DNA from: Pseudarthrobacter chlorophenolicus A6
GTDB lineage: Bacteria; Actinomycetota; Actinomycetes; Actinomycetales; Micrococcaceae
Assembly (NCBI RefSeq): GCF_000022025.1
Contig: NC_011886.1
Location: 3,761,209-3,825,208, forward strand
DNA: 64,000 bases
Direction: 5' to 3'
Translations under genes and position numbers: made by a program
Notes under the pieces: model-generated
Seen by the model: only the letters and a program-made list of their open reading frames with translations
Told to the model about the DNA's origin: nothing
Databases searched by the model: none
Shown here: piece after piece, positions 1-64,000 of the stretch
How the letters are laid out: every line of letters starts with the position of its first letter
Numbering within the stretch: the first letter of the stretch is position 1

Positions 1-499
1 GGACCCCGCCACCGCGCTGAACCCGCGCATGACCATCCAGGACATCCTCACCGATCCCCTGCAGGTGCACGGCATCGGCAACGCCGCCACCCGCGCCGCC
101 AAAGTCAAGGAACTCCTCGCGCTGGTCGGCCTGCCCGCCTCCGCGGCTGAAGTGACGCCGTCGCAGGTGTCCGGCGGCCAGCGGCAACGTGTTGCCATCG
201 CCCGTGCCCTGGCGCTGGACCCGGACATCATCGTGGCCGACGAACCGACGTCGGCCCTGGACGTCTCGGTCCGCGCGCAGGTTCTGAACCTGCTCTCCGA
301 CCTCAAGGCACGTCTGAACTTGGGGATGGTGTTCATCTCGCACGACATCCAGACCGTCCGCTACGTCTCCGACCGCATCTGCGTCATGTACTTCGGCGAG
401 ATCGTGGAGGAAGGCCCGGCCGCGCAGGTGTTCGACAACCCCGGCAACGACTACACCAAGAAGCTCCTCGGCGCGGCGCCCAGCCTGCTGCACACCTAG
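1..499 (+). CDS. ABC transporter ATP-binding protein, oligopeptide/dipeptide type, C-terminal part (5' end outside window)
   Basis: The reading frame is open from base 2, so the gene begins upstream of the window. The visible part starts at the Q-loop region typical of DppF/OppF ATPases (DPATALNPRMTIQ). It continues with the signature SGGQRQRVAIARALALDP, Walker B IIVADEPTSALD and the H-loop VFISHDIQTVRYVSDR. The end has the DYTKKLL segment usual in peptide/nickel/opine importers. It probably energises import for the following nan-type genes, 44 nt downstream. Peptide-family ABC importers for sialic acid are known (SatABCD type), so sialic acid or another amino sugar is a plausible substrate, but this is inferred from the neighbours only. 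The family is certain, the substrate is not. Confidence 0.9.
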   Translation, partial: DPATALNPRMTIQDILTDPLQVHGIGNAATRAAKVKELLALVGLPASAAEVTPSQVSGGQRQRVAIARALALDPDIIVADEPTSALDVSVRAQVLNLLSDLKARLNLGMVFISHDIQTVRYVSDRICVMYFGEIVEEGPAAQVFDNPGNDYTKKLLGAAPSLLHT

Positions 500-543
500 A
501 CCACCCATCCCCCTTTCACCAACCCAGTTATCGGAGTTTTCCC

Positions 544-1473
544 GTGTCTTCCCAGTTCTCCGGCGTCATCCCGCCGGTCGTCACCCCCCGCCACGCAGAC
601 GGCAGCATCGACACCGCCTCCCTGCAGAACCTCACCCGGCACCTGCTCGACGGCGGCGTGTCCGGGCTGTTCGTCCTCGGCTCCTCCGCCGAGGTGCCCT
701 ACATGACCAACGCTGAGCGCGACCTGGTGGTCAGCACCATCGCCGAAGCCAACTCCGCCGCCGGCGACAAAGCAGTTCCGCTCATCGTCGGGGCCAACGA
801 GCAGACCACCAACCGCGTGATCGAGGAGGCCAAGCGCGTGATCGACCTCGGCGCCGACGCCATCGTGGTCACGTCGATGTACTACGCCATCGGTAACGCT
901 GAAGAGACCGAGACCCACTTCCGCAGCATCCACGCTGCCGTCAGCAAGCCGATCTTCGCCTACGACGTGCCCGTCCGCACCCACTTCAAGCTCCCCACCG
1001 ACCTGCTGGTCCGGCTGGGCCGCGAAGGGGTCATCGCCGGCGTCAAGGACTCCTCCGGAGATGACGTCTCCTTCCGCCAGCTCCTGCTCGCGGCACGGGA
1101 CATCGACAACTTCGACATCTTCACCGGCCACGAAGTAGTGGTGGACGGCGCGCTCCTGGGCGGCGCCCAGGGCGTGGTCCCGGGCCTGGGCAACGTGGAC
1201 CCGCGCGGCTACCGGAACCTGGTGGACGCCGCAGCCGCCAGCGACTGGGCCAAGGCCGCCGCCGAACAGGACCGCCTGGCCGATCTCTTTGAGATCGTCT
1301 ACGCCCCCAACGGCCGCGTCTCCGGCGGCGCCGCGGGTCTGGGCGCGTTCAAGACCGCGCTGCAGGTCATGGGAGTCATCGAATCCAACACCATGAGCGC
1401 ACCCATGCCGGCACTGAACGAGGACGAAACCAAGGCCATCCGCGGCATCCTCGAACGCAACGGCCTGGTCTAG
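544..1473 (+). CDS. nanA: Dihydrodipicolinate synthase / N-acetylneuraminate lyase family protein (NanA-like)
   Basis: This is a 309-aa class I aldolase of the DapA/NanA family, starting at GTG with GGAG seven bases upstream. The Schiff-base lysine lies in GVKDSSGDD (K168), the catalytic tyrosine in AYDVP (Y140), and the pyruvate-carboxylate loop is LGSSAE (residues 45-50). Members cleave or condense pyruvate-containing substrates. The sequence alone does not separate sialic-acid lyase from DHDPS. The neighbours (ROK kinase, NanE epimerase, NagA deacetylase) strongly favour N-acetylneuraminate lyase, which gives ManNAc and pyruvate. A DapA for lysine synthesis would not normally sit here. It is followed by a 142-nt gap containing a large palindrome before the kinase gene. 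Confidence 0.78.
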   Translation: MSSQFSGVIPPVVTPRHADGSIDTASLQNLTRHLLDGGVSGLFVLGSSAEVPYMTNAERDLVVSTIAEANSAAGDKAVPLIVGANEQTTNRVIEEAKRVIDLGADAIVVTSMYYAIGNAEETETHFRSIHAAVSKPIFAYDVPVRTHFKLPTDLLVRLGREGVIAGVKDSSGDDVSFRQLLLAARDIDNFDIFTGHEVVVDGALLGGAQGVVPGLGNVDPRGYRNLVDAAAASDWAKAAAEQDRLADLFEIVYAPNGRVSGGAAGLGAFKTALQVMGVIESNTMSAPMPALNEDETKAIRGILERNGLV

Positions 1474-1478
1474 TTGCT

Positions 1479-1560
1479 GCGGGTGGCGGCGACATTTTCC
1501 GGCTGCTGCGCTCGTTCCTCACGCAACAACGCAGCCTACGAAAATGCCACCACCACCCGC
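1479..1560. repeat. Large imperfect palindrome between nanA and nanK
   Basis: Outer arms 1479-1500 and 1539-1560 pair imperfectly (GCGGGTGG against CCACCCGC at the tips). A second pair of arms lies inside (GGCTGCTGCG near 1501 and CGCAGCC near 1530). The whole could form a cruciform or a strong RNA hairpin. There is no T-tract, so it may be a partial terminator or mRNA stabiliser, or a REP-like element. Confidence 0.55.
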
Positions 1561-1574
1561 CTACTTGGCCGTCC

Positions 1575-1597
1575 GGTGATCGAGCCTGTCGAGATCC
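1575..1597 (+). repeat. Single arm of the GGTTGAGCNTGTCGAAA palindrome family
   Basis: The sequence GGTGATCGAGCCTGTCGAGA matches the left arm of the palindromes at 47749, 48724 and 63274. No partner arm follows. It lies just before the ribosome binding site of the ROK kinase gene and looks like a degenerate half copy. Confidence 0.45.
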
Positions 1598-1615
1598 CCC
1601 GTGAGGAAGAAAACG

Positions 1616-2605
1616 ATGTACGCGATTGGTGTTGACCTTGGCGGGACCAAGACTGCTGCCGGGGTTGTTTCCGGTGACGGGGAGTTGCTGTTTTCGGACA
1701 CCATCCCCACGCTGAGCCGTGACGGTTCCGCCGCGATCCTCGACGCCACCGCCAGCCTTGTTGCCGGGCTGGTCCGCCGGGCGGACGACGCCGGGATCAC
1801 CGTTAAGCGGGTCGGCGTCGGTTCCGCAGGGGTCATCGATGCCGCGCGCGGCGTGGTGGCGTCCGCGACGGACGCCATCGCCGGCTGGGCCGGGACGGCA
1901 CTCACCGCAGGCCTGGCCGCCCGGCTGGACCTGCCGGCGTCGTCCGTCCTTGCCGTGAACGACGTGCACGCGCACGCCCTCGGCGAAGCGTGGACGGGTG
2001 CGGCCGCCGGGACGTCCAGCTCGCTGCTGGTGGCGTTCGGCACCGGTGTTGGCGGGAGCTTCGTCCTGGACGGCGCCCCTGTGCTGGGGCACCGCTACGC
2101 CGGCGGGCATGTGGGGCACTTCGCCTCGCCGTACGCCTGCTTCGACGGCGCCCCGCTCCCCTGCGTCTGCGGCGGTGCCGGGCATGTCGAAGCCATCGCG
2201 TCCGGGCCGGCCATCCGTGAGGCCTACGTCCGCCTGGGCGGCTCAGCCCCCGCTGCGGACACCCGGGCTGTCTTCGGCCTGGCCGGCTCCGGTGATGCGA
2301 TTGCGGCCCGGGCCATAGCCGTTGCTGCTGCCGCTGCCGGGCAGGCCGTTGGCGGCCTGGCCAACATCCTCGACCCCGAGGTGGTGCTGGTATCCGGCGG
2401 GCTGGCCGATGCCGGCGAACGCTGGCGGCAGCCGATGGAGGCCGCACTGCGCGCCGAACTGTTGCCCGCCCTGACCGGCGTTCCCGTGCGTCCCGCCGCG
2501 CTGGGAAATACGGCGGCCATTGTTGGCGCCGCCCGGCTTGTCCTTGAACCCGCCGATGCCGGCTGTGCCGAATTCACTTCAGCCCTGACGTACCGAAGGA
2601 ACTGA
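1616..2605 (+). CDS. nanK: ROK family sugar kinase, probable N-acetylmannosamine kinase
   Basis: The ATG at 1616 is preferred because GAGGAA (1603-1608) sits seven bases upstream. The longer GTG start at 1601 would translate the ribosome binding site itself. The product is about 329 aa. It has the N-terminal ATP phosphate loop GVDLGGTKTA, the catalytic VNDVHAHALGE region, the second ATP motif VAFGTGVGG and the GHVGH segment. The ROK zinc motif normally reads CxCGxxGCxE; here it reads CVCGGAGHVE, so the third cysteine is replaced by histidine. The stop is 2 nt before the NanE start, indicating co-translation. By context it phosphorylates ManNAc from the lyase to ManNAc-6-P. Another N-acetylhexosamine or glucose substrate cannot be excluded. 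Confidence 0.8.
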   Translation: MYAIGVDLGGTKTAAGVVSGDGELLFSDTIPTLSRDGSAAILDATASLVAGLVRRADDAGITVKRVGVGSAGVIDAARGVVASATDAIAGWAGTALTAGLAARLDLPASSVLAVNDVHAHALGEAWTGAAAGTSSSLLVAFGTGVGGSFVLDGAPVLGHRYAGGHVGHFASPYACFDGAPLPCVCGGAGHVEAIASGPAIREAYVRLGGSAPAADTRAVFGLAGSGDAIAARAIAVAAAAAGQAVGGLANILDPEVVLVSGGLADAGERWRQPMEAALRAELLPALTGVPVRPAALGNTAAIVGAARLVLEPADAGCAEFTSALTYRRN

Positions 2606-2607
2606 CC

Positions 2608-3291
2608 ATGCTCTTGTCCCCCGATGCCCTCGAAACCCTGCGCGGGCGGCTGGTCGTGTCCTGCCAGGCGTACCCGGGCGAGCCGATGCGCGATCCGCGG
2701 ACCACCGCGCAGGTGGCGGCGTCGGCCGTGATCGGCGGTGCGGCCGCGGTGCGCGTCCAGGGCCTGGCGGATGTCCAGCACACCCGCGCTGCCGTGGAGG
2801 TTCCGGTGATCGGGTTGTGGAAGGACGGGCACAGCGGCGTCTTCATCACCCCCACGCTCCGGCATGCGCTGGCGGTGGCCAACGCCGGATCGCATGTTGT
2901 GGCCATTGACGGCACCCGCCGTGAACGCCCGGACGGGCTGTCCCTGGCTCAGACGGTGGCGGGGATCCACGCGGATTCGCATGCGCTGGCGATGGCAGAC
3001 TGTGGGTCGTTCCAGGACGCTGCTGCCGCCGTCGAGGCGGGTGCGGACCTGATCGGCACCACGCTTTCCGGCTACAGCGGTGAGCGGCCCAAAACACCGG
3101 GCCCCGACCTGGAGCTGCTGGCGGAAATTGCGGCCGCCGGATTTGGCGTCCCGCTCATTGCCGAAGGACGGATCCACACGCCCGCCCAGGCCCGCCAGGC
3201 GCTCGACGCCGGGGCCTTCGCCGTGGTGGTGGGCACCGCCATCACGCACCCGGCCACCATTACCGGCTGGTTCTCGGACGCCCTGAAGTGA
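2608..3291 (+). CDS. nanE: N-acetylmannosamine-6-phosphate 2-epimerase
   Basis: This 227-aa TIM-barrel protein of the NanE family converts ManNAc-6-P to GlcNAc-6-P. The catalytic lysine is in GLWKDGHSGVFITPT and the catalytic glutamate in LIAEGRIHTP. The phosphate-binding end reads FAVVVGTAITHP. AAGGAA (2596-2601) precedes the ATG by six bases. The gene follows nanK by 2 nt and overlaps the nagA start by four bases (GTGA), so translation of all three is probably coupled. Length and motifs are normal for the family. This gene is the firmest evidence that the operon processes ManNAc-6-P, and therefore sialic acid or ManNAc. Confidence 0.92.
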   Translation: MLLSPDALETLRGRLVVSCQAYPGEPMRDPRTTAQVAASAVIGGAAAVRVQGLADVQHTRAAVEVPVIGLWKDGHSGVFITPTLRHALAVANAGSHVVAIDGTRRERPDGLSLAQTVAGIHADSHALAMADCGSFQDAAAAVEAGADLIGTTLSGYSGERPKTPGPDLELLAEIAAAGFGVPLIAEGRIHTPAQARQALDAGAFAVVVGTAITHPATITGWFSDALK

Positions 3292-4487
3292 CCCCTTCCT
3301 ACCTGCTGACCGGCACCCTCCTGACGGACGGCACCATGGTTGGGGACGCCGCCGTCGCGGTGGTTGATGGGCGGATTGTCTACGCCGGGCCGCTGGCGGG
3401 CATGGACGGTGAAGCCCTGCCCCCGTTGGTTCATCTGGAGCTTCCGCCGGGGTGCATTCTTTTGCCCGGCCTGATTGACCTGCACTGCCACGGGGCGGCC
3501 GGCGGGGACTTTCCCGGCGGAGATCCCGAAGCCGCGCGGACCGCCGTCGAGTTCCTGCACCGCAGTGGCACCACAACGGTATTGGCGAGCCTGGTGACCG
3601 CGCCGCCGGAGGACCTGCTGCGGAGCATGGGTGTTTTGCGGGTACTGGCGGACGAAGGCCTGGTGGCGGGCATCCACGCTGAGGGCCCGTTCCTGTCCCA
3701 GGCGCGCTGCGGCGCCCAGGATCCGCGGTTCCTGCGGGACCCTGATCTTCACTTGCTTGCCAAGCTGTTGGAGGCAGCCGGGGGTCACCTGCGGACCATG
3801 ACCTACGCCCCGGAACTGCCCGGCGCGGAAGGGCTGGTGCGGGAGCTGGCTTCGCACGGAGTCGTGCCATCGCTGGGCCACACGGACGCAGACACACGCA
3901 CGACGGCGGACTCGCTTGCCACGGCGGCGGACCTGGTGGCTGCTGCCGGTGCCGATGGTGCACGGCCCACTGTCACCCACCTCTTCAACGGCATGCCGCC
4001 GCTGCACCACCGCAGCCCCGGCCCTGTGGCCGCGTGCCTGCAGCTGGCCGCCGACGGACGCGTGGCCGTGGAGCTGGTGGCCGATGGCGTCCATCTGGAC
4101 CCGGAGACGGTGCGGATGGTGTTTGCCCTGGTGGGCGCCGCAAACATTTCCCTGGTGACCGATTCCATGGCCGCGACCGGGCTGCCGGACGGCGAGTATG
4201 ACCTCGGACCTGCCGGGGTGGTTGTCCGGAACGGGGAGGCGCGGCTGCGAAGCAACGGCGCCCTGGCCGGCGGCACGGCCACGCTGCTGGACGTGGTGCG
4301 CCGGACTGTCACATCAGGGGTGGACCCGGCCGGCGCCGTCCTGTCCGCCACCGCGGTTCCGGCCGCCGTCCTTGGCCTGGGCCACGAAGTGGGGAGCCTA
4401 CGCGCCGGGCTGCGCGCCGACGTCGTGGTGGTTGACCCTGGATTTCGGCCCGTGGCTGTGCTGCGCGGCGGCGAGGTGCTGCGGTAG
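3288..4487 (+). CDS. nagA: N-acetylglucosamine-6-phosphate deacetylase
   Basis: This 399-aa amidohydrolase-superfamily enzyme turns GlcNAc-6-P into GlcN-6-P and acetate. The metal site is visible: HxH in LIDLHCHGA (H66, H68), glutamate in HAEGPF (E132), and histidines in SLGHTD (H198) and VTHLFN (H231). The catalytic aspartate is in LVTDSMAATG (D292). The GTG start overlaps the nanE stop. It is the last gene of the operon. GlcN-6-P deaminase (nagB) lies separately at 11962-12729. A second nagA is found at 35563-36771, with the same motifs but divergent sequence. Confidence 0.93.
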   Translation: MTPSYLLTGTLLTDGTMVGDAAVAVVDGRIVYAGPLAGMDGEALPPLVHLELPPGCILLPGLIDLHCHGAAGGDFPGGDPEAARTAVEFLHRSGTTTVLASLVTAPPEDLLRSMGVLRVLADEGLVAGIHAEGPFLSQARCGAQDPRFLRDPDLHLLAKLLEAAGGHLRTMTYAPELPGAEGLVRELASHGVVPSLGHTDADTRTTADSLATAADLVAAAGADGARPTVTHLFNGMPPLHHRSPGPVAACLQLAADGRVAVELVADGVHLDPETVRMVFALVGAANISLVTDSMAATGLPDGEYDLGPAGVVVRNGEARLRSNGALAGGTATLLDVVRRTVTSGVDPAGAVLSATAVPAAVLGLGHEVGSLRAGLRADVVVVDPGFRPVAVLRGGEVLR

Positions 4488-4605
4488 GCAGTCAACTGCG
4501 AAGTGTTCTCTCACTTTGTTTCTCCAATTGCTGGACAACCTCGCCGCCGTCTGGTTAGTGTCTTAAGCGTTGCTATCAACGATCTCTGGGGGGAGGCGTT
4601 TTCAA

Positions 4606-5625
4606 GTGCAGTCGCAACACAAGGCTTGGGCGTTTCTCCGCCCGGTTCTTCTCGCAGCAGCAGCCGCCACATCGTGGGTGGCATTGACTGCCGGCGCAGC
4701 ATCCGCAGATCAGGGTTCATCACGCGATCCCCTGCTCGGATCCGTCGGCTCATCCTTGATTTCAGTGACCGGACACGTCACGGACCAGGCCAAGGACGTC
4801 CTGGAACCGGTGAAAGCCGGGCTCGGTGGCGGCTTAGCGAAAGCGCCCGCTACCACAGTTGCCTCGTTAGTCCCCACACCTTCTGTGGCCCCGGTGGTCC
4901 AGGACGTCACCTCCCTGACTGACCAGGCCCTCCAGAGCCTTCCTGTGGTCAACAAAGTGGTGCCGGCCGGCACCGTCCCGGCGGTCCTCGACCCCGTCGC
5001 CAGCACCGCAGACCACGTGGTCGACTCGACGGTTGGCGGCACGGTTGTCCCCGTGACAGAAGCCGTGCTGACGCCACTGGATCCTGTCCTGGCACCCGTC
5101 ACCGGGGTCATCCCGGTACCTCCCGCGGCACCGGCGGAGCCTCCTGCCCTACCCGTTATCCCGGAGCTGATCGACCCCGCTGGCGTCATTGCCGCGCCCG
5201 CCCCGCTTCCCGCGCCGGAGGTGCCTGCCGCTGAGGGTTCAGCGCCGGTCAGCGACTCCGCCCCTGCGGCGGTGCAGCCGGCCGCCAATGGAGGCGATGC
5301 TCCCGCGGCGCCTTCCGCCCATGACTTTTCCCTGGCTGCCGCCGGCCAGCACCACAGCCCGGCTCCCGCAGCCGCTACGGTTGCCGCGGCCTCCGAGGAA
5401 CTTCCGGTTCCCGCACCGGGCCACATTCCGGGCGAACCGCTGGTTGGTACCCCCGCGTCCACCACGGGCGGAGCCGGAACGTCCGGCGGCAACGGCCCGG
5501 CAGGTCCTGCCTGGCTCAGCTCACACAGCTTCCATTTCCCGGCGGCCGGAACAGCCGCCGTCGAGGGCCGGCTACTCACTGCCCCCGCCCCGGTGTCGTT
5601 TGACCCCGGTTCTTCACCTGACTAG
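4606..5625 (+). CDS. Secreted Pro/Ala/Val-rich protein, function unknown
   Basis: The GTG at 4606 is chosen because GGGGGGAGG (4588-4596) precedes it by nine bases and the product then begins with a clean signal peptide. That peptide has a basic start, a hydrophobic core (RPVLLAAAAATSWVALTAG) and a cleavage site after AASA. The mature ~300 residues are rich in Pro, Ala and Val. They contain repeated phrases such as VVPVTE and PLDPVLAPVTG, and no cysteine-rich or catalytic motif. There is no obvious C-terminal anchor, transmembrane segment or LPxTG/LAxTG signal. It lies 92 nt upstream of the chaplin-like wall protein and is similar in composition, so a joint surface role is plausible but unproven. 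Confidence 0.7.
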   Translation: MQSQHKAWAFLRPVLLAAAAATSWVALTAGAASADQGSSRDPLLGSVGSSLISVTGHVTDQAKDVLEPVKAGLGGGLAKAPATTVASLVPTPSVAPVVQDVTSLTDQALQSLPVVNKVVPAGTVPAVLDPVASTADHVVDSTVGGTVVPVTEAVLTPLDPVLAPVTGVIPVPPAAPAEPPALPVIPELIDPAGVIAAPAPLPAPEVPAAEGSAPVSDSAPAAVQPAANGGDAPAAPSAHDFSLAAAGQHHSPAPAAATVAAASEELPVPAPGHIPGEPLVGTPASTTGGAGTSGGNGPAGPAWLSSHSFHFPAAGTAAVEGRLLTAPAPVSFDPGSSPD

Positions 5626-5717
5626 TTGAGGCCCCTGCCCGCAGAGTTCCGCGGCGGGATACGAGCCAATTCCAGGGCTATGCAAACTGCCCAATCAACT
5701 TTTCAGGAGACACTCCC

Positions 5718-7175
5718 ATGATGCATCGCAACATCCGCAGATGCCTGCTCGGCACCGCCGTCGCCGGCGGCCTCTTGGCCTTCGGCGGCGTGGCCGCCAA
5801 CGCAGCAGATAACACCACCTCAGGCACGGACGGGCTGCTGTCCGGCACCCAGGTCCTCGCACCGGTCACCGTTCCGGTCAACCTCGGCGCCACGTCCCTT
5901 GGCCTGCTGGGCGACTCGACGGCGGGCACCGGGAACACAGGTACCGGATCACCCGCTGCAGCCCCGTCCACTGCCCCGGCTGCGTCCACGGGCGGTGACA
6001 ACGGGATCCTCTCCGGAATCCAAGTCATCGCGCCGGTCACCGTTCCCATCACCATCGGGGCCACATCCGTTGGCCTGCTGGGCGACTCGGCGGCCAGCAA
6101 TGAGAACGCCGCACCTGCACCGGCCCCGGCCCCGGCCGCATCCACTGCCCCGGCTGCGTCCACGGGCGGTGACAACGGGATCCTCTCGGGAACCCAGGTC
6201 ATCGCGCCGGTCACCGTTCCCATCACCATCGGGGCCACATCCGTTGGCGCGGTTGGTGACTCGGCTGCGGGCACACAGGGCACCGGAACTGCCCCGGCGC
6301 CCGCTCCGTCACCCGCACCCGCGGCGGCTACCGACGGAACCGACGGCATCGGCTCCGGAACCCAGGTGGTGGCACCCATCACGGCACCCATCAACCTGGG
6401 TGCTACGTCGGTTGGCGCTTTGGGAGATTCAGCGGCCAGCGTCGAAGGCGCAGGAACCAGCAGCAACCCGCCGGCACCCGCAGGCCAGGCCCCCGCGGCC
6501 CCGGTGACCACCGATGGCGTAGACGGAGTCCTGTCCGGGACCCAGGTGGTTGCCCCCATCACGGCACCCATCAATCTCGGTGCCACATCGGCAGGCCTGA
6601 TCGGTGACTCTGCAGCAAGCGTTGAGGGCTCAGGCGCCGGCAACGGGAACACCACGTCCCCGGCCGGCCCTGCCAGCACCAGCGGAACGGGCGGGCTCCT
6701 CTCCGGCACCCAGATTGTTGCCCCGGTGACGCTGCCTATCTCCCTCGGTGCCACGTCTGTGGGGCTGGTCGGTGACTCCACCGCCACCGTTGTGAACCCC
6801 CCAGTGGTGGCCCCTCCTGTGGTGACCCCGCCGGTCGTTACTCCCCCGGTGGTGAACCCTCCCGTCGTCACCCCTCCGGTAGTGACTCCCCCGGTAGTGA
6901 ACCCTCCCGTGGTCACCCCTCCGGTAGTCACTCCCCCAGTGGTGAACCCACCGTCAGTAACCACGCCGGCCGTCACCACGCCGGGCACGGTGCAGGCTCC
7001 GGCCGCCACTACTGAAAACCAGGCCGCCGCCGTCGCCCCCGTCGCCGCTGCCCAGTCCGCGGCTCCCACGGCACTCGCCAATACAGGTGCAAGCACCGGC
7101 CTGTTGCTGGTGGGCCTGGGACTGCTCGCTTTCGGAGGGCTGGTCACCCTGGCTTTGCGCCGGTTCCGGGCTTAG
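5718..7175 (+). CDS. Cell-wall-anchored protein with six chaplin-like repeats and a LAxTG sorting signal
   Basis: The product is 485 aa; ATG follows AGGAGA by seven bases. A signal peptide ends at about VAANA (residue 29). Six tandem repeats follow, at residues about 38-69, 94-126, 152-184, 209-240, 269-300 and 325-357. Each has the pattern SGTQVxAPVTxPxxxGATS and ends GLxGDSxA. This resembles the chaplin (DUF320) pattern SGNxxQxPVxVPVNxCGN, but both chaplin cysteines are absent. Pro/Ala/Ser linkers separate the repeats. A PPVVTPPVVNPP-type stalk (residues 361-411) leads to LANTG (453-457), a hydrophobic stretch and RRFRA. LAxTG is the class E sortase motif of high-GC actinobacteria. It is probably a surface-exposed, possibly amyloid-forming or adhesive protein. 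The chaplin relation is my reading of the pattern, not a search result. Confidence 0.75.
   Translation: MMHRNIRRCLLGTAVAGGLLAFGGVAANAADNTTSGTDGLLSGTQVLAPVTVPVNLGATSLGLLGDSTAGTGNTGTGSPAAAPSTAPAASTGGDNGILSGIQVIAPVTVPITIGATSVGLLGDSAASNENAAPAPAPAPAASTAPAASTGGDNGILSGTQVIAPVTVPITIGATSVGAVGDSAAGTQGTGTAPAPAPSPAPAAATDGTDGIGSGTQVVAPITAPINLGATSVGALGDSAASVEGAGTSSNPPAPAGQAPAAPVTTDGVDGVLSGTQVVAPITAPINLGATSAGLIGDSAASVEGSGAGNGNTTSPAGPASTSGTGGLLSGTQIVAPVTLPISLGATSVGLVGDSTATVVNPPVVAPPVVTPPVVTPPVVNPPVVTPPVVTPPVVNPPVVTPPVVTPPVVNPPSVTTPAVTTPGTVQAPAATTENQAAAVAPVAAAQSAAPTALANTGASTGLLLVGLGLLAFGGLVTLALRRFRA
6798..6948 (+). repeat. In-frame tandem repeat encoding PPVV(T/N/A) units
   Basis: About ten copies of a 15-nt unit encode PPVV plus T, N or A. 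They are arranged in a roughly 45-nt higher-order period (PPVVTPPVVTPPVVN). The tract forms the stalk between the repeat region and the wall anchor of the preceding protein. Such tracts often vary in copy number between strains. Confidence 0.8.
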
Positions 7176-7227
7176 CACCGGTTCCGGGGCTCAAGGCCAT
7201 CGGCCGTCGTCCGCGGATAGCTTGACA

Positions 7228-7255
7228 GGGTGGGCCCGGTTATCCGGGCCCACCC
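7228..7255 (+). terminator. Hairpin terminator after the wall-protein gene
   Basis: A perfect 12-bp stem (GGGTGGGCCCGG with its complement) has a TTAT loop, 53 nt after the stop codon. There is no strong T-run, as is usual in high-GC actinobacteria. Confidence 0.75.
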
Positions 7256-7334
7256 GCAGGCGCCCGACAGCATGAGCGATAGGGTGGACGTTCAGCGGCA
7301 ATAGCCGTTGCAGTTCCATGGGGGGGGAAAAATC

Positions 7335-7676
7335 ATGAACCAGCCGACGGCGAGCGGAATCAATTTCCGGGAAGTCGACCAGAACGGGGAATCCGAGGCC
7401 TACACGGCATCGGCAGAACATGAGTTGGCCGGGCAGAGGGCACGGGGGTTGTTCAACCCCTTCATCGCGGTGTTGTGGCTGTTGGCGGCATTATTGATCG
7501 GGGCCGGAATATCGGCCCTTTCGACAATGATGTTTACCGCAGGGCCCATCAACGGTCCAGGGGCCCTTCCATTCCTCATGATGACGTTCGCTCCCCATAC
7601 CCTGATCATCGGGATTGTGCTGATTCTTTGTCTTCTGTTTTGGCACGCGTGGCAATGGCAGAAACGGCGAAGCTGA
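7335..7676 (+). CDS. Small membrane protein, function unknown
   Basis: The product is about 113 aa from the ATG at 7335. A G-rich run (7321-7327) eight bases upstream is the likely ribosome binding site. The first 40 residues are hydrophilic and acidic. Two transmembrane helices follow (about FIAVLWLLAALLIGAGISAL and HTLIIGIVLILCLLF), then a short basic tail (QKRRS). A TAGGGT element at 7280-7285 could be a -10 box. No family is recognised. The gene converges with the membrane-anchored gene at 7738-8118. Confidence 0.6.
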   Translation: MNQPTASGINFREVDQNGESEAYTASAEHELAGQRARGLFNPFIAVLWLLAALLIGAGISALSTMMFTAGPINGPGALPFLMMTFAPHTLIIGIVLILCLLFWHAWQWQKRRS

Positions 7677-7737
7677 ATTGGGCTAAACCCGTTTGAAACC
7701 AGCCCGGGAGTTCTGCTCCGGTCTTCTGTCCAGGATC

Positions 7738-8118
7738 CTAATATTTGGATATCAGCGGGGAGTACCTCAGGTAGAGCGAGAGGTCTCCTCCAGTGGAAGA
7801 GGCAATGCCGCTGCAGGTCTTGCGCAGCGTCCACAGATTCACAGGCCTGCAGCGTTCCGTCACCAGGCCCATAGCTGCCCCCAGTGACTCCGGTGTTTCT
7901 GGAGGTTCGGCCTCTACCACCATCTCCCGCCAGCATCCACCGGATCCGCACTGCGTGGAGACCTGCACCTTCTCACCCGCAGGCGGGATCTGTGGAAAGT
8001 CCGAGTCGGATGGAACCGCACCCTCGTCGATGGCGCTCCAGAGAAGTGTTCCTGCCCACGCGGTCAGGAGCAGGACAACGCCGAGAATTGAGTAGGGGAC
8101 CCAGCGGTGACGGATCAT
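7738..8118 (-). CDS. Single-pass membrane-anchored protein, function unknown
   Basis: The product is about 126 aa, starting at the ATG at 8118, which has GGAG seven bases upstream. One N-terminal transmembrane helix (YSILGVVLLLTAWAGTLLW) is followed by an extracytoplasmic domain with four cysteines (CGSGGC, ERC, KTC) that could form two disulfides. No family is recognised. The reading frame continues further upstream, but only this start has a ribosome binding site directly ahead of a signal-anchor sequence. The product resembles other small exported proteins of this region (8731-11246) in design rather than sequence. Confidence 0.55.
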   Translation of the reverse strand: MIRHRWVPYSILGVVLLLTAWAGTLLWSAIDEGAVPSDSDFPQIPPAGEKVQVSTQCGSGGCWREMVVEAEPPETPESLGAAMGLVTERCRPVNLWTLRKTCSGIASSTGGDLSLYLRYSPLISKY

Positions 8119-8371
8119 TGCCGGGCTCCGTCCACGTACAGGACGTAGGCATCGGGCACCACCCTGGATGCCTGCCTGCCATGCGGATGCACCGCGTCCC
8201 CCAACGTCATCCGCCAAGCCTAGCGGCAAACGAGCGCTTTCCTGTTCGTCCTCTTTTCCCTCCGAACCAGCACTATTTCGTTGACGGCATATGGCAGAAG
8301 GGAGGCAAGTGGGGTCGACATTGCCGCAATGGCCCGACCACCATTTTGCTTCCCAAAGATAGAGTTGCTGA

Positions 8372-8623
8372 GTGCTTGAGATCCGACCGAACTGCGAATG
8401 TTGCGACGTGGACATAGCTCCGTCTGCGGAGGCTTATATTTGCACATTTGAGTGCACCTGGTGTCCGGACTGCGTTGAACGATTCCCGAATCGTGCTTGT
8501 CCAAACTGCGGAGGAAATCTTCAGCGACGCCCCGTCCGCCCGGCTGCTGCCCTCATCAATAATCCGGCCAGCACCGAGAGGGTTGTGTCGCCCAGTTGCC
8601 TCGAAAGGATCACCGGAACCTAG
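8372..8623 (+). CDS. DUF1272 domain protein (small zinc-ribbon)
   Basis: The product is 83 aa. The start is GTG, giving MLEIRPNCECCD, the usual N-terminus of DUF1272 proteins. Cysteine pairs CECC, FECTWC, PDC and CPNCGG form the expected double zinc-ribbon, and the family-typical RRPVRPA segment follows. The role of the family is unknown; small zinc-ribbons of this kind are thought to bind nucleic acid or protein. The ribosome binding site is weak. The gene stands alone, with about 250 nt upstream in which I see no other gene. Confidence 0.82.
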   Translation: MLEIRPNCECCDVDIAPSAEAYICTFECTWCPDCVERFPNRACPNCGGNLQRRPVRPAAALINNPASTERVVSPSCLERITGT

Positions 8624-8730
8624 GGCTTTCGGTACGGATGGGAAAGCTGGCTTGAGCCAGAAAACCCACGAATCGGATTCGCTCGAAGTGTCCCGGCTGG
8701 TGCCACAGTCATAGCCGGGGCGGCTTTCAC

Positions 8731-9309
8731 CTAATACCCGGCGGCATGGGTAAGCGGTTGAGTGGGCCGTTGCGCTGCGTCCAAGGGCTGGATCAGCAGG
8801 TTCCGGTGCAGTGTCACCCACCCGTCCCGTTCCAACGGGGTGTGGTCGAACTGATCGGGTACAAAGAGAACACCCCTGTCGTCGGGGTCCGCCACATCCA
8901 CCAGGACGTCCCGGCCGTCCCCGATGTCATTGCATGCTTCCCAGTAACCGAATTCGTCGGCCCACGGGTACGTACCCACCAGGCATGCCACGCCGGGGAC
9001 CAAACCCGGCGCGGCGTAGTAGGTCATCGACTCGTAGGTGGCGAGGAACCTGGAGTCCCGGATCCGCGCGTCCCCGCCCTCGTCCTGACCCGCGGGGACG
9101 GCATCCTGCTTCGTCAACTGCCGTTCGAGCACCTCGACAGTTCCGGGAACCGCCATGAAGAACCGCACGTAGACAAGCCCCAGGACAGCACACGTCCCGA
9201 CGCCGGCGACGACGGCCAAGGCAACCATGAGTTTCCAGAACGCCGTCAGCGGCGCCGCCCCGCCTGGACGTGCAGGGCCCTCTGCCCAAGGCGGAATCGT
9301 TTGGCCCAT
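8731..9309 (-). CDS. Membrane-anchored protein, paralogue of 10716-11246; 5' end probably frameshifted
   Basis: The frame encodes up to 192 aa. It has one transmembrane helix (LMVALAVVAGVGTCAVLGLVYV) and an outer domain ending VPDQFDHTPLERDGWV. This matches VPDQYDTNELQAIGWT in the gene at 10716-11246, as do VLER and the RFLAT/RYLGT blocks, so the two are paralogues. No ribosome binding site precedes the ATG at 9309. The leader shared with the paralogue instead points to an ATG at 9371 (GAGGGGG seven bases upstream). That frame begins MNQSNDPYGGPS and must shift within the repetitive CGGCCCGTCGG region (about 9330-9350) to continue here. Either a frameshift or a sequencing indel is likely. Confidence 0.6.
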   Translation of the reverse strand: MGQTIPPWAEGPARPGGAAPLTAFWKLMVALAVVAGVGTCAVLGLVYVRFFMAVPGTVEVLERQLTKQDAVPAGQDEGGDARIRDSRFLATYESMTYYAAPGLVPGVACLVGTYPWADEFGYWEACNDIGDGRDVLVDVADPDDRGVLFVPDQFDHTPLERDGWVTLHRNLLIQPLDAAQRPTQPLTHAAGY

Positions 9310-9371
9310 CGGGCCGGCAGGCCGGACCGACGGGCCGACGGGCCGCCATACGGATCATTGGATTGGTTCAT

Positions 9372-9414
9372 AGCGCTGCCCCCTCAGGCTGGTGATCTTC
9401 CTGCACGTTACACT
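9372..9414 (-). promoter_or_regulatory. Duplicated leader with -10-like element (copy 1)
   Basis: Read on the minus strand: TAACGT (9410-9405), then GCAGG-AGATCA, CAGCCTGAGGGGGCAGCGCT and a start codon. The same leader precedes the paralogue at 11246. TAACGT fits a TANNNT -10 box 33 nt before the start. GAGGGGG is the ribosome binding site. Confidence 0.55.
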
Positions 9415-9448
9415 GCCGCAGGGCAACGCCCGCTGCGCCACCCTTTAC

Positions 9449-10153
9449 CTACATGACGCGCAGCGCGGCCCGGGTGCCGGTCCATAGGTGCAGGGAACTG
9501 AGATTTGCCGCGAGCAAGCAGCTCCCTGGCGAGAGGTGCTGCAGTTCGGTGTGGTTGAACGAGACCGGCAAGGTGACGCGCGCGCCAGGCATTAACGCGG
9601 GCAACTGGTCCGTGAGCCCGTGCGCGTACCACCCGGTTCCGAGCTGTTCGCCTTGAAGGTCAAGAACCATTCCCTGCACGTGGCGCCGGTCTTCCTCAGT
9701 GGGTTCCCACACCCTGTCACCAACATTCAGCAGTTCCACGGTCGCATCCGGGGTGGACCCCCGCTCCACCAAAAACGCGTCCCGCGCCCACTTCAAGTGC
9801 AGTCCCTGCCTCCACACTTCACGCACCGGGACGGGAACATGGCTGGCCGGCCCTCCGAGCCACCAGCCCTCACGGCCGCCTGCGAGCTGGATCAGTACCC
9901 AGCGTCCAGCGATACTGGCGGACGGGGCGGCCAGGATCAAGACTTTTTCCGCCCAAGGTTCTTCAGCGGTGTGCACCACCCTCCATCCCGATATCGGGAA
10001 GTCCTCGGGTGCGCACCTGGGCATAATGTCCCTGTCCCCTAAGCGGCCTGCCAGGATTCCCTCCCAAGAGGCGCCCGGCTTTGCAAGCGCACCCTTCCAG
10101 ACGTCCCAACTGCCCAACTGGACCAGCTGGCCGATGTCGCTGTTACTCCCCAT
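9449..10153 (-). CDS. Hypothetical protein, 234 aa, tryptophan-rich
   Basis: The start is the ATG at 10153, with AGGATAGGGAAC upstream. It overlaps the end of the DUF3995 gene (10143) by 11 nt, so the two are co-translated. The product is soluble, without signal peptide or transmembrane segment. It has many tryptophans (LGSWDVWKG, REGWWLGG, GTGWYAHG) and a C-terminal LPVSFNHTEL segment followed by SSLHLWTGTRAAL. I do not recognise a domain. The pattern of short beta-rich segments suggests an all-beta fold. It is probably in one transcript with the upstream DUF3995 gene. Confidence 0.6.
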   Translation of the reverse strand: MGSNSDIGQLVQLGSWDVWKGALAKPGASWEGILAGRLGDRDIMPRCAPEDFPISGWRVVHTAEEPWAEKVLILAAPSASIAGRWVLIQLAGGREGWWLGGPASHVPVPVREVWRQGLHLKWARDAFLVERGSTPDATVELLNVGDRVWEPTEEDRRHVQGMVLDLQGEQLGTGWYAHGLTDQLPALMPGARVTLPVSFNHTELQHLSPGSCLLAANLSSLHLWTGTRAALRVM

Positions 10154-10643
10154 GTTCCCTATCCTGACTCGAATCTCGCGAGAACCAGAGGGACAGCACC
10201 AGGGCTGCGCCCCACACGAAGAACAACGGGTCCCACAGCCATGCGTGGCCCATCATCGCGGCCCGGTCGTAGCCGCCATCAGGCCTGATCAAGCCCGCAA
10301 GGACGGCGCTGCTTACTGCGGCATTCACACCGCCGTAAACGACGAGAAACGACCCTCCACACCAGGCCACCCGACGCCATAGCCCGGGCCAGGGCACGCG
10401 CCCGTAGGCGGCACCCACGGGAATTGCGGCTGCGAGCAACTTCACCACGGCAATTCCAGCCAACGCGAGCCCCGCCTCAAGTGGCGCGTCCGCCGACAAG
10501 TCCACCGCCCAGGTGCCTACCGTTGCCAGGAGCCATTGACCGCCAGCGGCCCAGTACGCACTGAATGCGGCATGCACCGTACCGGCCACACCAGCCACCC
10601 AAACCAAGCTCCGGCTGACGGCCAGGCTGCGCCCGGAGGTCAT
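10143..10643 (-). CDS. DUF3995 domain integral membrane protein
   Basis: The 166-aa product has four predicted transmembrane helices: VWVAGVAGTVHAAFSAYW, ALAGIAVVKLLAAAIPVGA, GGSFLVVYGGVNAAVSSAVL and LWDPLFFVWGAALVLSLWF. The arrangement, with an HAAFSAYWAAGG motif in helix one, matches the DUF3995 family of four-helix proteins whose function is unknown. AGGAAAC precedes the ATG. It overlaps the next gene by 11 nt. No regulatory element is obvious. Confidence 0.65.
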   Translation of the reverse strand: MTSGRSLAVSRSLVWVAGVAGTVHAAFSAYWAAGGQWLLATVGTWAVDLSADAPLEAGLALAGIAVVKLLAAAIPVGAAYGRVPWPGLWRRVAWCGGSFLVVYGGVNAAVSSAVLAGLIRPDGGYDRAAMMGHAWLWDPLFFVWGAALVLSLWFSRDSSQDREHGE

Positions 10644-10715
10644 GCGGTTTCCTGCCCGCAGGCACGAACGGGCCGGCCCCTCACGGCACCTCCATCGGTG
10701 CCACGGGGGCCGCGG

Positions 10716-11246
10716 TCACTGCCGTCCCCTGAAAAGGTTGTCGCTGATTTTCGTCCAGCCAATGGCCTGCAGCTCGTTGGTGTCGTATTGGTCGGGGACA
10801 AGCGTCAGTTCGCGTCCTGCCTGGTCGCTCAGCGTGACAATGGGCTCGTGGCCGGATCGCATTCCGGCACATCCGGCGGCAGGCGGCGAGGCCGTGTCAC
10901 CCGGTTCGATCAGCAGGCAGATGATCTCTTCGCCGTTCGCGTCGCGCGTGGAAACAAAGATTTTGGATCCTGCCCGCGTCCCGAGGTACCGGGCAGACTC
11001 CGTGTGGATGCCGCCGTACAGCGAAAAATTGGCCGTGACAACGTCGTCGGAAGAGGCCGCCCGTTCAAGGACTTTCAGGGTGGGCGTGACCTCCCACCGC
11101 CCATACTGGAAGACGGCAAGAACAGCCCCAATAACGGCGAGGATGGCCGTAACCCGGCGGGCGTTCCGGTGCTTGTGAATGACAAAGGCAATAAGCACGG
11201 CCACCGCCAGGAAGATGGCGATGATCAGGTAGTCAATGATGTTCAA
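10716..11246 (-). CDS. Membrane-anchored protein, paralogue of 8731-9309
   Basis: The 176-aa product starts at TTG (MNIIDYLIIAIFLAV) with GAGGGGG seven bases upstream. Two N-terminal transmembrane helices (YLIIAIFLAVAVLIAFVI and VTAILAVIGAVLAVFQYG) are followed by an outer domain of about 120 residues. Shared blocks with the gene at 8731-9309 are VLER, RYLGT, a late cysteine and VPDQYDTNELQAIGW. The shared leader shows a duplication that included the promoter. No known family is recognised. It is divergent from the DHFR-like gene at 11370. Confidence 0.65.
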   Translation of the reverse strand: MNIIDYLIIAIFLAVAVLIAFVIHKHRNARRVTAILAVIGAVLAVFQYGRWEVTPTLKVLERAASSDDVVTANFSLYGGIHTESARYLGTRAGSKIFVSTRDANGEEIICLLIEPGDTASPPAAGCAGMRSGHEPIVTLSDQAGRELTLVPDQYDTNELQAIGWTKISDNLFRGRQ

Positions 11247-11290
11247 AGCGCTGCCCCCTCAGGCTGATTGATCTCCCTGCACGCTACACG
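11247..11290 (-). promoter_or_regulatory. Duplicated leader with -10-like element (copy 2)
   Basis: This is nearly identical to copy 1 at 9372-9414. On the minus strand, TAGCGT (11286-11281) lies 34 nt before the TTG start, followed by CAGCCTGAGGGGGCAGCGCT. One extra base separates AGATCA from CAGCC. Confidence 0.55.
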
Positions 11291-11369
11291 TGCCGGCGCC
11301 GGCCAGCTTCATCGCCAGATACGATCCGGTAGGGTCCAAAGACAACATCCATCCGCGATTGGGGTACTT

Positions 11370-11960
11370 GTGCGGGAACTTGTTTACTACGTCGCAGCAT
11401 CGGTTGACGGCTACATCGCCGCACCCGACGGCTCATTCGATGTCTTCCCCGTCGAGGGCGACCACATGCAGGTGCTCTTCACCGAGTTCGCCGACGCCCT
11501 GCCCACCCACGTCCTCGGAGGGCTGGGCATTGAGGCGCCCAAGAACCGTTTCGACACCGTCATCCAGGGCTGGAACAGTTACAACGTGGGCCTCGCCCTG
11601 GGCATCGACAGCCCCTACGCCCACCTGAACGAGTACGTCGCCTCGCGCACCAGGACCAGTTCCAACCCGGCTGTTACGTTCACCGACGACGCCCTGGCCA
11701 CCGTCCGAAGCCTCAAAGAGGAGGACGGGCTGGACATCTACCTCTGCGGCGGCGGCGCGCTGGCCGGAGCGCTGCTCCCCGAGATCGACAGGATCATCCT
11801 CAAACGCAACCCGGTTGTCCTTGGGGCCGGCATCCCGCTGTTCGGGAACACCGCCTTCGAACCGTCAGGCTTCCAGCCCGTCAACTCGCGGGCCTTTGAG
11901 TCAGGAGTGGTGATCGAGGAGTACGCACGCACCCCGCTGGTTGCCGCTGACGCGTCCTGA
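11370..11960 (+). CDS. Dihydrofolate reductase family protein (RibD C-terminal domain-like)
   Basis: The product is about 196 aa. The GTG at 11370 gives MRELVYYVAASVDGYIA, the standard start of this family; upstream in-frame codons would add unrelated sequence. Conserved blocks are the VYYVAASVDGYIAAPDG nucleotide-binding strand, VLGG near the middle and LYLCGGGALA (here IYLCGGGALAGALL), plus ILKRNPVVLGAGIPLF. Members reduce pteridine- or pyrimidine-like substrates with NADPH, but most are uncharacterised. TAGGGT at 11330-11335 may be the -10 box. It converges with nagB, with only one base between the stop codons. Confidence 0.8.
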   Translation: MRELVYYVAASVDGYIAAPDGSFDVFPVEGDHMQVLFTEFADALPTHVLGGLGIEAPKNRFDTVIQGWNSYNVGLALGIDSPYAHLNEYVASRTRTSSNPAVTFTDDALATVRSLKEEDGLDIYLCGGGALAGALLPEIDRIILKRNPVVLGAGIPLFGNTAFEPSGFQPVNSRAFESGVVIEEYARTPLVAADAS

Positions 11961-11961
11961 G

Positions 11962-12729
11962 TCAGACGCCGACGGCGGCACCGGCCACCCGCACGGTAAC
12001 TTCGCCGGTTCCGGGGGCCAGCTTGGCCGCGGCGGCTTCGTCCGCCACGACGGTGACGTGCGCATGGCGCTGCAGGACTGACGCGGGGCAGTCGGACGAG
12101 ACGGGACCCTGCAGCGCTGCCGCAAGGATCTCGGCCTTGTCCGCCCCGTTGACCACCAGGAGCAGGTGCCGGGCTTCCATGATGGTGCCCAGCCCCTGGG
12201 TGATGCACTGGGTGGGGACATCTTCCGGTGACGCAAAGTAGCGGGCGTTGGCCTGGCGGGTGCGTTCGGTGAGCACCTCCACCCGCGTCCGCGAATCGAG
12301 GGCTGAACCCGGCTCGTTGAAGGCGATGTGTCCGTTGTGGCCGATGCCCAGGATCTGCACATCAATGCCGCCGGCACGGGCTATGGCCGCGTCGTAATTT
12401 GCCGCGGCCTGCCTCGGGTCCGGTGCTCCGCCGTCGGGCACTGCAACCTTTGCCGGGTCAAGGCCCAGCCGCACGGTCACCTCACGGCGGACGACTTCGG
12501 CGTAGCTTTCGGGATGCCCGGCGGGCAGGCCAACATACTCATCAAGGGCGAACCCGCGGACGGCACCCATCTCCACGGAATGTTCCGCGAGCGCCCGGTA
12601 GACGGGCAGCGGCGACCCGCCCGTCGCAAGCCCCAGGACGGCGTCGGGCTTGCTGCGGACAACGGCGGCCAGGATGCCGGCGGCAACGGAACCGGTGGCG
12701 GAGGCGGTAGGCACTACGAAAATTTCCAC
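11962..12729 (-). CDS. nagB: Glucosamine-6-phosphate deaminase
   Basis: The product is about 255 aa from the GTG at 12729 (MEIFVVPTASATG). The 11 residues encoded further upstream have no family counterpart. It converts GlcN-6-P to fructose-6-P and ammonia, completing the pathway encoded at 544-4487. Motifs: LATGGSPLPVYRAL (phosphate loop), FALDEYVGLP with the catalytic aspartate, GIGHNGHIAFNEPGS, and TQGLGTIMEAR. The gene is on the opposite strand, 7.5 kb from nagA. A FadR-type regulator is encoded immediately upstream on the same strand, 104 nt away. Length is normal, without the C-terminal extension of allosteric forms. Confidence 0.92.
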   Translation of the reverse strand: MEIFVVPTASATGSVAAGILAAVVRSKPDAVLGLATGGSPLPVYRALAEHSVEMGAVRGFALDEYVGLPAGHPESYAEVVRREVTVRLGLDPAKVAVPDGGAPDPRQAAANYDAAIARAGGIDVQILGIGHNGHIAFNEPGSALDSRTRVEVLTERTRQANARYFASPEDVPTQCITQGLGTIMEARHLLLVVNGADKAEILAAALQGPVSSDCPASVLQRHAHVTVVADEAAAAKLAPGTGEVTVRVAGAAVGV

Positions 12730-12833
12730 GACAAAGGCACTCTCTACGGGAATCGAGAACAAAAAAATGGCACCGGCCAGGGCATGGCCGGTCAGCGCCC
12801 GCGAAGGGACGCATGGAAGAACTGGGGCTGCAG

Positions 12834-13565
12834 CTAGGCTGCGGCGACGTCCTTCAGCTTGAGGCGGATGCCATCGAAGTGCCGCTGCAGCCGCTCGGAG
12901 GCCAAAGCCTTGTCGCGGGCCTCCACGGCTTCGTAGATCTCCCAGTGGATCCGGGCCTGTTCTTCCAGGTTGACCGGCCCGGAGCCCAGGGCTTCGTGGA
13001 TCTGCCGGTAAACCTGCCAGAAAACATCCATGAGGTTGATCAGCAGCTCGTTATTCAGGGGTGCGTAGAGCCGGCGGTGGAACTCGGCATCGTGCTCCAC
13101 CAGGGACTCCCCCTTGGCGGCGGCGTCTTCCATGGCCTGCATGGTGGACCGAAGGTCGGCGAGATGCTCGTCGGTCAGGAGGTCGATGGCGGACCCCACC
13201 AGGCCGGACTCAAGCGCCTGGCGTACGTCGATGAGCTCCATGGCTTCTTCGCCTTTGTGGCGCAGCGACAGCCTGCCGCGGAACGTCAGCCCGGAGACCA
13301 GTGCACTGAAGTTGTTGGGGGCCACGAACATGCCGAAGCCGTGGCGGATTTCGATGACGCCGAGGGCCTGCAGGACCTTCAGGGATTCCCGCACGGTGTT
13401 GCGGCCAACGCCCAGTTCGGCGGACAGTTCGCTTTCGGTGGGCAGGGCATCGCCCACGTCCAGGCCGCGCTCGAGGATGAGTTCCATGATGCGGGTCTGC
13501 AATGCCTGGGAGCGGATTTGGGCGCTGAACCTGGCTGACGATACCGCCGCGGGTGTTGCTGTCAC
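12834..13565 (-). CDS. GntR family (FadR subfamily) transcriptional regulator, possible amino-sugar regulator
   Basis: The 243-aa product starts at GTG 13565, with AGGAG five bases upstream. The N-terminal winged helix (about residues 25-85) contains LPTESELSAELGVGRNTVRESLKVL. The C-terminal FCD helical domain has EHDAEFHRRLY, whose Asp and His usually bind a metal near the effector. NanR of enterobacteria and several amino-sugar regulators belong to this subfamily. Its place directly upstream of nagB makes control of nagB, and perhaps of the nan operon, likely. The effector is unknown (sialic acid or a sugar phosphate are candidates). Confidence 0.8.
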   Translation of the reverse strand: MTATPAAVSSARFSAQIRSQALQTRIMELILERGLDVGDALPTESELSAELGVGRNTVRESLKVLQALGVIEIRHGFGMFVAPNNFSALVSGLTFRGRLSLRHKGEEAMELIDVRQALESGLVGSAIDLLTDEHLADLRSTMQAMEDAAAKGESLVEHDAEFHRRLYAPLNNELLINLMDVFWQVYRQIHEALGSGPVNLEEQARIHWEIYEAVEARDKALASERLQRHFDGIRLKLKDVAAA

Positions 13566-13668
13566 GTCATCTCCTTCGGCCGCACTCCGTGGCGGCCTTC
13601 ATCTCGAATCAGTGTACAGGACATGGGACGTCCTTTGTCTTGCGGCGTCACCTTTTCTTCCGGGAACG

Positions 13669-14424
13669 CTATCCGCCCACGTGGTGGATCGTAAAGGCGG
13701 TCAGGAAGCCTACGGAGGCCGTGAGCCCCGTCAGGTTGTGGTGCTCCTCGAAGGCCTCCGGGATCATGGTGTCCGCCAGCATGGCCAGGATGCCGCCGGC
13801 GGCTACGGACGTTATGAACGCCACCAGCTCCTCCGGCGCGTTTTCCAGCAGCGTATATCCCATGAGTGCTGCCAGGCCGCTGAGGACCGCGATCCCGCCC
13901 CACAGTCCGAAGACGTACCCGGCGCTCCTGCCGGCCTTCTTCATCCCGGCCGTCCCGGACAGCCCTTCGGGAACGTTGGAGATGAAGACGGCAGCCATCA
14001 TGGCCGGGCTTACCGCCCCGCCGGCAAGCATGGTCACACCCAGGACCACGGATTCGGGCACGCCGTCCAGCAGAGCCCCGACGGCGATGGCCGTCCCGCT
14101 GCCCGGATCGTCCTTTTCTGAGGGCTGCTGGCCGCCGGACCTCTTCCGGTGCTTGGCACCTGCCCGGGCCAACAGCATGTTGGCACTGACGTATACGACG
14201 GCGCCGGCCAGGAAGCCGGCCACTGTGGGCCAGAGACCGCCCCCCTGCACCGCCTCGTCCACCAGCTCGAAGGCCAGGGCGGAGATCAGCACGCCCGCAC
14301 CGAAGGACATGATCGAGGACACCAGCTTGGACGGCAACGACCACCGCCAGGACAGTGCTGCGCCCAGGACCAGGGCGGCACCGGCGATGGTGCCCCACAT
14401 CAGGGCCTGCAGCCATACGGGCAT
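13669..14424 (-). CDS. ZIP family divalent metal transporter
   Basis: The product is about 251 aa from the ATG at 14424 (MPVWLQALMWG); a GTG 42 nt upstream would add an unconvincing N-terminus. It has eight predicted transmembrane helices with a His/Lys-rich cytosolic loop (AKHRKRSGGQQ) after helix three. The metal-site helices read GALLDGVPESVVLG and VFISNVPEGLSG. The usual H of HNxPEG is replaced by S and the second motif is DGVPES, a variant seen in a ZIP subgroup. Zinc, iron or manganese uptake is the family role; the metal here is unknown. A conserved EEHHN segment lies near helix seven. Confidence 0.82.
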   Translation of the reverse strand: MPVWLQALMWGTIAGAALVLGAALSWRWSLPSKLVSSIMSFGAGVLISALAFELVDEAVQGGGLWPTVAGFLAGAVVYVSANMLLARAGAKHRKRSGGQQPSEKDDPGSGTAIAVGALLDGVPESVVLGVTMLAGGAVSPAMMAAVFISNVPEGLSGTAGMKKAGRSAGYVFGLWGGIAVLSGLAALMGYTLLENAPEELVAFITSVAAGGILAMLADTMIPEAFEEHHNLTGLTASVGFLTAFTIHHVGG

Positions 14425-14639
14425 GTTTCCCACTTTCCGGCTCCCCCAGCGGGAGCCATACCCCACCAGGCGTACCCCCGGGGACGGTTCCTAAGCAACA
14501 GCTCCTATGCAAACATGCGCGCCGATGGCACGTCCCGCACGCAGAATTGATGGGATCTTGACCCAAACCTTACTGACCGCTGCAGTTGCGGGTCCACGCT
14601 GGACGAAGAAGGGCAAACCAGCTTGGGGAGCAGGAAGTC

Positions 14640-15116
14640 ATGGGAAACGAAACAGCATATGACAAGGACGTCATCGCGGTGGGAGGGGTCCTCACGGACC
14701 AGCACCCGCTCGACTTCCACACCCTGGGGCTGGCCGGCTGCATTGACCGGCTGACCGGGCCCCTCCGCCAACGTGGGACCGCGGTCCGCTGGGATACTCC
14801 GCACTGGGGCATCGAGATCCCGGCGGACTGCGCGTCCCTGCTCTACCAGTCGGCGCGCGAAGTGATCAGCAACGCCTACAAGTACTCGGATGCCTCCGAA
14901 CTCAGCGTGCAGCTTGCGGTGGTGGACCACAGGATACGGATGAAAGTGGCCGACGACGGCACGGGCTTTGATTGCAGCCGCGCCAACCGTGGGCGGCACC
15001 ATGGCTACGGCCTCCGCCTCATGGCGGTGGCGGTGGAGGAAGCGGGCGGCTCCGTGGACATCGATTCCCGCCCCGGCCACGGCACCTCGGTGACGGTTAC
15101 CCTGCCGCTGGACTGA
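14640..15116 (+). CDS. Orphan HATPase_c protein (sensor-kinase ATPase domain without a phospho-histidine domain)
   Basis: The product is 158 aa from the ATG at 14640, with GGGGAG nine bases upstream. It is almost only a GHKL ATPase domain: N-box REVISNAYKY (residues 73-82), G1 DDGTGFD (105-111), G2 GYGLRLM (122-128), G3 GHGTS (146-150). These resemble the ATPase domains of DesK/NarX-type kinases. No DHp histidine helix, sensor or membrane segment is present, and there is no response regulator beside it. It could be a free anti-sigma-like or auxiliary ATPase, or the remnant of a larger kinase. The intact ribosome binding site and terminator argue for a functional gene. Confidence 0.75.
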   Translation: MGNETAYDKDVIAVGGVLTDQHPLDFHTLGLAGCIDRLTGPLRQRGTAVRWDTPHWGIEIPADCASLLYQSAREVISNAYKYSDASELSVQLAVVDHRIRMKVADDGTGFDCSRANRGRHHGYGLRLMAVAVEEAGGSVDIDSRPGHGTSVTVTLPLD

Positions 15117-15161
15117 GCCCGGCAGCACCAGCCCGGCCCCGCGCAGGGGCCGCAGAAGACT

Positions 15162-15196
15162 CGAATGCCCGCCGTCGCTGGGACGGCGGGCATTCG
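15162..15196 (+). terminator. Hairpin terminator after the orphan HATPase gene
   Basis: A perfect 15-bp stem CGAATGCCCGCCGTC / GACGGCGGGCATTCG has a five-base loop. It lies between convergent genes and can act in both directions. Confidence 0.82.
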
Positions 15197-15255
15197 TATG
15201 TCCACAGAAGCGTCCCAACGAGCCCTTCGGCAGCAGCCGTGGAAGTACCAGGGAG

Positions 15256-15867
15256 CTAGCGGGACAGCTTGTCCGCGTCCGGCTCCAGGTCGCCGATGTG
15301 GCCGGGGGCGTTGGCCGCCAGCACCCGGGCAACAAAGGCGCTGTATTCCTCAATGTAGTGGCGCAGGAACTTAGCGGTGCCCTCATCCCTGAGCTCGCCG
15401 TCGTCGTCGAAGGCATCCGGCTTGTACTGGATGTAGGCCTCCGGCGCGTTCAGCTGCGGCGCGTCCAGGAAGCTGAGCACGCTGCGCATGGAGGACTGCA
15501 TCACGGCCGTGCCAATGCTGCCCGGCGAGGCGCCAATGATGCCGGTGGGCTTGCGGGCAAAGGAGTTGGTTCCCCAGGGACGCGATCCCCAGTCGATGGC
15601 ATTCTTCAGGGCGCCCGGGATGGACCGGTTGTACTCGGGCGAGACAAACAGGATGCCGTCGGACGATTCGATGGCTTCCTTCAAGGCGCGTCCCTCGGCG
15701 GGGAAGTCGGCGTCATAGTCGTAGCTGTAGAGCGGGAGGTCCCGGATGGGGATCTCCGAGAATTTCAGGTCTTCAGGGGCCAGCTTGATCAGTGCATTGG
15801 CGAGGACCCTGTTGATGGAGCCGGTTGCCAGGCTCCCCACGAAGTAGCCGATTTTGAACGGTGCCAT
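15256..15867 (-). CDS. NADPH-dependent FMN reductase family protein
   Basis: The 203-aa flavodoxin-like oxidoreductase starts at ATG 15867, preceded by GGAAGGAA. The FMN phosphate loop is GSLATGSINRVLANAL and the second flavin loop SPEYNRSIPGALKNAIDW is characteristic of the NAD(P)H:FMN / azoreductase / chromate-reductase family. It probably moves electrons from NAD(P)H to FMN or quinones. It is divergent from the exo-lyase gene across a 334-nt intergenic region, with no sign of functional linkage. Confidence 0.88.
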   Translation of the reverse strand: MAPFKIGYFVGSLATGSINRVLANALIKLAPEDLKFSEIPIRDLPLYSYDYDADFPAEGRALKEAIESSDGILFVSPEYNRSIPGALKNAIDWGSRPWGTNSFARKPTGIIGASPGSIGTAVMQSSMRSVLSFLDAPQLNAPEAYIQYKPDAFDDDGELRDEGTAKFLRHYIEEYSAFVARVLAANAPGHIGDLEPDADKLSR

Positions 15868-16201
15868 GAGTGTTCCTTCCGGTGGCCGGCCCGCGCCGGC
15901 CACGTGCTGTCCGGGATTGCCTTTCCTGGGAAACTGCCGTCCCCTGGACAGGACCAGCGGCGGCGGTGGTGCTCAGTGCACCCCCAGTCCAGCACAGAAG
16001 GCCGGGCCCCGGCCAGAGGTTCGGCCTTACGGACGAGCCGCATCCGGGGTCCCGATTCCGCGGCCTTGGTCCCGCAATTTTCCGGCCACCCCTTGCCACC
16101 CTGCACCCCGCGCAGTAGGTTTGAAACCATTCAAGAAAGCGCTTTCCCCTGCAATGGCGGGGGTCTATTCTGCGCGCCACAAACCAGCGGGAACGGACAT
16201 C
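15868..16201. other. Intergenic region (334 nt) between divergent genes
   Basis: It holds the ribosome binding site of the FMN reductase gene at the left. At the right is a LacI-type operator (16135-16146) with a TATTCT -10-like element (16166-16171) ahead of the exo-lyase gene. No coding sequence with a ribosome binding site is visible. Confidence 0.6.
16135..16146 (+). promoter_or_regulatory. LacI-family operator-like palindrome
   Basis: GAAAGCGCTTTC is a perfect 12-bp palindrome with the central CG typical of LacI/GalR operators. It lies 55 nt before the exo-rhamnogalacturonan lyase start. Related sites precede the PL11 lyase (23237-23250, 23302-23314). Confidence 0.65.
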
Positions 16202-18865
16202 ATGACGGACAGTACCCTCATCAGGTGGATCGACGGCGAAGCACCGGCAGGGACCAGCAGCGGAACCACCTGGGGGATGCCCTTCCCCCGCGGCACCGTC
16301 CACGGGCCGGACGCGTTGACAGTGACGGACGCCGGCGGTGCCCGCGTGCCCAGCCAGGCCTGGCCCCTGGCCACCTGGCCCGACGGCTCGCTGAAGTGGG
16401 CCGGGATTGCGCTTCCTGCAACGGATTCGCCGGCGGCCAGCTACCAGGTGAGGCACGACACCGGCGCCGCGCCTTCGGAAGGTGACGCACCGCCGTCGGG
16501 CGTTCAGGAAGCCCCGGGCGGCCCCCGGGTCAGCGTTGCCGAAAGCCCCGACGCCCTCACCGTGGACACCGGAGCGCTGCAGATGGTGATCAGCCGCAGT
16601 GGCTCCACGCTCTTCAGCAGCCTCACCCGCGACGGCCGGACCGTGGCACGCGACGCACGCCTGGTGAGCCTCCTGCAGGACGGCATCCCGGAAGAGGCGG
16701 GCACCGCCAGCCGCCAGCAGTTCACCGGCGAGGTCACCGCCGTCGAGCTTGAACAGGACGGGCCGGTCCGCGCCGTGGTCCGGCTGGAAGGCCGCCACCG
16801 CCAGGACAACACCGGCAGCGCGGGACGCAGCTGGCTGCCGTTCGTGGTCCGCTTCTACTTCTACGCCAATGCCCGCAGCGTGCGGATGGTGCATTCCTTC
16901 ATCTGGGACGGCGAAGCGGACCGGGACTTCCTGGCCGGCCTGGGCGTCCGCTTCAACGTGGCGCTGGAAGGCGAGCCGCACAACCGGCACGTCCGGATCG
17001 CCGGGGCCGACGGCGGTTTCCTCACCGAGGCGGTCCGCGGACTCACCGGACTGCGCCGGGATCCGGGTGCGGACGTGCGCGCCGCCCAGATCGGCGGACG
17101 TGCCACCCCCGCACCGGACACCTGGAACCCCGAAGTCTCCGAACGCCTGCACCTGATTCCTTCCTGGGGCGACTACACACTGACCCAGCTCAGCGCGGAC
17201 GGCTTCGAACTGCGCAAACGGACCGCACCGGGCCACGGCTGGGTGGGCATCTCCGGTGGGACTCGGTCGGTTGGTTTCTGTTCCTTGAGCGATACGCGCG
17301 GCGGGCTGGGCATTGGCATCAAGGACTTTTGGCAGTCCCACCCCGGGCAGCTGGACATCCGGGGCGCCGCCGGAGCCGACGCCACGGTGACCACCTGGCT
17401 CTACTCCCCCGAAGCCCAGCCCATGGACCTGCGGTTCTACCACGACGGCCTGGGCCAGGACACCTTCGAGGAACAGCTCGAAGGCCTGGAAATCACGTAC
17501 GAGGACTACGAACCGGGATTCGGGAACCCCACCGGGATTGCCCGCACACATGAGTTAACCCTGTTCGCCTACGACGCCACGCCGTCCACCGAAAGCCTCG
17601 CCGCCGACGCCGCTGCGGCGTCCTCACCGGCGCTGCTCCAGGCCACCCCGGAGTACCTCCACTCGGTGGGCGTGTTCGGTGACTGGGATCCGGTGGACCG
17701 GGGTACCCCCGCGCGGGCACGGCTCGAGAACCACCTCGACTTCCTGTTCGATTTCTACGCCGGCCAGGTGGAACAGCGGCGCTGGTACGGGTTCTGGAAC
17801 TTCGGCGACGTGATGCACACGTACGACTTCGACCGGCACGTATGGCGGTACGACGTAGGCGGCTACGCCTGGGACAACTCGGAGCTCTCGCCGGACCTCT
17901 GGCTCTGGTATTCCTACCTGCGCTCCGGCCGGGCGGACATCTTCCGCTTCGCCGAGGCCATGACCCGGCACACCGGCGAGGTGGATGTCTACCACCTTGG
18001 CCCGTGGAAGGGCCTGGGTTCCCGGCACAACGTGCAGCACTGGGGTTGCAGCGCCAAGCAGCTGCGCATCAGCACTCCCGCCTACCGCCGCTTTTACTAC
18101 TACCTCACGGCGGACGAGCGCACCGGCGACCTCCTGACCGAGCTGGTGGACAGCGACCAGAACTTCCTGGGCCTGGACCCCGTCCGCAAGGTCCGCCCGG
18201 ATGCCGACACCTACCGGCCCAACCGCGGCGCCCTGGGCGTGGGGCTGGGCACGGACTGGGGCTCCCTCGCCGCCACCTGGCTCACCGATTGGGAGCGCAC
18301 CGGCAACCCCCGTTCCCGAGACAGGCTGCTGGGAACCATGGCGGATATTGGCGCCCTGAAATACGGCTTCCTCACCGGCGAAGCCCTGTATGACCTGGAC
18401 AAGGGCCGCTTCGATACTGGCCGGGAGATGATTTCGGTGTCCCACCTCAGTGCCGTGTTCGGGCTGGTGGAGATCTGCAGCGAGCTGGTGGACCTGGTGG
18501 ATGATCCGGAGTTCGAGCGGGCCTGGCTGCAGTACTGCCGGCTGTTCCTGGGCACCAAGGAGGAACAGGTGGCCGAGGTGGGTGAACCGCTGGCCGGCAT
18601 CTACCTCACCCAGGCGCACAGCCGCTTGAGCGCTTACGCGGCGGCGCGTTTGCAGGATCGTGACCTGGCAGCCCGTGCCTGGGAGAGCTTCAGCGAAGGC
18701 GGCGAGCACCTGAACCACGAATCGGCGTTCACGCTGCGGACCATCGAACCGCCCCATGTGCTGCTCCCGGTGGACGAAGCACCTACGGTTTCCACCAACG
18801 ACACCGCACAGTTCGGCCTGGCCGTCATCCAGAACCTTGCGCTGATCGGCGGTCACCTGCGCTGA
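16202..18865 (+). CDS. Probable exo-rhamnogalacturonan lyase family protein (PL26-like), 887 aa
   Basis: The ATG at 16202 is chosen: translation from upstream in-frame codons would cross the operator, and this start gives the family-like opening LIRWIDGEAP with GTTWGMPFPRG. The protein is large, with a beta-rich N-terminal half and an (alpha/alpha)-type C-terminal half rich in Trp, His and Tyr (for example WYGFWNFGDVMHTYDF and YHLGPWKGLGSRHNVQHWG). This layout fits the exo-unsaturated rhamnogalacturonan lyase group known from Penicillium (PL26). No signal peptide is seen, so it probably acts in the cytoplasm on imported rhamnogalacturonan-I fragments. The PL11 endolyase at 21168 and shared LacI-type operators support a pectin role. 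Assignment is from memory of the family pattern; another polysaccharide-degrading function is possible. Confidence 0.6.
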   Translation: MTDSTLIRWIDGEAPAGTSSGTTWGMPFPRGTVHGPDALTVTDAGGARVPSQAWPLATWPDGSLKWAGIALPATDSPAASYQVRHDTGAAPSEGDAPPSGVQEAPGGPRVSVAESPDALTVDTGALQMVISRSGSTLFSSLTRDGRTVARDARLVSLLQDGIPEEAGTASRQQFTGEVTAVELEQDGPVRAVVRLEGRHRQDNTGSAGRSWLPFVVRFYFYANARSVRMVHSFIWDGEADRDFLAGLGVRFNVALEGEPHNRHVRIAGADGGFLTEAVRGLTGLRRDPGADVRAAQIGGRATPAPDTWNPEVSERLHLIPSWGDYTLTQLSADGFELRKRTAPGHGWVGISGGTRSVGFCSLSDTRGGLGIGIKDFWQSHPGQLDIRGAAGADATVTTWLYSPEAQPMDLRFYHDGLGQDTFEEQLEGLEITYEDYEPGFGNPTGIARTHELTLFAYDATPSTESLAADAAAASSPALLQATPEYLHSVGVFGDWDPVDRGTPARARLENHLDFLFDFYAGQVEQRRWYGFWNFGDVMHTYDFDRHVWRYDVGGYAWDNSELSPDLWLWYSYLRSGRADIFRFAEAMTRHTGEVDVYHLGPWKGLGSRHNVQHWGCSAKQLRISTPAYRRFYYYLTADERTGDLLTELVDSDQNFLGLDPVRKVRPDADTYRPNRGALGVGLGTDWGSLAATWLTDWERTGNPRSRDRLLGTMADIGALKYGFLTGEALYDLDKGRFDTGREMISVSHLSAVFGLVEICSELVDLVDDPEFERAWLQYCRLFLGTKEEQVAEVGEPLAGIYLTQAHSRLSAYAAARLQDRDLAARAWESFSEGGEHLNHESAFTLRTIEPPHVLLPVDEAPTVSTNDTAQFGLAVIQNLALIGGHLR

Positions 18866-18889
18866 TTCCCGCTCCTTCGAACTAGCCCG

Positions 18890-18936
18890 CGACGGCGGCG
18901 CCCGGACCTTTCATCCAAGGCCGCGCGCCGCCGTCG
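18890..18936 (+). terminator. Hairpin terminator after the exo-lyase gene
   Basis: A 12-bp GC-rich stem has left arm 18890-18901 and right arm 18925-18936 (GACGGCGGCGC with its complement). It is followed by TCCGTTTCC. Confidence 0.65.
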
Positions 18937-19115
18937 TCCGTTTCCCCCACGCTGCCCTCTAAGGCACTCCACATAACGCCCATGTAACGGCTTTTTCGTG
19001 CCGCCAGATGTTACCCAGTCGAGGCCCGGAGCGTGTTTACACCGCCTTTGGGGGCGCCATAGGGTGCTTCACCTAAACAAGGTTCATGAGGATCTTGGGA
19101 AGGGAAACGAGCACC

Positions 19116-19844
19116 ATGAAAAGCAAATTTGCCGCCGTGGTCCTGGCTGCCGCGAGCTTGGCTGCGGCCCTGCTGGTGGGCAGCCCCGTGGCGGCCAACG
19201 CGGCGGACAAGCCGCTGATCGGCCTTACCTTCGACGACGGCCCGTCGGCCCAGCGCACGGCCTTCGTCCTCGACGTCCTCAAGCAGAAGGGGGTCAAGGC
19301 CACCTTCTTCCTCCAGGGCAACCACGCACAGCAGTACCCTGACCTCGTCCGCAGGATCAAGGCCGAGGGGCACGTGATCGGCAACCACTCGTGGGATCAC
19401 GCCAACTTCCCGGAATTGAACCAGACCAGGCAGCGGCAGGAGGTTGACCGCACCAACTCCGCCATCACTGCCATCACCGGCGCAACGCCCAAGCTGATGC
19501 GCTTCCCGTTCGGCAACAGCACGTCCTACTCGCTGAACTACATCAGGAGCATCGGCATGAGCGGCGGCATCCAGTGGCGCTGGCATATCGGTCAGCCCGG
19601 CGACTACGAATGCCCCGGCGCGGCCGGCGTGCAGAAGTACGTCCTGGATGAAGCGGCACCCGGTGCGATCATCCTGCTTCACGACGGCAACGACGTCCTG
19701 TCCTGCCCTGCGTCGCAGTGGACCTACCTCGCCCGGACCATCGACGCCCTGCGGGCACGGGGTTACGACTTTGGCGTGGTGGCACCTTCCGCGACAGCAA
19801 ACCCGCTGAACGAGGGCTCGTACGGGGTGGTGGTGGCACCCTGA
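19116..19844 (+). CDS. Secreted polysaccharide deacetylase (carbohydrate esterase 4)
   Basis: The product is 242 aa from the ATG at 19116, which directly precedes a classic signal peptide (KSKFAAVVLAAASLAAALL, cleavage after VAANA). An ATG 30 nt upstream is possible. CE4 motifs are complete: TFDDGPS (D40, D41), HSWDH metal histidines (H91, H95), RFPFGNS (R129-G133) and LLHDGN near the end. It removes N-acetyl groups from peptidoglycan, chitin or similar polymers outside the cell. The short length, a single NodB domain, suggests a peptidoglycan or chitooligosaccharide deacetylase. It is a monocistronic gene. Confidence 0.87.
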   Translation: MKSKFAAVVLAAASLAAALLVGSPVAANAADKPLIGLTFDDGPSAQRTAFVLDVLKQKGVKATFFLQGNHAQQYPDLVRRIKAEGHVIGNHSWDHANFPELNQTRQRQEVDRTNSAITAITGATPKLMRFPFGNSTSYSLNYIRSIGMSGGIQWRWHIGQPGDYECPGAAGVQKYVLDEAAPGAIILLHDGNDVLSCPASQWTYLARTIDALRARGYDFGVVAPSATANPLNEGSYGVVVAP

Positions 19845-20012
19845 CCGAAGCCGCCGCATGACCCTGTCCCCGTCGTGGTCGTGTGCTTCCACTGGCACTC
19901 CGCCGCCCAAAATCAGGGGGTGGAAACCCGCTCCTCCGGAAGGTAACTTGGTAAGCATGCTGATGATTTGTACCGATCCATCGGCTTCCGGTAACAGGGC
20001 AAAGGAGACGTT

Positions 20013-21026
20013 ATGAGCACGAAGGTGGAAAAGCGCATTCTGGTGAACGTTCCGGTGAGCACGGCGTACAACCAGTGGACCCAGTTCGAGGAGTTCCCGC
20101 ACTTCATGGGCGGGGTCAAGAGCGTCACCCAACTCAGTGACGACCGGCTGGAGTGGGTGGCTGAGATCGGCGGCATCCGCCGGCAGTGGGAGGCCAGGAT
20201 CCTGGAGCAGGTGCCGGACCGCAAGGTTTCCTGGGCCGCCACGGAGGGCGCAACCAACGCTGGAGCGGTCGAATTCGAGGACGTGGGCGGCGGCCAGACC
20301 TCCCTCCGGCTGACGCTCGAGTACGAGCCCGAAGGCGTGGTGGAGAAGATCGGCGACAAACTGCACGTCGTGGACCGCCAGGCCGAGTCCGACCTGCAGA
20401 AGTTCAAGGAATTCATCGAGGACGAGCGCTACGCGAGCGGAGCCTGGCGCGGAAGCGTGAACCCCGGCGCATCACAGGGTACTCCCGGCGTTGAGCACGC
20501 CGGCGCCTCCCGCGGTGACTCCGGCAAGGCAGGCGTCTCGGGCAAGGTGGCGGCCGGCGTCGGCGTAGCCGCTGTGGCCGGCGCTGCAGCGGCCATGGCT
20601 GCCAGCGGCACCAAAGAGACCACGGTGGGCGCCGACGAGACGGTCACCCCCGTGACTCCCGGCGAGCCCGTCACCGTCACGCCGATTCCCACCGACACGA
20701 CCGCCGACACCACCGGCAGCGGCGCCGGAGTCACGGGGAGCGGAGCCGGCGTCACGGGGAGCGGAGCCGGCGTCACGAGCACGACGGCGGCAGCCGGCTC
20801 CACCGGGTCGGTCACCGACGGATCAGTCGCCGACGGATCAGTCGCCGACCTCGGCGACGACCGGATCGGCCACCCGTTCGACCAGACAAACGGACTGGTG
20901 GATACCACGGGCGAATCCGACGAAACCCGCGAAGGCGAAGAATTCAGCGCCGGCGAACGCCGCGAAGATGAGCGCCGCCCGGACGGGGGCCTGCCACCGG
21001 TAAGCGGCAACCTCGGCCAGCACTGA
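20013..21026 (+). CDS. SRPBCC (polyketide cyclase/dehydrase-like) protein with low-complexity C-terminal tail
   Basis: The 337-aa product's ATG follows AAAGGAGACGTT. Residues 1-145 form a helix-grip START-like domain, opening VEKRILVNVPVSTAYNQWTQ and containing FPHFMGGVKSV and VSWAATEGA. The rest is disordered. It includes a short hydrophobic Ala/Gly stretch, triple GSGAGVT repeats (DNA repeats near 20720-20775) and DGSVADGSVAD, and ends in an acidic, Arg-rich tail. Members of this group with a similar N-terminus are widespread in actinobacteria and often stress-linked, but the ligand is unknown. Confidence 0.8.
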   Translation: MSTKVEKRILVNVPVSTAYNQWTQFEEFPHFMGGVKSVTQLSDDRLEWVAEIGGIRRQWEARILEQVPDRKVSWAATEGATNAGAVEFEDVGGGQTSLRLTLEYEPEGVVEKIGDKLHVVDRQAESDLQKFKEFIEDERYASGAWRGSVNPGASQGTPGVEHAGASRGDSGKAGVSGKVAAGVGVAAVAGAAAAMAASGTKETTVGADETVTPVTPGEPVTVTPIPTDTTADTTGSGAGVTGSGAGVTGSGAGVTSTTAAAGSTGSVTDGSVADGSVADLGDDRIGHPFDQTNGLVDTTGESDETREGEEFSAGERREDERRPDGGLPPVSGNLGQH

Positions 21027-21098
21027 CGGCCCGACGCGCCCGGCAGCCGGCCCGCCCAAGGCGAGTGCCGTCGTCGTACGTTTTGTATTTCGAAGCAA

Positions 21099-21133
21099 AG
21101 CACCGCCCGCCTCTTCCCGAGGCGGGCGGTGCT
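21099..21133. terminator. Bidirectional hairpin terminator between convergent genes
   Basis: A 15-bp stem (AGCACCGCCCGCCTC with its complement) has a TTCCC loop. It lies between the SRPBCC gene and the PL11 gene, which converge here. Confidence 0.8.
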
Positions 21134-21167
21134 CTGCTGTCCTGGCTTCACTGTCCAGCGGTGTTTG

Positions 21168-23186
21168 CTACTTCGCCTTGCCGGCGTAGAAGACTGACGG
21201 CGCCGCCGGCGTCTCCATTCCCTCGCCAATAAAGAAGCTCGGGTGCGGCGGCTGGTTGTACCCCACGGTCTCGCGTGCCACTCCGGTCCGGTACATCGGA
21301 TCGTGCATCAGCGTGCGGAGCCGGACCTCGGTGGGCGAGGTGCTGGTGTAGATCCGCAGCTCGGTGCTGTCAGTGGACGGGAAGACCAGTTCCTCGCGCC
21401 AGTCGCCCAGCAGATCAGCCTGGAGCGACGGGTTGCCCTTGGTGTGGTTGTTGGTGCGGGCGCCGGTGGCGGTCAGCAACCGGTCGCTGGTTTCGGTCTC
21501 CCAATTCCACTTGGAGATGGTGGGTACGCCCATGCCCGCTTCGGCGTCGAACTCATGATCCACGATTTCACGCAGCAGGTCGCCATCCCACCAGGCCATG
21601 AAGTTCGCGGCCGGAATCTTGTCCGAGATCCGCTCGCCCTTGGCGGACATCAGGTAGCCGACGGACGAATTCCAGGCAGCGTCCCCGCCCACAGCCCAGC
21701 TTTCGGAACCGGAGAACCGGGGATCGATGTCGCCCGTAGCGCCCCGGCCGGTGTCCTTGATAGCCGGGATGCTCCACAGCACTTCGCCGGTGGCGGCATC
21801 GCGGAAGGTGGCGCCGCGGTTGCCGCTCTGGCTCATGCTCTCGTGCACCGCGAAGGTTTCCAGGCCGGGCCGGGACGGGTCCAGGTCCCCGGTGTGGATG
21901 GCGTCGCCGTGGCCCAGCTTGGTGTTGTACAGGGGCTTGCCGTCGTCGTCGATGGTCATGGAACCAAAAACGAACTCGTCCTTACCGTCCTGGTCCACGT
22001 CCGCCACGGACAGGTTGTGGTTCCCCTGGCCCTTGTACTCGGCACCGGCAATGTCCGAGTCGAAGGTCCAGCGCTTCACCAGCTTGCCGTCCACCAGGTC
22101 ATAGGTGACCAGGACGGTGCGGGTGTAGTAGCCGCGGCTGAACATCAGGGACGGCTTTTCGCCGTCGAGGTAGGCAACGCCGGCCAGGAACCGGTCCACG
22201 CGGTTGCCGTAGTTGTCTCCCCAGGCAGCGACGCTGCCGCGCGGCGGGTCGTAGGCAACCGTGTCCATGATGGTGCCCGTTGCCCCGTTGAACACCGTAA
22301 GGTACTCCGGGCCGGACAGGACGTAGCCGGCGCTGTTGCGGTAGTCCGCCGCGGCGTCGCCGATGACGGTTCCGGCGGCGTCCGTGGTGCCGTCTGCTGT
22401 CTTGAACGACACCTCGGCCTTGCCGTCGCCGTCGAAGTCATAGGCCAGCATCTGGGTGTAGTGCGCGCCGGCGCGAATGTTCTTGCCCAGGTCAATGCGC
22501 CAGAGCTTGGTGCCGTCCATCTTGTAAGCATCGACGTAGACATTGCCCGTGAAGCCGGACTTGGAGTTGTCCTGGGCGTTGGACGGGTTCCACAGCTGGA
22601 TGATCTCGTAGGCGCCATCCCCGTCCAGGTCTGCCACCGTCGAGTCGTTGGCGCTGTAGGTATAGGGCTTGCCATCCTTGCTCACACCGTCCGCCGGCTT
22701 GTCCAGCTTGATGGCCAGGTAGTTTTGCGCCAGCGGAGTGAACCCGGCGCTGAGCTTGTCCTGCCCGTTGCCGTTGCCCACGGTCTTGATGACGTACTTG
22801 GACTGGGCCGTGCCGTCGGGGTCCACGAAGGTGGTGGTGTCACGGATGGGCTCCTTGGTGATCTGCCTGCCGTCACGCAGCACCTGGAAGCCCACGCTGT
22901 CCTTGTCCAGGCCGAGCATGCGCCAACCCAGGGTGACGCCCTGGTCCGTCAGCACTGCCACGGGTGCGCGGTCCAGGTTTTCCACCTGGCGCTTGAGTGC
23001 CGACTTTGCGGCCTGGCCTTGTGCCGCGGGCTGTCCCGATGTCGTGGCCTGATCTGCCTGGGCCAGCGGAACTCCGGTAAAGGCCAGTGCTGCGGCGGTG
23101 AGGGACGCCGCAGCTGCTGCGAGGGGTGCTGCTTTCCGGGCCCTGCCGGCCCGGGATGTGGGGGAATGCTGCGAGTGGTAAACCAA
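21168..23186 (-). CDS. Secreted rhamnogalacturonan lyase, polysaccharide lyase family 11
   Basis: The product is about 672 aa. TTG at 23186 is chosen because AAAGGAGA sits eight bases upstream. It yields a signal peptide with basic start SRAGRARKAAP, core LAAAAASLTAAALAF, and cleavage near AQA/DQ. The mature protein shows the eight-bladed PL11 propeller with repeated calcium-binding DxDxDG turns (DLDGDGAYE, DFDGDGKAE, DVDQDGKDE). It also has the family blocks GPEYLTVFNGATG, GDNYGNRVDRFLAG and MFSRGYYTRTV. It cleaves the rhamnogalacturonan-I backbone outside the cell (YesW/YesX group). Two LacI-type operator-like sites lie upstream. Confidence 0.88.
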   Translation of the reverse strand: MVYHSQHSPTSRAGRARKAAPLAAAAASLTAAALAFTGVPLAQADQATTSGQPAAQGQAAKSALKRQVENLDRAPVAVLTDQGVTLGWRMLGLDKDSVGFQVLRDGRQITKEPIRDTTTFVDPDGTAQSKYVIKTVGNGNGQDKLSAGFTPLAQNYLAIKLDKPADGVSKDGKPYTYSANDSTVADLDGDGAYEIIQLWNPSNAQDNSKSGFTGNVYVDAYKMDGTKLWRIDLGKNIRAGAHYTQMLAYDFDGDGKAEVSFKTADGTTDAAGTVIGDAAADYRNSAGYVLSGPEYLTVFNGATGTIMDTVAYDPPRGSVAAWGDNYGNRVDRFLAGVAYLDGEKPSLMFSRGYYTRTVLVTYDLVDGKLVKRWTFDSDIAGAEYKGQGNHNLSVADVDQDGKDEFVFGSMTIDDDGKPLYNTKLGHGDAIHTGDLDPSRPGLETFAVHESMSQSGNRGATFRDAATGEVLWSIPAIKDTGRGATGDIDPRFSGSESWAVGGDAAWNSSVGYLMSAKGERISDKIPAANFMAWWDGDLLREIVDHEFDAEAGMGVPTISKWNWETETSDRLLTATGARTNNHTKGNPSLQADLLGDWREELVFPSTDSTELRIYTSTSPTEVRLRTLMHDPMYRTGVARETVGYNQPPHPSFFIGEGMETPAAPSVFYAGKAK

Positions 23187-23236
23187 AAGAACATCTCCTT
23201 TGATGCGGCGGCAGCTGAGTCTGCCGCTCAACAGTT

Positions 23237-23250
23237 TGGAACGTTTCAAC
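23237..23250 (-). promoter_or_regulatory. LacI-family operator-like site 1 of the PL11 gene
   Basis: TTGGAACGTTTCAA is a palindrome with one mismatch around a central CG, matching the LacI-family pattern TGAAACGTTTCA. It lies 51-64 nt upstream of the PL11 start. Confidence 0.5.
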
Positions 23251-23301
23251 CATGCGGGAGCGCACCGCTTCGTGAAGGTGGGCCGGGAGTTCGCGTTGGA
23301 T

Positions 23302-23314
23302 GGTAAACGCTTTC
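23302..23314 (-). promoter_or_regulatory. LacI-family operator-like site 2 of the PL11 gene
   Basis: On the minus strand it reads GAAAGCGTTTACC, sharing GAAAGCG with the perfect palindrome at 16135-16146 before the exo-lyase gene. Confidence 0.5.
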
Positions 23315-23410
23315 TGCCCTTCTGGTTTATCAATGGATGACAAAGCTGGTCAAGGGTTTGACCGTTAATGATTGGGAGAAATTGTTCCGTTACGATCCTT
23401 CTCCCCTGCG

Positions 23411-23580
23411 ACGCGCGCTCACTTTTCGGCGGAATTTCCCAGACGCGCGCTCACTTGTGGCTGCCCACACAGAAGCGCCCGCTCACCTCTGCTCCGAGTG
23501 GAGAGAGGTGAGCGGGCGTCTCCCAAAACTGCCAACAAACACGTGAGCGTAGAGGGAAGCTGCGCCGTGGTGAGCGGGCG
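23411..23580. repeat. Cluster of GCCCGCTCAC-type short repeats
   Basis: Copies are ACGCGCGCTCACT (23411, 23443), GCGCCCGCTCAC (23475), inverted GTGAGCGGGCG (23508, 23570) and a partial GTGAGCG (about 23543). Two further copies lie at 54611 and 54643. The copy at 23443 and both distant copies continue as NGTGGC, giving a consensus near ACGCCCGCTCACTNGTGGC. Confidence 0.65.
23476..23518 (-). terminator. Hairpin formed by two inverted repeat copies, after the MHS transporter gene
   Basis: CGCCCGCTCACCTCT (23476-23490) pairs with AGAGGTGAGCGGGCG (23504-23518), and CTCC/GGAG extends the stem inward. It lies downstream of the minus-strand transporter gene, so it can serve as its terminator. Confidence 0.55.
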
Positions 23581-23589
23581 TCGGATGGC

Positions 23590-24906
23590 TTACCGGATGC
23601 CGCGAAGCTTCACACCGGTGGCAAGGGCAACGAGGCTGATGATGGCCACCACGCCCAGGTAGTAGCCCGGTGCCACGGCCTGTCCGGTCTGCTGCACCAG
23701 GAAGGCGGCAATCATCGGCGTGAATCCGCCGAAGGCCACCACGGCCGTGTTGTAGCTGAAGGACAATCCCGTTGCTCGGGTCCTGACGTCGAAGGAATCC
23801 GACATAACGGAGGGCAGCGCACCGAAATACGAGGCCTTGAGCAGGCCAAGGATGGTCATCACCAGTGCCAGCACCAGGAAGGACTTCGCATTGATGACCC
23901 ACATGAAGAGGGGTACAACGGCGATCAGCAGGACCACCACGGTGGGCACCATGATGTTTAGCCTGCCGTATTTGTCCGAGAGGTGCCCCACCAATGGTGT
24001 TCCGAAGGTCAGGATGACACCGGTAATGATCAGCGACGTGAACGAGATGCCTGGCTCGAGCCCCAGTTCCTTGATGGCGAAGGTGGGCATGTACTGCAGG
24101 ATGAAGTTCAGCGCCGTGGATACTGCCAGTGCGCCGCCGGCGAGCAGCATGCCTGTCTTCTGAGTCGCGAACACGTCCCGGATGGGGGAATGCTTCTCCT
24201 CCGCAGCGCCCCGCTGCACCGGCACTTCCTTCATCTCCCGGCGGATCAGGAACCCGGCCGGGCCCACCAGCAGTCCGAAGAGGAAGGGAATCCGCCAGCC
24301 CCATTCGGTCATCTGCGCATCAGTCAGGACGGTGGTCAGGACGGCGACAAAGATCGCTGCGATCAGGCTCCCCAGCCCTTGGCTGGCGAACTGGAAGCTG
24401 CCCAGGAAGCCTTTGCGTTTGCCGTTCTGGGCGATGAGGTAGGCGGTGGCGGCGCCGAATTCCCCGCCGGCGGAGAAGCCCTGGATCAGCCGCGCCAGGA
24501 CAATGCCGATGGGGGCCAGGATTCCGATGGTGCCGTAGTTCGGCATGAACGCCAGCAACGCGGTGCCCAGGACCATCAGCCGGATGGTGACTGTCAGGCC
24601 TTTCTTCAGCCCATGGCGGTCCGCGAACGAGCCCAGCACCAGTCCGCCCAGGGGACGGATGAGGTAGGAGACGCCGAATACGGCAAATGCCTGGATGAGT
24701 TCGACGCCGGGATCACTGCTGGGGAAGAAGTTCCGGCCGATGTAGATGGCCAGCAGGGCGTAGATGGCAATATCGAACCATTCGAGGGCGTTGCCGATGG
24801 TGGCGGCAACGATTCCCCGGGTGGCCGCCTTGGAATCGGGCGCTGCGCCCGGCTCGGCGACGGCGGCGCGGGCCGTGCTCTGGTTCTTTTGCTGGGGAAT
24901 GGTCAT
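23590..24906 (-). CDS. MHS family (metabolite:H+ symporter) MFS transporter
   Basis: The product is about 438 aa. The ATG at 24906 is chosen: GGAG lies seven bases upstream and MTIPQQKNQ begins the cytosolic tail. It has twelve transmembrane helices. The first, IGNALEWFDIAIYALLAIYIG, and the loop RPLGGLVLGSFADRHGLKKG are hallmarks of the MHS group (ProP, KgtP, ShiA). AGGEFGAATAYL is helix five. The upstream M20 peptidase gene ends 14 nt before this start, so the pair forms an operon. The transporter probably imports the amide, dipeptide or acyl-amino acid that the peptidase hydrolyses. The substrate is unknown. Confidence 0.88.
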   Translation of the reverse strand: MTIPQQKNQSTARAAVAEPGAAPDSKAATRGIVAATIGNALEWFDIAIYALLAIYIGRNFFPSSDPGVELIQAFAVFGVSYLIRPLGGLVLGSFADRHGLKKGLTVTIRLMVLGTALLAFMPNYGTIGILAPIGIVLARLIQGFSAGGEFGAATAYLIAQNGKRKGFLGSFQFASQGLGSLIAAIFVAVLTTVLTDAQMTEWGWRIPFLFGLLVGPAGFLIRREMKEVPVQRGAAEEKHSPIRDVFATQKTGMLLAGGALAVSTALNFILQYMPTFAIKELGLEPGISFTSLIITGVILTFGTPLVGHLSDKYGRLNIMVPTVVVLLIAVVPLFMWVINAKSFLVLALVMTILGLLKASYFGALPSVMSDSFDVRTRATGLSFSYNTAVVAFGGFTPMIAAFLVQQTGQAVAPGYYLGVVAIISLVALATGVKLRGIR

Positions 24907-24920
24907 GGGAACTCCAGGGT

Positions 24921-26351
24921 TCAGGATACGGAGCTGACGGTCAGGGAGGGCTGGTCCGCGCTGGCAGGCGCGGGGCTGTGTGAATTGGCGAGGTCGAAGA
25001 ACAGGCCGCTGGCTATCTGGAGGCCTTCCCGGGCCACCTCCACCAGGAGGTGTTCGTCCGGAGCATGCTGCTGGCACCCCGGGTGGGAGTGCGGGATCCA
25101 GAGGGTGGGAAGGCCAAGGACATCGGCGAAGACGTAGCTGGGCAGGGAGCCGCCGATGTTGGGCAGGACGGTAGCCTTACGGCCGGTGCTTGCCGCCAGC
25201 GAGTCCGCGGCCCAGGCCACCCAGGGATTGTCCGGATCGATGCGGCTGGCGGCGAACGAGGTGCCCATTTTTAGCTCCACCATGCCGAAGCCCGCGGAGT
25301 CCAGGTGTTTACGGACGGCCGCTTCAAGGTTGTCCACGTCCGTGCCGGGTACAAAGCGCAACTGCAACGCGGCCCGGGCGGTCCCGGGAATGGCATTGAC
25401 GGGCTTGTCCGGGTTGCCCGCGCCCAGTGCCAGCACCTCGAGGGTGTTCCAGGCGTAGAGGCGCTCGGCCGGGCTGAGAGTCTGGTCTCCCCAGGCAGGG
25501 TCCGCCTGGGGGTCGCCGGGGTTCGGCACCAGGTCCAGCACGTCCAGCGCAGCAGCGACGGAGTCCGGGATTTCGGCAGGGAGCAGTTCGGGCACCTGGA
25601 TGGTGCCGTGCCCGTCCACCAGGGACGCGACGGCGGCCGCCACCGTTGTGCCCGGGTTCCGCAGGAGCCCGCCCCAGTTTCCAGAGTGGTACGAGCCGGC
25701 GCGCAGATCGGCTATAAGTTCGAAGCTGACGCCGCCACGTGCGCCCAGGAAGACCGTGGGGCTCCCGGCGGCGAGGCGGGGGCCGTCGGAGCCGATAAAG
25801 ACGTCGGCCCGGAGCAGGTCCTGGTGTTCGGCGGCAAACTCGGCGAGGTCCGGGGACCCGATCTCCTCCGCCCCTTCCAAGAGGAACACCAGGTTGAAGC
25901 CGAGGCGGCCCTGCTGCTCAAGCAGCAGCCGGAGCGAAACGATATTGATCCAGTGCTGGCCCTTGTTGTCGGCGGCGCCGCGGCCGTACCAGCGGTCGCC
26001 TTCGTCGCTGAGCGTCCAAGGGTTTCGGCCGGCGCTCCACTCTCCGGCCTGGCCGTCGGTGACGTCAGCGTGCCCGTAGCAAAGAACGGTGGGCAGCTCA
26101 GGATCCTCGTGCCGGGTGGCCACCAGGAAGGAGTTGGCGCCGCCCCGCCAGGAGTCAAACCGGTCTACCGTGCAGCCCATCGCCAGGAAAGCGGGCCCAA
26201 TAACGTCATCCAGGTATGACTTCAACGCAACGCGCCCCTGCGGGCTGAAACTCTCCGTGGGGTAGGAGACCAGCCGGGCCAGATCCTCCCTGAAGAGGCC
26301 GGAGTCAACGAACTCCGCTGCTGTGGCCAATAGTTCTGCGCGTTCCTGCAT
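24921..26351 (-). CDS. M20 family metallopeptidase (dipeptidase/deacylase)
   Basis: The 476-aa product starts at ATG 26351 after AAAGGGAG. The two-metal site is visible: CYGHADVTDGQ (His and Asp), GAADNKGQHW (bridging Asp), EGAEEIGS (catalytic and metal Glu), and a late HSHPGCQQHAPDEH. A lid domain lies between. Family members hydrolyse dipeptides or N-acyl amino acids. It is the first gene of a two-gene operon with the MHS transporter. It is divergent from a truncated LysR gene (26473) that was probably its regulator. Confidence 0.9.
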   Translation of the reverse strand: MQERAELLATAAEFVDSGLFREDLARLVSYPTESFSPQGRVALKSYLDDVIGPAFLAMGCTVDRFDSWRGGANSFLVATRHEDPELPTVLCYGHADVTDGQAGEWSAGRNPWTLSDEGDRWYGRGAADNKGQHWINIVSLRLLLEQQGRLGFNLVFLLEGAEEIGSPDLAEFAAEHQDLLRADVFIGSDGPRLAAGSPTVFLGARGGVSFELIADLRAGSYHSGNWGGLLRNPGTTVAAAVASLVDGHGTIQVPELLPAEIPDSVAAALDVLDLVPNPGDPQADPAWGDQTLSPAERLYAWNTLEVLALGAGNPDKPVNAIPGTARAALQLRFVPGTDVDNLEAAVRKHLDSAGFGMVELKMGTSFAASRIDPDNPWVAWAADSLAASTGRKATVLPNIGGSLPSYVFADVLGLPTLWIPHSHPGCQQHAPDEHLLVEVAREGLQIASGLFFDLANSHSPAPASADQPSLTVSSVS

Positions 26352-26472
26352 CCCGTACTCCCTTTATCCATATGGCGTGAGTCCAAAGTTAGGTGTCCCG
26401 GGCGCAAACAACCAGTATCGTTTTGTCGATGAGCGTTGACTTTGATGCAAACCTCCGAACCCGGATGCCGGC

Positions 26473-26640
26473 ATGAACATGCTCACGCCGGCACTGTTGT
26501 ACTTCGACGCCGTGGCGCAGGAGGGCACGCTCACCGAGGCCGCCGGCAAGCTTCACGTGTCCGCATCCGCCATCAGCCGCCAGATCAACAAGCTCGAAAC
26601 TTCGCTCGGCATGCCGCTGTTCCACCGGCATGCCCGGTCA
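26473..26640 (+). pseudogene. Truncated LysR-type regulator gene (HTH part only)
   Basis: The ATG opens a typical LysR N-terminus of about 55 residues, NMLTPALLYFDAVAQEGTLT through ASAISRQINKLE to MPLFHRHAR. There the LysR sequence stops abruptly. The frame then reads arginine/serine-rich nonsense to a stop at 26727. The effector-binding domain (about 240 residues) is missing. The gene is divergent from the M20/MHS operon, 121 nt away, the classic position for its regulator. The break at about 26632-26642 joins a YitT gene fragment, indicating a deletion. Confidence 0.8.
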
Positions 26641-27056
26641 ACCTGCCGTTCTTCGGCCTCGCCATCTGGAAGAAGGGCTGGAACTTCGCCCTGCGCACCG
26701 GGGCGGCCATTGCGCTGGTCTCGGTGATGGCCAGCCTGCACCCGTGGGCTTTCGGGTCCCTGGAGCTGGACCCCGCCTACGGCGTTGCGGCCGGAAACCT
26801 GCTGGCCGGCGTGGGACTCCTGATCCTGTTCCGGCACCAGTCCAGCCTGGGCGGCTTCAACATCCTGGCGCTGCTGCTGCAGGACAAGCTGAAATGGCGT
26901 GCCGGGTATGTGCAGATGGTGCTGGACGTGGCCATCGTGCTGGCGGCCCTTGCCGTGGTGTCCCCGCTGATGGTGCTTCTCTCCGCAGCCGGCGCCACCT
27001 TGCTGAATCTCATCCTGGCGCTGAACCACCGGCCCGGGCGGTACCTGGGAAAGTAG
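26636..27056 (+). pseudogene. 3' fragment of a YitT family membrane protein gene
   Basis: From about 26638 the frame reads VNLPFFGLAIWKKGW, then transmembrane helices (TGAAIALVSVMASLHPWAF, YGVAAGNLLAGVGLLILF, VQMVLDVAIVLAALAVV) and ends NHRPGRYLGK. This is the C-terminal ~138 residues of a YitT-type (DUF161) protein; the first two helices are missing. The frame differs from the LysR fragment, so no fusion protein is made from the LysR start. The junction bases fall within GGCATGCCCGGTCAACC. Confidence 0.78.
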
Positions 27057-27126
27057 CTGCTAACCGGCCGGTTTATTCCCGAAAGTTGCCTGAAATAACT
27101 TCATGGAAGCCGCTGTTGCCGCCCGT

Positions 27127-27768
27127 ATGACAACAATCGGAATCATCGGTGCAGGACATATTGGAAGCCAGGTTGCCCGGAAGGCAGTGGAGCTGGGCTA
27201 CGACGTAGTCATCAGCAACTCACGCGGACCTGAGACTCTTGCGGACCTCGTGGCGGAGCTTGGCCCGAAGGCGCGGGCGGCAACCGCAGCTGAGGCGGCT
27301 GCGGCCGGCGACTTCGCCGTGGTCACGGTGCCGCTGAAGAACTACAAGGACGTCCCGGCGGAGCCGCTGGCGGGCAAGATCGTCATCGACACCAACAACT
27401 ATTACTGGGAGCGCGACGGCCGCGTCCCGGCCCTGGACAACGGCGAAGCCACCACCTCGGGCCTGCTGCAGGAACACCTGCCCCAGTCGAAGGTGGCCAA
27501 GGGCTTCAACCACATCATGGCCAAGGACATCACCACGGACGGCACCCCGGCAGGCACGGACAACCGCCGCGCCCTGGCCACCGCCAGCGACTACCCGGAG
27601 GCCGCCGAGCTGGTGGCCAACCTGTACGACGAATTCGGCTTCGATACCGTCAATGTGGGCCTGCTGGAGGAAAGCTGGCGTGTTGAGCGCGACCGGCCGG
27701 CCTACGTTAAGCGGCAGAACGCCGCCGAGCTGAAGGACAACCTGGCGAAGGCACCCCGTACCGTCTGA
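27127..27768 (+). CDS. NADP-dependent reductase with F420-reductase-like Rossmann fold (NADPH-dependent F420 reductase / NADP oxidoreductase family)
   Basis: The product is 213 aa from the ATG at 27127 (MTTIGIIGAGHIGS), the family-standard start. An ATG 24 nt upstream would add eight unconserved residues. The Rossmann GxGxxG is GAGHIGS, and NSRGPETL after strand two suggests NADP preference. Further blocks are VTVPLKNY, IDTNNYYWERDG and KGFNHIMAKD. It is a member of the NAD-binding F420-dependent reductase group common in Arthrobacter; the substrate is unknown. No clear ribosome binding site is seen. Confidence 0.82.
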   Translation: MTTIGIIGAGHIGSQVARKAVELGYDVVISNSRGPETLADLVAELGPKARAATAAEAAAAGDFAVVTVPLKNYKDVPAEPLAGKIVIDTNNYYWERDGRVPALDNGEATTSGLLQEHLPQSKVAKGFNHIMAKDITTDGTPAGTDNRRALATASDYPEAAELVANLYDEFGFDTVNVGLLEESWRVERDRPAYVKRQNAAELKDNLAKAPRTV

Positions 27769-27789
27769 CCTGGCGTAGACCAGCCCGAG

Positions 27790-27846
27790 CTGGCTGGCAG
27801 CGGCCGCCGCGAAACCCGGTTTTGGCGACGGTTTGCTGCCAGCCAG
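27790..27846. terminator. Inverted repeat between convergent genes
   Basis: Arms CTGGCTGGCAGC (27790-27801) and GCTGCCAGCCAG (27835-27846) are perfect complements. A 33-nt loop between them contains its own weak AAACC/GGTTT pairing. It probably acts as a bidirectional terminator. Confidence 0.6.
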
Positions 27847-27852
27847 GTTTTG

Positions 27853-28833
27853 TCAGTCCTCGTCCTGGCCGTGGCCGCCGTCGTAATCGCTGCTGCGGGC
27901 CGGGACCAGCACCACTTCGTACTGCGTGGGCGGCGGCATCTTGTTGAACTTGGCGTTCACCGCCGCGAGGGTATCGCCGAACCTGGCCACCGTGGTGGGG
28001 ACGTCAAAGTCCTTGCTGGTGATCTCTTCCTTGAGCTTGCCGGATGAGAGATCTCCGGAGAGCTTAATGCGGGCGATCTTGTCCTGCTGGTTCTGCACGG
28101 CCCACAGGGTGCGGCCCTTCACCAGGATGCCGTCAACGTAGGGCAGCGCCGGAGTGTCGATCTTGGCGGTATCGCCGGTGTCGGGATCCACGGTGTAAAC
28201 GGCCTCGTTGAACGTATGCGCGACGATCAGGACCTTCCCGTTCCTGGCCGACGCTATGCCGTTGAGGCCAAATTGGTTTGCGGGGTCTGACAGGGCGACA
28301 GAGGGATCACTGAGGGTCCTCGTCTCCATCTTTCCCAGCTTGCCCGAGCGGCTGACGGGGACGAAGTACAGCTCCGGGCGCTTGGAGTTGGTGAACCACG
28401 CACCGTCTTCGGTGACGGTGACGTCGTTGATGAAGCCTGGCGCCAGGTCAACAGCGCCGGCGTCCCTTCCGGTCTTCGCGTTATAGGCGAAGGCCTTGCC
28501 GGTACCGCCGCCTGCTACGAAAAGCAGGTTGGTGCGCTCGTCATACTTGAGTCCCACAGCCATCCGGGGGTTTGAATCCAAGGTGGAGACATCGATGAAA
28601 CGTTCCGCCTTCCCGTCTCGGATGTCACCTTTGAAAATGTCACCGGTCATCAGTTCGCCGGCGTAGAAAGTAGTACCGCGGCCTTCGGCGATGCCCTCGG
28701 CGGAATTGGCGCCGTCGAGCACTATGACGTCGCGGGAAGGCGGCGAGGCCGAAGCGGGGACGGCGGATGGGGCAAGCAACGCTAGGAGGGCGATGAGTCC
28801 TGCGGCGGTGCGGCGATGTGCTGTTCGGCGCAT
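27853..28833 (-). CDS. Secreted six-bladed propeller protein (SMP-30 / gluconolactonase-like)
   Basis: The 326-aa product has AAGGATCC before its ATG. The signal peptide has an Arg-rich start, core AAGLIALLALLAPSAV and cleavage near ASA/SP. The mature part shows repeated propeller blades with motifs such as AEGIAEGRGTTFYAGE, RMAVGLKYDERTNLLFVAGG, FINDVTVTEDGAWFTNS and LNGIASARNGKVLIVAH. These fit the SMP-30/gluconolactonase or NHL-like superfamily. The C-terminus is Asp-rich (DYDGGHGQDED). Enzymatic activity is uncertain; many such secreted propellers are binding proteins. It is monocistronic and converges with the reductase gene. Confidence 0.72.
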   Translation of the reverse strand: MRRTAHRRTAAGLIALLALLAPSAVPASASPPSRDVIVLDGANSAEGIAEGRGTTFYAGELMTGDIFKGDIRDGKAERFIDVSTLDSNPRMAVGLKYDERTNLLFVAGGGTGKAFAYNAKTGRDAGAVDLAPGFINDVTVTEDGAWFTNSKRPELYFVPVSRSGKLGKMETRTLSDPSVALSDPANQFGLNGIASARNGKVLIVAHTFNEAVYTVDPDTGDTAKIDTPALPYVDGILVKGRTLWAVQNQQDKIARIKLSGDLSSGKLKEEITSKDFDVPTTVARFGDTLAAVNAKFNKMPPPTQYEVVLVPARSSDYDGGHGQDED

Positions 28834-28986
28834 GCTGGATCCTTAGTTGGCGGTGATGCGCGGGGCCAATCTGCGGCAGCTCCGCACGATGGTCCAGTAA
28901 TTTTAAGCGCCTGCGTCATGCCCGCCAAGGCATCGAAGCCCCCATTCTGCTTACAATCGAACCCTCAATCGACTACTGAGGGATCC

Positions 28987-29325
28987 ATGAAGAAACTCGC
29001 CACAGTCCTGTTCGCCGCAGGCCTCCTTGCCTCCGCCACGGCCTGCTCCGCTTCCCAACAGCTTTCCACCACCGAAACCTGCGAGCGTATTCAGTCCGTG
29101 GTGTCGAACCCCGCCAACGGTGCCGGCAAGACGGGCATGAACCGCCTGGCCAACCAGATCCGCCCCATCCACGCAGTTGCCTCGGATGACCTCAAGCCCG
29201 CGCTGCAGTCCATCCTGGAATACACGGATGAGCAGGCGAAGGAAACCCCGGACGAGGCCAAGCTGGCCGAACTCCAGTCCGGCTACGAGCAGGCCAGCGG
29301 CACGTACAGCCGCCTCTGCAGCTAA
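28987..29325 (+). CDS. Small lipoprotein, function unknown
   Basis: The product is 112 aa from the ATG at 28987 (GAGGGATCC just ahead). The signal sequence KKLATVLFAAGLLASATAC ends in a cysteine consistent with a lipobox. The mature part is helical, with two further cysteines (ETCER and RLCS at the C-terminus) that may pair. The pattern resembles other small helical actinobacterial lipoproteins; no specific family is recognised. Confidence 0.65.
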   Translation: MKKLATVLFAAGLLASATACSASQQLSTTETCERIQSVVSNPANGAGKTGMNRLANQIRPIHAVASDDLKPALQSILEYTDEQAKETPDEAKLAELQSGYEQASGTYSRLCS

Positions 29326-29363
29326 CCAGCGCAGCGGTTTTTAGGCGCGGCGGATCCGGCCGC

Positions 29364-30293
29364 CTACAGTGTGGCCGGGTCCGTGTTGGCACCGCAAAGG
29401 ACCACGGCCACGCGTTCGCCCGGTCCCGGAACGTAAGCGCCGGACAACAGGGCCGCGTAGGCAGCTGCGGCACCGTGCTCCACCACGATGCGGTAGCCGT
29501 TCCAGAGCGCGCTCCGCGCGGCGATGATGTCCGCATCCGTCACCAGGACGCTTTCGACGCCGGCGCGGACCGCCACCGCGAAGCCGATCGCGCCAACGCT
29601 GCGGGCACCCAGCGAGTCCGCCGCGACACCTGACACGGCCACATCCACCGGGCTCCCAGCATGCAGCGCAGCGTGAAGGGTGGGTGCGCCCTCGGGCTCC
29701 ACCGCTACCACCTTCGCGTGGCCTTCCACGGCCGCGGCAATTCCGGCCATCAGTCCCCCACCGCCCACGGCCACCAGCACCGTGTCCACACCAGGAACCT
29801 GGTCCAGCAACTCCAGGCCCACCGTCCCCGCGCCGGCCGCGATCTCCGGCTGGTCATACGCGTGGCAGTACACCGCGCCGGTCCCGGCAGCATGCGCCAC
29901 CGCTGCCTCGTAAGCCACCGCGTATTCCGCACCGCCCTGCACGACGGCGGCACCGACGTCCCTGAGCTTCGCGACCTTGACGGCGGGTGCCGCGGCGGGG
30001 ACGAAGACCGTTGCAGGTACGCCAAGCCGGGCAGCTGCGTAGGCGTTGGCCAGCCCGGCATTGCCTCCCGAAGCCACCACGATGCCCGCCGGGGTCAGCT
30101 CCCCGCGTTCCTGGCTCGCCAAAATCCGGTTCAGCGCCCCGCGTGCCTTGAAACTTCCGGTGTGCTGCAGGAATTCGCACTTGAACGAAACCGGCCCAGG
30201 GTACTGGCCGCTGTCTGCCTCCAGAACGGGTGTCAGCCGGGTAAGGCCGGCAATCCGCTGGGCGGCCTCATCCACATCGGTACGGCTGATCAT
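29364..30293 (-). CDS. Threonine/serine dehydratase family protein (PLP-dependent, fold type II)
   Basis: The 309-aa product's PLP lysine is in HTGSFKARGA, the substrate loop in ASGGNAGLANAYAAA, and the phosphate-binding glycine loop is VGGGGLMAGIAAA. It matches catabolic serine/threonine dehydratases, which give a 2-oxo acid and ammonia; no ACT domain is present. The motif ASGGNAG (not SxGNHxQ) is that of the threonine/serine dehydratase subgroup. The ATG lies just after the stop codon of the small hydrophilic gene at 30295-30600, so the two are probably co-translated; no separate strong ribosome binding site is seen. Confidence 0.87.
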   Translation of the reverse strand: MISRTDVDEAAQRIAGLTRLTPVLEADSGQYPGPVSFKCEFLQHTGSFKARGALNRILASQERGELTPAGIVVASGGNAGLANAYAAARLGVPATVFVPAAAPAVKVAKLRDVGAAVVQGGAEYAVAYEAAVAHAAGTGAVYCHAYDQPEIAAGAGTVGLELLDQVPGVDTVLVAVGGGGLMAGIAAAVEGHAKVVAVEPEGAPTLHAALHAGSPVDVAVSGVAADSLGARSVGAIGFAVAVRAGVESVLVTDADIIAARSALWNGYRIVVEHGAAAAYAALLSGAYVPGPGERVAVVLCGANTDPATL

Positions 30294-30294
30294 C

Positions 30295-30600
30295 CTAGAC
30301 GTCGTCGTCCCAGGTCCCGGGATCCTTCACCGCTTCCTCCGGCGTGCGCTCCTGCCCGCCGGAGGAAGCGTCTGCAGCCTCGCTGCCGTCAGTCCCGGAG
30401 CTTCCCACGTACGACGCCGGCACGGTCCCGGCAGCGTGGGCCTGCTGCTCTTCCCGGATGTTGGCGGCGTGTGGCTGTTCCGGGTGCTGGCCGCTTTGCG
30501 GGGCTTCGGTGACCTGTTCCGCGTTGTCCCGGACTTCGTCCGGGTCGCCGGGGCCACGGAGGTCCGCGGTGTTTCGCCGCTCGTCGTTCGGTGTGGTCAT
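30295..30600 (-). CDS. Small hydrophilic, probably disordered protein
   Basis: The product is 101 aa from the ATG at 30600 (MTTPNDERRNTADL). The composition is dominated by Glu, Asp, Gln, Pro, Ala and Ser, with no hydrophobic core. The C-terminus is PGTWDDDV. No domain is recognised; similar short acidic proteins are often annotated as hypothetical in Arthrobacter. It sits immediately ahead of the dehydratase gene on the same strand. Confidence 0.55.
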   Translation of the reverse strand: MTTPNDERRNTADLRGPGDPDEVRDNAEQVTEAPQSGQHPEQPHAANIREEQQAHAAGTVPASYVGSSGTDGSEAADASSGGQERTPEEAVKDPGTWDDDV

Positions 30601-30759
30601 GATCCTGCCTTCCGTTGTTGCTGGCTGGTCCTGCGGGCGGTTCCGGGGAAGCACGCCGCGGGTTCCAGCCTACTTTCTGTGGCGCTTTCTGTGAGTTCGG
30701 CCTCAGCCGGGACGATGGCCGGCCTGCCTGCGTTGTAGGAAGTGGCGGAAGGAAGCCAT

Positions 30760-31371
30760 ATGATCATCGTCCTCACCGGCATCGACGGCTCGGGCAAGTC
30801 GACGGCGGCCCGCGCCCTGGTGCAGGCTGTCCGGGCACGCGGCGGCAAGGCAATGCTCCTGAGCAACCACGCTGGCCGGCGCACCATGTCCGTCTTAGCT
30901 GCCCGGTGGGGCGTGCAGCTGCCGGCCAGGGCCGCGGATGCCGCCGAAACAGTCCTGCGCGTCGCCAACGTGCTGGTGTCCCATCTCCGTGCCCGCCGCT
31001 TCGATGGCATGGTGGTCATCGACCGCCACCTCCACTGCCAACTTGCCCTGCGCAGCATGAAGGGGCTGCCGCGCGGGCGCTTCCTGCCCTGGCTGCTCGC
31101 GGCACTTCCCCAGCCCGCCGCCGTCGTACACCTGGACCTCGAACCGGCCGAGGCGCACCGCCGGATCACGGCGCGCGGAACCGATTCCGAAACCCTTGCG
31201 GACCTGTCCGCCTTCCGGGATGCCTACGCGGGACTGCCGGAATTCGGCGGCTTTATCCGGGTGGATGCGTCCCTTCCCGCCGCTGAACTGGTACAACGCA
31301 TGCTGCAGGCTGTTGACACACTTCCCGGCGGCCCGGGCGAATCTGCGGAGGGCGCAGCAGTCACAAACTGA
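30760..31371 (+). CDS. Thymidylate-kinase-like P-loop protein
   Basis: The product is about 203 aa from the ATG at 30760, preceded by GGAAGGAAG. The Walker A motif is GIDGSGKST (residues 7-15). The DRH motif IDRHLHCQLA resembles the DRY/DRH segment of dTMP kinases. LDLEPAEAHRRITARGTDSE resembles the lid with its TRGxxxE pattern. A housekeeping tmk would be expected near DNA replication genes, so this may be a second kinase of the family, acting on another nucleotide or sugar. A molecular function beyond phosphoryl transfer cannot be fixed. Confidence 0.75.
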   Translation: MIIVLTGIDGSGKSTAARALVQAVRARGGKAMLLSNHAGRRTMSVLAARWGVQLPARAADAAETVLRVANVLVSHLRARRFDGMVVIDRHLHCQLALRSMKGLPRGRFLPWLLAALPQPAAVVHLDLEPAEAHRRITARGTDSETLADLSAFRDAYAGLPEFGGFIRVDASLPAAELVQRMLQAVDTLPGGPGESAEGAAVTN

Positions 31372-31379
31372 ATTTAAGC

Positions 31380-31416
31380 ATTTCGCATTGTGGAAATGGA
31401 TTTTCCCCTTGCGGAA
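31380..31416 (+). promoter_or_regulatory. Two operator-like sites upstream of dctA, 21 bp apart
   Basis: Site 1 ATTTCGCATTGTGGAAAT (31380-31397) and site 2 TTCCCCTTGCGGAA (31403-31416) have TTNC..GNAA dyad ends and centres 21 bp apart. The reverse complement of the hyi site at 46854-46869 (ATTCCGCTTTGTGGAA) closely matches site 1. The hyi promoter has the same spacing. The form resembles IclR-family operators. Confidence 0.55.
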
Positions 31417-31493
31417 TAGATGTGACCGGGGTTACTTTTGCCTTAAGCCCCGGGCGTCCCCGGGCTGTTCCCGAATCGAAGAGGCAAAGGTCA

Positions 31494-32981
31494 ATGAAGA
31501 TCCCCAACCCTGAGGCACTGAAGGCGAGTTCGGTGCCCGCGAAGAGGAAGCCGCTGTACAAGTCGCTCTTCTTCCAGATTCTGATCGCCGTCGTGGCAGG
31601 TGTCCTCATAGGGCATTTCTGGCCGGACCTCGGATCACAGCTGAGGCCGCTCGGAGATGGCTTCATCAAACTCATTAAGATGATCATCGCGCCGCTGATC
31701 TTCCTGGTGATCGTCACCGGTATTTCGGCCGTAGGCGACGTCAAAGCGGTTGGAAGGGTTGGGGTCAAGGCCCTGGTCTATTTCACGGCGGCCACCCTGT
31801 TCGCACTGCTCTTCGGCCTGGTGGTGGGAAACGTGGTCCAGCCCGGCGCGGGCCTGAACATTGACCCCGCCACCCTGTCGCAAGCGGACCTCGACGCCAA
31901 AACCGGCTCTGCCGCACCCAAGGACGCGGCATCCTTCATCCTGGACGTCATCCCCGCCAGCGTGATCGGCGCGTTCGCCAGCAACAGCCTCCTGCAGGTC
32001 CTGTTCTTCTCGGTCTTCTTCGGCGCAGCCATTGTGGTCATCGGCCGGGAACGGTGCATGCCGGTCATCAGCCTGATGGAAACCGTCCTGGAACTGATCT
32101 TCAAGATCATGTCCTGGATCATGAAAGTGGCCCCCATCGGTGCCTTCGGTGCCATGGCCTTCATCATCGGCCAGTACGGCCTCAGCACGCTCAGCACCTA
32201 CGCCGTGCTGATAGCCGCCTGCTACGGAGCCGCCGTCGTCTTCATCGGACTGCTGTTCGCCGTCGCCTGGCTCACCGCCCGCGTCCCGCTGTGGCAGTTC
32301 CTTAAATACACCCGCGAGGAATTCCTCCTGGCGCTGGGCACCGCCTCAACCGAAGCCGTCATGCCCCGGATCATGACCAAGCTGACCAACGCCGGCTGCT
32401 CCCGAGCCACCACCGGCCTGGTGGTACCCACCGGGTACTCCTTCAACCTGGACGGCGCGGCCATCTACCTGTCCATTTCGCTGCTCTTCCTGGCGCAGGC
32501 CTTCGGCCACAACCTGGACCTCGGCCAGCAGCTCGCCGCCCTGGGCGTCCTGCTGCTCACCTCCAAGGGCATGGCCGGCGTCCCGGGGTCATCCTTCCTG
32601 GCACTCTCCGCCACGGCCGCCGCGCTGGGGATCTTCCCGGTGGCCGGCGTGGCCCTCCTGCTCGGTGCGGACCGGCTGATGGACTCCATGCGGGTGGTGG
32701 TCAACCTGCTGGGCAACTGCGTAGCCACCTTTGTGGTCTCCAAGTGGGAAGGCCAGTTTGACCGCAGCGTCATGGTCCGGGCCTTCAAGGGCGAGATCAC
32801 CAACCACGACTCCGCCGTGATGCTCGGCAAGGAAGAAGACTTCCAGGACCAGGAACTGCAGCGGATCAGCGAGGGCCAGGAGCCGTCACCCAAGTTCCGC
32901 GGCGGCCCGAATCCCGGCGATATTCCCCGGTTCCAGATGAGCAAGTCAACGCAGGCGGGCACAGGCAGCAGCCCGGAATAG
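31494..32981 (+). CDS. dctA: C4-dicarboxylate:cation symporter (DctA family)
   Basis: The product is about 495 aa. The ATG at 31494 is chosen: MKIPNPEALKAS is a normal cytosolic tail, and GAGG/AAAGG lie just upstream. DAACS family motifs are all present: LIKMIIAPLIFLVIVTGI, FASNSLLQVLFFSVFFGAA, KIMSWIMKVAPIGAFGAMAF, LALGTASTEAVMPRIM (hairpin), YSFNLDGAAIYLS and MAGVPGSSFLALSATAA. It imports succinate, malate, fumarate and related acids with Na+ or H+. The C-terminal ~60 residues are hydrophilic. Two operator-like sites 80-115 nt upstream match those before the glyoxylate operon, suggesting joint control. Confidence 0.93.
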   Translation: MKIPNPEALKASSVPAKRKPLYKSLFFQILIAVVAGVLIGHFWPDLGSQLRPLGDGFIKLIKMIIAPLIFLVIVTGISAVGDVKAVGRVGVKALVYFTAATLFALLFGLVVGNVVQPGAGLNIDPATLSQADLDAKTGSAAPKDAASFILDVIPASVIGAFASNSLLQVLFFSVFFGAAIVVIGRERCMPVISLMETVLELIFKIMSWIMKVAPIGAFGAMAFIIGQYGLSTLSTYAVLIAACYGAAVVFIGLLFAVAWLTARVPLWQFLKYTREEFLLALGTASTEAVMPRIMTKLTNAGCSRATTGLVVPTGYSFNLDGAAIYLSISLLFLAQAFGHNLDLGQQLAALGVLLLTSKGMAGVPGSSFLALSATAAALGIFPVAGVALLLGADRLMDSMRVVVNLLGNCVATFVVSKWEGQFDRSVMVRAFKGEITNHDSAVMLGKEEDFQDQELQRISEGQEPSPKFRGGPNPGDIPRFQMSKSTQAGTGSSPE

Positions 32982-33027
32982 GCGTAGCCACCTCGGTAGC
33001 GCCCTCAGCGGGCACACCAGAACCAAC

Positions 33028-33065
33028 AGCAGGCGGGCAGGACCAACAGGTCCTGCCCGCCTGCT
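33028..33065 (+). terminator. Hairpin terminator after dctA
   Basis: A perfect 17-bp stem (AGCAGGCGGGCAGGACC with its complement) has an AACA loop. It lies between convergent dctA and the IclR gene and is likely active in both directions. Confidence 0.85.
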
Positions 33066-33145
33066 TCGTGCGCCGCCGGTTTATCCCGTCCGGTTTATGT
33101 GCCACCGTTTTCTGCGCGCTCCGGTGCGTGTACCGTCCCGTCGGC

Positions 33146-33964
33146 TCATCGCGCTGCCGGGTGCCGCCAGGCGCCGCTGGCTTTGCCCTGGTGGCCCAGG
33201 CTCCGGGAAATGGCAAGGGCCGAGGCACGGACCAGCGGTACCAGTTCATGCGCCTGCGTGGCGGCATCGGGCACCACGATGGACAACGCCGCCACAACAT
33301 CCCCACCGGCGCCCCGGATGGGTGCCGCCACGGACACCGTCTGCGACGGATGGGCACGCCTCACCACGGCGGCGCCCGCCTGTTTGACCTCGGCCAGGAG
33401 TGCACGCAGGTCCTTGGCGGGGACCCACCCCGGGCCGACGTCCTGCGCGTCCGGCCGCGCCAGCAACTCTGCCTGCACGTCCGCGGCAGCGTGGGCAAGG
33501 AGGACCTGCCCGACGGCGGTGGTGGACAAGGGCATCCGGCCACCTACCCGGTACGCGACTTCGGTGGCGGTGCGTGAGGACAGCCTGTCGATCAGGACAG
33601 CCTCGGGGCCTTCGCGAACGGCGAGGAGCACGTGGTGGCGGGTCACTTCGTACAGGTCCTCGAGGTACGGCAGCGCGATCTGCCGCACGCCGTGGCCGCG
33701 GGGCGACAGCGAGGCAATCTCCCACAGCCGCACTCCCACCACGTAGCGCCCGTCCTCCAGCTTTTCCAGCGCTCCCCACTCCGTCAGGTGGCGCACCATG
33801 CGCAGTGCGGTGGCGGGCGCCAGGTCCGCGAGGCGGGACAGTTCGGACAGGTTCAGGGCCCTCCGCTGTTCGGTGAACTGGGCCAGCAGGCTAAGCGCGC
33901 GGACCACCACGGGCTGCCCGGGGATCCCCGGCGCAGCCCCTGCTGCCTTACTTGCTCCTGCCAC
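33146..33964 (-). CDS. IclR family transcriptional regulator
   Basis: The 272-aa product starts at GTG 33964. The N-terminal winged helix (VVRALSLLAQF to LAPATALRMVRHL) precedes the IclR effector domain, which has GGRMPLSTTAVGQVLLAH, RRAHPSQTVSVAAPI and GDVVAALSIVVP. The gene is divergent from an AAHS-type transporter gene (34143). A 17-bp palindrome (34039-34055) between them is the probable operator. Regulators in this arrangement usually control uptake and breakdown of aromatic acids. No catabolic genes for these are present in the window. Confidence 0.88.
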   Translation of the reverse strand: MAGASKAAGAAPGIPGQPVVVRALSLLAQFTEQRRALNLSELSRLADLAPATALRMVRHLTEWGALEKLEDGRYVVGVRLWEIASLSPRGHGVRQIALPYLEDLYEVTRHHVLLAVREGPEAVLIDRLSSRTATEVAYRVGGRMPLSTTAVGQVLLAHAAADVQAELLARPDAQDVGPGWVPAKDLRALLAEVKQAGAAVVRRAHPSQTVSVAAPIRGAGGDVVAALSIVVPDAATQAHELVPLVRASALAISRSLGHQGKASGAWRHPAAR

Positions 33965-34038
33965 ACCCTGTCCCTTCGCCCCAGATTGACCCCTCCCTTA
34001 CTCAAGGCTCGACCTTGTGGCCTGCGACACAAAGTGCA

Positions 34039-34055
34039 TTTTCACTCAGTGAAAA
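34039..34055. promoter_or_regulatory. Probable IclR operator between divergent regulator and transporter genes
   Basis: TTTTCACTCAGTGAAAA is a perfect palindrome with 8-bp arms around a single C, centred in the 178-nt gap between the IclR and AAHS genes. Its size is typical of IclR-family sites. Confidence 0.65.
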
Positions 34056-34142
34056 GTACGATTTCGGCGGCGACCAACGGCGGGCAAGCTGATGGACGAC
34101 CCGCCGGGGACTGCCTGGCGTCTTATCCGATTGGAATCAACG

Positions 34143-35453
34143 ATGAACTCCAATGCCCCCAGGAAATCCCTGGCCGTCATTTTCGTGCTGTGCTGGCTTG
34201 GCCTGCTCGCTGACGGCTACGACCTCTACGTCTACGGCGCCACCCTCCCCGGCCTGATCGGGCATCCGCCGTTCAACGTCACCCCCGCCGCCGCTGGGGC
34301 CGTTGGCTCCATTGCGCTGGTGGGGATGCTGCTTGGCTCCCTGATCGTCGGCACACTGACTGACCGGCTGGGCCGGCGCCGGATCTTCGTCAGCGCCCTT
34401 GCCCTCTTCTCGCTGGCCATGCTGGCGTGTGCCGCAGCCCCCAGCTGGGAGCTGTTCGCGGTGTTCCGCTTTGTGGCCTGCTTCGGCGTAGGCGGCTTGC
34501 TCCCGACGGCGGTGGCCCTCACCAACGAGTTCGCCCCGCCGGGCAGGAAATCGCTGGTGCTCGGCGCCGTGCTGACGGGCCCGGCCGTGGGAACCGTGGT
34601 GGCGTCGCTCAGTTCGCTGGCCCTCCTGGAGGGAAGCGGCTTCCGCCCGGTGTACGCCATCGGCGCGGCCGGCCTGTTGATCGTCCCGTTCGCCTGGTTC
34701 CTGCTGCCGGAATCTCCATCGTTCCTCCGCACCCAGCTCCGCACCGCCGAGGCGGACAGGCTCGAAGCCGCTTACGGGCTGACCGGCAGCACCGAGTCCC
34801 CCGCCCCATCTGCCGTCCGGTCCACCAGGATCTCGCCCACCCGTGCACTGTTCGCCGAGGGGACGGCCCGGACCACCGTCCTGCTCTGGGCCATCACCGT
34901 CCTGAGCCTGCTGACGATCTTCGGCGTCAGCACCTGGCTTCCGCAGATCATGCGCACGGCCGGATTCGGCGTCGGATCCTCCGTATCGTTCCTGCTGGCC
35001 TACTCGGTGGGCGCCGTCGTCGGTACCGTCCTCGCGTCCATAGCCAGCCAGAAATTTGGGCCACGGCCGCTGGTGATCGTCGGCTTCGTGAGCGCGGCGG
35101 CAGCCCTCCTGCTGATGTCCACCAATCCGCCGGCCGCCCTCATGACGGTCCTTGCCGCCGTCGCAGGTTTTGGCGGACTGGGAACGCAGAACATGATCAA
35201 CGACTTCATCGCCCAGTACTACCCGGCCGCAACGCGTGCCACCGGCCTGGGTTGGGCCTTGGCCGTGGGCCGTCTTGGCGCTATCGCCGGGCCAACATAC
35301 GGCGCGTTGCTTGTGAGCTTTGGCGGCGGAGTGCCCGTGGCTGCCATGGCGTTCGCGGCACCCGCGCTGATCGGTGCCGTGCTGATGCTCGCCCTGCGCA
35401 CCAGGACCGCGCGGCGTCTTGCGGTCGCGGCCGACGCGGAGCTGGTGGCCTGA
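34143..35453 (+). CDS. AAHS family (aromatic acid:H+ symporter) MFS transporter
   Basis: The product is 436 aa from the ATG at 34143. It has twelve transmembrane helices. The group-specific DGYDLYVYGATLPGL in helix one (the DGxD motif of PcaK/BenK-type carriers) and GTLTDRLGRRRIF in loop 2-3 are clear, as are FRFVACFGVGGLLP and LLPESPSFLR. It should import protocatechuate, 4-hydroxybenzoate or a related aromatic acid with protons. It is paired with the divergent IclR regulator. A hairpin terminator follows the gene at 35492. Confidence 0.88.
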   Translation: MNSNAPRKSLAVIFVLCWLGLLADGYDLYVYGATLPGLIGHPPFNVTPAAAGAVGSIALVGMLLGSLIVGTLTDRLGRRRIFVSALALFSLAMLACAAAPSWELFAVFRFVACFGVGGLLPTAVALTNEFAPPGRKSLVLGAVLTGPAVGTVVASLSSLALLEGSGFRPVYAIGAAGLLIVPFAWFLLPESPSFLRTQLRTAEADRLEAAYGLTGSTESPAPSAVRSTRISPTRALFAEGTARTTVLLWAITVLSLLTIFGVSTWLPQIMRTAGFGVGSSVSFLLAYSVGAVVGTVLASIASQKFGPRPLVIVGFVSAAAALLLMSTNPPAALMTVLAAVAGFGGLGTQNMINDFIAQYYPAATRATGLGWALAVGRLGAIAGPTYGALLVSFGGGVPVAAMAFAAPALIGAVLMLALRTRTARRLAVAADAELVA

Positions 35454-35491
35454 CATATGGACGCAGGGACGCGAGGTCCCTGAGCTGAACC

Positions 35492-35528
35492 CAGGATGCC
35501 CCGGGCGGGAACCGACCGGGGCATCCTG
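35492..35528 (+). terminator. Hairpin terminator after the AAHS transporter gene
   Basis: A perfect 13-bp stem CAGGATGCCCCGG / CCGGGGCATCCTG has an 11-nt loop. Confidence 0.75.
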
Positions 35529-35562
35529 CTGTGGAATAATCCGCTGCGGGAGGCCTGACGAC

Positions 35563-36771
35563 GTGAGCAATGAACTGATCCTGCGCGGGCGCGTGGTCAC
35601 CGGACGCCTGGACAGCGCCGATGGCGTGGTGGCTGTGGATGGCCGCCGCATCACGTACGCGGGTCCGGCGTCGGACTTCCCCGGAGAGTCCCTGCCTGCC
35701 CGCGATCCGGCTGCCGCCGGACGCATCCTCCTCCCCGGGCTGGTGGACCTGCATTGCCATGGCGCGCACGGAAACGACTTTTCGGAAGGATCCGTGGACG
35801 GCGCCAGGGCTGCGGCGCACTATCTCCACAGCCGGGGCACCACAACACTCCTGGCCAGCCTGGTGACGGGGTCGCCAGAGGACTTGCTGCTCAATCTGAG
35901 TGGGCTGCGGACGGTGGCCGCGGAGGGTTTGATTGCCGGGTCCCACCTTGAGGGACCCTTCCTCTCTTCGTCCCAATGCGGCGCCCACCACCCCGGATTG
36001 CTGCTGGAACCGGACACCGCCCTCATGGGACAACTCTTGGAAGCCGCCGGGACATCCCTAGCCTCCATGACGCTCGCCGCTGAGCTTCCGGGCGCCACTG
36101 AGCTGCTCGATATGCTGGCCTCCCGCGGGGTGATCCCGTCGTTGGGCCACACTGCCGCCACGCATTCCACGGCCGCGGTTTTCCTTGACCGGGCAGCCTC
36201 GGAACTGCGTGGTTCACCTGCTGCCACGGGCAGGCTGCGGCCTACGGTCACGCATCTGTTCAATGCCATGCCGCCGCTTCACCACCGGTCCCCCGGCCCC
36301 GTCGCTGCAAGCCTCAGTGCCGCCCGGTCCGGACAGGCAGTGGTGGAAGTGATCGGCGACGGCGTCCACGTAGCGCCGGAGACCATCAAGCTGGTGTTCG
36401 ACCTGGTGGGTGCCGGGAACGTCGCCCTGGTCACCGATTCGATGGCTGCGACGGGACTGCACGACGGCGGCTACCGGCTTGGGACGCTGGCGGTCACCGT
36501 TGAGCAGGGAGTGGCACGGGTGGACGCCACGGGTGCCATCGCCGGCGGTACGGCCACGCTGCTGGATGTGGTGAGGGTTACCGTGGACGCCGGGGTCCCG
36601 CTGCAGGATGCGGTGCTGGCGGCGAGCAGTGTTCCGGCCGCAGTCCTCGGCCTCTCTTCCGAGGTGGGCGACCTTGCCGCCGGGATGCTGGCCGACGTTG
36701 TTGTAGTTGATTCCGGACTTCGCCTCACCGGGGTGCTCCGGCACGGCGAATGGGTCACCCCGCCGGTGTAA
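35563..36771 (+). CDS. nagA: N-acetylglucosamine-6-phosphate deacetylase, second copy
   Basis: The product is 402 aa. GTG at 35563 is chosen, with GGGAGG nine bases upstream and MSNELILRGRVVTG as a normal start. Metal and catalytic residues match the first copy: LVDLHCHGA, HLEGPFLS, SLGHTAA, VTHLFNAMPP and LVTDSMAATG. The two enzymes share the fold and about half of the residues by eye. The gene stands alone between the aromatic-acid transporter and the HNH gene, away from nan/nag genes. It may serve GlcNAc or chitin use or cell-wall recycling, separate from the sialic-acid operon. Confidence 0.9.
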   Translation: MSNELILRGRVVTGRLDSADGVVAVDGRRITYAGPASDFPGESLPARDPAAAGRILLPGLVDLHCHGAHGNDFSEGSVDGARAAAHYLHSRGTTTLLASLVTGSPEDLLLNLSGLRTVAAEGLIAGSHLEGPFLSSSQCGAHHPGLLLEPDTALMGQLLEAAGTSLASMTLAAELPGATELLDMLASRGVIPSLGHTAATHSTAAVFLDRAASELRGSPAATGRLRPTVTHLFNAMPPLHHRSPGPVAASLSAARSGQAVVEVIGDGVHVAPETIKLVFDLVGAGNVALVTDSMAATGLHDGGYRLGTLAVTVEQGVARVDATGAIAGGTATLLDVVRVTVDAGVPLQDAVLAASSVPAAVLGLSSEVGDLAAGMLADVVVVDSGLRLTGVLRHGEWVTPPV

Positions 36772-36783
36772 GGGTGCTGCGCG

Positions 36784-36851
36784 GCGAGGTTTGCTGCGCG
36801 GAGAGGTTTGCTGCGCAGCGAGGTTTGCGGTGCGTTGAGGTTTGCTGCGCA
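36784..36851 (+). repeat. Four tandem copies of a 17-bp repeat
   Basis: Units begin at 36784, 36801, 36818 and 36835, with consensus GCGAGGTTTGCTGCGCA. They lie between the second nagA stop and the HNH gene start. Confidence 0.8.
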
Positions 36852-36936
36852 GCTGTTTTTCTGCGGCTGCTGGTGAGAGTCCGGTGGTGAGTTGGAGGAG
36901 CCGCTGAATGTCAGACCCTCGCGCGATGATGCCTGT

Positions 36937-38667
36937 ATGGGAAACGCAGGCGTTGGAGCAGCAGCGATGGAGGGTCTTCAGGCCTCTGTCGCCGGCCTTG
37001 ACGCTCTTTTCCTGGAGGACGCGGACCTGGACCGGGCTGACCCTGACGCGGAGGGCGAGGCTGCGGTGGTTGACCTGTTGAAGCGGAAGTCGGAGGTTCG
37101 GCTGCAGCGGCTGGCGTTGTGGAAGCAGTTGGCGGCGCAGGCCGCGGCCGGAATGGCAGCGGATGCGGCGGAGTTCGCGGAGTTTCAGGAGGCGATGACG
37201 CCGCCGGAGGTCACAGGGTCGGAGGGGGCGTTCGTGGAGATGTCCACGACGGCGGAGATCGCCGGCGTCCTGACGCTCAGCCCGGGCGCCGCGTCAGCCT
37301 TCATCAGCCAGTCACGGAAAGTCTGCGCGATGCCACCGGTAGCGGCCGCGCTGTCCGCTGGGTTGATGTCGTGGCGGCACGCGGTGATCGTGGCCGACGA
37401 AGCCGACTGCCTCGCCCCCGAGAGTGCCGAGGCGCTGGTGACGCATTTCTTCGACCCCGACGCACCCAACCGAGCGCGCGGGTCGGCGCCCGGTGACCTC
37501 GTGCCGCACCTGTTCCGCCGGAAAGTACGGACCTGGCGCGAACGCACCTACCCTCAGACAGTCCAGGAACGGCACGCGAAGTGTGTGGCGGACCGGCGGA
37601 TGGAATACCGGCCCGATGCCGACGGGATGGCTTCGATTACCCTGATCCTGTCCGGGGACACCGCCTGCGCCATCTGGAACAAAACCACCGCCATCGCCCG
37701 CGGCCTGCAGGGACCCGGTGAGACCCGCACCCTCACCCAACTCCGCCCCGACACCGCCGCCGCGCTCCTGCTCGGTGCCCACACCGGGACCGCTGCCGCA
37801 GGTCGGTTGGACGGTGGCGAAGGATCCGGCGGCGTATCCGTCGTCGATAGTCTTCCGGGTGCCAGTGGCAACGGGAGCGACCCTTACGCGATTGATCTCA
37901 GCAAGGTCCCCGCACCGAAAGCCGACGTCCTGGTTACCATCCCGCTATTTACACTGCTGGGGGCCACCGACGAACCTGCCGACCTTGACGGGTACGGCCC
38001 CATCCCCGCAGCGATGGCCCGGAAACTCGTTGCCGACGGGGCTGCCTCGTTTTACCGGGTCCTCGTCGACCCGCGAGACGGCGCACCGCTCGAGATCGGA
38101 CGGACCAGCTACCGGCTGTCGGAGGCGATGAAACGCTGGATCAGGATGCGCGACGGACACTGCACGTTCCCCGGCTGCACCAACCCCAGCACAGACAACG
38201 ACACCGACCACCTCACCGCCTGGCAGCACGACGGGACAACCGGGGTGAGCAACCTGGCACAGCTCTGCCCGAAACATCACCGCCTCAAACACAACAGCGG
38301 CTGGACCCCCACACCAGCCAGCACAACCAAACCACCCGGCTGGACCTCACCCACAGGACGGCACTACCCTGGCCAACACCCCGACCCGCGACCACCACAC
38401 TTGCCACCCGGGCTGCTTGAACAGAAACAACCCGTGACCGGGGACATTGGCGCGGCCGAACCGCCGCACGCCGCCTCACACACCGCAGCGGACAGACCCC
38501 TGAAATCTGTCAGGGACCGTGAGCCGGCGAGCGACCATGCGCCAGCCAGAGACGTTGTTGCTGCGGGCGAGTCTGGTGCGACCGGAGAACTGGGCGTGCC
38601 GGCAATCAACCGGCCGGATGAACTAAGCCCGCTCGAACGCACACTCACGGACCATCTCGCCGCCTGA
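36937..38667 (+). CDS. DUF222 domain HNH endonuclease family protein
   Basis: From the ATG at 36937 the product is 576 aa. A TTG at 36892 would lengthen it by 15 residues; neither start has a clear ribosome binding site, so the start is uncertain. The DUF222 domain covers roughly residues 20-370. The C-terminal HNH module has CTFPGC, DTDHLTAW, NLAQLCPKHHRLKH and zinc-type cysteines. Many near-identical copies of such genes occur per genome in Arthrobacter relatives, and they behave like a mobile or multicopy family of unknown role. The last ~150 residues are low-complexity. A 17-bp tandem repeat lies just upstream. Confidence 0.9.
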   Translation: MGNAGVGAAAMEGLQASVAGLDALFLEDADLDRADPDAEGEAAVVDLLKRKSEVRLQRLALWKQLAAQAAAGMAADAAEFAEFQEAMTPPEVTGSEGAFVEMSTTAEIAGVLTLSPGAASAFISQSRKVCAMPPVAAALSAGLMSWRHAVIVADEADCLAPESAEALVTHFFDPDAPNRARGSAPGDLVPHLFRRKVRTWRERTYPQTVQERHAKCVADRRMEYRPDADGMASITLILSGDTACAIWNKTTAIARGLQGPGETRTLTQLRPDTAAALLLGAHTGTAAAGRLDGGEGSGGVSVVDSLPGASGNGSDPYAIDLSKVPAPKADVLVTIPLFTLLGATDEPADLDGYGPIPAAMARKLVADGAASFYRVLVDPRDGAPLEIGRTSYRLSEAMKRWIRMRDGHCTFPGCTNPSTDNDTDHLTAWQHDGTTGVSNLAQLCPKHHRLKHNSGWTPTPASTTKPPGWTSPTGRHYPGQHPDPRPPHLPPGLLEQKQPVTGDIGAAEPPHAASHTAADRPLKSVRDREPASDHAPARDVVAAGESGATGELGVPAINRPDELSPLERTLTDHLAA

Positions 38668-38727
38668 CAGCAGACTCGAGTGCACCCAGGGCGTGATGCG
38701 TCGGCAACAGTGATTTGTCAGCAGTCC

Positions 38728-39618
38728 CTACCCGTCGGCGCCGGGAAGGCTGACCTCCACCATGCCATCGGTGATGCGGGTATCGAACCGCGGCTGCTTC
38801 GCTGTGGCCGGACCCGCCACAACTTCGCCGGTATGCAGGGAAAACGTGCTCCGGTGCCAGGGGCAGACGACGCACGGGCCGCCGTCGTCCGCAAGGTTGG
38901 AGTTCTTGAGCTTGCCCTCATGCAGGGGTCCGGAGAGGTGGCTGCAGACATCGGAGAGCACGCTGACGCTACCCCCTTCGCGGAAGACCAGAAGGTTCAG
39001 CCCGGCAACCACGCGTTTGTCGAGCTTCCCATCGGGCAGCTCCGCAAGCGGCGCCAGTTCATGCCACCCCGACGGGAACCGGTGCGGAATCTCCTCACTG
39101 TGGTTCACGCCGGCCGCCTGCCGGTACGTCAGATGGCCGCCCAGGAAACCTCCGCCGCTCACCACGGCGAGGCCCAGGTAGGCCAGCACTTTACCGCTCG
39201 CGTGGCTGCCCCTGGCGCGCTGGACCAAAGATGCCGAGTAGAGGGTAGTTGCCGCGATATTGGCGGCCGCATGGACCAATCCCACTCGCTGCTGCTGCGG
39301 ATGCAACTGGGTCCAGTCCGTGAATCCAGCCACGGCCGACGGAACAGCGCTCAGGGCACCCACACCCACCAGGATCTTGGACGCCTGTTCCGTCCCGGGA
39401 ACGGCGTCGAGCACGGCCGCCGAAATCCACGCGCCCATGGGCACCTGGACGGCCAGCGGGTGGACCGGGTGTCCCACAGGGACACCGTGCAGGACGTCGC
39501 GCGTCCAGCCGGGCGGGATGATCTTCTTGACTGCTTTCCGCACGCTCTTGGCTAATGGATCAAGCCACTCGGCGTCCTCAAAGCGGGTGACTAGCTCAAG
39601 TGCAGGCAGCGGTTTCAT
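38728..39618 (-). CDS. DUF2231 membrane domain fused to a Rieske [2Fe-2S] domain
   Basis: The 296-aa product's ATG follows AAGGGAGTTCC. Residues 45-165 form the DUF2231 four-helix membrane domain (GVPVGHPVHPLAVQVPMGAW, SAVAGFTDWTQLHP). Residues 185-290 form a Rieske domain whose ligands are C225, H227 (CSHLSG) and C252, H255 (CPWH). Such fusions probably pass electrons at the membrane, but the partner is unknown. The gene is monocistronic and converges with the HNH gene. Confidence 0.88.
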   Translation of the reverse strand: MKPLPALELVTRFEDAEWLDPLAKSVRKAVKKIIPPGWTRDVLHGVPVGHPVHPLAVQVPMGAWISAAVLDAVPGTEQASKILVGVGALSAVPSAVAGFTDWTQLHPQQQRVGLVHAAANIAATTLYSASLVQRARGSHASGKVLAYLGLAVVSGGGFLGGHLTYRQAAGVNHSEEIPHRFPSGWHELAPLAELPDGKLDKRVVAGLNLLVFREGGSVSVLSDVCSHLSGPLHEGKLKNSNLADDGGPCVVCPWHRSTFSLHTGEVVAGPATAKQPRFDTRITDGMVEVSLPGADG

Positions 39619-39762
39619 GGAACTCCCTTACCCCGAAATCTCGTATGCAGTCAGTGCACACTGAGATGTTCCAATAGACAAGCTCCAAGACCGAACAACT
39701 CCCGATCCAGCGTTCTACTTTTCCTGGGACTTCCGGGGAACTATCCGGGCTAGGCTGTTTTT

Positions 39763-40242
39763 GTGGGGCGAGGGGGAAATTTTCCATCGGAGTCCGCCAC
39801 GTGGATAGCGTTGGCGGGTTTCCTGCTTGTGGCGGGCTATGCAGTGGCGGGTGCAATGCAGGTTCTTGTTTGGAACCCTCTGGCTGCCGTCCCGGGTTCA
39901 ACGCTGGGTGAAATTCATTCAGCCATGGACAGGGCCAACGAATCCCTTGCCGCGCCCGTCGTTCTCATTTGGGCGACCACAGGCGCGTTGCTGGCAGCAG
40001 CGGTTCTGATTGCTGCATTCAGGCATCCAATATCGGGGAAAACTGCTGCCTCCCTTGACCTGTCGGTGCTGGTGCTGGCCGCACCCGCATTCTGGATGGC
40101 GTCCTTTCCGGCCGGCATGGGACTCGCTGATGCCTTCGCAATATCGGGTGGCGATCACGCGCCCGGGGGCCGAGTCCTGTATGCCGTGAGCGCCGCGTCT
40201 CTGGTGGCGCTCATCGCCGTGGCTGCGCGAAGGAATCGCTAG
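39763..40242 (+). CDS. Four-helix membrane protein, function unknown; probably leaderless mRNA
   Basis: The 159-aa product starts at GTG. Four transmembrane helices are visible (TWIALAGFLLVAGYAVAGAM, VVLIWATTGALLAAAVLIAA, LSVLVLAAPAFWMASFPAG, VLYAVSAASLVALIAVA). There is no ribosome binding site before the GTG. TAGGCT at 39751-39756 lies seven bases before it, the spacing expected of a -10 box on a leaderless transcript, which is common in actinobacteria. No family is recognised. Confidence 0.6.
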   Translation: MGRGGNFPSESATWIALAGFLLVAGYAVAGAMQVLVWNPLAAVPGSTLGEIHSAMDRANESLAAPVVLIWATTGALLAAAVLIAAFRHPISGKTAASLDLSVLVLAAPAFWMASFPAGMGLADAFAISGGDHAPGGRVLYAVSAASLVALIAVAARRNR

Positions 40243-40637
40243 ATCAGCGCATGCATCCCATAGCTTCGCGGCCGCCCGAAGGATGCAGCGCCAAGGAACT
40301 CGACGGCAACGAATGGCTCGTCGCCCACTACCCATTCGTCATGCCCCGGAGGAAGCGCGTAGGTGTCGTGCGCGTGGATTGACGAGCACCCGCCGTCGGC
40401 CGTTTCGATGTCCAGCCTGCCGGAAATGCAGTAACCCAGGTGGTGGTGCTCGCAGAAGGCCGTCAGCTCTGCGGGCTTGGCGGATTCCGACCAGCGCCAG
40501 CCAGGGGCGAGGATCAAGCGGGCCACGGTGTAGTCGTCGACGGTAACAAGGTCGAACTCGGCCTTGTCCGGGCAGCGCTTCCGGTCCGGAAGATCAAGTG
40601 ATTTCACTGCCAAGGCTCTGATGAAATTAGCAGTCAC
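40239..40637 (-). CDS. Cupin domain protein
   Basis: The 132-aa product starts at GTG. A single small beta-barrel cupin is visible: motif 1 around CEHHHLGYCISGRLDIE (two or three His ligands) and motif 2 around HAHDTYALPPGHDEW. It is probably a metal-binding protein; members of this small cupin group have no known substrate. The stop codon overlaps the end of the convergent membrane protein gene by four bases. The ribosome binding site is weak. Confidence 0.75.
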   Translation of the reverse strand: MTANFIRALAVKSLDLPDRKRCPDKAEFDLVTVDDYTVARLILAPGWRWSESAKPAELTAFCEHHHLGYCISGRLDIETADGGCSSIHAHDTYALPPGHDEWVVGDEPFVAVEFLGAASFGRPRSYGMHALI

Positions 40638-41125
40638 CGGAACACATTCTGTGGGTCAGGGAACGGAAGCCCTGCCATAAAGCGGGCCATGAATCGGATG
40701 CCGATGAACCGGCTTGTGAAGCGAGACCTGTTGCCGCATGCGCCTTTGCCCCCGGCGCACACCGTTGAACCAGACAGCTGGTTTATCTCTAACCGTAGCC
40801 CTGCCGGACCTGAAGTCAATGGCAGAAATCTGGGCACCAGCCGCGCTCCTTGGGCCTCTCTGCGCGGGCCGCGAAAAACCACCAAAAAGGGTACTTCGGC
40901 ATATGGAAAAAGAACGTGTCCAGGGCCACGATTTAATGACCGGCTCACGAACTCCGGGACTAAAGCCCCCGCTCAGTCGGGCGTGCTGTTTGAAATGGGA
41001 CAGGCAGGCTGCGGCCGCCACACTGGTCAATCGCGACTTGCCCGGTCGCGCGCTCAGCGCTGCCTTCGCAGGGAAACTCGCACCCTGCACAAATGGGAAA
41101 ACGCATCCTTTCCAGGAGCAAGAAA
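40638..41125. other. Intergenic region (488 nt) with no supported gene
   Basis: Open frames exist on both strands, but none combines a ribosome binding site with a recognisable or compositionally normal protein. The AT content is slightly higher than the surroundings. It must contain the promoter of the secreted protein at 41126, whose AGGAG lies at 41114-41118. It may hold a decayed gene, but I cannot identify one. Confidence 0.5.
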
Positions 41126-41614
41126 ATGTCAATCACTCCAACAACCAACGCCCGGTCCATCAGGGCCAAAATGGCACTCGTTCCAGCTCTCACGCTGGGC
41201 CTTCTTGGCGGCGCTGCGGCAGTTGCCGCGCCGGCCCAGGCCAACGACAACCACAGAGACGGTTGTACCGTTGATCCACTGAAGCCGACCGACCTGCGCG
41301 GCAACAGGGTCGATTTCAAGATCAAGGTTGACTGCTATGGGGAGCGGACCGTCCAGGTCCGCCAGTTGCGCTACGAAGACGAGCGCGGCCCGCGCCGCAC
41401 CGACGACTTCCTGGGCGGCTCTTACTTCTACGAGCACTTCAACCGGCACGACGGCGCCAGGACCATCCACAGTGTTGACCGTGTGCCGAACCTCGACCGA
41501 AGGGGTGGCGAAGAGGTCTACCACATCGTCTCCTTCCGAGTGAGGGACGACAGGGGACACTGGTCCGACTGGACCCGGTGGGAAAAGAGCCCCGTCGCTG
41601 ACGTGTACCGCTAG
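41126..41614 (+). CDS. Small secreted protein, function unknown
   Basis: The product is 162 aa from the ATG at 41126 (AGGAG seven bases upstream). The signal peptide has Arg/Lys in its first part (NARSIRAKMAL), core VPALTLGLLGGAAAVAA, and cleavage after APAQA. The mature domain is charged and beta-rich, with one cysteine pair (DGCTVD and KVDCYGE) likely to form a disulfide, and phrases RYEDERGPRRTDDF and SFRVRDDRGHWSDW. No family is recognised with confidence. Confidence 0.65.
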   Translation: MSITPTTNARSIRAKMALVPALTLGLLGGAAAVAAPAQANDNHRDGCTVDPLKPTDLRGNRVDFKIKVDCYGERTVQVRQLRYEDERGPRRTDDFLGGSYFYEHFNRHDGARTIHSVDRVPNLDRRGGEEVYHIVSFRVRDDRGHWSDWTRWEKSPVADVYR

Positions 41615-41648
41615 AACGCAGTGAACCGCTAAAGATTCACCCGCACCC

Positions 41649-41674
41649 GAGCCAGGGGCGCCAGCCCCTGGCTC
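41649..41674. terminator. Hairpin terminator between convergent genes
   Basis: A perfect 11-bp stem GAGCCAGGGGC / GCCCCTGGCTC has a GCCA loop. Confidence 0.75.
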
Positions 41675-41719
41675 ACCTCTGAGTCACCGCCTACCCCAGC
41701 GGCCGCCGGGTAACGCACC

Positions 41720-42748
41720 TCAGCCGGCCATCTCGAGGCCGCCGGAATGGACGACGGCGCCGCTCGCCGTCGTATCCCGGTTCAGCAGCCAGCCCACGCG
41801 TTTGACGGTGCTGAGCATGACCACGCTTTCCACCAGATCGATGCCGGGAACCTTCTGCTGCAGAGTCAGTTCCGCTGTCATCACATCGGCCAGGGAATGC
41901 AGCCACATGATGATCACGAAGTTGGTAGGCCCGGTGGTGGACGCACTGAGCCGGACATTGCTGATGGTGCGGATCGCTGCCGCTGCTTCCTCGTGCCGGC
42001 CTGCCGGCACATTGGCAAACCACTGGCAGGTCACGGGGTAGGAGGACAGCCCCTGGGCCACCTCGCAGCGGAACAGCAGTATGCCGCTGCCCAGCACCCG
42101 GTTGAGCTGGCGCTGCACCGTGGCAGGCTGGCGGCCTAGGGCACGGGCAATCTCCGCCGCGGTGGCCCTGCCGTCCCGCGCCAGGTAGGGCAGCAGGTCC
42201 AGGTGGCTGGTGGGAAGCGGCGCGGCGGCCGGACTGCCGTCAGCCACTCCATGGTTCCCCAGCGTCCGCAGCGTGGCCAACTGGGATTTGTCCAGAATGT
42301 TGAGCCGCCAGGCGTCGCCACTGCTGTGCAGCCGCGTGCACAGCGCGGTCTGGTACTTGGTCAGCCCGTCTATGCCCTTGAGCCGGGCCACCACTTTCTC
42401 GCTGAACTCTTCCAGCGTATTGGTGATGACGGTCAGCATGAGGTCCCGGTGGCTCGCGGCCTCCTCGACGGTGACGATCTCCGGGATGGCAGTGATTTGC
42501 GCAGTTACGGCCTCCCGCTGGTTCATCTCGCAGTCCACGGCCACGAATGCGAGGAGCATCTGCTGCGGGTTGCCTGCCAGGTGCGCCGTCACCCATGCGC
42601 TGCCGCTGGCCTTCAGGCGCTCCCAGCGCGCCGCAAGCGTGGTGGCGTGAACGTTGAGAACCTTGGCTGCGTCGGCCCACCCAATCCTTGGGGATGTCTG
42701 CAGGACCTGGATCAGGGCCAGGTCGTCCTCGCTCAGCTCCACGGACAA
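41720..42748 (-). CDS. Lrp/AsnC family transcriptional regulator with two HTH units
   Basis: The product is about 342 aa. TTG at 42748 is chosen: AGGAGG lies six bases upstream, and SVELSEDDLALIQVLQ is a typical AsnC-type start. Two tandem Lrp modules are present. The first HTH is near residues 5-55 (SPRIGWADAAKVLNVHATTLAARWERL). The second lies near 180-235 (LLPYLARDGRATAAEIARALGRQPATVQRQL). Each is followed by a ligand-binding ferredoxin-like half. It is divergent from the amidohydrolase-MHS operon and is its probable regulator, likely sensing an amino acid or acyl-amino acid. Confidence 0.85.
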   Translation of the reverse strand: MSVELSEDDLALIQVLQTSPRIGWADAAKVLNVHATTLAARWERLKASGSAWVTAHLAGNPQQMLLAFVAVDCEMNQREAVTAQITAIPEIVTVEEAASHRDLMLTVITNTLEEFSEKVVARLKGIDGLTKYQTALCTRLHSSGDAWRLNILDKSQLATLRTLGNHGVADGSPAAAPLPTSHLDLLPYLARDGRATAAEIARALGRQPATVQRQLNRVLGSGILLFRCEVAQGLSSYPVTCQWFANVPAGRHEEAAAAIRTISNVRLSASTTGPTNFVIIMWLHSLADVMTAELTLQQKVPGIDLVESVVMLSTVKRVGWLLNRDTTASGAVVHSGGLEMAG

Positions 42749-42877
42749 TGTCCACCTCCTGCATGAATCCTGCTCATCAACCGCCATTGACGCATATTTC
42801 CTGCGCTTCCCGGCAATGTGAACTGCGCCACTCCAGAATAGTCCACGAGCAAGACCGACCGACGCCGAGGAGCTGGA

Positions 42878-44110
42878 ATGACGATTACCACCGATGCCAA
42901 GGACCTGCAGGAAGACCTGGTCCGACTGCGCCATGACCTCCACCGGCAACCGGAAATCGGGCTCCACCTGCCCCGCACCCAAGAGAGGGTCCTCGAGGCA
43001 CTGGAGGGGCTCCCCTTCGAGATCACCCTGGGCACGGACACGACGTCGGTCACAGCGGTATTGCGCGGGGGCACCGGTCCGGAAGAAGGCCAGGAAGCCG
43101 CCGGACGGCCCGCAGTCCTCCTCCGTGCGGACATGGACGGCCTTCCCGTCCAGGAGAAGACCGGGGTGGACTTCACCTCCCGGGCCGACGGCGCCATGCA
43201 CGCCTGCGGCCACGACCTGCACACGTCCATGCTGGCCGGAGCCGCCACCCTCCTTGCCGAAAAGCGGCACCAGCTGGCCGGCGACGTCGTCCTCATGTTC
43301 CAGCCCGGGGAGGAAGGCTTCGATGGCGCAAGCTACATGCTCCGCGAAGGTGTGCTGGAAGCGGCCGGATCCCGCGTCCAGGCTGCCTACGGCATGCACG
43401 TATTCTCCTCACTGGAGCCGCACGGCACGTTCTGCACCAAGCCGGGCGTCATGCTCAGCGCCTCGGACGGGCTGGAGGTCACGGTGCTGGGCGCCGGCGG
43501 CCACGGCTCGGCACCGCACTCGGCCAAGGACCCCGTGACGGTCGCAGCAGAGATGGTCACCGCACTGCAGGTCATGGTCACCCGGCAGTTCAACATGTTC
43601 GACCCCGTGGTGCTGTCCGTGGGCGTGCTGCATGCCGGCACCAAGCGGAACGTCATCCCGGAGTCGGCCCGCATCGAGGCCACCATCCGGACGTTCTCCG
43701 AAGCATCCCGCCTAAAGATGATGGAGGCGATCCCGCGGCTGCTCAAGGGAATCGCCGCCGCACACGGGGTGGACGTCGCCGTCGACTACCTGCAGGAATA
43801 CCCGCTCACCATCACCAACGAGGACGAGACCCACACGGCCGAAAAGGTCATCGGCAACCTTTTCGGCGAGCGCCGCCTATCCCGCTGGGCCACTCCGCTC
43901 AGCGGCTCGGAGGACTTCTCCCGGGTGCTAGCCGAGGTGCCCGGTACGTTCATCGGCCTCAGCGCCGTCGCCCCGGGCGCCGACCACGCCACCTCACCGT
44001 TCAACCACTCCCCCTACGCAACGTTCGACGACGGCGTGCTGGCTGATGGAGCCGCGCTCTACGCCCAGCTCGCCATCTCGCGGCTGGAAACCTTGGCAGC
44101 AGCGTCCTAG
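42878..44110 (+). CDS. M20 family amidohydrolase (hippurate / IAA-amino-acid hydrolase type)
   Basis: The 410-aa product starts at ATG. Metal-site motifs of the AbgB/HipO/ILR1 group are present: LLRADMDGLPVQE, HACGHDLHTSMLAGAA, QPGEEGFDGA and LSGSEDFS near the end. It hydrolyses the amide bond of an N-acyl amino acid. It is the first gene of an operon with an MHS transporter 73 nt downstream and lies 129 nt from the divergent Lrp-type gene. The set probably takes up and uses an acylated amino acid; the substrate is unknown. Confidence 0.9.
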   Translation: MTITTDAKDLQEDLVRLRHDLHRQPEIGLHLPRTQERVLEALEGLPFEITLGTDTTSVTAVLRGGTGPEEGQEAAGRPAVLLRADMDGLPVQEKTGVDFTSRADGAMHACGHDLHTSMLAGAATLLAEKRHQLAGDVVLMFQPGEEGFDGASYMLREGVLEAAGSRVQAAYGMHVFSSLEPHGTFCTKPGVMLSASDGLEVTVLGAGGHGSAPHSAKDPVTVAAEMVTALQVMVTRQFNMFDPVVLSVGVLHAGTKRNVIPESARIEATIRTFSEASRLKMMEAIPRLLKGIAAAHGVDVAVDYLQEYPLTITNEDETHTAEKVIGNLFGERRLSRWATPLSGSEDFSRVLAEVPGTFIGLSAVAPGADHATSPFNHSPYATFDDGVLADGAALYAQLAISRLETLAAAS

Positions 44111-44183
44111 CAGGCAAGAGCCACAGCCGGCAGCAGCGCCGCTGCCCCGCACCACCATCCGAACCGACCACCAGGAAGACACC

Positions 44184-45473
44184 ATGTCCATCGCAGTAAC
44201 CAAGCAGCAGACTGGACGCATGTCCACCGCCAAGACCATCGTCGGCACCGGCATCGGCAATGCCGTCGAGTGGTACGACTGGGCCATTTACGCCACCTTC
44301 ACCCCGTTCATCGCCAGCCAGCTGTTCAGCAAGCAGGACCCGGCTTCGGCCGTGCTGTCCACCCTGGCGATCTTCGCCGTCGGCTTCGTGGCCCGCCCGT
44401 TCGGCGGCTTCCTCTTCGGCTGGATCGGCGACAGGGTGGGCCGCAAAGCGTCCATGACCCTCGCCGTCGGCCTCGCCTCGCTGGGCAGCCTGATGATCGG
44501 CATTGCGCCGACGTTCGCCGCCGTCGGCGCCTGGGCGTCCCTGATACTGCTGGTGGCCCGGCTGGTCCAGGGCCTGGCGCACGGCGGCGAGCTCCCTTCG
44601 TCGCAGACGTACCTGTCCGAGATGGCACCCAAGGAGCACCGCGGTTTCTGGGCCACGCTCATTTACACCTCGGGTACGGTGGGCATCCTGTTCGGCACCC
44701 TGCTGGGCGCGGTCCTGAACATGGCGCTTACAGCGGAGGCCATGAACGCCTGGGGCTGGCGGATCCCGTTCCTGCTGGGCGCCGCGATGGGCCTGTACGC
44801 GCTGATCATGCGGTCACGGCTGCACGAAACTGAGGCGTTCGAGGGCGAGTCCAAAACCGCGAAGAAGGCACCGATCTGGCCGCAGATTGTCCGGTACCGC
44901 AAGCAGGCCCTGCAGGTGATCGGGCTGACCGTCGGGCTGACGGTGATCTACTACATCTGGGGCGTCGTGGCACCGAGCTACGCCACCACCGCGCTGAAGA
45001 TCGACCGCGGCGAAGCCCTGTGGGCCGGCGTCATTGCCAACATCGTGTTCATCGCATCCCTTCCGGTCTGGGGCAAGCTCTCGGACCGCATCGGCCGCAA
45101 GAAGGTGCTGTGGGCCGGCGCCATCGGCTCCGCGGTGTTCCACTTCCCGATGACCTGGCTGCTGAAGGATTCCGCGTGGCAGCTGGCGGTGTCCATGTCC
45201 GTCATGCTGATCTTCATCGCCGCCAGCGCCGCCATCGTTCCCGCCGTGTACGCCGAGCTGTTCCCGACGTCCATCCGCACCGTTGGCGTGGGCGTCCCGT
45301 ACTCCATCTGCGTGGCAGCGTTTGGCGGCACTGCACCCTACCTGCAGCAGTGGCTGGGCACCTCGCTCGGGGCGCCGCAGGTGTTCAACGCGTACGCTGT
45401 GGTGCTGCTGGTCATCAGCGCCGCTTTCGTCTTCAGCATCCCGGAGACGAAGGGCAAGGACCTCACGCACTAG
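44184..45473 (+). CDS. MHS family (metabolite:H+ symporter) MFS transporter
   Basis: The product is 429 aa from the ATG at 44184, with AGGAAGA upstream. Helix one reads GIGNAVEWYDWAIYATFTPFIA and the loop GFLFGWIGDRVGRKASM, both MHS hallmarks. Twelve helices are expected. It is the second gene of the operon with the amidohydrolase, repeating the peptidase-plus-MHS logic of 23590-26351, though with opposite gene order in the transcript relative to length and with a different regulator type. It is followed by a strong terminator. Confidence 0.9.
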   Translation: MSIAVTKQQTGRMSTAKTIVGTGIGNAVEWYDWAIYATFTPFIASQLFSKQDPASAVLSTLAIFAVGFVARPFGGFLFGWIGDRVGRKASMTLAVGLASLGSLMIGIAPTFAAVGAWASLILLVARLVQGLAHGGELPSSQTYLSEMAPKEHRGFWATLIYTSGTVGILFGTLLGAVLNMALTAEAMNAWGWRIPFLLGAAMGLYALIMRSRLHETEAFEGESKTAKKAPIWPQIVRYRKQALQVIGLTVGLTVIYYIWGVVAPSYATTALKIDRGEALWAGVIANIVFIASLPVWGKLSDRIGRKKVLWAGAIGSAVFHFPMTWLLKDSAWQLAVSMSVMLIFIAASAAIVPAVYAELFPTSIRTVGVGVPYSICVAAFGGTAPYLQQWLGTSLGAPQVFNAYAVVLLVISAAFVFSIPETKGKDLTH

Positions 45474-45530
45474 CCAGCGCCGGCATTCCGGTCCGCACAG
45501 ATCCGCGGACGACGGCGGAACGGACGACGA

Positions 45531-45562
45531 CGGGCTCCGCACCTGATCTGGTGCGGAGCCCG
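45531..45562 (+). terminator. Hairpin terminator after the MHS transporter gene
   Basis: A perfect 13-bp stem CGGGCTCCGCACC / GGTGCGGAGCCCG has a TGATCT loop. It is extended outside by ACGACGA/CCGTCGT pairing and followed by TTGTTCTG. Confidence 0.8.
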
Positions 45563-45607
45563 CCGTCGTTGTTCTGATGTCTTTCGCACCTCAGGGGTGC
45601 GCCGCGG

Positions 45608-46663
45608 CTAGGAGGCCGGTCCGCCGTCGTTCTTCACCGGCGGCTGGGCTGCAGCGGCGTGGTTGCTGTCCGTCGCGGCACCATCTGCGTGTCCGCCGTG
45701 ACCGTGGCCGTCCTTGACCTTGGCCTTGTTGGCCGGCAGCGCCTTCAGCAGCGGCGTGACAACCAGCATCACGATGGTGCCCCAGATGAAGCCGATGACG
45801 GCGGAGCACAGCGTGTTCACCAGCCAGGCCAGGAATCCGCCTACTGCGGCGATCCCGGCGAACGGGTGCTCCAAGGCATGGACGAGGTCGTACAGGGTGT
45901 GCCAACCGAGATCGTGCGTTCCCTGCAGCATGATGTGGCCGCCCACCCAGAGCATGGCGATGGTGCCGATAAACGTGATGGCGCCGAGCACCTTCGGCAT
46001 CCCCCGGACCAGGAGCTCGCCAAAGCGCTGGGAGCCGGCGGAGTCCTTCGCGGCAAGGTGCATGCCGACATCGTCCATCTTGACGATGAGCGCCACGGCG
46101 CCGTACACCGCGACGGTGATCACAACCGCCACCACCACCAGGATGAGCGCCCGCACCCACAGCGAGGCGTCGGGGACCTCGTTCATGGCGATCACCATGA
46201 TTTCGCAGGACAGGATGAAGTCGGTGGTGATGGCACCCTTGACCACCTTGGACTCCGCGTCGGGACCCCGGTCGACGGCGGGCGAATCCTCGTCCGCGGA
46301 GTGGTGGCCGCGGAGCTTGTGCCACACCTTTTCCGCGCCCTCGTAGCAGAGGTAGGTGCCGCCGAGCATCAGGATGAACGGGATGATCCAGGGGATGAAG
46401 GCGCTGATCAGGAGCAGCGCGGGCAGGATGATCAGGAGCTTGTTCCGCAGCGACCCCCAGAAGATCTTCTTGATCATCGGCAGTTCGCGGGACGGGTCCG
46501 CCCCGGAGACGTACTGGGGGGTTACGGCGGCGTCGTCAATGACCACGCCTGCCGCCTTGGCACCGGCCTTGGCTGCCCCGGCAGCGACGTCGTCCACCGA
46601 GGCCGCTGCAATACGCGCCAGGGCTGCGATGTCGTCGAGCAGGGCGACGAGGCCGCCGCTCAC
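45608..46663 (-). CDS. DUF808 family membrane protein (YedI-like)
   Basis: The product is about 351 aa from GTG 46663 (MSGGLVALLDDIAAL), the conserved start of DUF808, with GGGG seven bases upstream. Typical blocks are ASVDDVAAGAAKAGAKAAGV, VIDDAAVTPQYVSG, PMIKKIFWGSLRNKLLIILP and TDFILSCEIMVIAMNEV, followed by several transmembrane helices. The role is unknown in all bacteria. The C-terminal tail is His/Asn-rich (GHGHGGHADG, SNHAAAAQ), which may bind metal. It is a monocistronic gene. Confidence 0.88.
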   Translation of the reverse strand: MSGGLVALLDDIAALARIAAASVDDVAAGAAKAGAKAAGVVIDDAAVTPQYVSGADPSRELPMIKKIFWGSLRNKLLIILPALLLISAFIPWIIPFILMLGGTYLCYEGAEKVWHKLRGHHSADEDSPAVDRGPDAESKVVKGAITTDFILSCEIMVIAMNEVPDASLWVRALILVVVAVVITVAVYGAVALIVKMDDVGMHLAAKDSAGSQRFGELLVRGMPKVLGAITFIGTIAMLWVGGHIMLQGTHDLGWHTLYDLVHALEHPFAGIAAVGGFLAWLVNTLCSAVIGFIWGTIVMLVVTPLLKALPANKAKVKDGHGHGGHADGAATDSNHAAAAQPPVKNDGGPAS

Positions 46664-46802
46664 TGCTTCGCCCCGGATCGCGTGGAGGCAGGTGGCGTCA
46701 CTTGGGTGTCTCTGATGAGGCGCGTGATTGGCATGTTCGGAGTATATGTTGGCCGGCCGCCGGACACGCGGCCGCCCAGGCCCCTCACAGCTTCCCGCCC
46801 CC

Positions 46803-46869
46803 TTGACTCCACACCCCACCCTTACCTACACTTTTCATAAAGCAGAATCTAATTTCCACAAAGCGGAAT
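46803..46869 (+). promoter_or_regulatory. Promoter of the glyoxylate operon with two operator-like sites
   Basis: A -35 TTGACT (46803-46808) and -10 TACACT (46827-46832) are separated by 18 bp. Site 1 TTCATAAAGCAGAAT (46834-46848) covers the expected start of transcription. Site 2 TTCCACAAAGCGGAAT (46854-46869) lies 20-21 bp further on, centre to centre. The positions suggest repression. Similar paired sites precede dctA. Confidence 0.6.
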
Positions 46870-46946
46870 TACGGAGAAACCGGGAACGGTACCGTCACCG
46901 CATCAAGGGAAGATAGATCAAAGCCCCTCCCTCGGAAGGACCTACG

Positions 46947-47747
46947 ATGACGTACACAGTGAACTGCTCCATCCTCCTCACGGAACTGCCCCTGCTCGAG
47001 CGCCCCGCGGCAGCCAAGGCAGCGGGCTTCGACGCCGTCGAGTTCTGGTGGCCCTTCGAGACCTCCGTCCCCGCGGACAGCGAGATCGCCAAGTTCGAGA
47101 ACGCCATCACGGACGCGGGCGTGCAGCTCACCGGCCTGAACTTCAACGCCGGCAACATGCCCGGCGGCGATCGCGGCCTGGTCTCCTGGAATGGACGCTG
47201 CTCCGAGTTCAAGGACAACATCGACGTAGTGGCCGGCATCGGGGAGCGCCTCGGCTGCACGGCCTTCAACGCCCTCTACGGCAACCGTCAGGACGGGTTC
47301 ACCCCCGAAGAGCAGGACGAGCTGGCCGTCAAGAACCTGGCGGCAGCAGCTGAAGGCGTGGCCCGCATCGGCGGTACCGTCCTCCTCGAACCCGTCAGCG
47401 GCGCACCCAAGTACCCGCTCCTCACTGCCGACGACGCACTCAAGGTCATCGCCCGCGTCAAGGCGGAGGCCGGCGTCGGGAACATCAAGCTCCTCGCCGA
47501 TTTCTACCACCTGGCAGTCAACGGCGACGACGTCGAATCCGTCATCGAAAACCACGCCAAGGACTTCGGCCACATCCAGATCGCGGACAACCCCGGCCGC
47601 GGCGCACCCGGCACCGGCACACTCCCGCTCGGCGAATGGATCGCCCGCAGCCGCGAACTCGGCTACGACGGCTACATCGGCCTCGAATACAAGGAACCGC
47701 AGGAAACGGCCTTCAGCTGGGCCATCCGCGAACACGCCGCCAAGTAA
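46947..47747 (+). CDS. hyi: Hydroxypyruvate isomerase
   Basis: This 266-aa TIM-barrel protein of the xylose-isomerase-like family interconverts hydroxypyruvate and tartronate semialdehyde. The start is MTYTVNCSILLTELPLLERP, the standard Hyi N-terminus. Catalytic glutamates are in VLLEPVSG and IGLEYKE. GGAAGGAC precedes the ATG. It is the first gene of the operon with glxR, gcl, glycerate kinase and allB, which together carry glyoxylate (from allantoin or purines) to glycerate. Confidence 0.9.
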   Translation: MTYTVNCSILLTELPLLERPAAAKAAGFDAVEFWWPFETSVPADSEIAKFENAITDAGVQLTGLNFNAGNMPGGDRGLVSWNGRCSEFKDNIDVVAGIGERLGCTAFNALYGNRQDGFTPEEQDELAVKNLAAAAEGVARIGGTVLLEPVSGAPKYPLLTADDALKVIARVKAEAGVGNIKLLADFYHLAVNGDDVESVIENHAKDFGHIQIADNPGRGAPGTGTLPLGEWIARSRELGYDGYIGLEYKEPQETAFSWAIREHAAK

Positions 47748-47748
47748 G

Positions 47749-47795
47749 CGGTGATTGAGCCTGTCGAAATCCGGTTTCGACGAGCTCAACCACCG
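47749..47795. repeat. Palindromic element, GGTTGAGCNTGTCGAAA family
   Basis: Arms 47749-47769 and 47775-47795 match at 18 of 21 positions around a TCCGG loop. It lies one base after the hyi stop. It is the same family as the elements at 48724, 63274 and the half copy at 1575. Confidence 0.8.
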
Positions 47796-47830
47796 GCCTC
47801 ATTAACAGACTTTCCAGAAAGAGAACCATC

Positions 47831-48709
47831 ATGAGCAACGTTGCAGTCATCGGACTCGGAATCATGGGCCTGCCCATGGCCATCAACCTGGTCAAGGCCG
47901 GCCACACCGTCACCGGTTTCAACCGCAGCCAGGACAAGATCGACAAGCTGGTCTCCGAGGGCGGCCAGGGCGCCTCGAGCATCGCCGACGCCGTCAAGGA
48001 CGCCGACGTCGTCATCACCATGGTGCCGGACTCCCCCGACGTTGAGGGCGTCGTCAGCGGCAAGGACGGCGTCTTCGCCAACGCCAAGCAGGGCACCCTG
48101 TGGATCGACGCCTCCAGCATCCGCCCGGATGTCGCCAAGCGCCTCTCCGAAGAAGCCGTGGCAGCAGGCATCCGCCCGCTCGACGCCCCGGTCTCCGGCG
48201 GCGAACAGGGCGCCATCGACGCCGTGCTCTCCATCATGGTGGGCGGCGACAAGACAGACTTCGACGCCGCCCAGGACGTCCTGAACGCGGTCGGCAAGAC
48301 CATCGTCCACGTGGGCCCCTCCGGCTCCGGCCAGACCGTCAAGGCAGCCAACCAGCTGATCGTGGCCGTCAACATCGAGGTCCTCGGCGAAGCAATCGCC
48401 TTCCTGGAGGCCTACGGCGTGGACACCGACGCCGCCCTCAAGGTCCTCGGCGGCGGCCTGGCCGGCTCCAAGGTCCTGGACCAGAAGGGCCAGAAGATGC
48501 TGGACCGCAACTTCGACCCCGGCTTCCGCCTCACCCTCCACCACAAGGACCTGGGCATCGTCACCTCCGCCGCACGCGAAGCCAACGTCGCCGTCCCCCT
48601 CGGCGCCGTCGTCGCCCAGCTCGTCGCCGCCACCGTCAACCAGGGCGACGGCGCACTGGACCACTCCGGACTCTTCAAGCAGGTCCTCCAGCTCAGCGGC
48701 CGGAAGTAA
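47831..48709 (+). CDS. glxR: 2-hydroxy-3-oxopropionate (tartronate semialdehyde) reductase
   Basis: This 292-aa beta-hydroxyacid dehydrogenase reduces tartronate semialdehyde to glycerate. The NAD(P) loop is GLGIMGLPMAINLVKAGH, the substrate motif DAPVSGGEQGAIDA, the catalytic lysine is in VKAANQLIVAVN, and KDLGIVTSAA lies in the C-terminal domain. AGAAAGAGAACC precedes the ATG. It receives its substrate from Gcl and Hyi in the same operon. Palindromic elements flank the gene on both sides. Confidence 0.92.
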   Translation: MSNVAVIGLGIMGLPMAINLVKAGHTVTGFNRSQDKIDKLVSEGGQGASSIADAVKDADVVITMVPDSPDVEGVVSGKDGVFANAKQGTLWIDASSIRPDVAKRLSEEAVAAGIRPLDAPVSGGEQGAIDAVLSIMVGGDKTDFDAAQDVLNAVGKTIVHVGPSGSGQTVKAANQLIVAVNIEVLGEAIAFLEAYGVDTDAALKVLGGGLAGSKVLDQKGQKMLDRNFDPGFRLTLHHKDLGIVTSAAREANVAVPLGAVVAQLVAATVNQGDGALDHSGLFKQVLQLSGRK

Positions 48710-48723
48710 GCAAGACCGCTAGC

Positions 48724-48772
48724 CGATGGTTGAGCGTGTCGAAATCCAGGTTTTGACACGCCACAACCACCG
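48724..48772. repeat. Palindromic element, GGTTGAGCNTGTCGAAA family
   Basis: Left arm 48724-48744 (CGATGGTTGAGCGTGTCGAAA) pairs with 48751-48772, with one bulge. It lies 14 nt after the glxR stop. Confidence 0.75.
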
Positions 48773-48867
48773 GATCCTCATCGCAACAGGCTTTCAGGCC
48801 CCACAACCGCCGGGCCTTCCTTCAGTACACCCAAAAACAGACTTTTCAAGCTTTCAAGGAGCACCCC

Positions 48868-50658
<1,791 letters not shown>

Positions 50659-50661
50659 ACC

Positions 50662-51858
50662 ATGCGCATCGTGATTGCCCCGGACAAGTTCAAGGGATCC
50701 CTGTCCGCCCCGGAGGTGTGCAGCTTCCTCGCAAAGGGCCTGCAACGCGGGACTGGCGGCAACCTTGACATCGTCCAGATTCCGGTGGCCGACGGCGGCG
50801 AGGGCACCCTCGACGCCGCCGTCGGCTCCGGCTTCACCCGGCGGACGGCCACGGTGGCCGGACCCACCGGCCAGCCGGTGGAAGCCGAGTTCGCCGTCCG
50901 GGGCCACGAAGCCGTCATCGAAATGGCCACAGCCTCCGGGCTGGCGCTGGTTCCCCGGGTACAGGACGGCGGCCGCCCCGCCTCGGCGGATGCCACCACG
51001 GCCACCAGCCTGGGCACGGGGCAGATCATCCGTGCCGCGCTGGACGCGGGTTGCCGCCGCATCGTGCTGGGCGTTGGGGGCAGCGCGAATACCGACGGCG
51101 GCGCGGGGCTTTTGCAGGGCCTTGGTGCCCGGCTCCTGGACAGCCGCAACAACGAACTTCCCCCGGGCGGTGCTGCGCTGGCCAACCTGCACAGCATCGA
51201 CTTCACCCACTTTGAACCCCGCCTGGTGGACACCCGCTTCGTGCTGGCATCCGACGTCGACAACCCCCTGCTCGGCGCCCAGGGCGCCGCGGTGGTTTTC
51301 GGCCCGCAAAAGGGTGCCACACCACAAGACGTCGGCATGCTCGACGCCGCCCTGGCCAGGTTTGTCGAAGTCCTGGCCAGGGAAATCGGATTCCGCGCCG
51401 TCAAGGCCGCCGAGGCTCCCGGGGCCGGGGCAGCCGGCGGCGTGGGCTACGCCGCCATCGCAGCCCTGGCCGCAACGCGGCGGCCGGGAATCGACGTCGT
51501 CCTCGAATTCACTGAACTGGCCGAAAGGCTGGCCGGCGCCGACCTGGTGATCACCGGCGAAGGCAGCCTGGACGAACAAAGCCTGCTCGGCAAGACCCCC
51601 ATGGGTGTTGCTAGGGCCGCAGCAGCGCAGGGCATTCCCGTCATCGCGGTGTGCGGGCGGACCACCCTGGAGCACAGCCAGGCCGCCGCCGCAGGATTCG
51701 AAGGCGTTTACGCTTTGACCGAGCTCGAAACCGATGTAAACAGGTGCATATCAGAGGCTGGCGAGCTTCTGGAGCAGCTGGGCACCCAGATCAGCAAGCG
51801 GCTGGCGGCCGGACGGCCTGCCGGCGCTGCAAGTACCAAGGAGGACCTCCGTGTCTGA
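50662..51858 (+). CDS. glxK: Glycerate 2-kinase (GarK/GlxK family)
   Basis: The 398-aa product has the family start [19 protein letters not shown] and blocks [52 protein letters not shown] (here [18 protein letters not shown]) and a C-terminal Ala-rich helix. It phosphorylates glycerate from GlxR to phosphoglycerate, feeding glycolysis. It begins 4 nt after gcl and overlaps the allB start by eight bases, so it is translationally coupled. Confidence 0.93.
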
Positions 51859-53194
51859 AGAACGTTTTGACCTGGTCATCCGGGGCCAGCGCATCCTCAC
51901 CACCGCCGGTATTGCCCCACGCGAAGTGGGCGTCCGCGGCGGCAAGATCGTCGCCATCGAGCCGCTCGGCAACGGCCTGGCCGGTACCGAGATCGTCGAA
52001 CTGGCCGACGACGAAACCCTGCTCCCGGGTCTGGTGGACACCCACGTCCACGTCAACGAGCCCGGCCGCACCGAGTGGGAAGGCTTCGCCTCCGCCACCC
52101 GCGCGGCAGCAGCCGGCGGCGTCACCACCATCATCGACATGCCGCTGAACTCCGTTCCGCCCACCACCACCGTGGCCAACCTCAAGCTCAAGCGCGAGGT
52201 GGCCGAGGACCAGGCGTTCATCGACGTCGGGTTCTGGGGCGGCGCCATCCCCGGCAACAAGGCGGACCTGCGCCCGCTGCACGACGACGGCGTGTTCGGC
52301 TTCAAGTGCTTCCTGCTGCACTCCGGCGTGGACGAGTTCCCACACCTGGACGCGGACGAGATGGAAGAGGACATGGCCGAGCTGAAGTCCTTCGACTCGC
52401 TCATGATCGTCCACGCCGAGGACTCGCACGCGATCGACCGCGCACCGCACCCGGGCGGCGACCACTACGAAACCTTCCTGGCCTCCCGCCCCCGCGGTGC
52501 CGAGAACAAGGCCATCGCCGAGGTCATCGAACGGGCCCGCTGGACCGGTGCCCGCGCGCACATCCTGCACCTCTCGTCGTCGGACGCGCTGCCCATGATC
52601 GCCTCGGCAAAGCGCGACGGCGTCAAGCTCACCGTGGAGACGTGTCCGCACTACCTGACGCTGATGGCCGAGGAAATCCCGGACGGCGCAACCGCGTACA
52701 AGTGCTGCCCGCCCATCCGCGAGGCCTCCAACCGGGAACTGCTGTGGCAGGGCCTGCAGGACGGCACCATCGACTGCATCGTCTCGGACCACTCCCCCTC
52801 CACCCTGGACCTCAAGGATCTGGAAAACGGCGACTTTGCCGTGGCCTGGGGCGGCGTCTCGTCACTGCAGCTGGGCCTGTCCCTGATCTGGAGCGAAGCC
52901 CGGCACCGCGGCATCCCGCTGGAACAGGTGGTGTCCTGGATGGCGGAGAAGCCCGCCAACCTGGCCCGCCTCACCAACAAGGGACAGCTGGCGCTGGGCT
53001 ACGACGCCGACTTCGCGGTCTTCGCCCCTGACGAGGCCTTCGTGGTGGACGTGTCCAAGCTCAAGCACAAGAACCCCATCACGCCTTATGACGGCAAGAC
53101 CCTCGCCGGCGTGGTCCGCAAGACCTTCCTGCGCGGCGCCGTGGTGGACGGCCAGACCCCCACGGGCAAGCTGATCCGCCGCGGCGGCGTCTAG
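51851..53194 (+). CDS. allB: Allantoinase
   Basis: The 447-aa cyclic amidohydrolase starts at GTG with AAGGAGGACC upstream. The metal ligands are in [10 protein letters not shown] (H65, H67), the probable carboxylated lysine in [11 protein letters not shown], histidines in [10 protein letters not shown] and [11 protein letters not shown], and the aspartate in VSDHSPST. It opens the ring of allantoin to allantoate, the first step toward glyoxylate. Its place at the end of the hyi-glxR-gcl-glxK operon ties the operon to purine and ureide use. Other ureide genes are not in this window. Confidence 0.9.
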
Positions 53195-53203
53195 GGACGC
53201 GCC

Positions 53204-54043
53204 ATGGCAGTGGAAGCACACCATCCGCGGGCGGCTTTCCCTTCGGGGATACCTTCCCGCCCGCGGATGCCCCACAGCCGGCAGATGGCGGATCCTTCCA
53301 TGACGCAGCCTCCTCGTTCAGCCCGGCCCCCACGGCCGGTCCAGCCGCAAGCTGTGGCCCGGGGCCTGGCTGTGTGGGTGGTGCCGGACGAAGGAACCAG
53401 CCCCGAAATCCTGGCCCGGGCCGCCGAACTGGTGCTCGCCCGCGCCCTGCAGACTGCTCCGGAGGCGGAAGTCCACTGGCCTGCCGCCGGAGCCCCCACG
53501 TCCGGGGCCTCCGCCGCGGAGAGAGCCACAGACCACTCCTCCCGCACTCCCTCCACGGCGGAGGACCCCGGCGATTCAGCCCGTGCATCATCGGGAAATC
53601 CAACCGGCGAGCCAACGGACAAGGCCGGCGGCAACGCTGCCGGGACTGGTGTTGCCGAATCCGGGGCGGCGGGCAACGTGGACCACGACGCTGCCCACCT
53701 GCCGCCGTCGGCCGGGCCCGTCAGCACCGTGGCCGTGGACCTCGCTGCCGATACAGTCCTCTTGGACGGTTCGCCGGTGTCCCTGACCGGCGTCGAATAC
53801 AAGGTGCTGCGGTTCCTGGTCACGCACCTGTCCCGCACCGTCAGCCGGGAAGAGCTTCAGGAATTCCTGGAGTTCCTGAATTACCCCGGCGCCACCGCCC
53901 GGTCCATCGACGTCTATGTGGGCCGGATCCGCCGGAAGCTTGGCAACGCCCGCCACGCCGTGGCCACCGTCCGCGGCGGCGGCTACCAGTTCATCCCCGG
54001 CCCGCACGCCACCGTGCGCGGGCCCGCCGAATACTCCATCTGA
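53204..54043 (+). CDS. Winged-helix (OmpR/PhoB-type) DNA-binding protein with long disordered N-terminal half
   Basis: The 279-aa product's ATG is nine bases after the allB stop, with AGGGA close by. Residues 1-180 are Pro/Ala-rich without a receiver domain; a short ordered piece AVWVVPDEGTSPEILARAAE is present. Residues about 185-265 form a Trans_reg_C winged helix: LTGVEYKVLRFLVTHLSRTV, ARSIDVYVGRIRRKLG and TVRGGGYQF. The lack of a phosphorylatable receiver makes it an atypical regulator. It may regulate the allB operon or the following bcp gene, which starts 19 nt downstream. Confidence 0.8.
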   Translation: MAVEAHHPRAAFPSGIPSRPRMPHSRQMADPSMTQPPRSARPPRPVQPQAVARGLAVWVVPDEGTSPEILARAAELVLARALQTAPEAEVHWPAAGAPTSGASAAERATDHSSRTPSTAEDPGDSARASSGNPTGEPTDKAGGNAAGTGVAESGAAGNVDHDAAHLPPSAGPVSTVAVDLAADTVLLDGSPVSLTGVEYKVLRFLVTHLSRTVSREELQEFLEFLNYPGATARSIDVYVGRIRRKLGNARHAVATVRGGGYQFIPGPHATVRGPAEYSI

Positions 54044-54062
54044 AACCCCACCGAGGAGCAGC

Positions 54063-54605
54063 ATGACCACCGCGCCCAACAACACCGTGCCCACAAACAC
54101 CGTGCCCACAAACACCGCGCCCAACAACACCGCGCCCTACGCCGCCCGGCTCCAGCCCGGCAGCCCCGCTCCGGCATTCACCCTTCCGGACGCCGGCGGC
54201 AACCCCGTCTCCCTCGAGTCCTTCCAGGGCCGGAACGTGATTGTGTACTTCTACCCGAAGGCCGCCACCCCCGGCTGCACCACCGAAGCGTGCGATTTCC
54301 GTGACAACCTGGCCTCACTGCAGGGCCGCGGCTACGACGTCCTGGGCGTTTCCCCGGACGCCCCGGAAGCCCTGGCCGGCTTCACCGCAGACCACTCCCT
54401 GACGTTCCCGCTGCTCTCGGACCGGGACCACGCCGTCGCCCGGGCTTACGGCGCCTGGGGCGAGAAGCTGGTTAACGGCGAGATTGTCGAAGGCGTCCTG
54501 CGCTCCACTGTGGTGGTGGGTCCGGACGGCCGTGCCATCCTCGCGCAGTACCAGGTTGACGCCCAGGGCCACGTCGCGGCGCTGCGGGAAGAACTCGGCC
54601 TCTAG
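54063..54605 (+). CDS. bcp: Peroxiredoxin, BCP/PrxQ type (copy 1)
   Basis: The product is 180 aa from the ATG at 54063, with GAGGAG upstream. Residues 2-25 are an Asn/Thr/Pro repeat (NTVPTNT) absent from copy 2. The peroxidatic cysteine is in ATPGCTTEACDFRD, with the resolving cysteine five residues later, as in PrxQ. It reduces H2O2 and organic peroxides with thioredoxin. Copy 2 at 56575 is about three quarters identical by eye. The gene may be co-transcribed with the winged-helix gene. Confidence 0.92.
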   Translation: MTTAPNNTVPTNTVPTNTAPNNTAPYAARLQPGSPAPAFTLPDAGGNPVSLESFQGRNVIVYFYPKAATPGCTTEACDFRDNLASLQGRGYDVLGVSPDAPEALAGFTADHSLTFPLLSDRDHAVARAYGAWGEKLVNGEIVEGVLRSTVVVGPDGRAILAQYQVDAQGHVAALREELGL

Positions 54606-54610
54606 CCCCA

Positions 54611-54655
54611 ACGCCCGCTCACTAGTGGCGGCTCCCCCGCCAACGCCCGCTCACT
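54611..54655 (+). repeat. Two direct copies of ACGCCCGCTCACTNGTGGCG
   Basis: Copies start at 54611 and 54643, 32 bp apart, just after the bcp stop. They belong to the same family as the cluster at 23411-23580. Confidence 0.7.
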
Positions 54656-54680
54656 CGTGGCGCCAACCGGGTAGTTGCCC

Positions 54681-54727
54681 TATCAGGTTTGGTCCCTAAA
54701 CCCGGGTTTTAGGGACCAAATCTGATA
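54681..54727. repeat. Long palindrome after the first bcp gene
   Basis: The 47-bp element starts TATCAGGTTTGGTCCCTAAA and ends with the near-perfect complement (two mismatches) around CCCGGG. It could be a terminator for bcp or a small mobile palindromic element. Confidence 0.65.
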
Positions 54728-54831
54728 GCGCATCGGGTTTCGCATACCGGCCGCATGGCACCAGCACAGCAACGGCACAGCTGCGCCGGGGAACGTGGGT
54801 GGAACACATCCCCGAGCCTGAAGCAGGACCC

Positions 54832-56448
54832 ATGCGACGTTCCCCCGGTGCCATTCTTTCCGCATCCGCCCTGGCGGCAGCCCTTGCCCTGACCGGGTGC
54901 GGTGCTGGGGCAGGTGCAGAGCTGTCCGGCACGCCGGCCACGTCCGCAGCGTCGTCCGACGCGGGAGTTGACGCCGGCACCAGCACCACGGAGACCACGA
55001 CGGCGGACTCCACCCTGTTCACGGACGGCGCCTCCCACACGGTCAGCGTCACGTGGAACGAGGACGACTACGCCGCAATGATCGCCGCCTACGAGGCCGA
55101 CGGGTCCAAGGACTGGATCGCCGCGGACATCACCATCGACGGCACCACCGTGTCCAACGTGGGCGTGCGCCTCAAGGGCAATTCCACGCTTCGGAGCCTG
55201 AGCGGCAGCGGGAACGGCGCGGGCGGCGGGATGGGCGGGAACGCGGCGTCGTCCGGGATCTCCTCCGACGTCCCTGAGTCCCTGCCCCTGCTGATCCGCT
55301 TCGACAAGTACGTGGACGGCCAGACCTACCAGGGGCTGGGCGAGGTGTCGCTGCGCCCTGGCTCTCCCGTCCTGAATGAGGCGCTGGCCCTGGCCCTCAC
55401 CGGGGCCAGCGGCCAGGCCACGCAGCGGTACGCCTACACCACCTACTCAGTGAATGGCAGCCCCACCCAGACCAGGCTGCTCGTGGAAAACCCCGATGAG
55501 GACTATGCGGATTCCCTGTTCGATACCCCGGGAGTCCTCTACAAAGCCGATGCCGATTCCAGTTTCACTTACCAGGGCGACGACCTGGCCACCTACGAGG
55601 ACCAGTTCAAGCAGCTCAACAACGGGGAGAGTGAGACTGTCCAGCCCATCGTCGACTTCCTCAAGTGGCTGTCCGAAGCCACCGACGAGGAATTCGACGC
55701 CGGCCTGGCGGAGCGCGTGGATGTGGAGTCCTTCGCCCGCTACACCGCCACGATGAACCTGCTGGTCAACGGCGATGACATGGCCGGCCCCGGCCAGAAC
55801 TACTACCTCTGGTACAGCCTGGACACCAGGAAGATCTCCGTCATCTCCTGGGACCTCAACCTCGCCATGACCGGCGACGCCACGGCATCGCCCGAGGCGC
55901 AACTGTCCATCGGAGGCGGCGGAGGCGGCGCGGGCGGCGGAGGCGGCGGAGGCGGCGCGGGCGGCGGAGGCGGCGGAGGCGGCGCGGGCGGCGGCATGCA
56001 GCCTCCGGGATCGGACGACGGCGGCCGGGCACCTTTTGCCGGCGCCGCGGCGGATGCTGGCGGCGCAGCGGATGCTGACGGCACGGCAGCAGCGGATGGG
56101 GCAGGGCCGGGCGAAGCGGCCCCGGGCGGAGCAGGGCCGGGTGAAGCGGCAACAGGTACCTGGGATGCCGCAGCAGGTACCGGCGCAGGCGGTGGAGGCG
56201 GCCGCGGCGGCAACGAACTGAAGGAAAGGTTCCTGGCTTCGGATGCCTTCCAGTCCGTGTATGACGCCGCCTACGCGGATCTTTACGCCCAGCTGTACGC
56301 CAGCGGAACCGCCGCCAGCCTCCTGGACTCAATTGCCGCCGTCGTACCCCTCAGCGACGGCCTCACCGCCGAGGAACTGGCTGGTGAAACGCAGACCCTG
56401 CGCACTTTCATCCAGGAACGCACGGATGCGCTGAAGGGCCAGGTCTAG
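54832..56448 (+). CDS. CotH-kinase family lipoprotein
   Basis: The product is 538 aa from the ATG at 54832, with AGGA ahead; a GTG 33 nt upstream is an alternative. The signal peptide ends in the lipobox LALTGC. The CotH fold is shown by VGVRLKGNSTLRS, LLIRFDKYVDGQ, RLLVENPDEDYAD and VISWDLNLAM, with the Mg-binding D-x-N. Eukaryote-like CotH kinases phosphorylate secreted proteins; the bacterial surface members are mostly uncharacterised. A Gly/Ala tract of about 25 residues (DNA 55913-55994), followed by an Ala/Gly/Asp-rich tract to about 56215, splits the C-terminal part directly after the metal motif. The gene is flanked by two bcp copies. Confidence 0.85.
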   Translation: MRRSPGAILSASALAAALALTGCGAGAGAELSGTPATSAASSDAGVDAGTSTTETTTADSTLFTDGASHTVSVTWNEDDYAAMIAAYEADGSKDWIAADITIDGTTVSNVGVRLKGNSTLRSLSGSGNGAGGGMGGNAASSGISSDVPESLPLLIRFDKYVDGQTYQGLGEVSLRPGSPVLNEALALALTGASGQATQRYAYTTYSVNGSPTQTRLLVENPDEDYADSLFDTPGVLYKADADSSFTYQGDDLATYEDQFKQLNNGESETVQPIVDFLKWLSEATDEEFDAGLAERVDVESFARYTATMNLLVNGDDMAGPGQNYYLWYSLDTRKISVISWDLNLAMTGDATASPEAQLSIGGGGGGAGGGGGGGGAGGGGGGGGAGGGMQPPGSDDGGRAPFAGAAADAGGAADADGTAAADGAGPGEAAPGGAGPGEAATGTWDAAAGTGAGGGGGRGGNELKERFLASDAFQSVYDAAYADLYAQLYASGTAASLLDSIAAVVPLSDGLTAEELAGETQTLRTFIQERTDALKGQV

Positions 56449-56574
56449 GCTGCCGGAAAGGCGTCTCCGGCAGGGGTGGCGGAATACCGGGTGTGACGGC
56501 GGAGTTGTTGCTGGTAGCGGAAAACCGCTTCACTTGATGTTGGCCATTATTGACCGAATCTCCAAAGGAACGCC

Positions 56575-57054
56575 ATGAGCCAGACCTTGACCACCAAGCT
56601 TCAGCCCGGAACTCCCGCTCCCGACTTCACCCTCCGGGATGCCCAGGGCCGGGAAATCTCCCTGGCCGATTACCGTGGCAAGAATGTCATTGTGTACTTC
56701 TACCCCAAGGCCGCAACCCCCGGCTGCACCACCGAAGCCTGCGACTTCCGCGACAGCCTGGGCGCGCTGCAGGGCCAGGGGTACGAGGTAGTTGGCATCT
56801 CCCCCGACGCCCAGGAAGCCCTGGCCGGCTTCAGCGGCGACTTCTCCCTGACGTTCCCGCTGCTCTCCGACCAGGACCACGCTGTTGCCCTTGCCTACGG
56901 CGCCTGGGGCGAGAAGCTGGTCGACGGCGAGATCGTTGAGGGCATCGTCCGCTCCACCGTTGTGGTGGACACCGAGGGCAAGGTTGTCCTGGCGCAGTAC
57001 CAGGTGAAGGCCGACGGCCACGTGGCCCGGCTGAAGGAAGCCCTGGGACTCTAG
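56575..57054 (+). CDS. bcp: Peroxiredoxin, BCP/PrxQ type (copy 2)
   Basis: The 159-aa product starts at ATG after AAAGGAACGCC. It has the same catalytic segment as copy 1 (ATPGCTTEACDFRD) and the same C-terminal half with small changes; it lacks the N-terminal Asn/Thr repeat. Length is standard for BCP. A strong terminator follows. Two close copies only 2.5 kb apart, with a CotH gene between them, suggest a local duplication. Confidence 0.93.
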   Translation: MSQTLTTKLQPGTPAPDFTLRDAQGREISLADYRGKNVIVYFYPKAATPGCTTEACDFRDSLGALQGQGYEVVGISPDAQEALAGFSGDFSLTFPLLSDQDHAVALAYGAWGEKLVDGEIVEGIVRSTVVVDTEGKVVLAQYQVKADGHVARLKEALGL

Positions 57055-57110
57055 GTTGCACTGACGGGCAGCACGTCTACGGCAGAAGCCGATGAAGCCT
57101 GTCATCGACA

Positions 57111-57143
57111 GAACGCCTCCGCGCCGAAAGCGCGGGGGCGTTC
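57111..57143 (+). terminator. Hairpin terminator after the second bcp gene
   Basis: A 14-bp stem GAACGCCTCCGCGC / GCGCGGGGGCGTTC (one G-T pair) has a CGAAA loop and is followed by TTCATTT. Confidence 0.85.
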
Positions 57144-57245
57144 TTCATTTGCCGGTTGCCGGGGACGGTGCGGTTGTCTGGTCCCGGATGCGGCCGTGCC
57201 TGCGGAACCGTTGCCGCACCAGCCGCCCGGTGACAGGATGGCGGC

Positions 57246-57821
57246 ATGGCGATCGAAATCCGTCCGGCCACCGATTTCACGGACGTCAAAGCCCTCGTTG
57301 GCCCCAAACGGCCCGACGCGAACGTGTGCTGGTGCCTGAGCTACCGCATCCCGTCCAAGCAGAACCAGCAGCTCCACGGAACCGAACGCGGGGCGTTCGT
57401 GAAAAAGCTGCTGGCGGAGGATCCCCCGCCCGGAATTTTGGCGTACGACGGCGGCGAGCCGGTTGGGTGGGCAGCGGTCCACCCCCGCGCGGACACGGGT
57501 TTCGCCACCAACAGGCGGATCCCCCACGTGGACGGCCAGGACGTGTGGTCCATCTGGTGCATCCGGGTCCGGCCAGGGCACCGCGGCAACGGAATTTCGC
57601 ACGCACTGCTGGCAGGGGCCGTGCATTTGGCGCGTACCTACGGAGCGCCCGCCGTCGAAGGGTATCCGGTGGACAACGCCGGGCAGAAAGTGGACCTCAC
57701 CATGGCCTATGTGGGCACGCGGAAGCTTTTCGAGGATGCCGGTTTCACGAAGGCCGCGGATACGGAATCGGTGCTTAACGGGTTCCCGCGGGTGCTGATG
57801 CGGCTGGACCTGGGCCGGTAG
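57246..57821 (+). CDS. GNAT family N-acetyltransferase
   Basis: The 191-aa product starts at ATG. The N-terminus AIEIRPATDFTDVKALVG is typical GNAT. The acetyl-CoA motif A is IWCIRVRPGHRGNGISHALL (pattern V..xRGxGxxxxL). An unusual CWCLSYRIP segment near residue 28 places two cysteines early; similar GNATs with CWC motifs are common in actinobacteria. The substrate is unknown. It stands alone between the bcp terminator and the AlkD-like gene. Confidence 0.85.
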   Translation: MAIEIRPATDFTDVKALVGPKRPDANVCWCLSYRIPSKQNQQLHGTERGAFVKKLLAEDPPPGILAYDGGEPVGWAAVHPRADTGFATNRRIPHVDGQDVWSIWCIRVRPGHRGNGISHALLAGAVHLARTYGAPAVEGYPVDNAGQKVDLTMAYVGTRKLFEDAGFTKAADTESVLNGFPRVLMRLDLGR

Positions 57822-57923
57822 CAGCGCCTGCCGGGATTCGCCCGGAGGTGGCGGGCAGGGACAGGGGCAGCCTGGAGCCCGGCCGTATGCTGATAGTTCA
57901 CGGCGACGCATGCGGAGGTAGGA

Positions 57924-58586
57924 ATGTCCCAGGTGGATGAGGTTCTGGCCGAACTGGCGGAGCTCGAAGATCCCAAGTTTCGCGAAGCCAACGAAAAGCG
58001 CGGGGACGATCACGGCGTCAACCTTTCCAAGCTCCGGGCCGTGGCCAAGCGGCTGAAAACCCAGCAGGACCTGGCCCGGCAGCTGTGGGACACCGGGGAT
58101 ACCGCCGCGCGGCTCCTGGCGCTGCTGATCTGCCGGCCCAAGGACTTCAGCCGGGAGGAACTGGACGCCATGCTGCGCGAATCCCGGGCACCGAAAGTCC
58201 ACGACTGGCTGGTCAACTACGTGGCAAAGAAGAGCCCGCACGCCGAAGCACTCCGCGTGGCCTGGACGGCAGACGCCGACCCGGTGGTGGCCAGTGCCGG
58301 CTGGGCCCTCACCACCGAACGCGTGGCCAAGAAGCCGGAAGGGCTTGACCTGCCGGGGCTGCTGGACACCATTGAGGCGGAGATGAAGGCCGCCCCGGAC
58401 CGCCTGCAGTGGGCCATGAACCACACCCTGGCGCAGATCGGGATCGAGCATCCGGCCCAGCGGGCCAGGGCAATCAGCATTGGCGAACGCCTGGAGGTCC
58501 TCAAGGACTACCCCACCCCGCCCAACTGCACGTCGCCGTTCGCGCCGGCATGGATCAACGAGATGGTGAGCCGCCGCAGCGCTTAG
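57924..58586 (+). CDS. DNA alkylation repair protein (AlkD-like, HEAT repeats)
   Basis: The 220-aa product starts at ATG with GGAGGTAGGA ahead. It is all-helical, with family blocks KFREANEKRGDDHGVNLSKLR, ARQLWDTGDTAARLLALLI, VHDWLVNYVAKKS and WAMNHTLAQIG. AlkD-type HEAT-repeat proteins remove bulky or charged alkylated purines without flipping the base. This belongs to the shorter relative group often annotated DNA alkylation repair protein; the activity is inferred. It is monocistronic. Confidence 0.83.
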   Translation: MSQVDEVLAELAELEDPKFREANEKRGDDHGVNLSKLRAVAKRLKTQQDLARQLWDTGDTAARLLALLICRPKDFSREELDAMLRESRAPKVHDWLVNYVAKKSPHAEALRVAWTADADPVVASAGWALTTERVAKKPEGLDLPGLLDTIEAEMKAAPDRLQWAMNHTLAQIGIEHPAQRARAISIGERLEVLKDYPTPPNCTSPFAPAWINEMVSRRSA

Positions 58587-58613
58587 GCAGGACGCAGGTG
58601 CCGGGTGGGGCGC

Positions 58614-58730
58614 CTACTTCCTGCGCCAGTACTTGCCCCAGTCCACTTCCATGGCCCACAGCGCCAGGAGAAGCGCGTCCATGGTCATGAGTCCTGCCAA
58701 AAGGTAAGCCCAACCTGCCATCCAACCCAC
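58614..58730 (-). CDS. Small membrane protein, 38 aa
   Basis: The GTG at 58730 has a full AGGAG (58741-58737) six bases upstream. The product has one transmembrane helix (about WAYLLAGLMTMDALLLALWAM) and a basic end DWGKYWRRK, so the C-terminus probably lies in the cytoplasm. The good ribosome binding site and sensible topology argue that it is real. It lies 53 nt downstream of the gene at 58784-59161 on the same strand. No family is known to me. Confidence 0.55.
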   Translation of the reverse strand: MGWMAGWAYLLAGLMTMDALLLALWAMEVDWGKYWRRK

Positions 58731-58783
58731 CGCAATCTCCTGACTGTTTCCCCCAGCCAATCGATTGCTCCCCAGTGTGGCAT

Positions 58784-59161
58784 CTAAACCGCCTGGACGG
58801 AACGCCCCCGGCCCACAGTCTTAAAGAGTCCTTCCAGCCGGGAGTGCGTGTCCGTCTCCACCCTCAACCGGTGGGTCAGCTTCTCCACATGCTGCGACAT
58901 CTCGTCGCCCACGGGCAGCCGGTCTCCGGGCCAGTTCCAGACGTCCCTGGACTCCGCCAGGGCATCCGCCAGTTCGCGGGCAGCGGCCCGCACCTTGCGG
59001 GCATGGACATGCAGGCACCACAGGGCCCTGGCCTTGGCCGCCCCCACCTCCAGGACTTCCCGGACGATCAGGTCCAGCCCCACACCCGGCACCGCTCCGG
59101 CGCCAGGCCCGGCCGTCCCCCGGGCGGGCACACCCCGGTTCGTATCATTCGTCTGTTCCAT
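58784..59161 (-). CDS. Small helical protein, function unknown
   Basis: The product is 125 aa from the ATG at 59161, with GGGGGAAG just upstream. After a flexible Gly/Pro-rich start (about 30 residues) the protein is helical and amphipathic: LDLIVREVLEVGAAKARALWCLHVHARKVRA and VEKLTHRLRVETDTHSRLEGLF. No membrane segment or catalytic motif is seen and no family is recognised. It is divergent from the receiver-phosphatase operon, with 270 nt between. Confidence 0.6.
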   Translation of the reverse strand: MEQTNDTNRGVPARGTAGPGAGAVPGVGLDLIVREVLEVGAAKARALWCLHVHARKVRAAARELADALAESRDVWNWPGDRLPVGDEMSQHVEKLTHRLRVETDTHSRLEGLFKTVGRGRSVQAV

Positions 59162-59431
59162 GGCTTCCCCCGCAATCCACCGGCCGGGCAACGTCCGGCG
59201 GGGACCGCCGTCGTATCCCCTGCTGCCCGGAAGCTGCTGCAACCTTGCTCCGAGTGTCCCGGGCGATGCTCAACGTCCGGGCAAGCCGGTCCCAAGATTT
59301 ACGCAAGATGCCCAACGACGGCTCCGGGCGCCGTCGTCACGGCCACTTTCCGCAGCTGAACAGCGGATTCGCTTGAAACTGTGAAGCGCTGAGACATGCC
59401 CCGTCCGCCTTAATACGGTAGAAGTAGAGCT

Positions 59432-60547
59432 ATGGTCTCTCCCCCTGAAGTTCGTCATGCCGTTGTCATCGAGGATGACCCGGACATCCGCGGGCTCCTG
59501 GTCCGCGTGCTGACCAAGCAGGGCTTCATCGTCACGGAAGCCGGTGAAGGCCTCACCGGCGTGGAGGAAGTCCGGCGCAGCCAGCCGGACCTGGTCACCC
59601 TTGACCTGAACCTCCCGGACCTGGATGGCCTGGAAGTCTGCAAACTCCTCCGCGAATTCTCCGATGCGTTCATCGTCATGCTGACCGCCCGCGCCGACGA
59701 GCTGGACAAGCTGACGGGCCTGGACAACGGTGCGGACGAATACATCAGCAAGCCGTTCAGCCCCCGCGAACTGCAGTCGAGGATCAACGCGCTGTTCCGC
59801 CGCCGCCCTTCCCCCGCCGCCGCCGACACCGCATCGCTGAGCGAACTCCAGCGTGCCACCGAGGTCCAGCAGAGCCTCCTGCCCAAGGAGGACATCCGTG
59901 TTGAGGGGTACGACGTTGCCGGGGTCTTCCGTCCTTCACGCAGCGTGGGCGGGGACTTCTACGACTGGTACCAGACGCCCGAAGGGCTGCACCTGACCTT
60001 TGCCGATGCCATGGGCAAGGGCATGGGTGCTGCGCTGATCGCCGCCACCGTCCGCGCCGTCATGCGCTCCACCGGCCGCCGGCAGGACCTGGACGGCGCG
60101 TTCGCCTCCGCCAGCAAGGCCATCGCCACGGACCTCGACTCCTCCAACTCCTTTGTCACCCTCTTCCACGCCCGGCTGGACGCGCCGTCAGGCCGGGTCA
60201 GCTATGTAGACGCCGGCCACGGGCTCGCACTGCACGTCGAGGCCGGCGGGGCAGCACACCGCCTTCCGTCCGGCGGACCGCCGGTGGGGGCCTGGTCCGG
60301 GTCCGAGTGGCCGCAGTCCGGCCTTGACCTGGCGCCCGGGGACTGCCTGGTGGTGGTCAGCGACGGCGTGCTGGATGTCTTTGAAACCGTGGAGGACTTC
60401 ACCGAAGCGGTCCGGCGGGCCACGCAGGCCGAACATTCCGCGCAGGCGGCCAGCAGCGCCATCCTGTCCCTCGCCCCGGCCGAAACAGCGGAGGACGACG
60501 TGACGGTGGTTGTGGTCCGCAGGCTCCCGCAGGAGGTGGCGGCATGA
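59432..60547 (+). CDS. Response-regulator receiver domain fused to a PP2C-type (SpoIIE) phosphatase
   Basis: The 371-aa product has a receiver at residues 8-122: acid pocket EDD (14-16), phospho-acceptor D58 (LVTLDLNLPDLDG), T85 and K107 (SKPFS). A short linker helix (LSELQRATEVQQSLLPKED) leads to a PP2C/SpoIIE domain at about 160-365, with metal aspartates in GGDFYDW (D175) and FADAMGKGMGAAL (D192) and a late EDDVTVVVV. It is of RsbU/RssB-like type. When activated by phosphorylation it should dephosphorylate the STAS protein encoded at 62513. GAGACA and TACGGT (59391, 59414) could be its promoter. The stop overlaps the next start (ATGA). Confidence 0.92.
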   Translation: MVSPPEVRHAVVIEDDPDIRGLLVRVLTKQGFIVTEAGEGLTGVEEVRRSQPDLVTLDLNLPDLDGLEVCKLLREFSDAFIVMLTARADELDKLTGLDNGADEYISKPFSPRELQSRINALFRRRPSPAAADTASLSELQRATEVQQSLLPKEDIRVEGYDVAGVFRPSRSVGGDFYDWYQTPEGLHLTFADAMGKGMGAALIAATVRAVMRSTGRRQDLDGAFASASKAIATDLDSSNSFVTLFHARLDAPSGRVSYVDAGHGLALHVEAGGAAHRLPSGGPPVGAWSGSEWPQSGLDLAPGDCLVVVSDGVLDVFETVEDFTEAVRRATQAEHSAQAASSAILSLAPAETAEDDVTVVVVRRLPQEVAA

Positions 60548-62523
60548 CCCGGTTCTGGACCCGCCTGGTGGTGGTGCTGACTGTGATCACCGGCGTCAAC
60601 TACATTGCCTGGCGGTGGATGGCCTCCCTGAACTGGGAAGCCTGGTGGATCGCACTGCCGTTGGTCATCGCCGAAACGTACAGCCTCATCGACGTGATGC
60701 TGTTCGGCATGACGGTGTGGAACCTGAAGATCCGCAAGGGCGCCCCGGAGCCGCCGGCCGACGCTACTGTGGACGTCTTCATCACCACGTACAACGAGGA
60801 CCTCGACATGGTCCTCACCACGGCGCTGGCGGCCCAGAAGATCCGGCACCCACACAGCACCTGGATCCTTGACGACGGCGCCCGCCCGGAGATGAAGGCA
60901 CTGGCCGAACAGCACGGCCTGGGTTATGTGACCCGCAGCGAGGACTGGACCAAGGACCTGCCGCGCCATGCCAAGGCCGGCAACCTGAACAATGCGCTGA
61001 TGCAGACCGACGGCGAATTCCTGCTGATCCTGGACGCGGACCAGATCCCCGAGCCGGACATCCTGGAAAAGACGCTGGGCTACTTCAACAACCGCAAGGT
61101 GGCGTTGGTCCAGACGCCGCAGTACTTCAGCAACGTTCCGGCCGATGACCCCCTGGGCAGCCAGGCGCCGCTGTTCTACGGACCCATCCAGCAGGGCAAG
61201 GACGGCTGGAACGCCGCCTTCTTCTGCGGCTCCAACGCCATCCTGCGCCGCGAAGCGCTGATGCAGCTGGGCCTGGTGGGCTACGTGAAGGAAACCGAGA
61301 AGAGCATCCGCCGTGCGCTGGCCGCTTCCCGGCAGGCCATCCGGCAGGCCCGCAAATCCACGGACATGGACTCGCCGCTGGTGGCCCAGGTCCTGGACGA
61401 GGTGGAGGCCGCCACCGTGGAGGCGCAGCAGGAACTGGATTCCGGCATGGCGCTCAGCGAGATCACCTACCGGGTGCGCCGCCGCGTGGACACGGCCGTG
61501 CAGACCCTGGTCCAGGCCGACGTCGAGGCCCTGCAGTCTGACCTCGAGGAAATCGCGGCCATGGAGCTCGCGCATGTTGGTGAGGCCGGCGTTCCGGTGG
61601 TGGCTGACGACGCTGTGCAGCGCATGTCCGCCCGCGACTGGTCCCCGCTGGGTGCCCTCGAATCGGTCCAGGCCGTCCTGGATGCCCTGTCGGTGGAACG
61701 CAACGATGAAGCCCAGCCCATCATGCCGCTGGCCACCATCTCGGTCACCGAGGACATGGCCACCGCCATGCGCATGCACGCCATGGGGTGGGAGAGCGTC
61801 TACCACCACGAGATCCTTGCCTACGGCCTGGCGCCGGAGGACCTGAAGACGATGCTCACCCAGCGGCTCCGCTGGGCCCAGGGCACCATCCAGGTGCTGC
61901 TCCGCGAAAACCCGCTGGTGCAGAAGGGCCTGAAGATCGGCCAGCGGCTGATGTACTTCGCCACCATGTGGACCTACCTGAGCGGCTTCGCGGCGGTCAT
62001 CTACTTCGCCGCCCCCATCATCTACCTGCTGCTGGGCATCCTGCCCGTCACCAGCCTCAGCTGGGACTTCTTTATCCGGTTCATCCCGTTCATGGTGGTC
62101 AACCAGCTGCTGTTCGCGGTGGCCGGCCGCGGCATTCCCACCTGGCGCGGCCAGCAGTACAGCCTCGCCCTGTTCCCAACCTGGATCAAAGCGTGTACGA
62201 CGGCGGCCCGCAACGTGTGGTTCGGCCGTCCCCTGGGGTTCGCGGTGACGCCCAAGGCGCGCCAAAGCGGCGGACCCAGCTGGAGCCTGATCCAGCCCCA
62301 GATCGTGGTGTCCATCCTGCTGGCCGTGGCCGCCGTCGTCGGAATTGTCCGCCTGGCCACCGGCCTGGCCGAACCGCTGGGCACCCTGGTCAACGTGGCC
62401 TGGGTGATCTTCGACCTGGTGGTCATGAGCATCCTGGTCCGCGCCGTGCTCTACAAGGGCTTTGAGCCGCCCGCAGAATCCACAGAACCTGTAAATACAG
62501 AGAGGAATCCCGATGGAGTTTAG
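60544..62523 (+). CDS. Family 2 glycosyltransferase (cellulose-synthase-like) with a large helical insertion
   Basis: The 659-aa product has two N-terminal transmembrane helices (residues 5-60). The GT2 catalytic domain has TTYNEDLD (81-88), LDDG (109-112), LDADQIPEPD (163-172), GSNAILRRE (229-237), TED (402-404) and QRLRW (440-444). At least three C-terminal helices follow. In BcsA-like enzymes GSNAxLRR and TED are about 20 residues apart; here about 150 residues (roughly 245-398) of charged, coiled-coil-like helix are inserted, including SIRRALAASRQAIRQARK and AVQTLVQADVEALQSDLEE. It probably makes a surface polysaccharide. No PilZ domain is seen. It overlaps both neighbours, so it is co-translated with a partner-switch module. 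Confidence 0.9.
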   Translation: MTRFWTRLVVVLTVITGVNYIAWRWMASLNWEAWWIALPLVIAETYSLIDVMLFGMTVWNLKIRKGAPEPPADATVDVFITTYNEDLDMVLTTALAAQKIRHPHSTWILDDGARPEMKALAEQHGLGYVTRSEDWTKDLPRHAKAGNLNNALMQTDGEFLLILDADQIPEPDILEKTLGYFNNRKVALVQTPQYFSNVPADDPLGSQAPLFYGPIQQGKDGWNAAFFCGSNAILRREALMQLGLVGYVKETEKSIRRALAASRQAIRQARKSTDMDSPLVAQVLDEVEAATVEAQQELDSGMALSEITYRVRRRVDTAVQTLVQADVEALQSDLEEIAAMELAHVGEAGVPVVADDAVQRMSARDWSPLGALESVQAVLDALSVERNDEAQPIMPLATISVTEDMATAMRMHAMGWESVYHHEILAYGLAPEDLKTMLTQRLRWAQGTIQVLLRENPLVQKGLKIGQRLMYFATMWTYLSGFAAVIYFAAPIIYLLLGILPVTSLSWDFFIRFIPFMVVNQLLFAVAGRGIPTWRGQQYSLALFPTWIKACTTAARNVWFGRPLGFAVTPKARQSGGPSWSLIQPQIVVSILLAVAAVVGIVRLATGLAEPLGTLVNVAWVIFDLVVMSILVRAVLYKGFEPPAESTEPVNTERNPDGV

Positions 62524-62845
62524 CTATGAGGTCAAGGACTCATACGCCGAGGTCAAGGCGGACGGGCGGCTGAACATGGTGTCCGCGCCCAAGCTCCGCG
62601 AGTTCGTCACGGATGTGATTGCCGGCGGGTCCAACCGGATTGTGGTCAACCTGGAAAACACCGCCTTCATGGATTCGTCCGGGCTGGGCGCCCTGATCGG
62701 TTGCCTGAAGGCTGCGCGGCAGGCCGGCGGGGACCTCCGGATCGCGGCGGTCCAGCCGCAGGTGAAGATGGTCCTGCAGCTCACCAGCATGGACAAGGTC
62801 CTCACGGCCTACCCGTCGGTCGAAGAGGCGTTCAGCAATGACTGA
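62513..62845 (+). CDS. STAS domain anti-sigma factor antagonist-like protein
   Basis: The 110-aa product's ATG lies within the end of the glycosyltransferase gene (11-nt overlap), with AGAGAGGAAT ahead. The single STAS domain carries the phosphorylatable serine pair in FMDSSGLGALIG (S55/S56), as in SpoIIAA/RsbV. It should be phosphorylated by the RsbW-like kinase at 62838 and dephosphorylated by the PP2C protein at 59432. The gene overlaps the next by eight bases. Confidence 0.92.
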   Translation: MEFSYEVKDSYAEVKADGRLNMVSAPKLREFVTDVIAGGSNRIVVNLENTAFMDSSGLGALIGCLKAARQAGGDLRIAAVQPQVKMVLQLTSMDKVLTAYPSVEEAFSND

Positions 62846-63263
62846 GGTGCTCGCCTCGCGCAGCTTCCGCGGGCTCGCCACCGAAGACGCCATCAACGAC
62901 GTCCACAACGACATGGACAGCCTGTGGCTCGATGTGCCGTTCGTGAATGACATGGACCAGATGACGTTCACCACGGCGGTGATCGAGTCAGCGTCCAACA
63001 TTGTCCAGCACGCCGAACCGGCGGCCGCGGATCCCGTGGAACTGGGCGTGGACATCACTGTGGAGCCGCTGCTGCTCCAGGCCCGCGTCAGCGCCTACAA
63101 CGCCAAGCCGCCCTTTGGACCCATGGAACCGGCAACGCCGGGCGAGGACGCCGAGTCTGGCCGCGGGCTCGCCCTGATCCAGGCCCTGGTGACCACGGTG
63201 ACGTTCGAACGGCAGGACGGCACCAGCACCTGGGTGCTGTCCAGGACGTCTTCCCAGGACTGA
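62838..63263 (+). CDS. RsbW/SpoIIAB-like serine kinase (anti-sigma factor type HATPase)
   Basis: The 141-aa GHKL ATPase has N-box IESASNIVQHAEP (E50, N54, H58) and a G-box AESGRGLALIQAL. There is no DHp domain, so it is a partner-switch kinase rather than a sensor kinase. It probably phosphorylates the STAS protein and holds a target in check. No sigma factor is encoded nearby, so the target may be a sigma factor elsewhere or the glycosyltransferase itself. It is the last gene of the operon; a palindromic element follows. Confidence 0.9.
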   Translation: MTEVLASRSFRGLATEDAINDVHNDMDSLWLDVPFVNDMDQMTFTTAVIESASNIVQHAEPAAADPVELGVDITVEPLLLQARVSAYNAKPPFGPMEPATPGEDAESGRGLALIQALVTTVTFERQDGTSTWVLSRTSSQD

Positions 63264-63273
63264 CTTTCCGCCG

Positions 63274-63320
63274 GGTGGTTGAGCTTGCCGGAACCGGGTT
63301 TCGGCAAGCTCAGCCACACC
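63274..63320. repeat. Palindromic element, GGTTGAGCNTGTCGAAA family, between convergent genes
   Basis: Left arm GGTGGTTGAGCTTGCCGGAA (from 63274) and right arm TTTCGGCAAGCTCAGCCACACC (to 63320) pair well. Placed 10 nt after the RsbW-like stop and just before the end of the convergent kinase gene, it can act as a two-way terminator. Confidence 0.8.
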
Positions 63321-63321
63321 G

Positions 63322-64000
63322 CTAAACCTGGTGCTGCCCCTTCGCGGGGAACAGCACGGAGACGGTGGCTCCGCCGCCGGGAGTTTCACTGATGCCCAGT
63401 TCACCTCCGTGCGACTGGGCAATCCGCTGGCACGTCGCCAGGCCCAGCCCCGTACCCGGCCCGTCGCCTGGCCGGTGGAGCCGGACCAGCGGTTCAACCG
63501 CCCGTACGCGGTCGGCCGGGCTGATGCCCTTGCCGTTGTCTGCCACATGGACGGTGACGCCGCGGGGGCAGGTGGTGGCGGTGATGGCTACTTCCAGCGC
63601 GCGCCCGGGCTCCCGATAGTTCAGCGAGTTGGCCAGCAGGTTCTGGACCAGGGTGCGCAGCTGTTGGCGGTCCGCGGTGAGTTCGGCGTCCTCGCAGAGG
63701 AAACCGCTGCCCAGCCCCAGGTCCACTCCGAGGTCCTGGGCAGCTTCTGCCGTGACGGCCAGCAGGGACACCCGTTCAAGGTGCAGCTCCCCATCCGCGC
63801 GGGCATAGTTGAGCACGTCCTCGAGGGTTCCCAGCATGCGCCGTCCGCCGGTGCCAATAAGCCCCAGGTACTCGGCCGCCGGGTTGTCCGGGGCCAGGTC
63901 GGGATCGTCCTCGGCGAGCTCCACGTACCCCAGGATGGTGGTCAGCGGGGCGCGGAGGTCATGGCTGACGCGGCCGGCGAATTCGGAGAGCATGGCGTTG
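63322..64000 (-). CDS. Sensor histidine kinase, C-terminal part (5' end outside window)
   Basis: The frame is open to the right edge of the window, so the sensor part is not visible. The DHp H-box is FAGRVSHDLRAPLTTILGYVEL, with the phospho-acceptor His. It is followed by the N-box LVQNLLANSLNYRE, G1 VADNGKGIS, G2 GTGLGLATCQRI and G3 GGGATVSVLFP. It is a standard HisKA + HATPase_c kinase. The NSLNYRE form lacks the usual NA.KY order but keeps the asparagine. It converges with the partner-switch operon; a functional link is possible but not shown. Confidence 0.9.
   Translation of the reverse strand, partial: NAMLSEFAGRVSHDLRAPLTTILGYVELAEDDPDLAPDNPAAEYLGLIGTGGRRMLGTLEDVLNYARADGELHLERVSLLAVTAEAAQDLGVDLGLGSGFLCEDAELTADRQQLRTLVQNLLANSLNYREPGRALEVAITATTCPRGVTVHVADNGKGISPADRVRAVEPLVRLHRPGDGPGTGLGLATCQRIAQSHGGELGISETPGGGATVSVLFPAKGQHQV

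Follow-up and report, generated by a model that had tools for sequence, protein, structure and literature searches.

The stretch of Pseudarthrobacter chlorophenolicus A6 DNA analysed here (64,000 nucleotides, hereafter the window) carries a set of overlapping forward-strand genes. The first (59432..60547, +) encodes a response regulator (residues 11-118; PF00072, 95.8 bits) fused to a SpoIIE/PP2C phosphatase (residues 184-364; PF07228, 113.6 bits), and it is followed by genes for a BcsA-fold GT2 polysaccharide synthase (60544..62523, +; 659 aa plus stop), a 110-aa STAS (RsbV/SpoIIAA-like) protein (62513..62845, +; PF01740, 72.3 bits; TIGR00377, 87 bits) and a 141-aa RsbW-like HATPase_c_2 protein kinase (62838..63263, +; PF13581, 38 bits). 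ORF coordinates give overlaps of 4 nt (PP2C/synthase), 11 nt (synthase/STAS) and 8 nt (STAS/RsbW), bearing out the preliminary description, in which the synthase gene overlapped switch genes; in the high-GC loci compared below, ORFs were called using codon-position GC. The STAS protein fits the RsbV/SpoIIAA class, based on family membership and the serine of its DSSG sequence, the predicted phospho-acceptor site (residues 54-57; 62672..62683, +). The kinase fits the RsbW/SpoIIAB class, exceeding the PF13581 cut-off of 27.4 bits and containing an N-box; against the anti-sigma B equivalog NF003144 it scores 14.9 bits and does not reach the cut-off of 145. Among 154 non-redundant modules, chosen for having both STAS and RsbW genes, the D, S and S of the phospho-site are identical in all 154, and the N-box residues E50, N54 and H58 are present in 153, 153 and 151, respectively. 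The C-terminal half of a GAF-HisKA-HATPase histidine kinase (63322..63999, -; 427 aa in full, L310:5531-6814) lies beside these genes and is likely the input to the response regulator; 15 of 36 loci with the response regulator-PP2C fusion have such a kinase nearby, and the GAF domain is located on the phosphatase itself in the four other phosphatases scanned.

The synthase retains D110-D111-G, D164-A-D166, T402-E-D404 and Q440-RLR-W444, and the catalytic motifs (DDG, DxD, TED and QxxRW) are therefore intact on both sides of the insertion described below, as had been claimed. It differs from BcsA (TIGR03030, PDB 9b8v and 4p00) in adjoining partner-switch genes, in carrying 150 inserted residues before TED, in scoring below the cut-off of the CelA equivalog TIGR03030 (355.1 vs 699.1 bits), and in the PilZ domain, for which, in agreement with the earlier claim, Pfam gave no match in the synthase up to E 0.1. 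The C-terminus lies only 23 residues past the last helix predicted by AlphaFold2.

The preliminary description placed a charged, helical insertion of about 150 residues between GSNAILRRE (residues 229-237) and TED (402-404), and our analyses agree on each point. The motifs occupy those positions in the translation, and a phmmer search against the PDB splits there, aligning residues 3-245 and 396-632 with residues 196-449 and 449-686 of E. coli BcsA and leaving residues 246-395 (61279..61728, +) as ~150 extra residues, in place of the ~14 seen in E. coli BcsA and in 12 aligned relatives without the insertion. The spacing between R236 and T402 is 165 residues in the window synthase, 163-174 in the other sequences with a standard insertion, 123 in three with a short insertion and 14 in each of the 12 insertion-less relatives, which rules out a feature common to all GT2 enzymes. 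Charged residues make up 28% of the insertion vs 16% of the rest of the synthase. AlphaFold2 predicts helices in or at the insertion at residues 236-270, 278-299 and 304-343, with block pLDDT values of 72-88 for residues 241-330, 59 for 331-340 and under 50 at 340-365, 384-390 and 396-401, such that the insertion is predicted with moderate confidence to form three helices, followed by a low-confidence stretch. Near its C-terminal end is an RDWSPLGA box (residues 364-371; 61633..61656, +), in which at least 98% of 113 sequences share S367, P368 and A371; conservation within the insertion is concentrated at the end adjoining the catalytic core. A sequence artefact is ruled out, as 112 further insertions align to that of the window (31-83% identity). 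A protein search with the insertion alone, as had been proposed, returned 248 proteins, and all 120 among the matches listed carry GT2 Pfam domains. No more than 10 of the 113 insertions match any one Pfam family (TraB_PrgY_gumN, best E 5e-5), for which the window's own insertion scores 16.4 bits, the cut-off being 26.8; an insertion profile matched nothing in the PDB under E 0.065.

The contention that the flanking motifs are ~20 residues apart in other enzymes holds for bacterial proteins, with 14 in 12 of 12 relatives, but not for plant CesA and CslF. Measured between the match ends equivalent to residues 237-241 and 400, four solved plant chains (7d5k, 8vht, 6wlb and 8dqk) have 118-137 chain positions, E. 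coli BcsA has ~10 and the window synthase ~160. The class-specific region (CSR) of plant CesA is thus an insertion of similar size between the same two motifs, but CesA chains are absent from the 20 PDB matches (E values up to 10) of a profile built on the insertion. The insertion aligns in sequence with no normal GT2 sub-domain, an alignment that the preliminary description would have counted against its reading, and its counterpart in position is the plant one, for which no STAS partner is known. This correspondence raises the possibility that the insertion serves assembly or oligomerisation, as proposed for the CSR, and that STAS acts on the synthase but binds elsewhere. A role of the CSR in interaction or assembly has been discussed (PMC8306620), and conserved residues clustered by the catalytic core are what a structural element would be expected to display. 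We consider this explanation unlikely, however, given that, in the loci examined, neither the insertion nor the STAS partnership is seen outside one and the same clade and that, in a single case, a shortened insertion goes with a divergent STAS lacking DSSG.

That clade is defined by one change on a catalytic-core tree (41 sequences, insertion columns removed, quick search), in which the insertion-bearing synthases, all from Actinomycetes, occupy one side of a branch with SH-aLRT support of 99. A sister sub-clade of three sequences has a shorter insertion, with STAS either adjacent or fused to the C-terminus of the synthase and the kinase absent nearby. One scan found at least 539 relatives, the best 80 of which were examined, and this cellulose-synthase-like enzyme looks common in actinobacteria. 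Of 104 sampled loci with the insertion-type synthase, 98 encode STAS directly downstream of it, and a second set of 80 named loci includes 79 with STAS. This second set, drawn from another collection, comprises those of the at least 539 relatives that most resemble one orthologue; the two sets share organisms. RsbW is present in the same proportions (98/104 and 79/80), and PP2C was not found in 16/104 and 7/80. At 19 insertion-less loci, none of the three genes was found in the ~1.5 kb flanks examined; 12 of these were aligned, and in the other seven the two halves of the synthase lie side by side in pairwise matches. Where an intact insertion-type synthase is lacking (103 genomes), one genome has a STAS protein of at least 50% identity, in a comparison whose 11 synthase-bearing genomes were picked mostly as exceptions. 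The 104-locus tally leaves out L024 (G341, a broken synthase gene with stops), L054/L056 (the second copy in G451, short insertion) and L255 and L256 (short insertion, fused STAS). It includes L084 and L254, which gave no tblastn match to the insertion; that of L084 was seen by alignment, and L254 was counted because its single match (query 7-647 in 635 codons) leaves no room for an absence. Because all insertion-bearing loci trace to one change on the tree, these counts do not represent independent events.

The insertion thus co-occurs with the switch genes, which the preliminary description had proposed to check, but it also occurs outside such operons, which that description would have counted against its reading, at 6/104 and 1/80 loci. 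One of the six loci lacking an adjacent STAS gene is cut by a contig end, and four have a module-type STAS elsewhere in the genome, in unlinked PP2C-STAS-RsbW cassettes (G504 and G533) or unlinked STAS-RsbW pairs (G1165 and G1094). In a fifth genome, G398, a different STAS adjoins the first synthase copy, and there is one more besides. At L146, the insertion is present, but STAS, RsbW and PP2C were not found in the 13 kb examined. Conversely, G1074 has a similar STAS-RsbW-PP2C cassette but not this synthase, and G1089 carries such a cassette as a second copy; the switch can therefore serve other targets. Such cassettes, together with the established role of the STAS, RsbW and PP2C families in sigma-factor control, would fit an ordinary transcriptional switch in which a sigma factor is held back by RsbW, the synthase gene does no more than belong to the regulon or respond to it, and adjacency reflects co-transcription. 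We regard this as very unlikely, since no sigma factor was matched by Pfam among the nine neighbour proteins scanned at the home locus (six from L310, three from the window), and since kinase-less STAS neighbours and STAS-synthase fusions would be hard to explain.

In L255 and L256, STAS is fused to the C-terminus of the synthase (PF01740, 26.4 and 23.0 bits, cut-off 22.6), and P0137 is a further such C-terminal fusion, as judged by precomputed PF13466 annotation. The fused STAS domains of L255 and L256 lack DSSG and therefore are not themselves phospho-switches; no kinase was found within 11 kb of either, and neither genome contains a separate STAS at E 1e-10. Likewise, L089, L262 and L263 have a synthase and STAS but no kinase in the DNA examined. 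Because STAS is adjacent or fused, with no kinase nearby, in the sister sub-clade, STAS is probably a direct partner of the synthase. These arrangements also argue against the reverse possibility, that the RsbW-like kinase docks on the insertion and inhibits the synthase until dephosphorylated STAS titrates it away, as in anti-sigma/sigma pairs, although G1089 (the genome of L262) does have a kinase beside a second STAS elsewhere. Docking by RsbW would follow the standard direction of a partner switch, would agree with the presence of RsbW at these loci, and would suit L247 and L251, where RsbW is kept beside the synthase and STAS is encoded elsewhere, but overall we judge it quite unlikely.

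Coevolution analyses did not separate these partners. Paired synthase, STAS and RsbW sets numbered 179, reduced to 154 after removal of near-copies (Neff 109). In mfDCA of the 154, GT251-STAS51 scored highest among insertion-STAS pairs (7.8 sd), its STAS position lying three residues ahead of DSSG; because the expected STAS-RsbW pairs, which served as the positive control, were not enriched, and because a synthase-core/RsbW pair scored higher (8.6 sd), this result carries no weight. Partial distance correlations given the core were 0.49 for insertion-STAS and 0.51 for insertion-RsbW, which does not distinguish STAS from RsbW, and that for core-STAS given the insertion was 0.30; one of five permutation controls gave a number.

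On the evidence of the insertion and its clade, the co-occurring genes, the conservation of phospho-site and kinase residues and the natural STAS fusions, we favour, as somewhat probable, a synthase-dependent polysaccharide system under post-translational partner-switch control, in which STAS binds the synthase and the insertion serves as the docking surface. A signal, arriving here through the GAF histidine kinase and response regulator, would activate the PP2C phosphatase, which would dephosphorylate STAS at the DSSG serine, and the RsbW-like kinase would reverse this step. One phospho-form of STAS, the unphosphorylated one by analogy with SiaC, would then bind the cytosolic face of the synthase and alter its activity, with the helical insertion, located directly before the TED active-site segment, the most likely docking surface and lever. 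Where STAS is not fused to the synthase, direct binding is our inference, as are the insertion as the likely docking site, the sign of the effect and the product. Because the synthase travels with a kinase-phosphatase switch whose STAS is sometimes fused to the enzyme, polymer production may be switched on and off directly by protein phosphorylation. More tentatively, and with slightly less than even confidence, we propose that these enzymes constitute a widespread actinobacterial class of polysaccharide synthase, each with a phospho-switched STAS as its direct allosteric subunit, docked on the helical insertion immediately before TED, a form of partner switching that would involve neither c-di-GMP nor a transcription step.

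The closest mechanistic precedent is SiaABCD of Pseudomonas aeruginosa, in which a phosphatase and a kinase control the phosphorylation of SiaC, a STAS-like protein whose unphosphorylated form binds the helical stalk of SiaD and activates it, phosphorylation blocking binding (PMC8457831). The natural STAS-synthase fusions suggest an enzyme-output switch of this type. SiaD, however, is a diguanylate cyclase, and biofilm is therefore affected via c-di-GMP (PMC8457831), whereas the proposed target here is the polysaccharide synthase itself. In SypA/SypE of Vibrio fischeri and HmpU/V/W of Nostoc, STAS is also the switch output, affecting biofilm polysaccharide or hormogonium development; the sections available of these reports describe the targets of SypA and HmpV as unknown or undefined and make no mention of a synthase insertion (PMC10120452, PMC4517449, PMC8256260, PMC6495340). 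SypE, as described there, combines kinase and phosphatase in one protein, unlike the separate proteins here. Anabaena all4160 likewise joins STAS and a glycosyltransferase in one protein, but its STAS is N-terminal (PMC8256260) rather than C-terminal as in the fusions here. For the synthases described here, gene order and natural fusions point to a candidate STAS target, and the question is therefore testable with two purified proteins. If the proposal is correct, it would represent c-di-GMP-independent on/off control of a cellulose-synthase-like enzyme, and plant cellulose synthases, with their insertion at this site, would have a bacterial parallel. One synthase (L090/L084) has lost DDG, DxD, TED and QxxRW, yet keeps the insertion, a STAS with intact DSSG, and PP2C.

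Alignment of the window synthase (a BcsA-fold GT2 enzyme of 659 residues; window 60544..62523, +) with BcsA breaks at residues 245 and 396. The spacing between R236 and T402 is 165 residues in this protein and 163-174 in the tree's other standard-insertion rows; it falls to 123 in three rows with a short insertion, and each of the 12 aligned insertion-less relatives has 14. AlphaFold2 predicts helices at residues 236-270, 278-299 and 304-343, with the stretch after them uncertain, and the insertion is most conserved towards its C-terminal end (R364, S367, P368, L369, A371, R386, E389, A390, Q391 and P395). Comparison of the insertion with Pfam and PDB sequences gave no convincing match. At the insertion point, four solved plant CesA/CslF chains have 118-137 positions (8vht, 638 to 775; 7d5k, 620 to 738; 6wlb, 555 to 685; 8dqk, 508 to 630), which we identified as the class-specific region that a review describes for plant CesA (PMC8306620); the equation of positions was made in this analysis.

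The insertion-type synthase is accompanied by switch genes encoding a STAS protein, an RsbW-like kinase and a PP2C phosphatase. Among 104 insertion-type loci, examined with flanks of about 1.5 kb (three longer), STAS was present in 98, directly downstream in every case, RsbW in 98 and PP2C in 88. In a set of named loci that overlaps the first in organisms, the best 80 of at least 539 relatives, all 80 had the insertion, 79 had STAS (75 directly downstream), 79 had RsbW and 73 had PP2C. One of the six STAS-missing loci is cut by a contig end (L017), two lie in genomes with an unlinked PP2C-STAS-RsbW cassette (L042 in G504, 70% STAS; L063 in G533, 56%), and two (L247 and L251) in genomes with a 61-62% STAS elsewhere, adjoined by RsbW. 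The sixth, L053, is a second synthase copy in G398 (L087:7319-9367, +) that has lost the QxxRW region through a deletion; this genome carries two STAS genes. None of 19 distinct insertion-less places (8 from the class-sample and own-family searches and 11 from a further search) showed STAS, RsbW or PP2C in its flanks of about 1.5 kb, and one of them has a response regulator. Two genomes, G271 and G334, carry both kinds of synthase, and the switch flanks only the insertion-type copy.

For the reverse association, STAS was searched in 39 + 75 genomes, 103 of them (35 + 68) without an intact insertion-type synthase, counting G341, which has a broken copy. Only one of the 103, G1074, has a STAS at 50% identity or more; it lies in a STAS-RsbW cassette, adjoined by PP2C, that recurs as a second copy in G1089, and a search of G1074 found no synthase. 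Among 11 synthase-bearing genomes, picked mostly as exceptions, 8 have a STAS at this identity; G1253 has an adjacent STAS at 41%, and G1192 and G1242 have none, at E 1e-10, besides a fused domain. The cassette of this kind, related to the synthase switch yet unlinked to a synthase, lies at L276:7341-8903 and L277:4467-6414.

In G1192 and G1242, the synthase ORFs (796 and 791 aa) terminate in a STAS domain, matched by PF01740 at 26.4 and 23.0 bits against a cut-off of 22.6. Over the region searched, the G1192 protein is 100% identical to P0136 of Pseudoclavibacter sp. 13-3, which has the same length, and 70% identical to P0137 (786 aa). The fused domains at the G1192 and G1242 loci (L255 and L256) lack DSSG, and 11 kb of sequence there showed no RsbW or PP2C. 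Their relative L089, also with a short insertion, has a separate adjacent STAS (PF01740, 38.2 bits) without DSSG and no kinase in 18 kb of sequence. These three are sister to all standard-insertion synthases (support 98) in a quick tree search whose insertion-less rows include several long branches. Two standard-insertion synthases, L262 and L263, likewise have STAS and no RsbW in 18 kb of sequence; in G1089, the genome of L262, RsbW adjoins the second STAS. STAS is thus the partner that the short- and standard-insertion sub-clades share, and what varies is the kinase and phosphatase. Fusion of STAS to a glycosyltransferase has in itself been noted before: a review mentions Anabaena all4160, a glycosyltransferase that carries STAS at its N-terminus (PMC8256260).

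In 154 non-redundant modules, selected for carrying both STAS and RsbW close to the synthase, residues D54, S55 and S56 of STAS are kept in all 154, kinase residues E50, N54 and H58 in 153, 153 and 151, and key residues of the synthase motifs in 152-154. The phosphatase input domain varies, being a response regulator at the window locus and GAF in four other phosphatases scanned; 36 of 81 loci with feature tables have the response regulator-PP2C fusion, and a GAF histidine kinase lies near 15 of these 36.

We propose that STAS would be a partner that regulates the synthase directly, binding it and altering its activity in one direction or the other, and that the insertion is likely its docking domain. 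Coevolution analysis of synthase and switch proteins gave no help to this docking model. The closest worked-out precedent is SiaC-SiaD, in which the STAS-like SiaC binds the helical stalk of SiaD and phosphorylation of SiaC blocks binding; the same paper also names BgrV/BgrR and HsbA/HsbD (PMC8457831). No description of an insertion-synthase/STAS switch appeared among the papers listed by searches of open-access literature.

One synthase paralogue (L090:3647-5593, -; G646) has none of DDG, DxD, TED and QxxRW, yet keeps the insertion and a switch comprising a 61% STAS with intact DSSG, PP2C and a 28% RsbW. It is a pseudo-enzyme retained together with its switch, which suggests that insertion and switch have a role beyond catalysis in this lineage.

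Of the 394 genomes in the class sample, 38 gave a match at E 1e-30: 22, our own included, with a full-length insertion-type synthase, one with a broken copy (L024) and 15 with a match confined to the N-terminal part, like insertion-less relatives. The broken copy (L097:8063-8737, +) belongs to G341, a 1.6 Mb genome in which the genome search found no module STAS. Matches occurred in 22 of 120 genomes of our own family at E 1e-30 (one insertion-less only), 30 of 149 in the family of G156 at E 1e-100, 13 of 101 in that of G214, 34 of 199 in that of G168 and 1 of 8 in the order of G108; a phylum-wide draw matched 2 of 396 at E 1e-60, both already found. Named genomes hold at least 539 relatives, the best 80 of which include Arthrobacter, Pseudarthrobacter, Cryobacterium, Microbacterium, Clavibacter, Rathayibacter, Nocardioides, Aeromicrobium, Cellulomonas, Kocuria, a Rhodococcus and a Planktophila MAG.

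A membrane protein combining a GH26-like region with an OpgC acyltransferase domain is often found near the synthase (L092:5702-8635, -; L098:3982-6474, -; L088:5255-8005, +; L086:5317-8445, -), hinting at an acylated polymer and a built-in hydrolase. By tblastn on the named loci (best 80 of at least 539), GH26 occurs in 23 of 80 and OpgC in 19 of 80; the GH26 Pfam score is under the cut-off in some members. The nearest full-length relative in the home genome is ~225 kb away. Elsewhere in the window, a CotH-kinase gene with a long glycine-rich stretch (54799-56448; PF08757) sits between two similar ORFs recognized by eye as peroxiredoxin-like (53916-54605, + and 56575-57054, +), a pairing that looks like a local duplication.
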